Shown here piece by piece: positions 1-40,905 of a stretch of DNA of 40,905 bases. Position 1 is the first letter of the stretch; each line of letters begins with the position of its first letter. Source of the stretch: an uncultured Bacilli bacterium (GTDB lineage: Bacteria > Bacillota_I > Bacilli_A > RFN20 > CAG-449); the NCBI GenBank assembly GCA_944332525.1, contig CALVKD010000051.1:1-40905 (forward strand), written 5' to 3'. The position numbers and the translations under genes are program-made. A model generated the notes under the pieces. That model was not told where the DNA came from. It ran no database searches and was given only the letters and a program-made list of their open reading frames with translations.

Positions 1-40
1 GAGAACGCATATTATTTTTTGTTCCTTTTTGTCTTGCCAT
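1..40 (-). CDS. 5' end of an unidentified gene running off the left edge
   Basis: Only the first 13 codons are inside the window. The minus-strand reading begins MARQKGTKNN and has no stop before the edge. A perfect AGGAGG ribosome site (positions 53 to 48) lies 7 bases before the ATG, which is the main reason to call a gene. It lies downstream of the tetR terminator and reads the same way, so it is probably a separate unit. The product cannot be identified from 13 residues. Confidence 0.55.
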   Translation of the reverse strand, partial: MARQKGTKNNMRS

Positions 41-72
41 GATAGATCCTCCTTTTTAATAGAATAACAAAG

Positions 73-111
73 AAAAAAGTGGATGGGGCTTTTTTACCCT
101 TGTCCACTTTT
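73..111 (-). terminator. Rho-independent terminator after tetR
   Basis: A 9-bp perfect stem AAAAGTGGA/TCCACTTTT (75-83 with 103-111) has an internal GGG/CCC pairing and, read leftwards, runs into a T-rich tract. It lies just past the tetR stop codon and should end the leftward cobW-cobW-tetR operon. Confidence 0.75.
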
Positions 112-139
112 ACACTAGCACTTCATATTGACCTGCTTT

Positions 140-742
140 TTAATTATATCTACGTGAATATATTAAGAATGAATCTAAGGTTTTAGCAACCCCGTTTTTA
201 ATAATGTTATCCATTCTGTTCATCAGTTCTTCTAATGTGACATCTTTCCGGTTGTGGTACCAATCTTTAAGGCTATAGAAGAAGCCTCCGACTAAGAATT
301 CAATAGTGAAGAAAGTAGCAGCATCAGATTCTGGAGCAACTTTTTTAAATTCTTGATAAAGATAATTTGATAGCTCGGTAATGATTGATGATGTTAAATA
401 TTTAGAAAAATTGGATTCAAAGATTAGACCTCCATAATTTTTTGAGGTGATAAAGATCCGCGCGACCATGCCAATTAATAATTGAGGATTTTCAATGTAG
501 GCATTAATTGGATGTTTGGCGATGTTGTCAGTGATAATCTTCTTTAATTCACCTTCGATATCGACTAAGACATCAGCGATTGATGAATAATGGATATAGA
601 AAGTGTTACGGTTAATATCGCAGGCAGTTGCGATATCCGTGACGGTGATTTCACTTGATTGATGATGTTGAAGCTGATTGATGACGGCTTCTTTGATTTT
701 CTTTTTAGTCTCTAAAGTACGTTTATCAATTTTTCTGCTCAT
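140..742 (-). CDS. TetR/AcrR family transcriptional regulator
   Basis: A 200-residue DNA-binding repressor, the usual TetR size. The N-terminal helix-turn-helix is visible at about residues 32-56 (ITVTDIATACDINRNTFYIH), followed by a ligand-binding region whose C-terminal part (GGFFYSLKDW, about 150) resembles TetR proteins with short C-terminal domains. The ATG is preceded by AAGGAG at a good distance. It is the last gene of a leftward three-gene operon, 13 bp after the CobW-DUF1980 gene. The operon promoter carries a palindrome in its -35/-10 spacer (2905-2918), so autoregulation is plausible but inferred. The ligand is unknown; metal or metal stress is a guess from the neighbours. Confidence 0.9.
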   Translation of the reverse strand: MSRKIDKRTLETKKKIKEAVINQLQHHQSSEITVTDIATACDINRNTFYIHYSSIADVLVDIEGELKKIITDNIAKHPINAYIENPQLLIGMVARIFITSKNYGGLIFESNFSKYLTSSIITELSNYLYQEFKKVAPESDAATFFTIEFLVGGFFYSLKDWYHNRKDVTLEELMNRMDNIIKNGVAKTLDSFLIYSRRYN

Positions 743-755
743 GTTTATCTCCTTG

Positions 756-1697
756 TTAACGTAAGTCTAAAATTGGGTCCTTAATTTCTGGTATTTTAGT
801 GATTTCTAGAGGATAAAGGACGACTTCCTCTTCATCGTATTGATCGTTATATTCAATTTTGGCTTTAGCTTTAATCTTAATCCAAGAATCATCAGGGATA
901 TCTTGATTTAAGGTACCTCTGACTAAATAGCCATAGAGCTGGATATCATTCGCGCAGCAGGTGAGAACTTTTCTGCCAGCGATGAATTCATCTTTTTCAA
1001 GTTTATCGCTTCTGATAACCCAGGCATCAAAGGTAATAATTTTATCTTCGTAAGCTGGACGGTTATCAAATGTATCAATATAGAATATTCCAAAGTCTTC
1101 ATCTTTGATTTCAATTTCTGCTTGATTGAGATTATAAGGCAATTCTTTTTCAAAAGCTTCCATTGTTGAAAGGCAATCTTCGTTAATTAAGCAATATAAG
1201 CATTGAGAATTAATGACTCTTAAGGTTGTCTTATATGGGGCTAAGGAACTTCTGTCATCATGTAATTTAGTAAAGGCGACAACGTCGCTTGCCTTGATGA
1301 CATCGACGAATTGCTGACGCATATTTTTGAAGTAAATCGGGAAAGTTAATCCATCGATTAATGTAATAATTTGACTTATTTGATAGAACGATGGATAGGA
1401 GATTAATTGTTGATCCCAGAGAAAGTTCATCTCAATAACAATTCTTTTTGGCTTATATAATTTATAGATATCTGTTAAATGATCTTCGTTAAACTCGTCT
1501 TCGTTTTCTAAGGTCACCATTTCAACGTTATAGAGTTTTAACTCTTCTTTAGTGAAATCTTCTTCCCCTTCTTCACAGCGGATATAAAGCGTTTTGCCGC
1601 GTTTAGAAAATCCATCACGAGCGAAGGTCTTTTTTATGAATGTTGTTTTCCCGCTATCGAGAAAACCATTGATTAGAAATACTGGAATGTTTGGCAT
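756..1697 (-). CDS. CobW-like P-loop GTPase fused to a TIGR03943/DUF1980-like domain
   Basis: A two-domain, 313-residue protein. Residues 1-190 are a COG0523/G3E-type GTPase core with Walker A GFLDSGKTTF (about 11-20) and a TKLHD G4-like motif. The CxCC metal-transfer motif of canonical CobW proteins is absent at the usual place. Residues about 205-310 match the C-terminal half of the TIGR03943/DUF1980 family (B. subtilis YcgQ type), with the signature LTCCAND (C247, C248), a following Y-G-Y-L-V strand, DDSWIKI and a P-x-I-K-D-P end. In many Firmicutes DUF1980 is a separate protein encoded near a permease and a CobW GTPase, so here the two are joined. Only 2 bp separate it from the His-rich CobW gene upstream, so they are co-transcribed. 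A role in metal (zinc-type) trafficking is inferred. GTPase assignment is firm; DUF1980 assignment rests on motif recognition. Confidence 0.8.
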   Translation of the reverse strand: MPNIPVFLINGFLDSGKTTFIKKTFARDGFSKRGKTLYIRCEEGEEDFTKEELKLYNVEMVTLENEDEFNEDHLTDIYKLYKPKRIVIEMNFLWDQQLISYPSFYQISQIITLIDGLTFPIYFKNMRQQFVDVIKASDVVAFTKLHDDRSSLAPYKTTLRVINSQCLYCLINEDCLSTMEAFEKELPYNLNQAEIEIKDEDFGIFYIDTFDNRPAYEDKIITFDAWVIRSDKLEKDEFIAGRKVLTCCANDIQLYGYLVRGTLNQDIPDDSWIKIKAKAKIEYNDQYDEEEVVLYPLEITKIPEIKDPILDLR

Positions 1698-1699
1698 AC

Positions 1700-2854
1700 T
1701 TATAAACTCTTGATTAATTCGTTAATCTTGTCTTCGTTTAATTTGCTGCCGATGACAACTAATTTACCGACGACATCTGGTTCGCCTTCACGGATTTCAT
1801 AATCACCGGAAACAAAGTCATAGTAGTACCAATCTTTATTGTCTTCAGCTTTTAATACCCCTTTACTTCTGACGATAATACCTAAGTCTTCAGCATTCTT
1901 TAAAGTCTCTAAGAATTTAGTAAGGGATTCTTTATTGTAGGATTTACTAGTTTCAATACCGATAGCTTGGAAAACTTCATCAGCATCGTGTCCGTGGTGG
2001 TGATGGTGATGGCAGCAGTGATGCTCTTCATCGTGTTCATCTTCATCGTGATGATGGCAGCAATGATGTTCTTCATGGTGTTCATCTTCGTCGTGGTGAT
2101 GGCAGCAGTGATGCTCTTCATCGTGTTCATCTTCGTCATGGTGATGGCAGCAATGATGTTCTTCATGGCGTTCATCTTCATCGTGGTGATGGCAGCAGCA
2201 ATCATCGTCATCATCCATAGCTTCTTCAATTACCTGCTCTAACCATTTATCAGAGACTGAAGCTTTTTCTTCAAGTACTTCAAGAAGCTTATTTGGGTCG
2301 AGAGCGTTAATATCGGTGGTGATGATATTAGCATGGGTATTATGCTCTTTAATCATATTGACGATATCATCAACATCTTTATTTGCAACCTTATCAAGCT
2401 TTGAAACGATAATAGAATCGCAAGATTCAATTTGATTAATGAAGAATTCGCCAAAATTCTTTAAATAGATTTTAGCTTTCTTGCCGTCAACAACTGTCGC
2501 GACAATATTTAATTTTAACTCTGGTAAATTAACTTTTTTAATTGCTGCGAGGATATCGGATAATTTGCCGACACCTGATGGTTCGATAATAATTCTATCA
2601 GGGTGGTAGGTGGTGACTAATTCATCGATTGATGATTCAAAATCACCGACTAATGAGCAGCAGATGCAGCCAGCGTTAATTTCTTTAATTTTAATACCAG
2701 ATCCTTTGAGGAAAGAACCATCTATTCCGATTTCACCGAATTCATTTTCGATGATAACTACCTTTTCGTCTTTGATCTTTGATGTGAATAATTTTTTGAT
2801 TAATGTGGTTTTTCCCGAGCCGAGAAAACCGGAAATAACATCAATTTTAATCAT
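1700..2854 (-). CDS. COG0523/CobW-family metallochaperone GTPase with His/Cys/acid-rich repeat tail
   Basis: A G3E-family GTPase of 384 residues that should insert or deliver a metal ion, often zinc in this family, in the cytoplasm. It shows Walker A GFLGSGKTT (9-17), the family hallmark GCICC (CxCC, about residue 62), the SKLDK G4 motif (about 151) and a C-terminal CobW domain (VGKLVVIGSKL). Between GTPase and C-terminal domain, at about residues 217-285, lie five 15-residue units of the type CCHHHDEDEHDEEHH, a likely metal-binding hook. This is an unusually long His/Cys/Asp/Glu insert. First gene of the leftward operon: AGGAGG-like ribosome site and a good sigma-A promoter upstream. The metal is not decided by sequence. 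Confidence 0.9.
   Translation of the reverse strand: MIKIDVISGFLGSGKTTLIKKLFTSKIKDEKVVIIENEFGEIGIDGSFLKGSGIKIKEINAGCICCSLVGDFESSIDELVTTYHPDRIIIEPSGVGKLSDILAAIKKVNLPELKLNIVATVVDGKKAKIYLKNFGEFFINQIESCDSIIVSKLDKVANKDVDDIVNMIKEHNTHANIITTDINALDPNKLLEVLEEKASVSDKWLEQVIEEAMDDDDDCCCHHHDEDERHEEHHCCHHHDEDEHDEEHHCCHHHDEDEHHEEHHCCHHHDEDEHDEEHHCCHHHHHHGHDADEVFQAIGIETSKSYNKESLTKFLETLKNAEDLGIIVRSKGVLKAEDNKDWYYYDFVSGDYEIREGEPDVVGKLVVIGSKLNEDKINELIKSL
1999..2205 (-). repeat. 45-bp in-frame tandem repeat (five units) with 90-bp higher-order pattern
   Basis: The block GCAGCA (encoding Cys-Cys) recurs at 2012, 2057, 2102, 2147 and 2192, exactly 45 bp apart. Units 1 and 3, and units 2 and 4, are more alike than neighbours (CAGTGATGCTCTTCATCG versus CAATGATGTTCTTCATGG), so the array looks like a duplicated 90-bp pair. 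Because the unit is a multiple of three, copy-number change would lengthen or shorten the metal hook without a frameshift. Confidence 0.9.
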
Positions 2855-2895
2855 GATAATACCTCCATTTAAGAGAAAAAAATTTCCCCTTGTTG

Positions 2896-2924
2896 ATAAT
2901 AATTAAACAACATTGTTTTTTCAA
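2896..2924 (-). promoter_or_regulatory. Sigma-A promoter of the cobW-tetR operon with palindrome in the spacer
   Basis: On the minus strand TTGAAA (2924-2919), a 17-bp spacer and TATTAT (2901-2896) form a near-consensus promoter about 40 bp before the first cobW start. The spacer holds AAACAACATTGTTT (2905-2918), a 6-2-6 palindrome placed where a bound repressor would block RNA polymerase. It may be the operator of the operon's TetR protein; a Zur-type site was considered but does not match clearly. Confidence 0.6.
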
Positions 2925-2997
2925 GTGATTAGAAATTTTATTTTTAAATTATTTGCATGTGAATAGTTTTTTTGGCTAGAAACAGATTTTTTTAATA

Positions 2998-3025
2998 AAA
3001 AGTAGTTCTTTTTTGAACTACTTTT
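2998..3025 (-). terminator. Terminator hairpin after the yczE-like pseudogene
   Basis: A perfect 11-bp stem AAAAGTAGTTC/GAACTACTTTT with a six-base loop. Read leftwards it is followed by a T tract, so it fits termination of the minus-strand YczE-like remnant and insulates the cobW promoter from it. Confidence 0.75.
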
Positions 3026-3068
3026 GAATTAATTGATACAAATTATTTTTATGCGAAAAGTTTAGCTC

Positions 3069-3389
3069 CTATTTTTTGGTTTCTTTACTTAAAAGATTAT
3101 TTAGTAAACCAACAAAAATTGTCGCGGCAATAAATTGTAAAAATTGAAACCAATCTTATTGCTTTCTTAATAATATTATTTGAAAAACGACAAAAAGAAA
3201 ATTAACAATCATTGTTCTTACAGAAAATCCGGCTATTAAATTTAAAGCATAAGGGATGCTAGAAATAGGTGATGTACCAAGATTGGATTTAATTGAAAAA
3301 GCCACGCCAAATGCCATAAATATAAGTCCGATAAAAAGAATCAATATTCTCTTAACTGGGTGTGTAATTTTTTGCTTTGTTTCTTCCAT
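3069..3389 (-). pseudogene. YczE/YitT-like membrane protein gene, broken
   Basis: The first 77 residues read as a YczE-type integral membrane protein start: a short charged head, then TM1 (ILILFIGLIFMAFGVAFSI), the loop KSNLGTSPISSIP, and a second TM. A TAA at 3156-3158 interrupts it, but the same frame continues with DWFQFLQFIAATIFVGLLNN, which fits the next family segment, and ends at a TAG at 3069. Intact family members are about 200 residues, so at about 105 codons the gene has both an in-frame stop and a lost C-terminus. The start has a good AGGGGAA ribosome site. A functional short protein cannot be excluded. Confidence 0.65.
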
Positions 3390-3605
3390 AACTTCCCCTA
3401 ATTTTAATATGCTAATTTGTAATAAATTAATGCAATTTTATAAAAAAAAGCATATTTATTATAATTAGAACTTTTTCGAGGCAAAGGTTTAATAAAAAAT
3501 AAATAAAGTTAATTTTATATTACTATCATTTAATATATTTATTATTCTATAATAATGAAGTAGAACTTTATATGAACAAAGTTTAATTGTTATAGGTAAT
3601 GAAAG

Positions 3606-4457
3606 ATGAATGAATTTTTGAAATCAATAAAGGATTATTTTCTCTCGGGAGGAGTAGATTTAGTCCGCGGAATAACCATTATATTAGCGGGTTTTATGAT
3701 AATCCGTCTCTTTATTAGATTTTTAAAAAGAAATTTATATAAGAAGAAAAATGTTGATAAGACATTACCGAATTTTATTATATCTTTAGTAAATATTGCA
3801 TTGATATTTATTTTAGTTATTTATGCATTAGTTTTGCTAGGTGTTACACCAGATTCTATTGTTACGATTTTTTCTGTATTTTCTTTAGGTGTTTCTTTAG
3901 CTTTACAAGATACTATCACTTCTTTGGCTAATGGAATTATCATTATCGTCACAAAGCCTTTTGTTGAGGGGGAATACGTTTCTTTTTCTGGAACAGAGGG
4001 GACAGTTGTTTCTATTTCAATGTTTAATACAGTGTTGAAGACATTTGATGGTATGATGGTTACTATTCCTAATTCTACAATAACATCAGAAAATGTTAAA
4101 AATTATTCTCGTCTTCCAACAAGAAGAATTGATATATTAGTTCCAGTTGGATATGGTACGGATATTGGATTATTACACAAAGTAATAGATGAAGTTTTAG
4201 CAACGCAAACTAAAATTTTATCTGAACCTGCTCCTCAACTCGTTTTAAAAGATTATGGTGATTCAAACTTAAATTATTCTTTGAGAGCTTGGGTTCCAAC
4301 AGAAGTTTTCTGGGATATTTATTTTGCTTTAACTGAATCCATATTATTAGCTCTTAGAAAAGCTGATATTTCAATTGATTACAATCAATACGATGTTCAT
4401 ATTAAAGATGATTCGCGTGAAGAAATCATCGTAGCTAAGGAGGATGAACATGAATAA
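3606..4457 (+). CDS. MscS-family small-conductance mechanosensitive channel
   Basis: A 283-residue pore protein that releases solutes when the membrane is stretched. Three membrane helices lie at about 18-38, 56-79 and 83-108; the third has the small-residue pore pattern (FSLGVSLALQDTITSLANG). The beta domain follows (PFVEGEYVSFSG, TEGTVV, VTIPNSTI), then the alpha/beta vestibule domain (ILVPVGYGTDI). Length and order are normal for the MscS core family. The 3' end overlaps the next gene by 8 bp, indicating co-transcription. A possible -10 (TATAAT, 3548-3553) lies about 50 bp upstream, with a poor -35. Confidence 0.93.
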   Translation: MNEFLKSIKDYFLSGGVDLVRGITIILAGFMIIRLFIRFLKRNLYKKKNVDKTLPNFIISLVNIALIFILVIYALVLLGVTPDSIVTIFSVFSLGVSLALQDTITSLANGIIIIVTKPFVEGEYVSFSGTEGTVVSISMFNTVLKTFDGMMVTIPNSTITSENVKNYSRLPTRRIDILVPVGYGTDIGLLHKVIDEVLATQTKILSEPAPQLVLKDYGDSNLNYSLRAWVPTEVFWDIYFALTESILLALRKADISIDYNQYDVHIKDDSREEIIVAKEDEHE

Positions 4458-4983
4458 ACTATTGATAATTTTGAGTTCTGTTTCTTCTTCTATTACATCA
4501 TCAACCTCTTCAGAACCTGAACAAGTTACACCAAATATTTATCCTATTGGTGAAGCAATTTTCTATTATTGTTTATTTGTAGTTGTAGTAGTTTTATTTA
4601 TATTTTATATACTGAAAAGAGGTTCAGATAGTAAAGTTTTTTCTAATTTAGTCAATAAGTTAGGCCGTGATTGCGATCATTATTTAGATGTCATAACAAA
4701 AATTCAAAATGGTGCTGATATTACTAATTTTAAATTGAAGAAAAGATTTGGAAAAACTCTCTTAATACTAGCGCAGTTTGATACAATTTTTGTTCAGTAT
4801 AAGGAAAAGACAAGACTTGATAATTTTGATAAGTTATTAAGTGAAAAACAAAGCGTATATAGTAAAATAAAGAAATTTGAAAAAGATGATGAAATTACAT
4901 TAGAAGATTTAGTAGCTATTCAAGGTTATTTAGCTCACTTTAAAGGACAAATTGATCTTGTAAGAGGGTTAGTTAAACAATAG
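4450..4983 (+). CDS. Small membrane-anchored protein of unknown function
   Basis: Family not recognised. 177 residues: a Ser/Thr-rich N-terminus (about 9-21), one strong membrane helix at about 33-55 (FYYCLFVVVVVLFIFYIL), then a charged, mostly helical region of about 120 residues ending in FKGQIDLVRGLVKQ. The second ATG (4450) was chosen because AAGGAGG (4437-4443) abuts the first ATG at 4444 but sits 6 bases before 4450. It overlaps the mscS end and precedes rluB by one base, so translation is probably coupled. A link to the channel is only suggested by position. Confidence 0.75.
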   Translation: MNKLLIILSSVSSSITSSTSSEPEQVTPNIYPIGEAIFYYCLFVVVVVLFIFYILKRGSDSKVFSNLVNKLGRDCDHYLDVITKIQNGADITNFKLKKRFGKTLLILAQFDTIFVQYKEKTRLDNFDKLLSEKQSVYSKIKKFEKDDEITLEDLVAIQGYLAHFKGQIDLVRGLVKQ

Positions 4984-4984
4984 T

Positions 4985-5749
4985 ATGGAATTAGAAAGAT
5001 TACAAAAAATTATTTCTTCACGCGGATATTGTTCGCGGAGAAAAGCTGAAGAACTAATTTTAGCAGGGAAAGTTTTTGTCGAAGGAACAAAAATTGATTT
5101 TTTAGGCGCTAAATTTTTGCCTAATGTCAAGATAGAAATATGCGGTCAAGAAATAAAGAATACAGAAGAAAAAGTTGCTTTTGCTTTTAATAAACCATTA
5201 GGTGTTGTTTCCACAGCAAATGATGATCAAGGCAGAAGAACTGTAGTTGATTTTTTCAAAAACTTACCATACCGATTATATCCAGCAGGAAGACTTGATT
5301 ATAATACTGCAGGTTGCTTAATTGTTACTAATGATGGTGAATTAGCTGCGTTAATAACTCATCCATCATCGCATTTAGAAAAAGCGTATATCGCTACAGT
5401 TGAAGGTTATATTACAGACGAAGAATTGAGAACATTACACGATGGTGTAATGTTAGAAGATGGTATGACTTTGCCTTGTAAAGTTTTACTTGGAAAGCGT
5501 AATCAAGAAGTATCAATTATTAAATTGATTATCCATGAAGGTAGAAACCGTCAAGTAAGAAGAATGTGTGAAGCTGTCGGACATAATGTTAAATCACTTT
5601 ATAGAGAAAGTGTCGGAATAATTAATTGTAATGATATAGCTAGGGGTCATTACCGTCAGTTAACGTCACAAGAAATAACGCGTATTAAAGAGTTATGTCG
5701 CGATAATAAAGCTAATAATGTTATCCCAGACATCCGAAAGAAAAAATAA
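4985..5749 (+). CDS. rluB: 23S rRNA pseudouridine synthase, RluB/RsuA family
   Basis: Converts a uridine in large-subunit rRNA (position 2605 in the E. coli RluB case) to pseudouridine. 254 residues: an N-terminal S4 RNA-binding domain (about 3-48, RLQKIISSRGYCSRRKAEEL) and a catalytic domain with the motif GRLDYNTAG (catalytic Asp105), FNKPLGVVST at about 68, and the closing motif IIHEGRNRQVRRM. No clear ribosome site is seen; the ATG lies one base after the previous stop, so coupling is likely. RluB versus RsuA is judged from overall resemblance to Gram-positive RluB. Confidence 0.9.
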   Translation: MELERLQKIISSRGYCSRRKAEELILAGKVFVEGTKIDFLGAKFLPNVKIEICGQEIKNTEEKVAFAFNKPLGVVSTANDDQGRRTVVDFFKNLPYRLYPAGRLDYNTAGCLIVTNDGELAALITHPSSHLEKAYIATVEGYITDEELRTLHDGVMLEDGMTLPCKVLLGKRNQEVSIIKLIIHEGRNRQVRRMCEAVGHNVKSLYRESVGIINCNDIARGHYRQLTSQEITRIKELCRDNKANNVIPDIRKKK

Positions 5750-5752
5750 TAG

Positions 5753-5781
5753 TTGACACCTGTAAAGTTTAAAATCATAAT
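5753..5781 (+). promoter_or_regulatory. Promoter of the FMN riboswitch-ribU unit
   Basis: A perfect -35 TTGACA (5753-5758), 17-bp spacer and -10 CATAAT (5776-5781) start four bases after the rluB stop and would begin transcription just ahead of the aptamer. Confidence 0.75.
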
Positions 5782-5790
5782 GAAGATAGA

Positions 5791-5897
5791 AAACTTCAGG
5801 GTCAGGTGAAATTCCTTCCCGGCGGTATACCCCGCGCGCTTCGGCATGAACTAGTGAAATTCTAGTGGCGACAGTAAAGGCTGGATGAAAGAAGTAT
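5791..5897 (+). ncRNA. FMN riboswitch (RFN element)
   Basis: The conserved RFN core is clear: AGGGTCAGGTGAAATTCC, CCGGCGGTATACCCCGCG, CTAGTGAAATTCTAGTGGCG, ACAGTAAAGGCTGGATGAAA and GAAG. P1 pairs ACTTC (5793-5797) with GAAGT (5891-5895). TGAAAG (5886-5891), inside the aptamer 3' end, can pair with CTTTCA (5926-5931) in the downstream terminator, so an antiterminator competes with FMN-stabilised P1. When FMN is scarce ribU should be transcribed. The aptamer call is firm; the switch pairing is inferred. Confidence 0.95.
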
Positions 5898-5917
5898 TGT
5901 ACTTTTTTTTAAATGTT

Positions 5918-5941
5918 ATCCTGAGCTTTCAGGATTTTTTT
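5918..5941 (+). terminator. Riboswitch-controlled terminator before ribU
   Basis: Stem ATCCTGA/TCAGGAT (5918-5924 with 5929-5935), tetraloop GCTT and a seven-T run, placed between the FMN aptamer and the ribU ribosome site. A smaller AAGTA/TACTT hairpin with its own T run (5892-5910) lies just upstream and overlaps P1. Confidence 0.85.
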
Positions 5942-5962
5942 ATTTAAGGGAGGTACAAATCA

Positions 5963-6796
5963 ATGAAAAAATCTGGGCTCGGTAAAAACGTTTTCGTCGG
6001 AGTGATCGGTTTAGCCGTCATCATTTTGTCAATCGTTTTGTATGCCTTAAATTATCGGAGCGTTGTCGTTGTTACGCTTGATTTAGTCGGAGCTTTATTA
6101 ATGTTCTTGGCTATTTTCTTAAAAAGCGATACAGAAAGACAGAAAATGAATGTTCGCGACATTACCATCGTCGCAGTTATGGGAGCATTATCAGCATTAC
6201 TTTATATTTTTGTTAAGTTCCCTTTGCCGATTTTCCCGTCTTTCCTTGATATGCAAATATCGGAATTACCAGCTTTAATCACCGGCTTTGCTTATGGTCC
6301 AATTCCTGGCATAATGGTCATCTTAATCCGTTTTGTTATTAAACTTCCGTTTACTGGTACCGCGGCTGTCGGTGAAGTTACTGATTTAATTCTTGGATTA
6401 ATTGTTGTCGGTGTGTCTGCAACTATTTATAAGTATAAGAGAACCTTCAAATGGGCATTAATCGGTATGGCGATATCTATGGTTTTAGCTACTGGAGCAG
6501 CTTGCTTAACAAACGCCTTTATCTCTATTCCGTTCTACTTAGAGTTATACTTCCAAGGTTCATGGGAACCATTAATTGCGATGTGCTCAATGATTCCAGG
6601 TATCAACAAAGATAACTTTATGACTTTATATTTGCTAGTTGGTATCGTTCCATTTAATTTATTAAGATACTTGATAGTTTACTTATTAACCGTCATTCTT
6701 TATAAGAGATTACATATTCTTTTTGAAAGAATTTCTCATGGCAAATCTAAGAAAGAACAAAATCAAGAAATTAAGCAAACAGTCAATAATCAGTGA
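5963..6796 (+). CDS. ribU: Riboflavin ECF transporter substrate-binding subunit RibU
   Basis: Membrane S-component that binds riboflavin and works with the shared ECF ATPases and EcfT, not in this window. 277 residues with two extra N-terminal membrane helices (about 10-28 and 36-54) before the RibU core, which starts near 67 (ITIVAVMGALSALLYIFVKF) and shows the family pattern PLPIFPSFLDMQISELPALI, FAYGPIPG and LPFTGTAAVGE. The AAGGGAGG ribosome site is 10 bases before the ATG. The upstream FMN riboswitch supports the substrate call. Its TGA stop lies inside the following terminator. Confidence 0.95.
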   Translation: MKKSGLGKNVFVGVIGLAVIILSIVLYALNYRSVVVVTLDLVGALLMFLAIFLKSDTERQKMNVRDITIVAVMGALSALLYIFVKFPLPIFPSFLDMQISELPALITGFAYGPIPGIMVILIRFVIKLPFTGTAAVGEVTDLILGLIVVGVSATIYKYKRTFKWALIGMAISMVLATGAACLTNAFISIPFYLELYFQGSWEPLIAMCSMIPGINKDNFMTLYLLVGIVPFNLLRYLIVYLLTVILYKRLHILFERISHGKSKKEQNQEIKQTVNNQ

Positions 6797-6817
6797 GAGT
6801 TTATCTCTCACTTTTTT
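6792..6817 (+). terminator. Terminator overlapping the ribU stop codon
   Basis: Perfect stem AGTGAGAG/CTCTCACT (6792-6799 with 6805-6812) plus six Ts. The 5' arm contains the ribU TGA. Confidence 0.85.
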
Positions 6818-6861
6818 ATTAGTGAATCCGTTAATTAAATCATTTAAATGATTTATATATC

Positions 6862-6870
6862 TGCTATAAT
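6862..6870 (+). promoter_or_regulatory. Extended -10 promoter of the GH3 gene
   Basis: TGCTATAAT is a consensus extended -10 (TGnTATAAT), 22 bp before the GH3 ATG. No good -35 is seen, as expected for extended -10 promoters. A GAGG ribosome site follows at 6882-6885. Confidence 0.6.
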
Positions 6871-6892
6871 TATTTTTAGATGAGGTAATAAT

Positions 6893-9343
6893 ATGAATCC
6901 AATAAGTAAGTTTTTTTCTAAGATGATGACGCAAATCGTCGCTAAGTTCATGCCGGATTCTTTAGCTCAGCAAGCTAATGTTATCGCTAAAGGTGCAGAA
7001 AGAGTCATAATAGATGATATTAATCCTTTAATGCGGCAAGCCGGAGCGGAAGGTATAGTTTTGCTAAAAAATGAAAACGATGTTCTCCCATTAATTAAGA
7101 ATCAGCATATAGCTTTATTTGGACGCTGCCAAATCAATTATTTTTATGTCGGATACGGATCTGGCGGAAATGTTATCGCACCTTATAAAGTTTCTCCGTT
7201 AGAGGCTTTTGAAGAAGATAAAAGCGTTATTCTTGATGAAGAAGTTTTAAATACCTATAAAGCTTGGTGCGCAGATCCTAAAAATGCTCCGTTAGATGGA
7301 TTTTGGGGTCATTGGCCGATGCATTATGAAGAAATGCAACTTGATGAAGATTTGATTAAAAGAGCCTCAGAACGAAGTGAAACAGCAATATTTATTTTAG
7401 GTCGCGCGGCTGGTGAAGATAGAGAAAATACTTTAACTGAAGGTAGCTATTATTTAACAAAAGATGAAAAAAATATTTTAAAGTCCTTAAGAAAATATTT
7501 TAAAAAACTTATCGTTATCCTCGATTGCGGCAATATTATCGATTTAGCTTGGGATGAAGAAATTAAGTGTGATGGTCTTGTCTATGCTTTTTTAGGTGGA
7601 CAAGAAGCTGGGCATTCTCTTGTAGATCTTTTAACTAATAAAGTTAATCCGTCGGGAAGACTCCCTGATACAATTTTAAAATCATATGAAAAGAATATTA
7701 CTAAGGATTGCTTTGGTGGTAAGAAATTTAATAATTATGTAGAAGATATCTTTGTCGGATACCGCTATTATGAAACTTTTGCTAAAGATGATGTTCTCTA
7801 TCCTTTTGGATATGGATTATCTTATTCTCAGTTTGATTTAGAAATGGTTTCTTATAGTTATCAAAAGACTGTTCATCAAATTGAAGTTAAGGTGACTAAT
7901 AAAGGTCCTTTTAGAGGAAAAGAAGTTGTTCAGTTATATGCTAAACCTCCTTTTGGAAGATTGGCAAAACCATTAAGAAATCTTATTGCTTTTGCAAAGA
8001 CAAAAGAGTTAGCTGTCGGTGAAGAAGAAACATTAACTTTAACCTTTACTGACCGCGATTTAGCTTCCTTTGATGATAATAATAAAACCGGTTATGCTTT
8101 TAGTTTTGTTTTAGAAAAAGGTGATTATGAGTTTTATTTAGGTAATAACGTTCGCGATGCTAAAAAGGTTTATACATATCATCTCGATAAAGCGGAAGTT
8201 GTTGAAAAACTAGAAGAAATTTGCAATGTCACTAATCCTTTTAAACGTATTACATATAAAGTTGAAGGTGATGAAGTGGTAAAAAAATATGAAGAAGTAT
8301 CTTTGTCTAAACGTAATTATAAAAAAGATATTCTTTCATCATTGCCTAATGAATTAAAACATATCTCGGAACATTACGATTTCTTAGATGTTTTAAATAA
8401 GAAGATTACTTTAGATGAATTTGTTGCTTCTTTAAGTGATGAAGAATTAGAAGCTCTTACTAGAGGACACGGAATGATGGGTTCACCTTACGGAGTTAGG
8501 GGTAATGCAGGAGCTTTTGGAGGAATTATTAAAGAGTTAAATGACCGTCACGTTCCAGCAATTATCACTTCTGATGGTCCGGCCGGGATTAGAATCTGCC
8601 ATTATGCTTCACTTTTACCATGCGGAACCTGTTTAGCTTCTACGTTTAATTATCAATTAACTCAAGAGTTATTTACTAAGCTCGGTGAAGAAATTGATGG
8701 CTATAAAGTCGATGTTATCCTTTCTCCGGGTATGAATATCCATCGTAATCCATTATGCGGACGTAATTTTGAATATTTCTCAGAAGATCCTTTATTATCC
8801 GGAAAGATGGCTGCCGCGGCTGTGAAAGGTATTCAAACCCATGCATTAGCCGCTTGCCCAAAGCACTTTGCCTGCAATAACCAAGAAGTTAGAAGAAATC
8901 ATAACGATTCCCGCGTTTCTAATAGAGCGTTAAGAGAAATCTATTTAAGAGGTTTTGAAATTGTTGTTAAAGAAGCTTCTCCGCGGACAATTATGTCATC
9001 ATACAATAAGATTAACGGAGTCTGGTCACATTATAATTTTGATTTAGGTTATACCGTTTTAAGAAAAGATTGGAATTACCAAGGCTTAGTGATGACCGAC
9101 TGGTGGATGCGGATGGCATCTTCACCAGAGTTCCCTAATATTAAAGATAATGCTTACCGCGTTAGAAGTAATATCGATGTCTATATGCCAGGTGGAACCA
9201 GGTTTGCTAAAGAGTATAAATCAGATGGAACCTTACTTGCTACTTTAAATCAAGAAGGCGGAATTACTAGAGGTGAACTTCAAGTAACCGCGAAGAGAGT
9301 CTTAACTCTTTGCTTAGAAAAGCTAGAAAGAGAAAGTAAGTAA
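6893..9343 (+). CDS. GH3-family beta-glycosidase with permuted domain order
   Basis: Glycoside hydrolase family 3 enzyme (816 residues), probably a cytoplasmic beta-glucosidase or similar: no signal peptide is present. Domain order is reversed relative to most GH3 proteins. The GH3 C-domain comes first (AGAEGIVLLKNENDVLPL near 50; PFGYGLSYSQF near 304), then a fibronectin-III-like domain (KEVVQLYAKPP), then the catalytic TIM barrel from about 500. The barrel shows SDGPAGIR, CPKHFACNN (K657, H658) and MTDWW with nucleophile Asp736. This permuted layout is known from some ruminal Firmicutes beta-glucosidases such as Ruminococcus albus. Exact sugar specificity cannot be read. It is transcribed alone, bounded by its own promoter and terminator. 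Confidence 0.92.
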   Translation: MNPISKFFSKMMTQIVAKFMPDSLAQQANVIAKGAERVIIDDINPLMRQAGAEGIVLLKNENDVLPLIKNQHIALFGRCQINYFYVGYGSGGNVIAPYKVSPLEAFEEDKSVILDEEVLNTYKAWCADPKNAPLDGFWGHWPMHYEEMQLDEDLIKRASERSETAIFILGRAAGEDRENTLTEGSYYLTKDEKNILKSLRKYFKKLIVILDCGNIIDLAWDEEIKCDGLVYAFLGGQEAGHSLVDLLTNKVNPSGRLPDTILKSYEKNITKDCFGGKKFNNYVEDIFVGYRYYETFAKDDVLYPFGYGLSYSQFDLEMVSYSYQKTVHQIEVKVTNKGPFRGKEVVQLYAKPPFGRLAKPLRNLIAFAKTKELAVGEEETLTLTFTDRDLASFDDNNKTGYAFSFVLEKGDYEFYLGNNVRDAKKVYTYHLDKAEVVEKLEEICNVTNPFKRITYKVEGDEVVKKYEEVSLSKRNYKKDILSSLPNELKHISEHYDFLDVLNKKITLDEFVASLSDEELEALTRGHGMMGSPYGVRGNAGAFGGIIKELNDRHVPAIITSDGPAGIRICHYASLLPCGTCLASTFNYQLTQELFTKLGEEIDGYKVDVILSPGMNIHRNPLCGRNFEYFSEDPLLSGKMAAAAVKGIQTHALAACPKHFACNNQEVRRNHNDSRVSNRALREIYLRGFEIVVKEASPRTIMSSYNKINGVWSHYNFDLGYTVLRKDWNYQGLVMTDWWMRMASSPEFPNIKDNAYRVRSNIDVYMPGGTRFAKEYKSDGTLLATLNQEGGITRGELQVTAKRVLTLCLEKLERESK

Positions 9344-9350
9344 TTAATAA

Positions 9351-9377
9351 AAGCACCGTATTAACGGTGTTTTTTTA
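9351..9377 (+). terminator. Terminator after the GH3 gene
   Basis: Stem CACCGT/ACGGTG (9354-9359 with 9364-9369) with ATTA loop and seven Ts. Confidence 0.85.
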
Positions 9378-9391
9378 TGCGTATAAGCAAA

Positions 9392-9417
9392 GAAAAAAGG
9401 CTCCCTTGTAGGAGCCT
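9392..9417 (-). terminator. Terminator of the leftward glycerol/hydrolase operon
   Basis: Stem AGGCTCC/GGAGCCT (9398-9404 with 9411-9417); read leftwards it is followed by six Ts. It faces the GH3 terminator, giving back-to-back insulation. Confidence 0.85.
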
Positions 9418-9426
9418 CTTGGAGGT

Positions 9427-11475
9427 TTAACCCATTACGTAAGCAAAGCTTGCCGCGGTACCGGAAACGGTAATCATCGTGAACAAGATTGCATTGATTA
9501 AGGAACCTAACCAAACATTGCCGGTCTTCTTGTAAAGGAGACGAGAAATAATTGTAGCAATGATTAAGATTGGTAAGATTGGGAATAAGACAATGTAACC
9601 AAGTGCCATGTCGCCTTGCCATAATTCGCCGGTTGATTTGAATGTAGCGTATTGAATGGTGATGACGAGTGCAATACCGAAGATATTGAAGAAGGCATTG
9701 ATAGCGATTGTTGCCCATTCTGGGAGGTTCTTCGCTCTGTATGTCTGGTTAGCGATGCCAGCGCAGAGATAGAAGATTGCGAAGAAGAGGAGATATCTCA
9801 TAGCGGTTGGAACCATTTCTGGGATATTGAAGACTTTGATTGCAAATGTCCAGAGACGGAAGTCTGTCTTGAAGATAGCCCAGTTAAGGAAGACGATGAG
9901 ATAGAGGATGATGACGACGCCGAAAGCGACGACTAATGTTTTTAATAAACCAGTTCCGCTGATCTTAGCAGTGGCGAGCGGATTTTGTAATTCGGCTGAG
10001 TCTTTATTCAATTGTTCATCATGGTATTTATAGCGGTGAATACCGTATTTAATTATGAAGAAGAATAAGACGATTAATAATGCAAAGATACCACATGCTG
10101 CTGACCAGAGAGCAACCCAGTTAGTTGTATCTTGTGGATATAACTGAGTATTTGGGAACCATCTGCCGCCCCATTCTGTAACAAAGTCATGGATAATAAA
10201 TCCTGAGAACATTGTACAGATTATAGCAGGGACAAAGTAGAAAATCCAATCAAGTGGAGTCTTGAGCGGTGAGACTTCTTTATCGAGCAACTCAGGGGTA
10301 ACTTCTATATCGTGATAAGTATATCCTTTGTCTTCGACTAGTTCGACTTTAATTTTTCTTGTCTTTAATGACTTGAAAGCTGGAATTGTGAGAATTAAGG
10401 AAACGAGTGGGAAGATTAAGAAGAAGATAGCGAGTAAGCCGATTGTGGCAAAGATTTCTTTAATATACCAAACTTGATTATAGAGACCTTTGACTTCAAA
10501 TCCGTTTGGTGTGCCAAAGGCGGTGTAGAAGAAATCGACTAAGTGAGCAGTTGATGGAATGGACCAGTGATTTAATGGGTGAATTTCATCAGCTTCATAG
10601 ATAACGCGGAATGGTTCATCAATCGCGGTACCGAGTGTAGTTGTGGTAGCAACTCCGTTGACGTAATAAGTTCCGTTACCGATATTGATTTCGCTGCCAG
10701 CTTCGTAAGAAACTCCAACGAATTTAGCAGCGCCGGTTGAATGGAGATAGTCTCTACAAAGTGTAGGTTCGCCATTGCTATCGGTTGATGCGAAGAAGAA
10801 TTCGTCATCAGAAGCTTTTAACATACCGACGTCAACGTCGCTTCCAGCACCTAAGAAGGTAGACCAACCTTGCATTAAGCCAGCTGAGATAATGCCGAGC
10901 CCGCCATTGTCTGCGTTGTCTTCCATTAATGTCATAGCGGTTGTATAACCACCCATTGAGTGGCCAGAGATACCGACTTTATCTTTGTCGACAAAATCGA
11001 GATTGTAGAGATATTTTGCGGAATCGTATAAGCCGTTAGTAGCCATCATAGCACCAGTTTCGCCAGTGTTAGGATAATTACCGTGACCTTCTCTATCGAC
11101 TGTTAAGACGACAAATCCGCGTCTAGCTAATTCGATAGCGAATGGGAGTTGCATTTCGCGGTTGTTGAGATAACCATGGGTCAAGACGACACCAGGTAAT
11201 GGGTTATCTGCTGTTGCCGCTTTTGGCTTAAATAAGATACCGGATACAACCTTACCGGCGACTTTAGTTTCTTTTGTAGTGGTTTCACCGGTTTCTTCAT
11301 TATAGACTTCTTGTGTAATATAACCGGTATTTGTTTCGTTACGCAAGTCTGTTACTGCAATAGTTCCACCAGCTGATTGGGTTAATGATCCACAAAGGGA
11401 TGTAATGATTATGACTAATAACCCAATAATCAAGCAGAGCAGACTTTTTTTGTGCTCTAATAAATATTTTCGCAT
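9427..11475 (-). CDS. Membrane-anchored alpha/beta hydrolase with C-terminal multi-span domain
   Basis: A 682-residue hydrolase. One N-terminal membrane helix (about 13-33) with a basic start suggests the catalytic part lies outside the cell. The alpha/beta hydrolase fold covers about 70-330: VVLTHGYLNN (oxyanion strand), DREGHG, and the nucleophile elbow GHSMGG (Ser173). At least seven further membrane helices follow from about 345 to the end, separated by a loop. The substrate is unknown. It lies 38 bp after glpK with no terminator between, so it probably belongs to the glycerol operon; ester or glyceride cleavage feeding glycerol to GlpK would fit but is inference. The ribosome site is moderate (AAAGGG). 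Confidence 0.8.
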   Translation of the reverse strand: MRKYLLEHKKSLLCLIIGLLVIIITSLCGSLTQSAGGTIAVTDLRNETNTGYITQEVYNEETGETTTKETKVAGKVVSGILFKPKAATADNPLPGVVLTHGYLNNREMQLPFAIELARRGFVVLTVDREGHGNYPNTGETGAMMATNGLYDSAKYLYNLDFVDKDKVGISGHSMGGYTTAMTLMEDNADNGGLGIISAGLMQGWSTFLGAGSDVDVGMLKASDDEFFFASTDSNGEPTLCRDYLHSTGAAKFVGVSYEAGSEINIGNGTYYVNGVATTTTLGTAIDEPFRVIYEADEIHPLNHWSIPSTAHLVDFFYTAFGTPNGFEVKGLYNQVWYIKEIFATIGLLAIFFLIFPLVSLILTIPAFKSLKTRKIKVELVEDKGYTYHDIEVTPELLDKEVSPLKTPLDWIFYFVPAIICTMFSGFIIHDFVTEWGGRWFPNTQLYPQDTTNWVALWSAACGIFALLIVLFFFIIKYGIHRYKYHDEQLNKDSAELQNPLATAKISGTGLLKTLVVAFGVVIILYLIVFLNWAIFKTDFRLWTFAIKVFNIPEMVPTAMRYLLFFAIFYLCAGIANQTYRAKNLPEWATIAINAFFNIFGIALVITIQYATFKSTGELWQGDMALGYIVLFPILPILIIATIISRLLYKKTGNVWLGSLINAILFTMITVSGTAASFAYVMG

Positions 11476-11513
11476 TTGATTAAATACCCTTTCTTTTTTT
11501 GTTGATGACTAGT

Positions 11514-13016
11514 TTATTCATCATCCTTCAAACAAGCCATTCTAACGGCTTTATGCCAGCCTTTTAAGCGTCTCTCCCTCCTTTCTAGATCCATCGAAGG
11601 GATGAATTCTCTTTCGATGACTTTGTTGTTTTTAATATCTTCTATATCTTTCCAATAACCAACTTCTAATCCTGCTAGATAAGCAGCACCTAGAGCGGTT
11701 ACTTCGACAACTTTTGGACGTCTAACGACGCATCCTAATACATCGGCTTGGAACTGCATTAAGAAGTTGTTCTTCGATGCACCTCCATCAACGCTTAAGG
11801 AAGTTAAATCTGTACCTAAATCTTCTTCCATAGCTTTATAAATGTCATAAACTTGATAAGCAATACCTTCTAAAGCGGCTCTGATAAAATGTTCTTTTTT
11901 AGTGCCTCTAGTTACTCCGCAGATTAATCCCCGTACATCTGGTTCCCAATGCGGAGCACCTAATCCGACAAAGGAAGGAACGATATAAACTCCATTACAT
12001 GAAGTTACAGCATTAGCATATCTTTCGGTTTCTTCAGCAGATTTAATTAAGCGCATTTCATCTCTTAACCATTGGACAATTGCTCCTCCGACAAATATTG
12101 AGCCTTCTAGAACATATGATGGTTTTTCATGATGTAAGCAGCAAGATAAGGTAGTAATTAATCCGTGTTTAGATTTAACGCAGACATCACCGGTATTTGC
12201 TAATAAGAAACATCCGGTTCCAAAGGTGTTTTTAACATCTCCTTTGTTGATGCATAATTGGCCAAAGAGAGCTGCTTGTTGATCGCCGACAACTCCGCAG
12301 ATAGGAATTCTATGCCCTAAGTATGATTCATCAGCATATCCATACATATATGAAGATGGATGAACTTCTGGAAGTATGCATTTTGGAATATTGAATAATT
12401 TGATTAAATCGTTATCCCATTTTAAGGTATGAATGTTAAATAACATTGTTCTTGAGGCGTTAGTATAGTCGGTTGCGTGGATTTGTCCGTTTGACAACTG
12501 CCACATCAAATATGTATCAATAGTACCGAATAATAATTCGCCTTTTTCAGCTCTTTCACGAGCGCCTTCGACATTATCAAGAATCCATTTGATCTTTGTT
12601 GCGGAGAAATAGGCATCGATAACTAAGCCGGTTTTTTCATAAATCATATCGGCATAGCCTTTTGCTTTTAATTCATCACAATAATCGGCGGTCCTTCGGC
12701 ATTGCCAAACTATTGCATTGTAGACTGGTTCACCAGTTTTTTTATCCCAAACAATAGTTGTTTCTCTTTGATTGGTAATACCGATCGCGGCAATATCTTT
12801 AGCTTGGACTTTCGCCCTAATTAATGCTTCAGGAATAACTCCAACTTGGGAGCCGAGAATTTCAACTGGATCATGTTCAACCCAGCCGGTATGAGGATAA
12901 ATCTGAGGGAATTCTTGCTGTGCTAGTCCTAAGATTTCCCCTTTGTGATCAAAGACAATTGCTCTTGATGAAGTTGTTCCTTGATCTAAGGCTAAGATAT
13001 ATTTATTTCTTTCCAT
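11514..13016 (-). CDS. glpK: Glycerol kinase
   Basis: Phosphorylates glycerol to sn-glycerol 3-phosphate with ATP in the cytoplasm. 500 residues, normal for GlpK, FGGY family: [13 protein letters not shown] (about 11-23) phosphate-binding start, [41 protein letters not shown], and the C-terminal [16 protein letters not shown]. The loop where many Firmicute GlpK proteins carry the HPr-phosphorylated His (YHFYG type) reads [11 protein letters not shown], with no obvious equivalent, so PTS activation may be missing. It follows DUF1667 by 3 bp. Confidence 0.97.
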
Positions 13017-13019
13017 AGG

Positions 13020-13382
13020 TTACCTCTTGATATCAATATTTTTAGTAGCGACGACATCAACTCCGGTATTAAGAACGTTTTTGATGACGATATCACCGAT
13101 ATGAACAGGGGCTGTTAATGTAACCTTGCTAATTTCTTTAAGAACTTCAAAGATTAAACCTTTTTCTACAGAATCCTGAGTTTTACATGAGACGACCGGA
13201 ATTTCTCCTCCGGTGACTTTGCAAATCGAAGTAACTGTTCTTTTTGGACAAGTAACTTCTTCTCTAGCGTATTTATCACCTCTTAAGCAAGAATTACCGG
13301 TGACTTTTAAATTATTTAAGTCGCTGTCATCGACTGTGATGTGACAGCCGAGTGGGCAGCAAATACAGATTAATTCGCGCAT
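13020..13382 (-). CDS. DUF1667 cysteine-rich protein of the anaerobic glycerol operon
   Basis: A 120-residue member of DUF1667, usually found beside GlpA-like and FAD oxidoreductase genes in Firmicutes. Cysteines cluster at the start (CICCPLGC, residues 6-13), then NSCLRGDKYA (about 31) and VTCPKRTVTS (about 44), consistent with an iron-sulfur or metal site. Its role is probably electron transfer for glycerol-3-phosphate oxidation, comparable to the third subunit of GlpABC, but this is inferred. It is packed between its partners with 3-bp gaps. Confidence 0.9.
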   Translation of the reverse strand: MRELICICCPLGCHITVDDSDLNNLKVTGNSCLRGDKYAREEVTCPKRTVTSICKVTGGEIPVVSCKTQDSVEKGLIFEVLKEISKVTLTAPVHIGDIVIKNVLNTGVDVVATKNIDIKR

Positions 13383-13385
13383 AGG

Positions 13386-14651
13386 TTAACCTCTCTTTAC
13401 TAAGGTCAGTTCAATATTTTGACCTGCTTTGATTTTCTTAACGATGTCTTCTTTGACTAAAAGTGTTTCCATCTCGCCTGGTGTGACGATTTGTTTAATC
13501 TTTTTAGCGACCTTTTCTCCATCGACAAGTAAGGCTACTTCAACATTTTTATAAACGTTGCTAACACGCATTTTGAATTGGATTGGCGTATAATCAGTAT
13601 CTTTCTTTATTAATTGAGGAACTGAATAGCGAACACCATTACTAGTTTTGACTTCTAATACTTGATCTCTTGATGAGATGGATTTATTAAGATATCTAAC
13701 TGCGCTTTTACCAGCGTTTGTTGATTCTTCTGAAACATAATCGACTAAATCGTGAACGTGTAATACGTTACCGCATTCAAAGATTCCATCCATTGAAGTC
13801 ATCATGCTTTCATCGACAATAGCACCGTTTGTGACTCTTGATAATTCAACACCGCAAGTACGAGCTAATTCGTTTTCCGGTAATAAACCGACTGAGAGAA
13901 GTAAGGTATCGCATTTAATTTCAAACGCGGTATCGAGAATCGGATTAAGTTTTTCATCGACTTTTGCCACGACTATCGATTCAACTCTGTCCTTACCGTT
14001 GATTTTAATAACTGTATGTGAGAAATATAACGGGATATCAAAGTCGTTAAGACATTGGACGATATTTCTGTTAAGACCGGAAGAATAAGGCATTAATTCA
14101 CAGACAGCTTTGACTTTTGCTCCTTCAAATGTCATTCTTCTTGCCATGATAAGACCGATATCACCTGAGCCTAAGATAACGACTTCTTTACCGACTTTTA
14201 AGCCGTCGATATTAACTAATTTTTGAGCAGTACCTGCTGAATAAATACCTGCGCATCTCGCACCTGCGATATTAATCGCACCTCTAGGTCTTTCTCTGCA
14301 TCCACATGCTAAGATAATTGCATCTGCTTTGATTAATAATAAGCCATCTTCTTGATTAACCGCGGTGATAATTTTATCTTTATTAACATCAATAACAGTT
14401 GTGTTTAATTTATAAGGAATATTATCTTTTTTAACTAATTCAATAAATCTAGAAGCATATTCAGGTCCGGTTAATTCTTCTTTGAAGGTATGTAAGCCGA
14501 AGCCGTTATGGATGCATTGATTAAGAATGCCTCCGAGATGTTCTTCTCTTTCAAGAATTAAGATATCTCTTTCGCCTTCTTCATAGGCTCCGTGAGCTGC
14601 TGCTAAACCTGCTGGGCCGCCTCCGATAATTACTAAACGATGATGTAACAT
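13386..14651 (-). CDS. NAD(P)/FAD-dependent oxidoreductase of the glycerol operon
   Basis: A 421-residue two-dinucleotide-fold flavoprotein: FAD site IIGGGPAGLAAAHGA (about 8-20) and second nucleotide site VVILGSGDIGLIMARRM (about 165). An internal ATG box (GIFECGNVLHVHD) and a C-terminal extension of about 100 residues follow. In this conserved gene set it probably moves electrons between the GlpA-like dehydrogenase and a carrier such as NAD. Gaps to neighbours are 6 and 3 bp, so a complex with them is likely. The exact electron acceptor is unknown. Confidence 0.9.
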   Translation of the reverse strand: MLHHRLVIIGGGPAGLAAAHGAYEEGERDILILEREEHLGGILNQCIHNGFGLHTFKEELTGPEYASRFIELVKKDNIPYKLNTTVIDVNKDKIITAVNQEDGLLLIKADAIILACGCRERPRGAINIAGARCAGIYSAGTAQKLVNIDGLKVGKEVVILGSGDIGLIMARRMTFEGAKVKAVCELMPYSSGLNRNIVQCLNDFDIPLYFSHTVIKINGKDRVESIVVAKVDEKLNPILDTAFEIKCDTLLLSVGLLPENELARTCGVELSRVTNGAIVDESMMTSMDGIFECGNVLHVHDLVDYVSEESTNAGKSAVRYLNKSISSRDQVLEVKTSNGVRYSVPQLIKKDTDYTPIQFKMRVSNVYKNVEVALLVDGEKVAKKIKQIVTPGEMETLLVKEDIVKKIKAGQNIELTLVKRG

Positions 14652-14657
14652 TATTTT

Positions 14658-16094
14658 TTACCTCTTATCTACCATGAATGATTCATGGCCTTTCTTGGTG
14701 ACTGAAGTAATATCTTCATGTAATTCTCTAGCGATTATTTCCATTACCTTTGGAGTGCAGAAACCCATTTGGCAGCGACCCATTCCGGCTCTAGTCCGGC
14801 GTTTAACTCCGTCGAGATCTTTAGCGCCAGGTACTCTTCTAATCGCTTCGACTATTTCGCCTTCTGAGACGACTTCGCAGCGGCAGATAATATGTCCGTA
14901 TAATGGATTTTCTTTAATTAACGCTTCTCTTTCTTCATTAGATAGATAAGCAAAGTGCGGGATACCTTTTCTAACTGGATTGAAGTTTTTGTTTTCGCTT
15001 AAATTTAATTTTTCTGCGACTTCTTTAGCAACATGAACTGCTATAGCCGGAGCAGATGTCAGACCTGGTGATTCAATGGCTGCGACATTATATAGGTTAA
15101 TTACATCTTTGTCATAGCCAACGATAAAGTCATCATAATTCTTGGCATGCGCTCTTAAGCCTGCAAATTGAGTGATGATGCCTCTTTTTGGAAGATGCGG
15201 CATCGTTAATAAAGCTTTATTCCAAACTTCGTTAAGCCCTTCAATTGATGTATCGACATCCTCTTTACTTTCTTCATCATGTGCATTTGGACCAACGATT
15301 ATGTTTTCATGAGTTGTCGGTGTGACTAAGATACCTTTTCCCATCTTAGTCGGTGTTTGGAATAATGTATGGCTTGTTAAATAGCCATAAGTTTTATCTA
15401 ATAAGCAATACTCACCTTTACGCGGGATGATTTGGAAAGGTGCTTCTTTATTAGCAACTAATTCGTATATTTTATCTGCATAAACACCAGCACAGTTTAT
15501 TAATGTATCGCATTCATATGTTTGATTATTGCTTGTTGTGATTACAAAGGTGTGACCCTTTCTATCAATTTTATTTACTTCAGCATCAAAAACGAATGTG
15601 ACACCGTTACTAGCAGCATTTTCAGCGTAGGCTATTGTCATTTCATATGGTGACACGATACCAGATGTTGGTGCTAATAAAGCTACTTGTACTTGATCAT
15701 TTATTTCGGGTTCTAATTTAAGAATTTCATCGTGACGGATAATTCTTAATTGTTCGACACCATTAGCGATACCGCGGTGATATAATTCTTCAATTTTATC
15801 AATAGAATCATCTTCAAAACCTAAGACCATTGCACCATTTTGTTTAAATGGGAAGTCGAGTTCTTCAGATAATTTTTTCATCATCTTATTGCCTTCAACA
15901 TTAAATTTTGCTTTTAATGATCCTTCTTTAGCGTCAAATCCAGCATGGGCAATGCCAGAATTAGCTTTACTTGTTCCGACTGAAACGTCATTTTCTTTTT
16001 CTAGAACGAGAATAGAGGTGTTATAACGCGATAATTCTCTAGCAATAGAACAACCGACGACACCTGCTCCGATGATTATAATATCTTTATGCAT
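14658..16094 (-). CDS. GlpA-like FAD-dependent glycerol-3-phosphate dehydrogenase with BFD-type iron-sulfur domain
   Basis: Oxidises glycerol 3-phosphate to dihydroxyacetone phosphate, by family. 478 residues: Rossmann FAD site IIIIGAGVVGCSIAREL (about 5-21), TSKANSGIAHAGFD, then a DAO catalytic domain to about 370, and a C-terminal BFD-like [2Fe-2S] domain with four cysteines (IICRCEVV and GRCQMGFC). First gene of the operon, with promoter and cre site upstream. Start is unusual: a strong AGGAGG (16128-16123) sits 28 bases before the only plausible ATG, and the nearer bases have only weak AAAAG pairing. No upstream in-frame ATG, GTG or TTG is available. Confidence 0.92.
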   Translation of the reverse strand: MHKDIIIIGAGVVGCSIARELSRYNTSILVLEKENDVSVGTSKANSGIAHAGFDAKEGSLKAKFNVEGNKMMKKLSEELDFPFKQNGAMVLGFEDDSIDKIEELYHRGIANGVEQLRIIRHDEILKLEPEINDQVQVALLAPTSGIVSPYEMTIAYAENAASNGVTFVFDAEVNKIDRKGHTFVITTSNNQTYECDTLINCAGVYADKIYELVANKEAPFQIIPRKGEYCLLDKTYGYLTSHTLFQTPTKMGKGILVTPTTHENIIVGPNAHDEESKEDVDTSIEGLNEVWNKALLTMPHLPKRGIITQFAGLRAHAKNYDDFIVGYDKDVINLYNVAAIESPGLTSAPAIAVHVAKEVAEKLNLSENKNFNPVRKGIPHFAYLSNEEREALIKENPLYGHIICRCEVVSEGEIVEAIRRVPGAKDLDGVKRRTRAGMGRCQMGFCTPKVMEIIARELHEDITSVTKKGHESFMVDKR

Positions 16095-16137
16095 TTTTCT
16101 TTTCGTCGTAAGACTTATTTTGCCTCCTACATATCAT

Positions 16138-16166
16138 ATTCTAATATGCAAAAAAATGTTTGTAAA
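16138..16166 (-). promoter_or_regulatory. Promoter of the glycerol operon
   Basis: Minus-strand TTTACA (16166-16161), 17-bp spacer, TAGAAT (16143-16138). It gives an untranslated leader of about 35 bases before the GlpA-like start. Confidence 0.65.
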
Positions 16167-16173
16167 TAATAAA

Positions 16174-16188
16174 ATGTAAGCGCTTACT
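16174..16188 (-). promoter_or_regulatory. CcpA catabolite-repression site (cre)
   Basis: ATGTAAGCGCTTACT matches the consensus WTGNAANCGNWNNCW at every fixed position and contains the perfect palindrome GTAAGCGCTTAC. It lies 8 bp upstream of the glycerol promoter -35 element. Glucose repression of glycerol use through CcpA/HPr-Ser-P is the expected role. Confidence 0.8.
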
Positions 16189-16466
16189 TAATTGATGTAA
16201 TATTTAGTATGTTTATTACATAAACATAATAAAATTCTAATCATTTTGATAAAAAAATTAACAACTGCAAAAAACTTAATTTTTATATAAAAAACTTAAT
16301 TTTAAATAAAATTTGGTTTTATTTTTTTATAGTCGAATAAATATGATTGATTTTAATCAATAAATTTTTATTAACCAAGTTTATTTTCCATTTTAAATTT
16401 TCCTTAATGCCTGTATAATTATTACGAAGACAAATTGTTTTTTAGTCTGAATTGAAAGGAATTTAT
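16189..16466. promoter_or_regulatory. AT-rich divergent intergenic region with FNR-type box and lipoprotein promoter
   Basis: This region lies between the glycerol operon and the flavin lipoprotein. It holds ATTGATTTTAATCAAT (16346-16361), which contains TTGAT-N4-ATCAA, identical to the FNR-type consensus. The likely lipoprotein -10 is TATAAT (16414-16419), so the palindrome centre is about 72 bp upstream of the expected start, a spacing used by FNR/CRP class I sites. AAAAAACTTAATTTT occurs twice, 20 bp apart (16270-16284, 16290-16304). No gene is seen here. Confidence 0.5.
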
Positions 16467-17498
16467 ATGAAAAACACAAAAAAATTATTCTTATCATTAT
16501 CAGCCTTTGCCTGCGTTTTAGGACTTGCAGCTTGTGGCGGTACTTCAACAGCTTTACCACCTTCAAATAGTGGTAGCGGATCAAACACTCCTAGCACATC
16601 TACTCCTGCACCTGCTGAAAACACATTTGGTGAAGGCATTACCGATGGTGAAAAAGCTTTCTTCCCTAGCTTAATTTCGGGAACTGGTGATTTCACAAAA
16701 AATACTGATTTCGCTGCTACTGGTTCATTAACCGATAGATTTGATGTCAAAGTTGGTGGAACATTAAAATACATTATTTATAAAGGTGCAAAAGCTAACG
16801 GATTTGGTATCAATATTACTGCTTATATCGGTGTTGATGTCTCAACTTTCCAAATCTCAGGATTCAAGACTGTTGGTGATGTTCACTCATATGATACAAG
16901 CGCTGATATTAGTTCTTTACCATTAGTTGGAACAGATGGAAACATCACCGTCGCTAATGGTTCAATGAGCGGTTCTACAGTTTCTGCTAATACTCTTGTT
17001 GATATTGCTAAAGAAGCGGTTGCTCAAGCTAAAGTTGATGCAGGTTCATCTACAACTGAAAATACTTTCGGTGACGGCATTACAGCAGATGAAAAAGCTT
17101 TCTTCCCTAGCTTAATTTCGGGAACTGGTGATTTCACAAAAAATACTGATTTCACTGCGTCTAAATCATTAACTGACAGATTTGATGTTAAAGTTAATGG
17201 AACTATTAAGTTCATTATTTATAAAGGATCAGGTACTGTTCCACAAGATCATACAGTTGTAGCATATGTCGGTGTCAATGTTGAAACTGGTAAGATTTCT
17301 GGTTATGAAATCGTTGGTGATCCAGTTTCATCAGCTTGGATGGATTCTTATGGTGATGCATTCAATGATTTTGGTGATAAGTTTGTCGGAACAGATGGCA
17401 ATATCACTGACACAGTTTCTGGTGCTACTGTTTCTAGTGATGCATTCAAGACAATTGCTAAAGATGCAGTTGCTCAAGCAGCTATTGATTTTGAATAA
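16467..17498 (+). CDS. Lipoprotein with two FMN-binding-type repeats
   Basis: A 343-residue exported lipoprotein. Lys-rich signal peptide with lipobox LAAC (Cys23), then a Ser/Thr/Pro/Gly linker (about 25-50), then two repeats of about 147 residues, each starting ENTFG(E/D)GIT. Repeat 2 ends with DTVSGATVSS (315-324), the D(S/T)xSGAT motif to which ApbE-type transferases attach FMN covalently at Thr321. Repeat 1 has the degenerate NGSMSGSTVSA. It is therefore likely an outer-face flavoprotein electron carrier or redox sensor. ATG 16467 was chosen over the upstream TTG because of its AAAGGA site and proper signal peptide. ApbE is not in the window. Confidence 0.85.
   Translation: MKNTKKLFLSLSAFACVLGLAACGGTSTALPPSNSGSGSNTPSTSTPAPAENTFGEGITDGEKAFFPSLISGTGDFTKNTDFAATGSLTDRFDVKVGGTLKYIIYKGAKANGFGINITAYIGVDVSTFQISGFKTVGDVHSYDTSADISSLPLVGTDGNITVANGSMSGSTVSANTLVDIAKEAVAQAKVDAGSSTTENTFGDGITADEKAFFPSLISGTGDFTKNTDFTASKSLTDRFDVKVNGTIKFIIYKGSGTVPQDHTVVAYVGVNVETGKISGYEIVGDPVSSAWMDSYGDAFNDFGDKFVGTDGNITDTVSGATVSSDAFKTIAKDAVAQAAIDFE
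16649..16712 (+). repeat. 64-bp perfect direct repeat, copy 1
   Basis: Identical to 17090-17153, 441 bp (147 codons) away, inside the flavin lipoprotein gene. It encodes EKAFFPSLISGTGDFTKNTD. Flanking parts of the two protein repeats have diverged, so this stretch was duplicated recently or kept identical by gene conversion. Confidence 0.95.
17090..17153 (+). repeat. 64-bp perfect direct repeat, copy 2
   Basis: Second copy of 16649-16712, in repeat 2 of the lipoprotein, the repeat with the intact flavinylation motif. Recombination between the copies would delete exactly one repeat unit in frame. Confidence 0.95.
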
Positions 17499-17520
17499 TT
17501 ATCAATTTAATTAATAATAT

Positions 17521-17557
17521 AAAAGGTTAACCTAATTTGCTGGGGGTTAACCTTTTT
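17521..17557 (+). terminator. Terminator after the flavin lipoprotein
   Basis: Perfect 12-bp stem AAAAGGTTAACC/GGTTAACCTTTT (17521-17532 with 17545-17556) continuing into Ts. Confidence 0.9.
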
Positions 17558-17604
17558 ATTTGTCTAGAATTATTTATCTTAGTATTTTATAATATCTATA
17601 AGTT

Positions 17605-18048
17605 ATGGAGAAAGAGCAGAATCAAACGTTTAAAATCATGACTACTTGCTACTTGCCGATTGGATTAATATCTGCAATTGCCTGTGTTTTTAACGCGGTT
17701 AATCATCTTTCTTTTGATTTAATGCTTAACTATAAAGCAACGATGATTATCTTTGCTATTTTAGTAGGATTATTCATCTGCCTTTTTTATAGTTTTTATG
17801 TGTTAGATACAATCTTTATAGTTAGAAATTTAAAGGTAAATATTAGAGTCGGAATAATGTTAATGATTGTTTCAATTTTAAACATTATGACTCAGTTATT
17901 TATTTCAAGAAATGATGATATGTTATTTTTAGTTTTATCATCATCGATTATTACTTGTTTAACTTCAGTGGCTTTATTAGTTACTTATATTGCAGAATAT
18001 TTTTATGATACGAATCATCAAATCGATGTTGAAAATAATGAAAAATAG
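17605..18048 (+). CDS. Four-helix membrane protein of unknown function
   Basis: Family not recognised. 147 residues with four probable membrane helices at about 11-30, 41-66, 77-97 and 102-127, and an acidic C-terminus. There is no ribosome site before the ATG. TATAAT (17588-17593) lies so close upstream that transcription would begin about 5 bases before the ATG, suggesting a nearly leaderless message. The alternative start Met12 (17638) has no ribosome site either. It stands alone between a terminator and the RhuM remnant. Confidence 0.65.
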   Translation: MEKEQNQTFKIMTTCYLPIGLISAIACVFNAVNHLSFDLMLNYKATMIIFAILVGLFICLFYSFYVLDTIFIVRNLKVNIRVGIMLMIVSILNIMTQLFISRNDDMLFLVLSSSIITCLTSVALLVTYIAEYFYDTNHQIDVENNEK

Positions 18049-18148
18049 CCATTCTTTCTTTAAATATTCTAGATAATGATAATATTTACAAAAGTATCAT
18101 TTACTAAAATTATTATGCTTGCAGATTTTACATGTGGAGTTGATAAAT

Positions 18149-18364
18149 ATGGAAAATAATGTTGTTGTATTTAAAAATGGTGAATTAGAATTAATGGTAA
18201 ATGTAACACCAAGTAGTGATACAGTTTGGCTAAATAGGGAACAAATGAGTGAACTGTTTGACCGGGATATTAAAACGATAGGCAAACATATTTCAAATAT
18301 CTTTAAAGAAAACGAATTAGATAAAAATATGGTTGTCGCAAAATTTGCGACAGCCACTAAATAA
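18149..18364 (+). pseudogene. N-terminal remnant of a RhuM/Fic-type protein gene
   Basis: Reads MENNVVVFKNGELELMVNVT and then TVWLNREQMSELFDRDIKTI, KHISNIFKENELD and VVAKFATATK, the start of the RhuM (virulence-associated) and related Fic-protein N-terminal domain. Full proteins exceed 300 residues. A TAA follows TATK, and the same frame goes on with GAI and then several stops, as if a decayed version of the usual continuation. The original role of the family is unclear (phage- or abortive-type accessory genes are common hosts). It marks accessory DNA at the edge of the polysaccharide locus. Confidence 0.65.
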
Positions 18365-18416
18365 GGTGCTATTCGATGAAATATTAGACTATGAATGTAG
18401 AATATAAGAATATTAA

Positions 18417-19856
18417 TTATTCCCTTAATTTTCCTAGATAAGGATAATTGATTTTATTAATATATTGTTCTGCAAAAATAAAGGTTATGACTAAAACTAT
18501 CATATAGTTCATATAGAAATAAGAAACATCAAATAATCCATATAATCCAGAGAATCCATAAGCAAAAATTAAAGTTAATTTTTCAATGTTTATCTTTTTT
18601 ATTAACGTATAATATTTTTCAAATAAATGCCATAATAAACCAATTAAGCCAATTGATCCGCAGGTATACATGGTATGTAAGATTGTGGAATGAGCAAATT
18701 GATAGGCATCTGGTTTTACGTCGACATGTCCGCTTAATGTATTTGGATAAAGTATTCCATATCCAAAAATCGGCTTTTGTAAAAACTGCTCAATAAATTT
18801 TTGATAAATAGGTACACGGCCATTCATCGCACCTAGATTAAAACCGTTTAAGATAATTTTATTAATCGCCGATAGAATGTTTGCTCCATTTATTTCTAAA
18901 ATTACCATTCCAGTGCAGCCGATAGCTATAACAGTAGCAATAACCAATATTGTAATTATTAATTTTTTCTTTTCATTTCTAAAGGTAATAAAGAACCCAA
19001 TTAACATAATAATCGCAGCAATTGTCCCAATTGCGATGCAGCCGCGGGAATAAGAGATAAAAATTCCAAATAACTGAGTAATTGCAGCTATTTGATAGAT
19101 AACCATAGAATGATAGGTATGGGATCTAAAGGCTAAATAAACAGTAAATGGTATCGTCATTAACAGCATCAATGATAAGTTGTTTTTGCCTGCCCAACCT
19201 AATTTTATTCCTGATTCAGTTAGAGCTTCTAAAAAATCACCAGTACTTATAAAGTAACTTATCTCTTGGACAACAATAAATAAGCCAAAAATCATCATAA
19301 TGTAAGCTAAATCTTTAAATGAATAATGATGATTTGATGATATGAAATAGTTATAAAGAAATATTAATAATAATCCTAATCCTAACCCTATAAAAGGCTG
19401 GATAAGACTATATTTGGTATTAACACCTATTCCACCTAAAGTTAAGCCAATAGTGAATAAAAATAATCCTAAAGATAATTTGCCTAGTTTTATTTTAACA
19501 GGCATTATTATCATTCTTATGATTAATCCAAGCAATAAAATAGCTAAGGCAGTATATAGATATATTGGTGATGTTAAGACATCAAATGAATGCGAAAAAA
19601 CGGATGGAATAAAAAAAATTAATGTTAAAAAATAATATATATCTTTAACAAATACTAAAAGCGAAAAGCAAACTATACCTAATATAGCTAATTCAATACC
19701 TTCAATATGTATAATTAGTTCTTGTGAATATTCATTTTTTGATAAAGCAAAAGTAATTAACCAAAAACCATAAATAAGAATAGCTGAAAGAATTGAAAAA
19801 ATTTTATGGATGTCTAGAAATTTTTCGTAGTCTTGTTTTTCGGCTGTTTTAATCAT
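18417..19856 (-). CDS. O-antigen ligase/polymerase-family (Wzy_C) membrane protein
   Basis: A 479-residue protein with about 12 membrane helices and a large loop late in the chain, as in the WaaL/Wzy_C superfamily. The region around residues 370-415 (MNGRVPIYQKFIEQFLQKP, FGYGILYPN, FAHSTILHTMYTCGSIGL) carries the family's G-R-x-x-I-W-like and H-S features. It joins or polymerises lipid-linked glycans at the outer membrane face. It is transcribed away from the main polysaccharide operon. Since that operon has another Wzy at 30954-32222, this one may attach finished glycan to its final acceptor, or belong to another glycan; not decidable here. Confidence 0.8.
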   Translation of the reverse strand: MIKTAEKQDYEKFLDIHKIFSILSAILIYGFWLITFALSKNEYSQELIIHIEGIELAILGIVCFSLLVFVKDIYYFLTLIFFIPSVFSHSFDVLTSPIYLYTALAILLLGLIIRMIIMPVKIKLGKLSLGLFLFTIGLTLGGIGVNTKYSLIQPFIGLGLGLLLIFLYNYFISSNHHYSFKDLAYIMMIFGLFIVVQEISYFISTGDFLEALTESGIKLGWAGKNNLSLMLLMTIPFTVYLAFRSHTYHSMVIYQIAAITQLFGIFISYSRGCIAIGTIAAIIMLIGFFITFRNEKKKLIITILVIATVIAIGCTGMVILEINGANILSAINKIILNGFNLGAMNGRVPIYQKFIEQFLQKPIFGYGILYPNTLSGHVDVKPDAYQFAHSTILHTMYTCGSIGLIGLLWHLFEKYYTLIKKINIEKLTLIFAYGFSGLYGLFDVSYFYMNYMIVLVITFIFAEQYINKINYPYLGKLRE

Positions 19857-20056
19857 GGTTAAATCCTTTATTAGAATTATAAAATATTGAATATATTGTT
19901 TACAATGTTTGAAAAATATTTAGACAAAATAACACTTTAATATAATTTTTTTTGCAAAATTATATATATAATAATGCAATCTATAAAATTGATAATACAA
20001 TTAATACAAGGAAAAAAATAAAAAAATGGCAAAATAATGTTCATGTATTGCATTTA

Positions 20057-20100
20057 TGGTAAAATCTTTTTACTGACTATAAAATAGTCAAGTGTTTTTT
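20057..20100 (+). promoter_or_regulatory. Polysaccharide operon promoter and 5' leader hairpin
   Basis: TGGTAAAAT (20057-20065) is an extended -10. The expected start near 20072 is immediately followed by a perfect hairpin TGACTAT-AAA-ATAGTCA (20074-20090), four bases, then six Ts (20095-20100) and the GGGGG ribosome site of the first gene. The hairpin could be a weak attenuator, a 5' stabiliser, or a DNA operator. Confidence 0.45.
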
Positions 20101-20110
20101 GGGGGTCAAG

Positions 20111-20899
20111 ATGAAACTAAAAAATCTTTCGGAAGAAAAAAGACAAGAATACATTAACATGGGCAAAGATGTTATGGATAAGCTTCCAGAAAACGAAAGA
20201 TTAATCGCAGCTTATGTTAAATGTGAAACTGAAAGAAATAGATTAATTGATGCTGAATATGAGGTGTTTAAAATTAAAGACAATAAAGTCTATGATTTTT
20301 TTAAACGCATGTTTGATCTTACAGCGTCTTTTTTTAGCATAATTTTATTAAGCTGGTTATTTTTAATTGTTGCTTTGATGATTAAACTTGGTGATCGTGG
20401 ACCAGTTTTATATAAATCAGTTAGAATCAAAAAAGATGGTTATCCATTTATTTTCTATAAATTTAGGTCAATGTATGTTAATGCTGATGCTGATAAATAT
20501 AGTCTGAAAGGTGAGAATGAAGTTAAAGATGGTCCAACATTCAAAATGGGCAATGATCCTAGAATAACAAAAATAGGACGTATTTTAAGAAAAACATCTA
20601 TTGATGAATTGCCTCAGTTATTTAATATTTTAAAAGGTGATATGTCAGTGGTTGGACCTCGTCCTTGTACTCATCAAGAATTTTTAAAATATCATAAGTA
20701 TCCTGAAGCTAAATTTAGACTTAAAGTACCTCAAGGTTTAACAGGTCAATGGCAAGTTAATGGAAGATCTACTACAGATTTTAATGGAATGTTAAACTTA
20801 GATTTAGAATATATTACTAAAAAGAGATCTTTTTGGTATGATATTTTTCTTATTTTAAAGACAGTTATTGTTGTTATAACAGGTAAAGGGGCAGAATAG
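20111..20899 (+). CDS. Initiating sugar-phosphate transferase (polyprenyl-phosphate phosphoglycosyl transferase)
   Basis: Transfers the first sugar 1-phosphate to undecaprenyl phosphate at the inner membrane face, starting the repeat unit. 262 residues: an N-terminal helical stretch of about 65 residues, one membrane helix (about 72-92), then the bacterial sugar transferase domain with FYKFRSMYVNAD, DPRITKIGRILRKTSIDELPQ (trimmed view: RKTSIDELPQLFNILKGDMS), VGPRP and GLTGQWQVNGRS. It is the short monotopic type (WbaP C-domain-like) without the four extra helices. ATG 20111 is chosen for the GGGGG site 5 bases upstream. First gene of the operon; the sugar is not predictable. Confidence 0.92.
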   Translation: MKLKNLSEEKRQEYINMGKDVMDKLPENERLIAAYVKCETERNRLIDAEYEVFKIKDNKVYDFFKRMFDLTASFFSIILLSWLFLIVALMIKLGDRGPVLYKSVRIKKDGYPFIFYKFRSMYVNADADKYSLKGENEVKDGPTFKMGNDPRITKIGRILRKTSIDELPQLFNILKGDMSVVGPRPCTHQEFLKYHKYPEAKFRLKVPQGLTGQWQVNGRSTTDFNGMLNLDLEYITKKRSFWYDIFLILKTVIVVITGKGAE

Positions 20900-22015
20900 A
20901 TGAAAATAGTTATGTTAGGTCATAAAACTGTTCCATCTCGTGATGGGGGTATTGAAGTAGTTGTTGATCAGCTAGCCACGCATTTAGCTGCCAAAGGTGA
21001 AGATGTTACTTTGTTTAACCGAAAGAGAAAACATCAAAAAGACGAAAAAACAATAACTGAATACAACGGATGTCATGTCAAAGAGATTTTTACAATTAAT
21101 AAAAAATCTTTAGATGCGATTGTCTATGCTTTTTTTGCTATGCTCAAATTAAGATTTAGTAAAGAAAAGTATGATGTTATTCATGTCCATGCTGAAGGAC
21201 CATGCTTCTTTTTATGGATGCTCGGTAAAAAGCATCGCGGGGCACGGTTAATTGTTACTATTCATGGATTAGACTGGCAAAGAAGCAAATGGTCAAGATT
21301 TGGTACATGGGTATTAAGAAAAGGTGAAATGCAAGCAGTTAAGCATGCTGATGAAATAATTGTTTTAACTAGATCAGCTAAATCTTATTTTAGACAGGTA
21401 TATCATAGAACAGTAAGAGTTATTCCTAACGGAGTAGAGCCAGCTGTTTTGAGAAATGCTGATTATATTAAAAATAAATGGGGATTAACTAAAAACTCAT
21501 ATATTTTGTTTTTAGCGAGAATTGTTCCTGAAAAAGGACTTCATTATTTAATTGAAGCTTGGAAATTAGTAAAGAAACAAATAAATACTGATAAGAAATT
21601 GGTTATTGCCGGAGATGAATCTCATTCTAAAGATTATTTTGATAAGATTGTTAATATGTGCAAAGGTGATGATTCAATTATCATGACTGGTTTTGTTCAA
21701 GGTAGACCATTGGAAGAATTATATTCGAATGCCTATCTATATGTTTTGCCTAGTGATATTGAGGGTATGGCCATGTCATTACTTGAAGCAATGAGCTACG
21801 GCAATACTTGCTTAGTATCAAATATTCCTGAAAATCTCGCGGTTATTGACGAAGGATGCTTTGTTTTTGAGGCTGGCAATGTTGATAGACTAAAGCATCA
21901 AATTAAAAAGATTATTAATTTGAACTTAGTTACACATGAAAATATTAAATTACCTTATACTTGGGATGAGGTTACTCAAAAAACGATTAATGTTTATGAG
22001 AACTCGATAAAATAA
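20900..22015 (+). CDS. GT4-family glycosyltransferase
   Basis: GT-B fold enzyme, 371 residues, adding a sugar to the lipid-linked chain in the cytoplasm. The acceptor domain begins MKIVMLGHKTVPSRDGGIEV; the donor domain has LFLARIVPEKGLHYLIEAW, VIAGDE and the E-x7-E-type SDIEGMAMSLLEAMSYG. This start resembles enzymes acting second in capsule assembly. It begins directly after the transferase stop (TAGATG), so translation is coupled. Donor sugar unknown. Confidence 0.9.
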   Translation: MKIVMLGHKTVPSRDGGIEVVVDQLATHLAAKGEDVTLFNRKRKHQKDEKTITEYNGCHVKEIFTINKKSLDAIVYAFFAMLKLRFSKEKYDVIHVHAEGPCFFLWMLGKKHRGARLIVTIHGLDWQRSKWSRFGTWVLRKGEMQAVKHADEIIVLTRSAKSYFRQVYHRTVRVIPNGVEPAVLRNADYIKNKWGLTKNSYILFLARIVPEKGLHYLIEAWKLVKKQINTDKKLVIAGDESHSKDYFDKIVNMCKGDDSIIMTGFVQGRPLEELYSNAYLYVLPSDIEGMAMSLLEAMSYGNTCLVSNIPENLAVIDEGCFVFEAGNVDRLKHQIKKIINLNLVTHENIKLPYTWDEVTQKTINVYENSIK

Positions 22016-22086
22016 GAGGGTTATTGAGAATAAAAATTATTTGTCATTAAATTTGTTGATTGTTTAGAAAGAAATGGGTGGTATTT

Positions 22087-22995
22087 ATGAAAGGTATTAT
22101 TTTAGCTGGTGGATCCGGAACGCGCTTATTCCCACTAACATTGGTGACATCGAAACAATTGTTACCAATTTATGATAAACCAATGATTTATTATCCTCTT
22201 AGCACACTTATGCTAGCAGGAATACGAGATATTCTAATTATTTCTACACCAGATGATACGCCTAGATTCAAAAAATTATTGGGTAATGGCTCACAATTTG
22301 GCATAAAGCTTTCTTATGAGGTTCAAAACTTTCCAAATGGATTAGTTGAAGCGTTCTTAATTGGTGAGACTTTTATTGGTAATGATGCGTGTGCTTTAAT
22401 TTTGGGCGATAATATATTTTATGGTGCTGGTTTGACAAAACATTTGCAAAATGCGGTAAATAGAGCAAAAAATGGTATTGTTACTTTGTATGGATACTAT
22501 GTACCTGATCCGAGAAGATATGGTGTTGTTGAATTAGATGAAAATAACAATGCCATTTCTATAGAAGAAAAGCCGCTTGTACCTAAATCAAACTATTGTG
22601 TTACAGGATTATATTTTTATCCAAGTGGTGTTTCTAATATTGCAAAAAAAGTTCTACCTTCACAACGAGGAGAATTAGAAATTACAGCGCTTAACAATTT
22701 ATACTTAAATGAATATGAAATTCACGTAACAACTTTAGGCCGTGGATATTCATGGCTAGATACCGGTACACATGAATCTCTAGCTGATGCTTCAAATTAT
22801 ATAAAATCTTTAGAAGAACACCAGGGATTAAAAATCTCATGTCCTGAGGAAATAGCATTTTATAATGGATGGATATCTAAAGAGCAATTAATTTCTATTG
22901 GTGAATCTATGGCTAATAATCAATATGGCCAATATTTGATTAAAGTATCAAAAGGAAGAATAATATATCCTAGTAAGGATAATAAAAGCAAATAG
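22087..22995 (+). CDS. rmlA: Glucose-1-phosphate thymidylyltransferase
   Basis: Makes dTDP-glucose from dTTP and glucose 1-phosphate, first step of dTDP-deoxysugar supply. 302 residues, normal for Rml[17 protein letters not shown] (3-18), [34 protein letters not shown] and [16 protein letters not shown] 22087 follows GGGTGG; an upstream TTG extension has no support. The usual DGLAQAF is PNGLVEAF here, a mild variation. It opens the six-gene dideoxysugar block. Confidence 0.95.
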
Positions 22996-23003
22996 GGGTG
23001 TTT

Positions 23004-24377
23004 ATGCTTATTAATGAAATAGTTAAATCTTGGTCATGCCATGATGGTATAAAAGCAACTAACGAAATTATAGATATTATAAAGAAAAAAAATGAACTTT
23101 TTAACGTTAATATTAATATGTCAAAGTTATCTTTGCTAAGAAATTGGAAAATTAACAAAAACGGAGTGATTGAAAATAGCAATGGCAGTTTTTTTAAGAT
23201 TACAGGAATAGAAAAAATTGAAAATGATAAAACAATTGCATCACAACCAATTATTATCCAAGATGAAATTGGTTTTTTAGGGATTATTTGCACATTTATA
23301 AATGGTATTTTACACTTCTTAATGCAAGCAAAAATAGAACCAGGAAATATTAATAAAATTCAAATATCCCCAACTATTCAAGCGACTAAAAGCAATTTTG
23401 AACAGAAACATGGTGGAAAAAAGCCGGCATATTTGGATTATTTTATTCACGATTCTAAATATGAAATTATTGTCGATCAAATACAATCTGAACAAGCTGG
23501 AAGGTTTTTAAAAAAAAGAAATAGAAATATAATAATTTTTGTGCCTTATGGTGATATAGAGATTTTACCATCACATATATGGATGACGCTTGGTCAAATA
23601 AAGCAACTTATGCGATATGATAATTTAGTAAATATGGATACTCGCACAGTTTTATCATGTATTCCATTTGGATTTTATAGTGATTCAAAAAAATGTTTGC
23701 AAAAATATTTTTCCAATCAGTTTTTATATAATTCACTTTTTAATGATGATGTACCTGACATTGTTAAAGCGTATAAAAAAATAAATGATTTTAAAATGTT
23801 CCATCATTCTTATTCTGAGTGTAAATCGTTGTATGATTTAAAAAATTGGAAATTAACTGATAAAGAAATTATTTGTAGAGATAAAGCTAATTTTAAAGTT
23901 ATTTTTTGTGATATTGAGATAGAAGGACGCGAAGTAAAATCTTGGTCACAACCTCTATTTGAAGCTATCGGTAATGCTCTATTTGTATTATTTGTTGCAA
24001 AATTTGATAATAAATATAAATTCTTAGTCAAATTAAGCCATGAAATAGGAACTTTTGATGATGTTGAATTAGGTCCAACTATCCAAAACGAATTCATTGA
24101 TAATGACAAGATGCCAAGTAATCAAATTGAAGAAATATATATTGAGCACATAAAAAATAGAGATAGGGTACTATATGATGTATTTTTATCTGAGGAAGGT
24201 GGAAGATTTTATCAAGAACAAAATAGAAACGTTATAATTGAAATTGATTGTCATGAATTGAATGATTTAGATTCAAACTATATTTGGCTTGATTTTAAAA
24301 CATTAAATATTCTTGAACAAAGTAATAATGTTCTAAATATTCAATTACGGAATTTATTATCTTTATGGGAGGTTTAA
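23004..24377 (+). CDS. NDP-hexose 2,3-dehydratase (EvaA/TylX3/OleV family)
   Basis: Removes the C2 hydroxyl of dTDP-4-keto-6-deoxyglucose to give the 3,4-diketo-2,6-dideoxy intermediate. 457 residues, the usual length, made of two homologous halves. Half 1 shows SSFFKITGIE-like start, QPIIIQDEIGFLG, then AKIEPGNINKIQISPTIQA and YLDYFI. Half 2 shows VKSWSQPLFEAIGNALF, LVKLSHEIGTFDDVELGPTI and a matching tail (EEGGRFYQEQNRNVIIE). ATG 23004 has AGGGGTG 5 bases upstream, 8 bp after rmlA. The family is best known from antibiotic deoxysugar clusters. Recognition is by motif pattern, not by search. Confidence 0.85.
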   Translation: MLINEIVKSWSCHDGIKATNEIIDIIKKKNELFNVNINMSKLSLLRNWKINKNGVIENSNGSFFKITGIEKIENDKTIASQPIIIQDEIGFLGIICTFINGILHFLMQAKIEPGNINKIQISPTIQATKSNFEQKHGGKKPAYLDYFIHDSKYEIIVDQIQSEQAGRFLKKRNRNIIIFVPYGDIEILPSHIWMTLGQIKQLMRYDNLVNMDTRTVLSCIPFGFYSDSKKCLQKYFSNQFLYNSLFNDDVPDIVKAYKKINDFKMFHHSYSECKSLYDLKNWKLTDKEIICRDKANFKVIFCDIEIEGREVKSWSQPLFEAIGNALFVLFVAKFDNKYKFLVKLSHEIGTFDDVELGPTIQNEFIDNDKMPSNQIEEIYIEHIKNRDRVLYDVFLSEEGGRFYQEQNRNVIIEIDCHELNDLDSNYIWLDFKTLNILEQSNNVLNIQLRNLLSLWEV

Positions 24378-24380
24378 TTT

Positions 24381-25400
24381 ATGAATAAGATACGTTTTGG
24401 AGTTTTATGCCCTTCTGAAATTGCTTTTAGACGTTTCATGCCAGCATTAAAAAAGATTGATAATGCCGAATTTATCGGAATTGCCCACGCTGATGAAGAG
24501 GAATGGTTCGGATCAATAAATTCTTCACATGATTTAACAGTTTTAGAAATTGATACAAATAAAGCAAAAACATTTATTGATACATATGGTGGAAAATTAT
24601 TTAATAGCTTCAAAGAGCTAATTTCTTCAAATGAAGTTGATGCCATTTATATTCCGCTTCCACCGGCTTTGCATTATAAATGGGCTAAAATGTCTTTAGA
24701 ACACCATAAGCATGTTCTTGTTGAAAAACCTTCAACTACGAGCTATGCTTATACATCAGATTTGATAAGTATTGCTAAGAAAAATAATTTAGCATTGCAT
24801 GAAAATTATATGTTCAATTTTCATAGTCAATTAGATTCTATTGAAAAAATAATAAATGATGGTATTCTAGGTGAAATTAGATTATATCGAATCGCATTTG
24901 GTTTCCCATTTAGGGGTGCAAACGATTTTAGATATAAAAAGAAATTAGGTGGAGGTGCATTGCTTGATTGTGGTGGCTACACTATCAAATTAGCTAATAG
25001 ATTATTGGGAAGAACATCAAAATTAATTGCTCATCACTTAAATTATAAAGATGATTTTGAAGTTGATATTTATGGATCGGGTACATTAATGAATAATGAT
25101 GGGCAAACAGCTCAAATTTCTTTTGGAATGGACAACGCGTATAAATGTGAATTAGAGATTTGGGGATCAAAAGCAACGCTTATTACTGATAGAGTTTTAA
25201 CGGCACCAGATAGCTTTGAGCCGACCATATCGATAAAAGATAATTCCAGTATAAGAGAAATCAAATTACCTGCTGATGATTCTTTTAAAAAATCGATAAA
25301 TTATTTTATAAATTGTATTAGCAGTAATAAAATTAGAGAAGATAATTTTGATAAGATATTGTTGCAATCACATATTGTAGATGAATTTAAGGAGGATTAA
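24381..25400 (+). CDS. Gfo/Idh/MocA-family oxidoreductase, likely dTDP-sugar 3-ketoreductase
   Basis: A 339-residue NAD(P)H enzyme. N-terminal Rossmann domain (FGVLCPSEIAFRRFMPAL, DAIYIPLPPALHYKWA) with the family motif VEKPS near residue 115, then the C-terminal substrate domain (LGGGALLDCGGYTIKLANRL). The family includes OleW/SpnN-type 3-ketoreductases, which reduce the unstable product of the 2,3-dehydratase. It lies 3 bp after that dehydratase, which is the partner expected. Stereochemistry at C3 cannot be read. Other Gfo/Idh sugar reductions remain possible. Confidence 0.85.
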   Translation: MNKIRFGVLCPSEIAFRRFMPALKKIDNAEFIGIAHADEEEWFGSINSSHDLTVLEIDTNKAKTFIDTYGGKLFNSFKELISSNEVDAIYIPLPPALHYKWAKMSLEHHKHVLVEKPSTTSYAYTSDLISIAKKNNLALHENYMFNFHSQLDSIEKIINDGILGEIRLYRIAFGFPFRGANDFRYKKKLGGGALLDCGGYTIKLANRLLGRTSKLIAHHLNYKDDFEVDIYGSGTLMNNDGQTAQISFGMDNAYKCELEIWGSKATLITDRVLTAPDSFEPTISIKDNSSIREIKLPADDSFKKSINYFINCISSNKIREDNFDKILLQSHIVDEFKED

Positions 25401-25402
25401 TT

Positions 25403-25969
25403 ATGGGAGCAAAAATTATAGAATTAGGAATGGGGGTCAAAGTTATTGAACCTGATTATTTTGAAGATTATAGGGGTTATTACTGCGAAACATATTCAAA
25501 GAGAACATTAGCAAACTTGGACATTAATTTAGAATTTGTTCAAGACAACCACTCTTATTCAATAAAAAAAGGAACGATTAGAGGGATTCATTTTCAAAAT
25601 AATCCAGTACCTCAGGCAAAATTAGTCCGTTGCACTTCTGGAAAAGTAAGGGATTATGCGGTAGATTTAAGAAAAGATTCACCAACATACAAAAAATGGG
25701 TATGTGTTGAATTATCTAAAGAAAATAGAAAACAAATTCTTATACCTTCTGGTTTCGGACATGCATTTATTACATTAGTTGACGAATGCGAAGTATTATA
25801 TAAAGTAGATGGCTTATATGAGCCGAAATTAGATAGATCAATAAAATGGGATGATCCTGAAATTGCAATACCATGGGATTGTGATAATCCTATCGTCTCA
25901 CAAAAAGATATCAAGGCACCATATTTAAAAGATTCTGATTGCAATTTTACTATGGAAGAAAATAAATAA
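25403..25969 (+). CDS. rmlC: dTDP-4-keto-sugar 3,5- or 5-epimerase (RmlC family)
   Basis: A 188-residue cupin epimerase. RmlC features: FEDYRGYYCETYS, the catalytic-His segment GTIRGIHFQNNP, YAVDLRKDSPTYKKWV, PSGFGHAFITL, and the Tyr region YKVDGLYEPKLDRSIKWDDP. In a 2,6-dideoxy pathway it would epimerise C5 (as EvaD) and direct the product to the L series. AGGAGG precedes the ATG. Whether it acts on C3 too depends on the step order, which sequence does not reveal. Confidence 0.92.
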   Translation: MGAKIIELGMGVKVIEPDYFEDYRGYYCETYSKRTLANLDINLEFVQDNHSYSIKKGTIRGIHFQNNPVPQAKLVRCTSGKVRDYAVDLRKDSPTYKKWVCVELSKENRKQILIPSGFGHAFITLVDECEVLYKVDGLYEPKLDRSIKWDDPEIAIPWDCDNPIVSQKDIKAPYLKDSDCNFTMEENK

Positions 25970-25973
25970 GATT

Positions 25974-26900
25974 ATGAAATATGCAATTGTTACTGGTGCA
26001 GATGGCTTTATTGGCCATTGCTTAGTGAAACACCTTTTATCATTAGGTGTTGAAGTATTTGGGATAGGTATCAACCAAGATAAACTTTTAGATTTGAATT
26101 GCGATAAACTTCATTTTATTAAAGCCTATTTTGAAGATTATATTAACTTACCAACTTTATTACCAAAATTAAACTATGATGTTTTTTTTCATTTTGCTTG
26201 GAATGGTGTTTTCGGACATGCATTTAAAAATTATGAATTACAGCTGTCAAATGCAAAATATTGCTGTGATGCTTTAATGATTGCAAAACAACTTAATTGT
26301 AAAAAATTTATTTTAGCATCGACTATTAATACATTGGAAACTAGACATTATATGTCACTTGATTATTTTGAACCTAGATATACCAATATTTATGCAATGG
26401 CAAAACTATCTGCTGAAATGATGTGTAAGACATTAGCATATCAAAATAAAATTGAATTTAATTGTGGATTAATTTCGATGGTTTATGGTGAAAATAATTA
26501 TTCTATGATGATTCCAAATGTTGTAATTTCAAATTTACTTCAAAATAAGGAATCTAATTTAATAGATTATAATACAAAATACGATGTTATTTATGTGGAA
26601 GATGTTGCAAATGCTTTTATTGCCATTGCAGAAAAAGGAGTTAATCAGAAAACTTATTACATAGGACATAGTAGTTTATCTACATTTGGTGCTATTTTTA
26701 CAAAAGTGAAAAATTTGATTAATCCTAATGGTGTTTTGAATTTTGGAGTTTATAAAGACACGACAATAATAGATTACTCACTTACTGATATATCTGCATT
26801 GAAAATAGACACTAATTTCGAGCCTGTTAATGATTTTGATAAATCAATCTTATCAACAGCAAATTGGATTAAAAATAATTTACTAGGGAGGAAACAGTAA
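25974..26900 (+). CDS. NAD-dependent epimerase/dehydratase-type SDR, likely dTDP-sugar 4-ketoreductase
   Basis: An extended SDR of 308 residues: cofactor motif VTGADGFIGHCL (6-17), FHFAWNGVFG, active-site LASTIN and YAMAK (Tyr and Lys, about 142-146), then a substrate domain. It is not a standard RmlD by sequence feel, and is placed between rmlC and rmlB, so reduction of the C4 ketone of the dideoxy sugar is the natural job. An epimerase role is the alternative. No ribosome site is clear; the start is 4 bp after rmlC. Its stop overlaps the rmlB start (TAATG). Confidence 0.82.
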   Translation: MKYAIVTGADGFIGHCLVKHLLSLGVEVFGIGINQDKLLDLNCDKLHFIKAYFEDYINLPTLLPKLNYDVFFHFAWNGVFGHAFKNYELQLSNAKYCCDALMIAKQLNCKKFILASTINTLETRHYMSLDYFEPRYTNIYAMAKLSAEMMCKTLAYQNKIEFNCGLISMVYGENNYSMMIPNVVISNLLQNKESNLIDYNTKYDVIYVEDVANAFIAIAEKGVNQKTYYIGHSSLSTFGAIFTKVKNLINPNGVLNFGVYKDTTIIDYSLTDISALKIDTNFEPVNDFDKSILSTANWIKNNLLGRKQ

Positions 26901-27925
26901 TGTCTAAATTTTTAGTAACAGGTGGGGCAGGTTTCATAGGTGGAAATTTTCTCCATATAATGGTAAATAGATATCCAAATGATCAATATGTGTGTATTGA
27001 TGCTTTAACATATGCAGGCAATATGGAAACATTAGAACCAATCATGAATAAGCCAAATTTTAAATTTGTCCATGAAAATATTTGTAATAGAGAAGCTGTC
27101 TTCAAATTATTTGAACAAGAACATTTCGACTATGTAATTAATTTTGCAGCAGAATCACATGTTGATAGATCAATTGAAAATCCCGAAATATTTTTAAAAA
27201 CAAATATTTTAGGAACACAAGTATTAATGGATGCTTGTAGAAAATATGGTATAAAAAGATACCATCAAGTATCTACTGATGAAGTATATGGTGATTTACC
27301 ATTAGATAGAAAAGATTTATTCTTTACAGAAACAACTCCATTACATACATCATCACCTTATAGTGCTTCTAAAGCAGGTGCAGATCTTTTAGTCCTTGCT
27401 TATCATAGAACTTTTGAATTGCCGGTTACTATTTCTAGGTGTTCTAATAATTATGGACCATATCATTTTCCTGAAAAACTAATACCATTAATGATTCAAA
27501 AAGCTTTAAAAAATGAGCCATTACCGGTTTATGGAAATGGTCAAAATGTTAGAGATTGGTTATATGTAGGTGATCACTGTAATGCTATTGATTTAATCGT
27601 TAGAAAGGGCAGAGATGGTGAAGTATATAATGTAGGTGGTCACAATGAAAAAACTAATTTAGAAGTTGTTAAAACAATTTTAAAAGCATTAAATAAACCA
27701 GAATCATTAATTACATACGTTAAAGATAGACCAGGACATGATTTAAGATATGCTATGGATCCAACAAAGATTGAAACAGAACTTGGTTGGAAACCTGAAC
27801 ATACTTTTGATACAGGTATTCAAGAAACAATTAAATGGAATTTGAACAATCAAGAATGGATTAATCATGTTGAATCAGGCGAATATTTGAGATTTATTAA
27901 AAAAAATTATCATAGGTATTATTAA
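26900..27925 (+). CDS. rmlB: dTDP-glucose 4,6-dehydratase
   Basis: Converts dTDP-glucose to dTDP-4-keto-6-deoxyglucose with bound NAD. 341 residues, normal: VTGGAGFIGGNF (6-17), DALTYAGN, NFAAESHVDRSI, the active-site STDEVYGDL and YSASKAGADLLV (Tyr/Lys), RCSNNYGP and PVYGNGQNVRDWLYV. It is the last gene of the dideoxysugar block, overlapping the preceding stop by one base. Confidence 0.96.
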   Translation: MSKFLVTGGAGFIGGNFLHIMVNRYPNDQYVCIDALTYAGNMETLEPIMNKPNFKFVHENICNREAVFKLFEQEHFDYVINFAAESHVDRSIENPEIFLKTNILGTQVLMDACRKYGIKRYHQVSTDEVYGDLPLDRKDLFFTETTPLHTSSPYSASKAGADLLVLAYHRTFELPVTISRCSNNYGPYHFPEKLIPLMIQKALKNEPLPVYGNGQNVRDWLYVGDHCNAIDLIVRKGRDGEVYNVGGHNEKTNLEVVKTILKALNKPESLITYVKDRPGHDLRYAMDPTKIETELGWKPEHTFDTGIQETIKWNLNNQEWINHVESGEYLRFIKKNYHRYY

Positions 27926-27927
27926 AG

Positions 27928-28899
27928 ATGGAAGATTTAATTAGTGTTATTGTTCCTGTATATAATGTTGAAAATTATTTGAAAAAATGCTTAAACTCTC
28001 TTTTAAATCAAAATTATAGTAATTATGAAATTATTGTTGTCGATGATGGATCAACAGATTACTCAGGCAAAATTTGTGATGATTTTGCAAATAAATATTC
28101 AATTATTACAGTTGTACATAAAAAAAATGGTGGATTGTCTTCTGCTAGAAATAAAGGATTAGAGATTGCAAAAGGTTCGCTAATTTCTTTTGTTGATAGC
28201 GATGATTATGTATCAAATAATTTTTTATCTGAATTGTATAAAAATATGATGCTTTATAAATCGAATATTTCAATTTGCTCAATGTATTATTGTTTTAAAA
28301 ATAAGAATATTAAAAGAATATCTTCAAATTCTTTATCGTTGATGGATTTTGAACAGGCATTCATTGAAATGAACAGAGGAAATTACTTTGATATGGCTGT
28401 ATGGAATAAATTGTTTAAAAAAAATTTGTTTGATAATATTAAATTTCCTGTTGGGAAAAAAAGTGAAGATTATTATGTAATGTATTTACTTTTTGAAAAA
28501 GCACAGATAATATCATATGTTCCCAAACACTTATATTATTATGTTCAAAGAGAAAATAGTATTTCTAAAAGTAAAAATATTAATTATGATCATTTATATG
28601 CAGCAAAACAGCAATTAGATTATATCAAAGAAAGAGGTTATACTAAATTGATAAATGAGAGTTATTTGGCTGTTTGTAGTAGCTATCTAACTATATATGA
28701 TTTTTTTCTAAAAGCACATGTTAAGCCATATAGAAATTTTATCATGGAAACCAAACAATATTTAAAACAAAATTTTCGCTTAATTATAAATTCAAATATT
28801 TGCTATAGTAAAAAAATTCAATTTATTTTATTTATTATTTCCAAAAGCTTATACAATAGTGTTTTTAAAATCTATAGAAAGATACGGAGAGTACAATGA
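27928..28899 (+). CDS. GT2-family glycosyltransferase
   Basis: GT-A fold enzyme, 323 residues: ISVIVPVYNVENYLKKCL (5-22), VVDDGSTDYSG, SSARNKGLEIA and the metal-binding FVDSDDYV (DxD at about 90). The C-terminal part has SEDYYVMYLLFEKA and ends in a basic tail. It follows rmlB by 2 bp and overlaps the next glycosyltransferase by 4 bp (ATGA). Donor could be the new dideoxysugar, but any of the GTs could use it. Confidence 0.92.
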   Translation: MEDLISVIVPVYNVENYLKKCLNSLLNQNYSNYEIIVVDDGSTDYSGKICDDFANKYSIITVVHKKNGGLSSARNKGLEIAKGSLISFVDSDDYVSNNFLSELYKNMMLYKSNISICSMYYCFKNKNIKRISSNSLSLMDFEQAFIEMNRGNYFDMAVWNKLFKKNLFDNIKFPVGKKSEDYYVMYLLFEKAQIISYVPKHLYYYVQRENSISKSKNINYDHLYAAKQQLDYIKERGYTKLINESYLAVCSSYLTIYDFFLKAHVKPYRNFIMETKQYLKQNFRLIINSNICYSKKIQFILFIISKSLYNSVFKIYRKIRRVQ

Positions 28900-29879
28900 T
28901 TCAAGATTTGATATCTGTAATAATCCCAGTCCATAACATTGGTGCATATTTGTACGATTGTGTCAAAAGTGTAGAAATAGCATTGGATTGTTTTGCGTAT
29001 GAAATATTGTTAATTAATAATTTTTCTTGTGATAATTCTTATGAAATTTGCAAAAAATTAGCGAATCATAACAGAAATATTTTTGTATATAATGTAGATG
29101 AAATGGGGGTTAGTTATGCAAGAAATTTTGGAATTAAGATATCAAAAGGAAAATATATAGCTTTTATTGATGGTGATGATTTAATAAATAGAGATTATTT
29201 TAAAATTCTAATGCAGCAATTTAACTTTGGATATGATTTTGTTTCTTGTGCGCATCAAGAATTTTATCCCTCTGGGAAAAAAAATATTGTGAATGATGTA
29301 ATGTATATTGCTAATAATAATTTAGAAGTAATGAAAGATTTCTATGTTTTTCATAACATGGGATGGAATGTTTGGGGAAAAATTTTTCTAAAAAAATTAA
29401 TGGATAATGTTAAATTCGATGAAAGTTTAAAAAATGGTGAAGACATGGTTTTTTTATACAACATATGTAAAAAAACTAATAAATATATACATATCGGAGA
29501 TTATTTATACTATTACAGGATGAGAAGTTCTTCTTCATCTAATATAAATAGTTTGAAAGGAAGATTTGCGTTATTGAATTTTTTTGATTCACTATGGCCC
29601 AATGAAAAAAATTCTGATTTCTTATATTTTTATTTTTATTATTATATGTACATATTGGAGTTCATAGTATTACACGATAGAAAAAATATATATGATAAAG
29701 AAGTTAATAATTTTTTAAATAATCTTTTGAATAAAATTGATAATAATACTTTATATAAACTTCCATTAAAAACAAGATTAGAAATAATGTTAGCTAGGAA
29801 ATCAAAATCATTATTCAAAAGGTTTGTAAAAATATACTCTATATATTATTTTAAAAAAAGAAGGAAAGAGGAAAAATGA
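28896..29879 (+). CDS. GT2-family glycosyltransferase
   Basis: 327 residues, GT-A: ISVIIPVHNIGAYLYDCV (6-23), LLINNFSCDNS in place of the usual VDDGSTD, VSYARNFGIKISKG and FIDGDDLI (DxD). The donor pocket motif change (NNFS) suggests a donor unlike its neighbour's. GEDMVFLYNI marks the second half. It overlaps genes on both sides by 4 bp, so it is in tight coupling. Confidence 0.9.
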   Translation: MIQDLISVIIPVHNIGAYLYDCVKSVEIALDCFAYEILLINNFSCDNSYEICKKLANHNRNIFVYNVDEMGVSYARNFGIKISKGKYIAFIDGDDLINRDYFKILMQQFNFGYDFVSCAHQEFYPSGKKNIVNDVMYIANNNLEVMKDFYVFHNMGWNVWGKIFLKKLMDNVKFDESLKNGEDMVFLYNICKKTNKYIHIGDYLYYYRMRSSSSSNINSLKGRFALLNFFDSLWPNEKNSDFLYFYFYYYMYILEFIVLHDRKNIYDKEVNNFLNNLLNKIDNNTLYKLPLKTRLEIMLARKSKSLFKRFVKIYSIYYFKKRRKEEK

Positions 29880-30967
29880 AGATTTTATTCTTGCCAAATT
29901 GGAAAGTAAAACATTATGATAGTGTACCAGAAAATATTCAACCATCTAATTATGTCGTTGATAATCAAAAATTTTGGTTTTTTAAATATTTTTTAACGGA
30001 TGTTAGTGTTGATGTTTTAAGTATTCCCCTTTCTGGAGTTAAAAATAAAATTGAAAAAATAATTCATTTTCATCTTTTCCAAACGTTTAAAGCAATAAAA
30101 ACATTGAGAAAGGCTAGATATGATATTATTTTCGTACATGGTACAGATAGTGCTATATTTTTGTGCTTTTTAAAAAGATTACTACGAATTAAAACTCCTC
30201 CGATAATTGTAGTTGATATAAGTTCTTTTTACCATGGTACTACGAATGGGATAATCTTTAAATTTTGCCAGTATTCAAGTAAAAAGATTGATTTTTTGTT
30301 TTATCATTGCAGTTCACAAAAAGATTATTTTAACAAATATTTTCCATGGCTAACCGATAAAAGCGCGTTTGTTAAATTTGGCGTTGATGTGGATTATTGG
30401 ATTAGTAAAAAGTTAAACAGACCTAATAAACTATCAAATTATATTGTTTGTGCTGGGTATAGGATGAGAGATTGGAATACTCTCATTAATGCTTTTGAAG
30501 AAATTAATACAAATGTGAAACTTCATTTGATAGGAGCTCCAAATTTTAATATTAATTTTAATAAGAATAAAGTGAAAGTTTATCCAATTCTGCCTATTGA
30601 TGAATTAAATGAACAAATAATAAATGCTAAATTTTCTATTATACCACTTGTTAACTTAAATTATTCTTTCGGCCAAATGACACTACTACAACAAATGGCT
30701 TTAGGCATTCCAATATTAACATCGGATTCTAATTCAATAAAAGATTATATAAATGAATCAGATGTAATAGTATATAAATCCGGCAGCATTGAAAATTTAA
30801 AACATAATTTAGAATTACTCTTGAATTTAGATGATGATAGTTTAAAGTTACTGGGTGTAAAAAATCAAAATTTTGCAAAAAAAGAAAACAATGAAGTTGA
30901 CATGGCACATTTTTTTGAAAAAGTTATCTTAGAATTGTTGGGGAAAAAATTACATGAAGAAGATTAA
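29876..30967 (+). CDS. GT-B (GT4-like) glycosyltransferase
   Basis: 363 residues. The first half is divergent (MKILFLPNWKVKHYD, DIIFVHGTDSAIF); the second half is GT4-like with YIVCAGYRMRDWNTLINAFE, LHLIGAP and the nucleotide-sugar site NYSFGQMTLLQQMALGIPIL (the usual E-x7-E first Glu is replaced by Gln/Ser). The loss of that Glu could mean changed donor handling. The end overlaps the polymerase start by 14 bp. Confidence 0.85.
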   Translation: MKILFLPNWKVKHYDSVPENIQPSNYVVDNQKFWFFKYFLTDVSVDVLSIPLSGVKNKIEKIIHFHLFQTFKAIKTLRKARYDIIFVHGTDSAIFLCFLKRLLRIKTPPIIVVDISSFYHGTTNGIIFKFCQYSSKKIDFLFYHCSSQKDYFNKYFPWLTDKSAFVKFGVDVDYWISKKLNRPNKLSNYIVCAGYRMRDWNTLINAFEEINTNVKLHLIGAPNFNINFNKNKVKVYPILPIDELNEQIINAKFSIIPLVNLNYSFGQMTLLQQMALGIPILTSDSNSIKDYINESDVIVYKSGSIENLKHNLELLLNLDDDSLKLLGVKNQNFAKKENNEVDMAHFFEKVILELLGKKLHEED

Positions 30968-32222
30968 AATAAATATTGATTGGTATGCATGTTTATTGCT
31001 AATTTTATTACTATTAGATTCTAATTTTTTATATTTGATAAACACAGACACTATTCATTTATTTGGTATGTCATATCTGGATATTTTTTTATTTATAAAA
31101 TTGTTAATTATTTTATTTGCGCTCATAATTAACCTAAAATCAAAAATTAATTTTGAAATTATCATTTTTTTGTTTGGCATATTTTTACTATTTTTTATTG
31201 GATCATTTAGTGCCTGTATCTCTTATAGACAATCTATTTTGGAGGGAATTGTCGCTCAAAGGTATTGGTTGACATCTATGTTAATGTGCATACCATTTTT
31301 TTTCTGGCTAAAAGCTTCTAAAATCAGCATAAAAACTATACATCGTTGTTTATTTATTTATTGCTCGCTATATTTATTTGTTTGCATTGTACAATATTTT
31401 CTTTCTAAAGTAATTGTTTTTACTTATTCCCCTAATGATGGATCAAGTAGATATGATGGTAGCAGATATTATTTTGAATATGGTGTTTTGATTTTGACCG
31501 CTTTGATATCTTTAAATTATTTCTTCAATAATTTCAAAATAAGATTTTTATTTATTCCTATTTTTACTTTATTCTTTTGCTTGGTCATTCTCAAAGCGAG
31601 AATGACATCAATTGCTTACATTTGTTCGATATTAACTATGTCTTTTATCAGCAAACTTGATTATAAAAAGAAGACGTTTGTCATACTAGTATGTATTATT
31701 GGTATTTTTATTTTTTTCAATACAAAAATGGGTAAAGATGTTATTGCCACGATTTTTAATTTGGAGGATTCAAATAATACATTAACAATTAGAAATAAAG
31801 GCAGAAATTTTTATTTGACACAACTATTATCTTCAGCAAACTATTTTCTATTTGGACTTGGTGTTGCAAATATTCATAATCAAAACGCGCAACTGCTTTC
31901 TGGAAGTTTGAGTCGGATATATGTTGTGGATAATGGTATTTTTGGATCCACTTTCCAATATGGTTTTATTGGTTTAATCATGTGGATGATTATTATGTTA
32001 GTCTGTTTGAGATATGCTTATGTTATTTACAAGAAAAAAAATAATTTATTTTACGTTTCTTTTATTGTCTTTGATGTTATTGGTTTTATTACTATTCAAC
32101 CTTTGTTTTGGAGAACTAATATAACATTTCCACTATTTTTTTCTCTTATTGTTTTTGAAAGAGAAAAAATAAAGAATAAGGAGATATTCCATGAAAAAAC
32201 TAGGATTAAATTATATTCTTAA
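30954..32222 (+). CDS. Wzy-type polysaccharide polymerase
   Basis: A 422-residue integral membrane protein with about 11-12 helices and a long external loop (about 285-320: NTLTIRNKGRNFYLTQLL, FGLGVANIHNQNAQ, YVVDNGIFGSTFQYG). This topology and its place next to the flippase fit a Wzy polymerase that joins repeat units outside the membrane. Sequence identity among Wzy proteins is low, so the call rests on topology and context. The 3' end overlaps wzx by 32 bp. Confidence 0.82.
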   Translation: MKKIKINIDWYACLLLILLLLDSNFLYLINTDTIHLFGMSYLDIFLFIKLLIILFALIINLKSKINFEIIIFLFGIFLLFFIGSFSACISYRQSILEGIVAQRYWLTSMLMCIPFFFWLKASKISIKTIHRCLFIYCSLYLFVCIVQYFLSKVIVFTYSPNDGSSRYDGSRYYFEYGVLILTALISLNYFFNNFKIRFLFIPIFTLFFCLVILKARMTSIAYICSILTMSFISKLDYKKKTFVILVCIIGIFIFFNTKMGKDVIATIFNLEDSNNTLTIRNKGRNFYLTQLLSSANYFLFGLGVANIHNQNAQLLSGSLSRIYVVDNGIFGSTFQYGFIGLIMWMIIMLVCLRYAYVIYKKKNNLFYVSFIVFDVIGFITIQPLFWRTNITFPLFFSLIVFEREKIKNKEIFHEKTRIKLYS

Positions 32223-33690
32223 CTTAATTTATGAGATATTACTAATCGTTGTTCCTCTAGTTGTAACTCCATATGTTTCTAGGATTTTAGAGCCTGATGG
32301 CATTGGCAAATATTCTTATTGTGTTTCTATTGTTTATTATTTTACTACAGCAGCTTACTTTGGTTTCACTTCGTATTCACAAAGAGAAATAGCTAAATAC
32401 GAAAATGATGATGCAAATCAGATAAACAACTCTATCAATATTTTATTAGATATGGTCATATTAACATTAATCATTTCATTTTCATATATTATAATGTTGA
32501 TTAGTGGAATATTCGGGGGATACGAAAATTTATTATGGATAATGTTGATAAATATTATTGCTATACCATTTGATTTAACATTTTATTATAAAGGAAACGA
32601 AAATTTTAAAATAATTGTTTTTAGAAATATTATAATTAAAATTGTATCAATTGTTTTTATATTTATTTTTGTAAAAGAAAAACAAGATTTAACAATATAT
32701 GTTTTTATTAATAGTGCCTCTATATTGATTTCAAATTTATCTTTATGGTTGCCATTTTTAAAAAAAATATTTCAGTCAAAATCTAAGATTAAGATTAGTT
32801 TTCAACAAATTTTAAAACATTTTAAAGGAGCTACAATATATTTTATACCAACAATAGCTATATCTATATCAACCATGATTGATAATACATTAATTGGAGT
32901 TCTTGTTAAAGGTGATATTACAAATGAAAATGGTGAAATAATTAGAATATCTGATTTAGAAAATGGTTACTACTCTCAGGCAAGCAAAATTGTCAAAATG
33001 TTGATTACGGCTATTACATCATTGAGCTTCGTTATATTACCAAGAAATACATATGAATTTGAGAGGCAGAATATAGACAATGCAAAGAAAAACATGTATT
33101 GGGCTTACCAAATAATATTTATGATAGGCATGCCATTAATTCTTGGGATGATAGCAGTTTCAAATAATTTTGTTCCATGGTTTTTAGGAGAGGGATATGA
33201 AAAATGTGTTTATTTGATAATTATCCTTTCCCCCATGATTTTATTTAATGGAATTACCTCTCTTATTGGATATTCGTGGTTGATACCTATTGGTAAAGTT
33301 AATTCATTTACAATTGTTGTGACAATCATAGCTTTTGCTAACCTAATTGTTAGTGCGACTTTAATTCCATATTATGGGGCTTATGGCGCAATTATTGGAA
33401 CATTGATTGCAGAATTCATCGGTTCGGTTATTTCTTATATTTTTGTTATGAAAAATTTTAGCCTTAAATTAATATTAAAAAGTATATATAAATATTTAAT
33501 TTCTAGCATACTTATGTTTATTATTGTTTATAGCATTTCATTTCTATTGTCATCGTCTGTTTTGAATACAATTATTTTAATTATGATAGGTATTGTATCA
33601 TATTTTTTGTCTTTAATTTTATTTAAAGATGAACTATGCTTGAAATATATTTCTAAGGTATTTAAATCCATTTTTAAAACAAAGAAATAA
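32191..33690 (+). CDS. Wzx-type polysaccharide repeat-unit flippase
   Basis: A 499-residue MOP-superfamily protein of about 12-14 helices that moves lipid-linked repeat units across the membrane. The start NLIYEILLIVVPLVVTPYVS and RILEPDGIGKYSYCVSIVYY are typical Wzx. The ribosome site AAGGAG lies inside the end of the polymerase gene, and the two overlap by 32 bp. Confidence 0.93.
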   Translation: MKKLGLNYILNLIYEILLIVVPLVVTPYVSRILEPDGIGKYSYCVSIVYYFTTAAYFGFTSYSQREIAKYENDDANQINNSINILLDMVILTLIISFSYIIMLISGIFGGYENLLWIMLINIIAIPFDLTFYYKGNENFKIIVFRNIIIKIVSIVFIFIFVKEKQDLTIYVFINSASILISNLSLWLPFLKKIFQSKSKIKISFQQILKHFKGATIYFIPTIAISISTMIDNTLIGVLVKGDITNENGEIIRISDLENGYYSQASKIVKMLITAITSLSFVILPRNTYEFERQNIDNAKKNMYWAYQIIFMIGMPLILGMIAVSNNFVPWFLGEGYEKCVYLIIILSPMILFNGITSLIGYSWLIPIGKVNSFTIVVTIIAFANLIVSATLIPYYGAYGAIIGTLIAEFIGSVISYIFVMKNFSLKLILKSIYKYLISSILMFIIVYSISFLLSSSVLNTIILIMIGIVSYFLSLILFKDELCLKYISKVFKSIFKTKK

Positions 33691-33737
33691 TATTTATATT
33701 TTAAATAATTTTTTCTTATAGAATTGGAGGTCAATAA

Positions 33738-34598
33738 ATGATTGGTTGTGTAATATTGAACTTTAATGATGCATCTAGATGCTTAACTTTGGCTGAAAAT
33801 TTATCTTCTTTTAAGATAATTGGAATTATTTATATAGTTGACAATTGCAGCAATGATGATTCTATGTCTTTTCTTGAAAAAAACGTTAGAAATAAAAAAA
33901 TTAAATTTATTAAGTCTGAGTTCAATGGCGGTTTTGCATATGGAACTAATGTGGGAATAAAAGAAATAATAAAGCATCATGAATATATTTCAAGTATATT
34001 GTGTATTAATTCTGACATAATCGTAAGTGAGACACTAATTGAAAAACTGGATAGAAAATTGATGTCAACACCGAATTTAGGCCTTATTTCTGCTCGTATG
34101 AGAGGTATACATAATGAAGAACAATTGTCTTGGTGGAATAATTATAGTTTTAAAGAAAACTTACTTTCTAATTTTTATTTCTATGCGAAAAAAAAATATA
34201 GAAATCAAATCAATTATAAATATTCATCAGATTTTATGTTTGTTGATTGCGTTCGAGGAAGCCTTATGTTATTTAAAAAGAATGCACTAGTTGATGTTGG
34301 ATTGTTTGATGAAAAAACTTTTTTGTATGGGGAAGAGACTATAATTTCTTGCAAATTGAGAAGCAGTAAATATAAAATAGGTCTTATTACATCAGATTAT
34401 TACATTCATAATCATATAGAAAAAAATTCATCTTTGGTAAAAACAAAAATAATGATGAATAAGTCTAAAAACTATTATCTTAAGACATATTTTAAATATT
34501 CTAATTATAAATTATTAATATTAAAAATATTTAGTATTTATAGTTATATTGAATTTGCGACTATTTCATTTATAAAAAGTATATTAAAAAATAAATAA
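33738..34598 (+). CDS. GT2-family glycosyltransferase, rhamnosyltransferase-like
   Basis: 286 residues. It starts IGCVILNFNDASRCLTL, then IVDNCSNDDS, NGGFAYGTNVGI (the NxGF/G-x-N pattern typical of rhamnosyltransferase-like GT2) and CINSDI (DxD equivalent NSD). VRGSLMLFKKNAL and DVGLFDEKTFLYGEETI are the acceptor motifs. Rhamnosyltransferase-like enzymes use dTDP-deoxysugars, so this is a candidate for transferring the dideoxysugar; this is inference. GGAGG precedes it. Confidence 0.88.
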   Translation: MIGCVILNFNDASRCLTLAENLSSFKIIGIIYIVDNCSNDDSMSFLEKNVRNKKIKFIKSEFNGGFAYGTNVGIKEIIKHHEYISSILCINSDIIVSETLIEKLDRKLMSTPNLGLISARMRGIHNEEQLSWWNNYSFKENLLSNFYFYAKKKYRNQINYKYSSDFMFVDCVRGSLMLFKKNALVDVGLFDEKTFLYGEETIISCKLRSSKYKIGLITSDYYIHNHIEKNSSLVKTKIMMNKSKNYYLKTYFKYSNYKLLILKIFSIYSYIEFATISFIKSILKNK

Positions 34599-34623
34599 AT
34601 ATTATAGTATGGAGTGTAAAAAT

Positions 34624-35733
34624 ATGGAACAAAAGACAATTTATATTGCTACAAGGCACGCAATTTTCAATCAAGGATCAATATTGCAAGCCCTTGCGAC
34701 ACAGGTATTTTTTAAAAAACTAGGATTTGATTCCAAAATTATTGATTATGTTCCTAGCGAAGAAAGATTTCCTAAGATTATTTTAACTGAACTAAAAAAT
34801 AATGAAAAATGGAATTCTAATATAGTAAAAAGAATTATTTTTGTCAATATTAAATTTTTTACAAAATTAATTTCTTTCTATAAATTCAATATTTATAGAA
34901 AGAAATATTTAATCTTATCTAAAAAAATTAAATCAGTTGAAAACTTAAAATTATTAGATAATGAAACAACCATTATGTGCTCTGGATCTGATCAAGTATG
35001 GGGTCCAATAATAAATGGAAAACTTTGCTCTTTTTATTTTTTAAATTTCAGTAATCATAAAAAAATTTCATTTAGTTCTAGCTTTGGAAGAAAAGTTGAA
35101 TTGCCGAATGAATATTTGGATTATTTAAGAGATTTTGAGTTTATTTCACTACGTGATGGTCAATTTGTAAATTATTTGGATGATTTAGGATTGAAGAATG
35201 TGTTTTATGTTTTGGATCCAACTATGATGATTGATGAGAATTACTGGTATAAATTTGCTAGTAAAAAAATTGATGAGAAACATTATCTATTGTATTATCG
35301 TCTTCATCATAATGATACTCTTGAACAAGAAGCTGTTAAATTTGCTAAAGAGCACAAACTAAAATTAATAAGAATTTCAAATAGTATAGATCATGTTTTC
35401 TTATCAGGAAAAACATTTTCAAATATTGATCCAGCAATGTTTTTATCTTTAATTAAAAATGCCGATTGCGTACTTAGCGATTCTTTCCATTGCACTGTAT
35501 TTTCAATTTTATTCAGAAAGAAATTTATTACTATATGCCCTGGTGAGACATCGCCTAGAATAACAGACTTACTGAATAGATACAATTTGAATTCAAGATA
35601 TGCAATAAATATAGGAGATTTTTGCTTAAATAGTATATTTGATGATATAGATTATGTAAGAGTTTTTTCTAAAGTACATGAAGATAGGGAACTATTTTCT
35701 GAAAAATTAATGTTTTTGTTAAAAAATATATAG
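34624..35733 (+). CDS. Polysaccharide pyruvyl transferase family protein
   Basis: 369 residues of the PS_pyruv_trans family, which adds a pyruvate ketal (or acts as a related glycosyltransferase) on the glycan. Motifs: TRHAIFNQGSILQALATQ near the start, MCSGSDQVWGP near 120, FSSSFGR, SLRDGQFVNYL, VLDPTMMID and DCVLSDSFHCTVFSILF near 290. ATG 34624 is used because GGAG sits 8 bases before it; the in-frame ATG at 34609 has none. It is paired with an FrhB-type gene two genes on, a common pairing. Confidence 0.88.
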   Translation: MEQKTIYIATRHAIFNQGSILQALATQVFFKKLGFDSKIIDYVPSEERFPKIILTELKNNEKWNSNIVKRIIFVNIKFFTKLISFYKFNIYRKKYLILSKKIKSVENLKLLDNETTIMCSGSDQVWGPIINGKLCSFYFLNFSNHKKISFSSSFGRKVELPNEYLDYLRDFEFISLRDGQFVNYLDDLGLKNVFYVLDPTMMIDENYWYKFASKKIDEKHYLLYYRLHHNDTLEQEAVKFAKEHKLKLIRISNSIDHVFLSGKTFSNIDPAMFLSLIKNADCVLSDSFHCTVFSILFRKKFITICPGETSPRITDLLNRYNLNSRYAINIGDFCLNSIFDDIDYVRVFSKVHEDRELFSEKLMFLLKNI

Positions 35734-35756
35734 ATTACATTATGCGAGGTTGTACA

Positions 35757-36851
35757 ATGAAAAATATTACTTTTGTATGTAATTGGAATAAAAATAGAGA
35801 GAAAAGTTGGTCAGGAACACATTTATCACTTTATAGAGCCTTATCTCAATATTATGATTTAATTGATATTGATTTACACGTTGAAAATAAGAACATTATT
35901 TATCGGTTTCTGAAAAAAATTGGATTAATGAAAGATGATTTAGGAATTGGAATTTTAAAGAAGAAAAATAAAACTTTTGTATCAAATCCACAATACCCTA
36001 TTTTGCAATTTTTTGATTGTCCTTATGATTTTAATAATATGCAATTTATTTATCAAGATTTATATTATGGGTATCTTGTAAATTTATTTAATCAGAATCC
36101 GTATATTTTTAAAATTAGTGGATTTCAAAACTGTGATATTAAAAAGTTAAAAAAAAGGGCATTTTGCCAAAAAAAATATTTTTTAAGCAACAATTGTGCT
36201 GGAATTTTTACTATGGGAAAATGGTTAGCTAATGAGTTAGTTCAAAATTATGGTATACCATCTGTCAAAGTTCATCACGTTGGCGTAGGCTATAATATCG
36301 ATCCAAGTTTTATTGATTACAATATGAAAGAAAATAAAAGATTTCTTTTTGTTGGGCGTGATTTTAATAGAAAAAATGGTCAATTAGTTGTGGATGCGTT
36401 TAAAATACTTCATAATTTGAATAGTAGTTTTGAATTATATATAATTGGACCAGATAATTTAAGTTTAAATGAAGATGGAATTTTTTGCTTGGGTAATCTT
36501 TCTAATGTGGAAAAAATTAGATATTTCAATATGTGTGATGTCTTTGTTTTACCATCTATTTTTGAAGCATATGGCCTTGTTTTTCCTGAAGCGTTAATCT
36601 ATGGATTACCTTGCATAGGAAGAGATGCTTATGAAATGCCATATTTTATAGAAGATGGGATTACGGGATATTTGTTACACAGCAATTCGCCTATTGAATT
36701 AAGCGAGTTAATGCTTAAGGCAATTACAAATACAACTTTGAGAGATAACGTAATCAAAAATAGGGAATATTATTTAAAAGAATATTCTTGGGATACAGTA
36801 GCAAAAAGAATTACAAATATTATTGAAAATGTAACAACAAGATATTATTGA
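35757..36851 (+). CDS. GT4-family glycosyltransferase
   Basis: 364 residues. The acceptor half is divergent (CNWNKNREKSWSGTHLSLY; GIFTMGKWLANELV), the donor half is clear: FLFVGRDFNRKNGQLVVDAF, LYIIGPDN and PSIFEAYGLVFPEALIYGLP (E-x7-E). ATG 35757 has GAGGT 8 bases upstream; the earlier ATG lacks a site. Donor unknown. Confidence 0.88.
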   Translation: MKNITFVCNWNKNREKSWSGTHLSLYRALSQYYDLIDIDLHVENKNIIYRFLKKIGLMKDDLGIGILKKKNKTFVSNPQYPILQFFDCPYDFNNMQFIYQDLYYGYLVNLFNQNPYIFKISGFQNCDIKKLKKRAFCQKKYFLSNNCAGIFTMGKWLANELVQNYGIPSVKVHHVGVGYNIDPSFIDYNMKENKRFLFVGRDFNRKNGQLVVDAFKILHNLNSSFELYIIGPDNLSLNEDGIFCLGNLSNVEKIRYFNMCDVFVLPSIFEAYGLVFPEALIYGLPCIGRDAYEMPYFIEDGITGYLLHSNSPIELSELMLKAITNTTLRDNVIKNREYYLKEYSWDTVAKRITNIIENVTTRYY

Positions 36852-36889
36852 TTTGATTAGAGTATTTATTATAGAAAAAGATAGAAAAT

Positions 36890-38053
36890 ATGAATATTGA
36901 GATTATTAAAGATTGTTGTGGATGTCGTTCTTGTGAACAATCATGCCCCACAAAATGTATTGAATTTATAATAAATTCAGAAGGTTTCATTTATCCTACA
37001 GTAGATAAAAATAAATGTATTAATTGTTCAGTTTGTTTAAAAAAATGTCCCATTTATAACTATAAAAATAATGGATACGAACCTAAGGTTTATGCTTTTA
37101 AAAATCGAAATGATAGTTTAAAGTATTCAGCTTCTGGTGGCGCCTGTGATGCTGTTGCTAGGAAAATAATATCCAAAGGTGGTGTGGTGTATGGTGTTGA
37201 ATATGATGATAATTTTAATGCAAAATTTGTTCGTATAACATCAGTAAGAGATTTAATAAAAATTCAATCATCTAAATATGTTTTTTCTGATACAAATAAT
37301 GTGTATTCTAAAGTTAAGGAAGATTTGAAAAATGGGACAACCGTTTTATTCTCAGGCACATCATGTCAAGTGGATGGATTATTATGTTTTTTAGGAGAAA
37401 AATATGATAATTTATTTTGCATATCAATAATTTGTCATGGCGTACCTTCTGGGGAATTATTCAAAAAATATATTGAATACAAAGAAAAAAAAATAGGAAA
37501 GAAGATTATCGATTATAATTTTAGGTATAAAGGAAAGAATGGGTGGGGATGTACAGAAAAAATTTCTACGATTAGCAATGATGGCAAAAAACAAGATTAT
37601 ATTTGCGATTTAATTGATACGCCTTATGGATTTGATTTTTTAAATGGTTTCAATTATAGGGAAAATTGTTATAATTGTTTATACACTAATAAAAATAGGG
37701 TAGGAGACTGGTCTGTTGGTGATTTTTGGGGAGTTCAAAATCATTATAATATTAGTTTTAAAGAGGGGGTTTCTGTTGTTTGTGTTATGACTGAAAAAGG
37801 CTTAAAAATGATTAATGATTTATCCTCAGAAGCTGAAATTATAGAATCAAAATACGATATTGCAGCCAAGTATCAAGACAATTTGAAGCATCCCACTGCT
37901 AGAAAGAAAATTAGAGATACTTATTATAATAATTTTAATGATAAAAATTTTTTTGATAAAAGAAAACCAAATAATTCTATTAAGAAAATTATAAAAAAAT
38001 TATTAAAAAAAATAATACCAAATAAAATTTTAAAAAGAATAATAAAACACTAA
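36890..38053 (+). CDS. FrhB-type iron-sulfur flavoprotein (coenzyme F420 hydrogenase/dehydrogenase beta-subunit family)
   Basis: 387 residues: an N-terminal ferredoxin domain with two 4Fe-4S motifs (CCGCRSCEQSCPTKCI and CINCSVCLKKCP), then FrhB N- and C-domains (YSASGGACDAVARKI, FSGTSCQVDGL, ICHGVPS, RENCYNCLYTNKNRVGDW). Members beside pyruvyl transferases in polysaccharide loci are common, and most such hosts lack F420, so another electron carrier is probable. It may reduce or modify a glycan precursor. It is the last gene of the rightward operon; no T-rich terminator is obvious after it. Confidence 0.9.
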   Translation: MNIEIIKDCCGCRSCEQSCPTKCIEFIINSEGFIYPTVDKNKCINCSVCLKKCPIYNYKNNGYEPKVYAFKNRNDSLKYSASGGACDAVARKIISKGGVVYGVEYDDNFNAKFVRITSVRDLIKIQSSKYVFSDTNNVYSKVKEDLKNGTTVLFSGTSCQVDGLLCFLGEKYDNLFCISIICHGVPSGELFKKYIEYKEKKIGKKIIDYNFRYKGKNGWGCTEKISTISNDGKKQDYICDLIDTPYGFDFLNGFNYRENCYNCLYTNKNRVGDWSVGDFWGVQNHYNISFKEGVSVVCVMTEKGLKMINDLSSEAEIIESKYDIAAKYQDNLKHPTARKKIRDTYYNNFNDKNFFDKRKPNNSIKKIIKKLLKKIIPNKILKRIIKH

Positions 38054-38316
38054 TAAAATAATAATTATACGTGATATGCCTTTTATATAATAATGGGTAA
38101 CATTAATATATATTATCTAGTTTGACTAGATAGTTTAATAATATATTAGTGCTCATTAATAATATATTATATGTAGTTGATTTTGTTTAGTGAAAATGAG
38201 CTAATTATATTAACAATTAATATTTATTTCTGTGATTCATATAGCATTTGTATGTTAATGAATTATAAATACTTAGAAATTATAAAATAATTTTTAGTGA
38301 TTAGTGAAATTATAAC
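38054..38316. other. AT-rich convergent intergenic region with a hairpin and a short direct repeat
   Basis: No gene is visible. TATCTAGT-TTG-ACTAGATA (38114-38132) is a perfect 8-bp hairpin between the convergent FrhB and acetyltransferase genes, without a T run. TAATAATATATTA occurs twice 21 bp apart (38136-38148, 38157-38169). Confidence 0.5.
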
Positions 38317-38913
38317 CTATATAGTTTTTGATAAGCGATATACGTTTTTTAATCGATTATACTTTTCCTTTACATATTTATTTTCGTTTGACGAGATTAT
38401 TTTGGCAGGTACTCCACCTATAGTCTTTCCACATTCATTTAAAGATTTTACTACTACTGCCCCTGCTCCAATAGTTGTGTCGTTAGGGATATAAATGCCA
38501 CCTAATACTTTACTATCAATCATCATTTCAACATTATCACCAATAATTGGAAATTTACCACGCGATTGTCCAATCACACAACCCCTTGAAATGGAAAAAT
38601 TTCTTCCGATTTTTGCATTACCATTGATTATAATTCCTTGTCCATGCCAAATTGCTAATCCCTCTCCAATTACATTTACAGGAAACTCACTATTTAGTTT
38701 ATTACATTTGATCTTAAACCTCATTTTTAGTAATAAATAAAAAAAATTATGAAAAATATTTTTCTTGTTATTATAATGATATTCAACTTTTCTATATAAA
38801 ATTTGAAATTTCCATAATCTATCCTTAAAAAGTTTAGGGTGTTTATAAGATTTATTTAAGGCGATTTTATCACAAAGTAAATAGTATTTAAGATCTTCAT
38901 GTGTTTTTATCAT
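38317..38913 (-). CDS. Serine acetyltransferase-like hexapeptide-repeat O-acetyltransferase
   Basis: 198 residues. N-terminal helical region (MIKTHEDLKYYLLCDKIALN, then LWKFQILYRKVEYHYN) as in polysaccharide-locus CysE-like enzymes. From about 105 a left-handed beta-helix follows: GLAIWHGQGIIINGNAKIG, ISRGCVIGQSRGKFPIIGDN and NDTTIGAGAVVVKSL, ending in GGVPAKII. Probably acetylates a sugar of the glycan rather than free serine. The start at 38913 gives the normal N-terminus; AAGGAGG is 13 bases upstream, somewhat far. It reads against the main operon. Confidence 0.88.
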   Translation of the reverse strand: MIKTHEDLKYYLLCDKIALNKSYKHPKLFKDRLWKFQILYRKVEYHYNNKKNIFHNFFYLLLKMRFKIKCNKLNSEFPVNVIGEGLAIWHGQGIIINGNAKIGRNFSISRGCVIGQSRGKFPIIGDNVEMMIDSKVLGGIYIPNDTTIGAGAVVVKSLNECGKTIGGVPAKIISSNENKYVKEKYNRLKNVYRLSKTI

Positions 38914-39605
38914 ATAGTAAATGAAACCTCCTTTTTGTTGTAAATATTGTTTTTTTGGTCTACAAATGAATTTAGATATAGTCACAGCTAATTTTCAGCG
39001 TAATAATAAATTTATTTATAATTTTTTTGTTAAGTTTTGAGCATTGTATTGGCTCAAAACGTAAATATATTTATTTTTTTCATTTTGCTCCTTTATAACA
39101 TTAATTAGAAATTATTTTATTATAATTATAGTATATTTGAAATTGGAAAAAATAGTGAAATTATGTTTTTCTCGTTAAATTGTTTTATATATTTAATTGT
39201 TAATCGTATAGTTTTAGCCGAAAAAGCATCATAATTATATATAAGTATCACATTTATTTTTATTAAATGCATAAATATTTGATTTTTTTGTTTGGATTTC
39301 CTTTTCACATTACCTATCAATTGTAAGGCAAGATTATTGAGTTGTCTTACATTAATTTTTTTCAATTTTGTGGAAAATTTTTATTTAAATATAAATTTTA
39401 ATCATAGCAAAGAATTAATTTCTGTTATCTATTATTATACGCGATTCAAAAAAATAATTTTAATTTTTGTATGATAATAAAAACTACCTAAATCCATAGA
39501 AGACCGATAGGCATATTAATTTCATTAGATTGTGTAGCCATTGTTAAAAAGAACTATGTTATAATTGCAAAAAAAGTGATTTCAGAAAATTAAGTTAGTA
39601 TAGTA
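38914..39605. other. AT-rich intergenic region before the RT remnant
   Basis: No convincing gene over about 690 bp. It contains a perfect 9-bp hairpin GTTTTGAGC/GCTCAAAAC (39034-39042 with 39052-39060, loop of 9). An extended -10 TGTTATAAT (39557-39565) lies just before the RT reading frame. A 79-codon minus-strand reading at 39126-39365 starts at TTG, has no ribosome site and is not recognised. A retron msr/msd RNA could be expected here but no convincing one was found. Confidence 0.45.
39034..39060. repeat. Isolated perfect inverted repeat
   Basis: GTTTTGAGC-N9-GCTCAAAAC. No T run follows on either strand, so it is not a standard terminator. It lies upstream of the leftward acetyltransferase gene and could be an operator or a mobile-element end mark. 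Confidence 0.6.
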
Positions 39606-40581
39606 TTGCATTTAAAATATCTACATATGTCTATGTTGAATGGGTATTACAATAGGAAAGAAAAAACATCGTATATTTTTATTTGTTCTTTTTCTTATTT
39701 TGAAAAGCACAAAAAGATTCAATACCCTGAAGGGATTTCAAGATATGAGATTAGAAAAAGTAGATATCTTTGCTTTGAAAAACAAAAGCCATTAAAAGAA
39801 AAGCCAAGTGATTACTCAAAAAGAAAATATCGAACTATATTAACAATAAATAATAGTAATACATATTCTTGGATAAAAAAAATCGCAAAAATTATTAAAC
39901 TCATTTCTATCTAAATTATTATCAGATAGTGATATACCATATCTTCAATCGACAAGAAAGACTATTTCTAATATTACAAATGTTTCTAAACACCTAAGTG
40001 CAAGTCCATCGACTTTTTTTACTATTGATTTAAAAAATTTCTTCACACAAATTTCAGAGACTGATGTTACAAATTTATTTATTCATAAATTTAGATTTCA
40101 AAGACATATTGCTGAATTATACGTTAAACTAACAACTTCACCATCAGAAAATAACTCGGGGTTTGAATTAGGACAAGGACTACCAACTAGTCCATCACTA
40201 GCTTTTCTTATATATAGTGATTTCTTTGAGTTTTTATATAATTATTGCCTAGAAAGAAATATTACTATGACAGTCTATGTCGACGATATAACTTTTAGTA
40301 CAGCAACAGAGAATATTGATCAAAATTTTATTAATGAAATTATTGGCTTATTCAAGCGTAATGGATTAATAATTAATGAGAAAAAGATCCATTATATTAG
40401 AAAAGGTAATAAAGCTGAGATTACAGGAATCTTTGCTATCAAAGAAAAAATGATTGTAAAAAATAATGTTCATGAAAAAATAAAAACACTATATAACGTT
40501 CTCAAACTCTATAAAAAAGAAAAAGACATAACTATAGATAAATATTTATTTTTATTTATGTGGACCGAAGGGACAACATAA
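39606..40581 (+). pseudogene. Retron-like reverse transcriptase, frameshifted and truncated by IS200-type insertion
   Basis: RT of about 325 codons in two frames. Part 1 (TTG 39606, or ATG 39627, to TAA 39914) carries KRKYRTI, the RT1 R-x-I motif. Part 2, one frame further, is open from 39877 to TAA 40581. It carries ITNVSKHL (a NAxxH-like motif), FFTIDLKNFF (RT2/3), GQGLPTSPSLAFLI, VYVDDITFS (catalytic YVDD), GLIINEKK and AEITGIF (a VTG-like motif). The NAxxH and VTG pair is the hallmark of retron RTs. The join needs a one-base shift near 39880-39912, where an A8 run occurs. The normal end after the LFLFMW segment is missing; the IS begins there. A type assignment other than retron is possible. 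Confidence 0.75.
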
Positions 40582-40584
40582 AAC

Positions 40585-40601
40585 CGCCTCCTATGGGGGC
40601 G
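40585..40601 (+). repeat. IS200-type left-end hairpin
   Basis: Seven base pairs (one G-T) CGCC-T-CC with GG-G-GGCG and a TAT loop. It is strikingly GC-rich against the AT-rich surroundings. Subterminal hairpins like this are bound by TnpA in the IS200/IS605 family. Confidence 0.75.
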
Positions 40602-40621
40602 AGAATTTCAAAGCAGTAGCG

Positions 40622-40652
40622 TTGAGTAAACAAAAACTTCCTCTGGTATAAT
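40622..40652 (+). promoter_or_regulatory. tnpA promoter with extended -10
   Basis: TTGAGT (40622-40627), 19-bp spacer, and TATAAT (40647-40652) with the extended -10 TG at 40644-40645. The predicted start is near 40659. Confidence 0.7.
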
Positions 40653-40694
40653 AAGTAGTGTTCAATTGCCTTTATACTCAAGGAGGAAGTTTTT
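40632..40694 (+). promoter_or_regulatory. 12-bp inverted repeat masking the tnpA ribosome site in read-through RNA
   Basis: AAAAACTTCCTC (40632-40643) is the exact complement of GAGGAAGTTTTT (40683-40694), which overlaps AGGAGG (40681-40686) and ends one base before the ATG at 40695. The left arm is upstream of the -10, so RNA from the element's own promoter lacks it, while RNA entering from outside would fold and hide the ribosome site. Confidence 0.75.
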
Positions 40695-40905
40695 ATGTCA
40701 AAAATTAAAAATGATGACACTAGTAGTTTATCACACACTAAATGGAATTGTCAGTATCACATTGTTTTTACACCAAAATATAGAAGAAAAGCAATTTATG
40801 CAAAATTAAGGACAGATATTGGAAAATATTTGAGACGATTGTGTGAATACAAAGGAGTAGAAATTGTAGAAGCACATGCAATGGCCGATCATATTCACAT
40901 GCTCG
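40695..40905 (+). CDS. tnpA: IS200-type TnpA transposase (Y1 HUH), 5' part
   Basis: The first 70 codons of a Y1 transposase, normally about 130-155 residues, which cuts and joins single-stranded DNA ends. It reads SLSHTKWNCQYHIVFTPKYR, then RKAIYAKLR, IGKYLRRLCEYKGVEIVEAH and MADHIHML. HIH is the HUH metal-binding motif; the catalytic tyrosine would lie beyond the window edge. AGGAGG is 8 bases before the ATG. Cut by the right edge, so intactness is unknown. Confidence 0.95.
   Translation, partial: MSKIKNDDTSSLSHTKWNCQYHIVFTPKYRRKAIYAKLRTDIGKYLRRLCEYKGVEIVEAHAMADHIHML

Follow-up and report, generated by a model that had tools for sequence, protein, structure and literature searches.

The window, a stretch of 40,905 nucleotides, is an entire contig (C51) of a 1.7 Mb genome assembled into 98 contigs. 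At its right end, 3' of a polysaccharide locus encoding a sugar transferase, a Wzy-like ligase, an NDP-hexose dehydratase, a flippase, a pyruvyl transferase, and a glycosyltransferase, lies a single reverse transcriptase (RT) gene that is split over two reading frames. The NDP-hexose 2,3-dehydratase of the polysaccharide locus (22998-24377, matched at 4.5e-118) is an enzyme better known from antibiotic deoxysugar pathways.

Frame 0 is open from 39606 to 39914, with a TTG start at 39606 and a first ATG at 39627, and frame 1 is open from 39877 to 40581, its final ~8 codons lying within an insertion sequence (IS). The RT gene itself occupies 39606-39882 in frame 0 (ORF1) and 39877-40557 in frame 1 (ORF2), both on the + strand. 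Homology switches from frame 0 to frame 1 at an A8 run (39875-39882, + strand). Read across this run, the protein has W-I-K-K-S-Q-K-x-L where the intact RT of the nearest relative (L044) has W-L-A-K-T-Q-K-x-L; because the shared motif, W-[IL]-x-K-[ST]-Q-K-x-L, spans the A8 run, the one-base shift was placed there. ORF2 encodes the palm and fingers, the catalytic motifs, and the start of the thumb, with NVSKH (39979-39993), GQGLPTSPSLAF, YVDD (40276-40287), and ITG (40420-40428) all in frame 1 and intact. Frame 1 alone scored 176 bits (9.3e-55) against a profile of relatives from which it was left out, and its codon usage was gene-like, the other two frames of the same region scoring negative.

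ORF1 resembles an RT only over its last ~25 residues, from KYRTI (39825-39839) to WIKK. The remainder had no significant similarity to the N-terminus of any relative and no coding signature; GC content by codon position across most of ORF1 was 0.22/0.31/0.21, compared with 0.34/0.28/0.18 for genes of the window, and the coding signal was 0.05 bits per codon, compared with 0.19 for ORF2 and ~0.29 for window genes. Hence, the N-terminal part of the RT appears to be either eroded or very divergent. A second frameshift within ORF1 was also considered, where frame 1 at 39640-39792 ('LKSTKRFNTLKGFQDMRLEKV') looked by eye like a retron N-terminus, and was rejected at a profile score of -2.4 bits and shuffle fractions of 0.04-0.85.

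Without a break, the RT frame continues into the left end of an IS200-like element (40556-40905, + strand, junction at 40556-40560) that itself runs off the contig end. Within the element, the first 70 codons of tnpA (40695-40905, + strand) encode a Y1 transposase of the IS200 type (Pfam Y1_Tnp, 5.2e-16) before the contig stops. The same left end, GTGGACCGAAGGG preceded by TTAT, closes four other contigs (C48, C88, C19, and C24), and the Y1 transposase together with the repeated left end place the element in IS200/IS605. On those four contigs (L002, L003, L004, and L005) the left end follows TTAT directly behind terminator-like sequences, and this repeat is a breaking point of the assembly. 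Against five left ends, the assembly contained a single right IS end (C40), which is not assignable to any one of the five; the sequence following it was not RT-like. Since the contig ends within the IS, the RT flank to the right of the element is absent from the sequence. The intact L044 RT runs on past the break point for ~35 conserved thumb residues and a tail, so that the missing thumb includes the relative's 'GILNYIHQVE' stretch, and the L044 thumb found no match in the window's own genome in a search run without a positive control. Bacteroidota relatives have short C-termini, for example in a protein of 260 aa (L092), and judging from these sequences thumb loss might therefore matter less than L044 suggests. 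The preliminary description had reported a one-base shift near the A8 run, intact YVDD, NVSKH, and ITG motifs, an IS200-type insertion, and the loss of 40 or so C-terminal residues, all beside a polysaccharide locus; each of these was recovered here, the conserved residues lost being ~35.

In relatives, the stretch upstream of the RT is the site of the ncRNA, a small peptide gene and, in type VI retrons proper, an HTH gene. In the window, this stretch (38986-39605, 620 bp, + strand) has a GC content of 0.20, its two halves folded at z scores of 0.55 and -0.20, and no 120-nt window on the + strand fell below a z of -2. Rfam gave no match at gathering score, only sub-threshold chance matches, and neither folding nor Rfam revealed an msr-msd RNA with a1/a2 upstream of the RT, in agreement with the earlier failure to find one. 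No HTH ORF was present in the 620 bp and no HTH_VI match occurred on C51; the only peptide gene candidates were short ORFs lacking a ribosome-binding site, and no partner effector gene was recognizable upstream of the RT. A non-ATG frame at 39492-39590 was rejected as a peptide gene for want of a start codon and of significant similarity. Between an acetyltransferase-like gene and the RT there is also a perfect 8-bp hairpin (TTTTGAGC/GCTCAAAA, 39034-39060). Because identity to the closest intact relative is only 36%, the absence of an L044-type ncRNA and peptide could partly reflect divergence. The decay thus exceeds that first described, taking in the front of ORF1 and the empty upstream stretch besides the shift and the IS.

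The read-through protein matched RVT_1 (4e-19) and, among PADLOC profiles, RT_VI (2.3e-45, 153 bits) ahead of the next type (2.6e-26) by about 19 orders of magnitude, with II-A profiles reaching 6.9e-26 at best. Its best NCBIfam model was the retron St85 family (NF038233; 1.2e-24), at 87 bits against a cut-off of 235, and its PDB matches were nearly all retron RTs, headed by Ec86 (1.9e-11). In a tree of 42 RTs, including group II rows and leaving out Abi RTs, the window RT fell within the retrons and the group II RTs outside. There it paired with the RT of Inordinaticella fortuita (L044; support 93/92), and the pair was sister to a 17-row clade (99/90) holding the HTH-type VI retrons, the fork joining the two being weaker (83/83). 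As profiles, PDB matches, and tree agree, the sequence is clearly that of a retron RT, and the same data support placing it in the type VI lineage and, together with I. fortuita, on a side branch lacking the HTH gene. The "retron-like" label of the preliminary description is thereby borne out, the grouping with group II or Abi/UG RTs that would have spoken against it did not occur in this tree without Abi RTs, and the RT can be typed more closely. Across the phylum, RT_VI matches at E <= 1e-25 were found in 17 of 392 genomes, including the window's own, and searches of viral contigs with the RT alone (window RT or L044 RT) returned no relatives.

The RT locus of I. fortuita 4B (L044, identical to L091) provided an intact relative whose upstream region could be read. 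It encodes a 377-aa RT with a full thumb and an unbroken frame, and holds within 400 bp ahead of the RT, in this order, an ncRNA, a hairpin, and a gene for a 35-aa hydrophobic membrane peptide with a ribosome-binding site, without an HTH gene. The RNA is msr-msd-like, folding at a z of -5.82 inside an a1/a2 pair (GTGACTTT/AAAGTCAC), and at 4440-4800 of L091 there is a probable complete retron ncRNA, followed by the membrane peptide and the HTH-less RT. The window RT resembles that of I. fortuita in being nearest to it, in its MT[VL]YVDDITFS core, and in the absence of an HTH gene; it differs in having neither the intact RT with its thumb nor the folded ncRNA nor the peptide.

Type VI retrons are reportedly defined in the Mestre 2020 classification. 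In PADLOC, a type VI retron consists of HTH_VI and RT_VI, with examples in Klebsiella phage ST147-VIM1phi7.1 and Shewanella phage MuM16-1. The window shares with these the RT_VI profile as best match and a neighboring position in the tree. Unlike type VI retrons proper, in which the HTH gene overlaps the RT start and small auxiliary proteins occur (PMC8541194), it has neither, no HTH_VI gene adjoins the RT, and the RT branches outside their HTH clade. Retron Ec86, the nearest solved RT, is alike in sequence but has another effector and belongs to another retron type. Other retron loci in the class (L047, L048, and L049) have a partner gene of ~330 aa, overlapping the RT start or directly adjoining it, that by eye resembles a nucleoside deoxyribosyltransferase-type effector.

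That the RT is instead a group II intron, DGR, or Abi/DRT-type enzyme is highly improbable and already largely refuted: weak scores from a group II intron model (2.7e-07, 30 bits) and Drt3a (24 bits), these and other DRT models lying far below cut-off, stand against 153 and 87 bits from retron models, against NVSKH and ITG at the positions of retron NAxxH and VTG, and against a tree that, with Abi RTs left out, keeps the RT inside the retrons and apart from the group II rows.

The gene could also be intact in the cell, if the A8 shift were an error of the consensus and RT and IS had been wrongly joined at a contig-end repeat. Both lesions do lie at spots where short reads fail, one in a homopolymer and the other at a contig end in a multi-copy element. 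However, the 34 other ORFs of the window contain, without a break, 15 eight-base and 2 nine-base A/T runs, the RT frame passes straight into the IS end, and neither artefact accounts for an eroded ORF1 and a structureless upstream stretch, making this account unlikely. Less likely again is that transcriptional slippage or programmed frameshifting rescues the shift and a shortened RT is made. Polymerase slippage is known from runs about as long as eight adenines, ORF2 is gene-like with its motifs intact, and short C-termini occur in some relatives. Yet A/T runs of 8-9 are common within intact genes of the window, the RT of the intact relative needs no shift, and a missing thumb and an absent ncRNA are beyond rescue by slippage; the earlier view that a programmed frameshift is possible but no cure for the truncation therefore still holds.

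Most likely, then, the RT gene is the remnant of a dead retron. We put at roughly 80% the probability that the stretch holds the degraded RT gene of a type VI-lineage retron from the HTH-less side branch that includes I. fortuita. The gene is split by one base at the A8 run, its 3' part is interrupted by the IS left end at ~40556, and no ncRNA, HTH gene, or peptide gene is recognizable upstream; it is the combination of shift, IS, eroded or divergent front, and empty upstream stretch, set against the intact Inordinaticella locus, that argues for a dead remnant. The retron presumably no longer works in this genome, and we infer, as the preliminary description did, that it belonged to phage defence and is being lost. 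The damage may be recent, since the catalytic motifs are intact and the codon usage of ORF2 is gene-like.

In retrons generally, the RT makes msDNA from the ncRNA, and the resulting complex keeps an effector in check as long as no phage perturbs the complex (PMC12948488). By analogy, the window retron in its intact form would have functioned as other retrons do: part of a structured RNA just upstream would be reverse-transcribed by the RT into msDNA, and the complex of RT and msDNA would hold back a toxic partner until phage disturbance released it. For the HTH-less branch, this partner would be the tiny membrane peptide whose gene the intact relative has between its RNA and its RT.

Relatives of the RT remnant revealed a peptide gene, absent from the PADLOC models, whose ribosome site is covered. 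Genes for cationic/hydrophobic peptides of 35-66 aa lie upstream of the RT at L057, L063, L067, L081, L083, L086, L089, L094, L130, L132, L035, L091, and L036, their ribosome-binding sites mostly placed in a hairpin that directly follows the ncRNA. Of 20 type VI-like loci for which a peptide start was chosen, 19 have a ribosome-site match ahead of the peptide (35-71 aa, usually basic in its N-half and hydrophobic in its C-half), and the site mostly belongs to the 3' arm of a hairpin. Leaders of 84 nt folded at z scores from -0.4 to -6.3, mostly below -2, compared with a scatter around 0 for control leaders of HTH genes from ten of the same loci; ribosome-site pairing alone did not separate the two sets, and some control starts are approximate. 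The peptide starts were picked by eye and there is some redundancy among the loci, so the pattern counts as a lead rather than a test. No Pfam or PADLOC model was found among the peptides tried, and one phage version corresponds to PHROG 15287 (function unknown). The existence of such a peptide is not new, as small auxiliary proteins are mentioned in type VI retrons (PMC8541194). The covered ribosome site would be a possible addition, no description of a hairpin over it having been found in a limited literature search. The proposed type VI gene order would run from ncRNA through a hairpin over the ribosome-binding site, a cationic/hydrophobic peptide, and, where present, an HTH gene to the RT, and from this order peptide translation would be the controlled step. 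Tentatively, the window RT and Inordinaticella, perhaps with G406, L036 as well, may form an HTH-less type VI branch with a tiny membrane peptide as effector and, more broadly, type VI retrons may be peptide toxin systems in which translation of the peptide is controlled.

Taken alone, the remnant adds a further case of decay in a defence gene next to a variable polysaccharide locus. It shows a type VI-like retron RT in a lineage of small genomes, where the sampled genomes of the same genus and family have none. Gene decay of this kind is ordinary, and the value of the remnant lies in its relatives, which draw attention to a branch of one retron type that has been little described.
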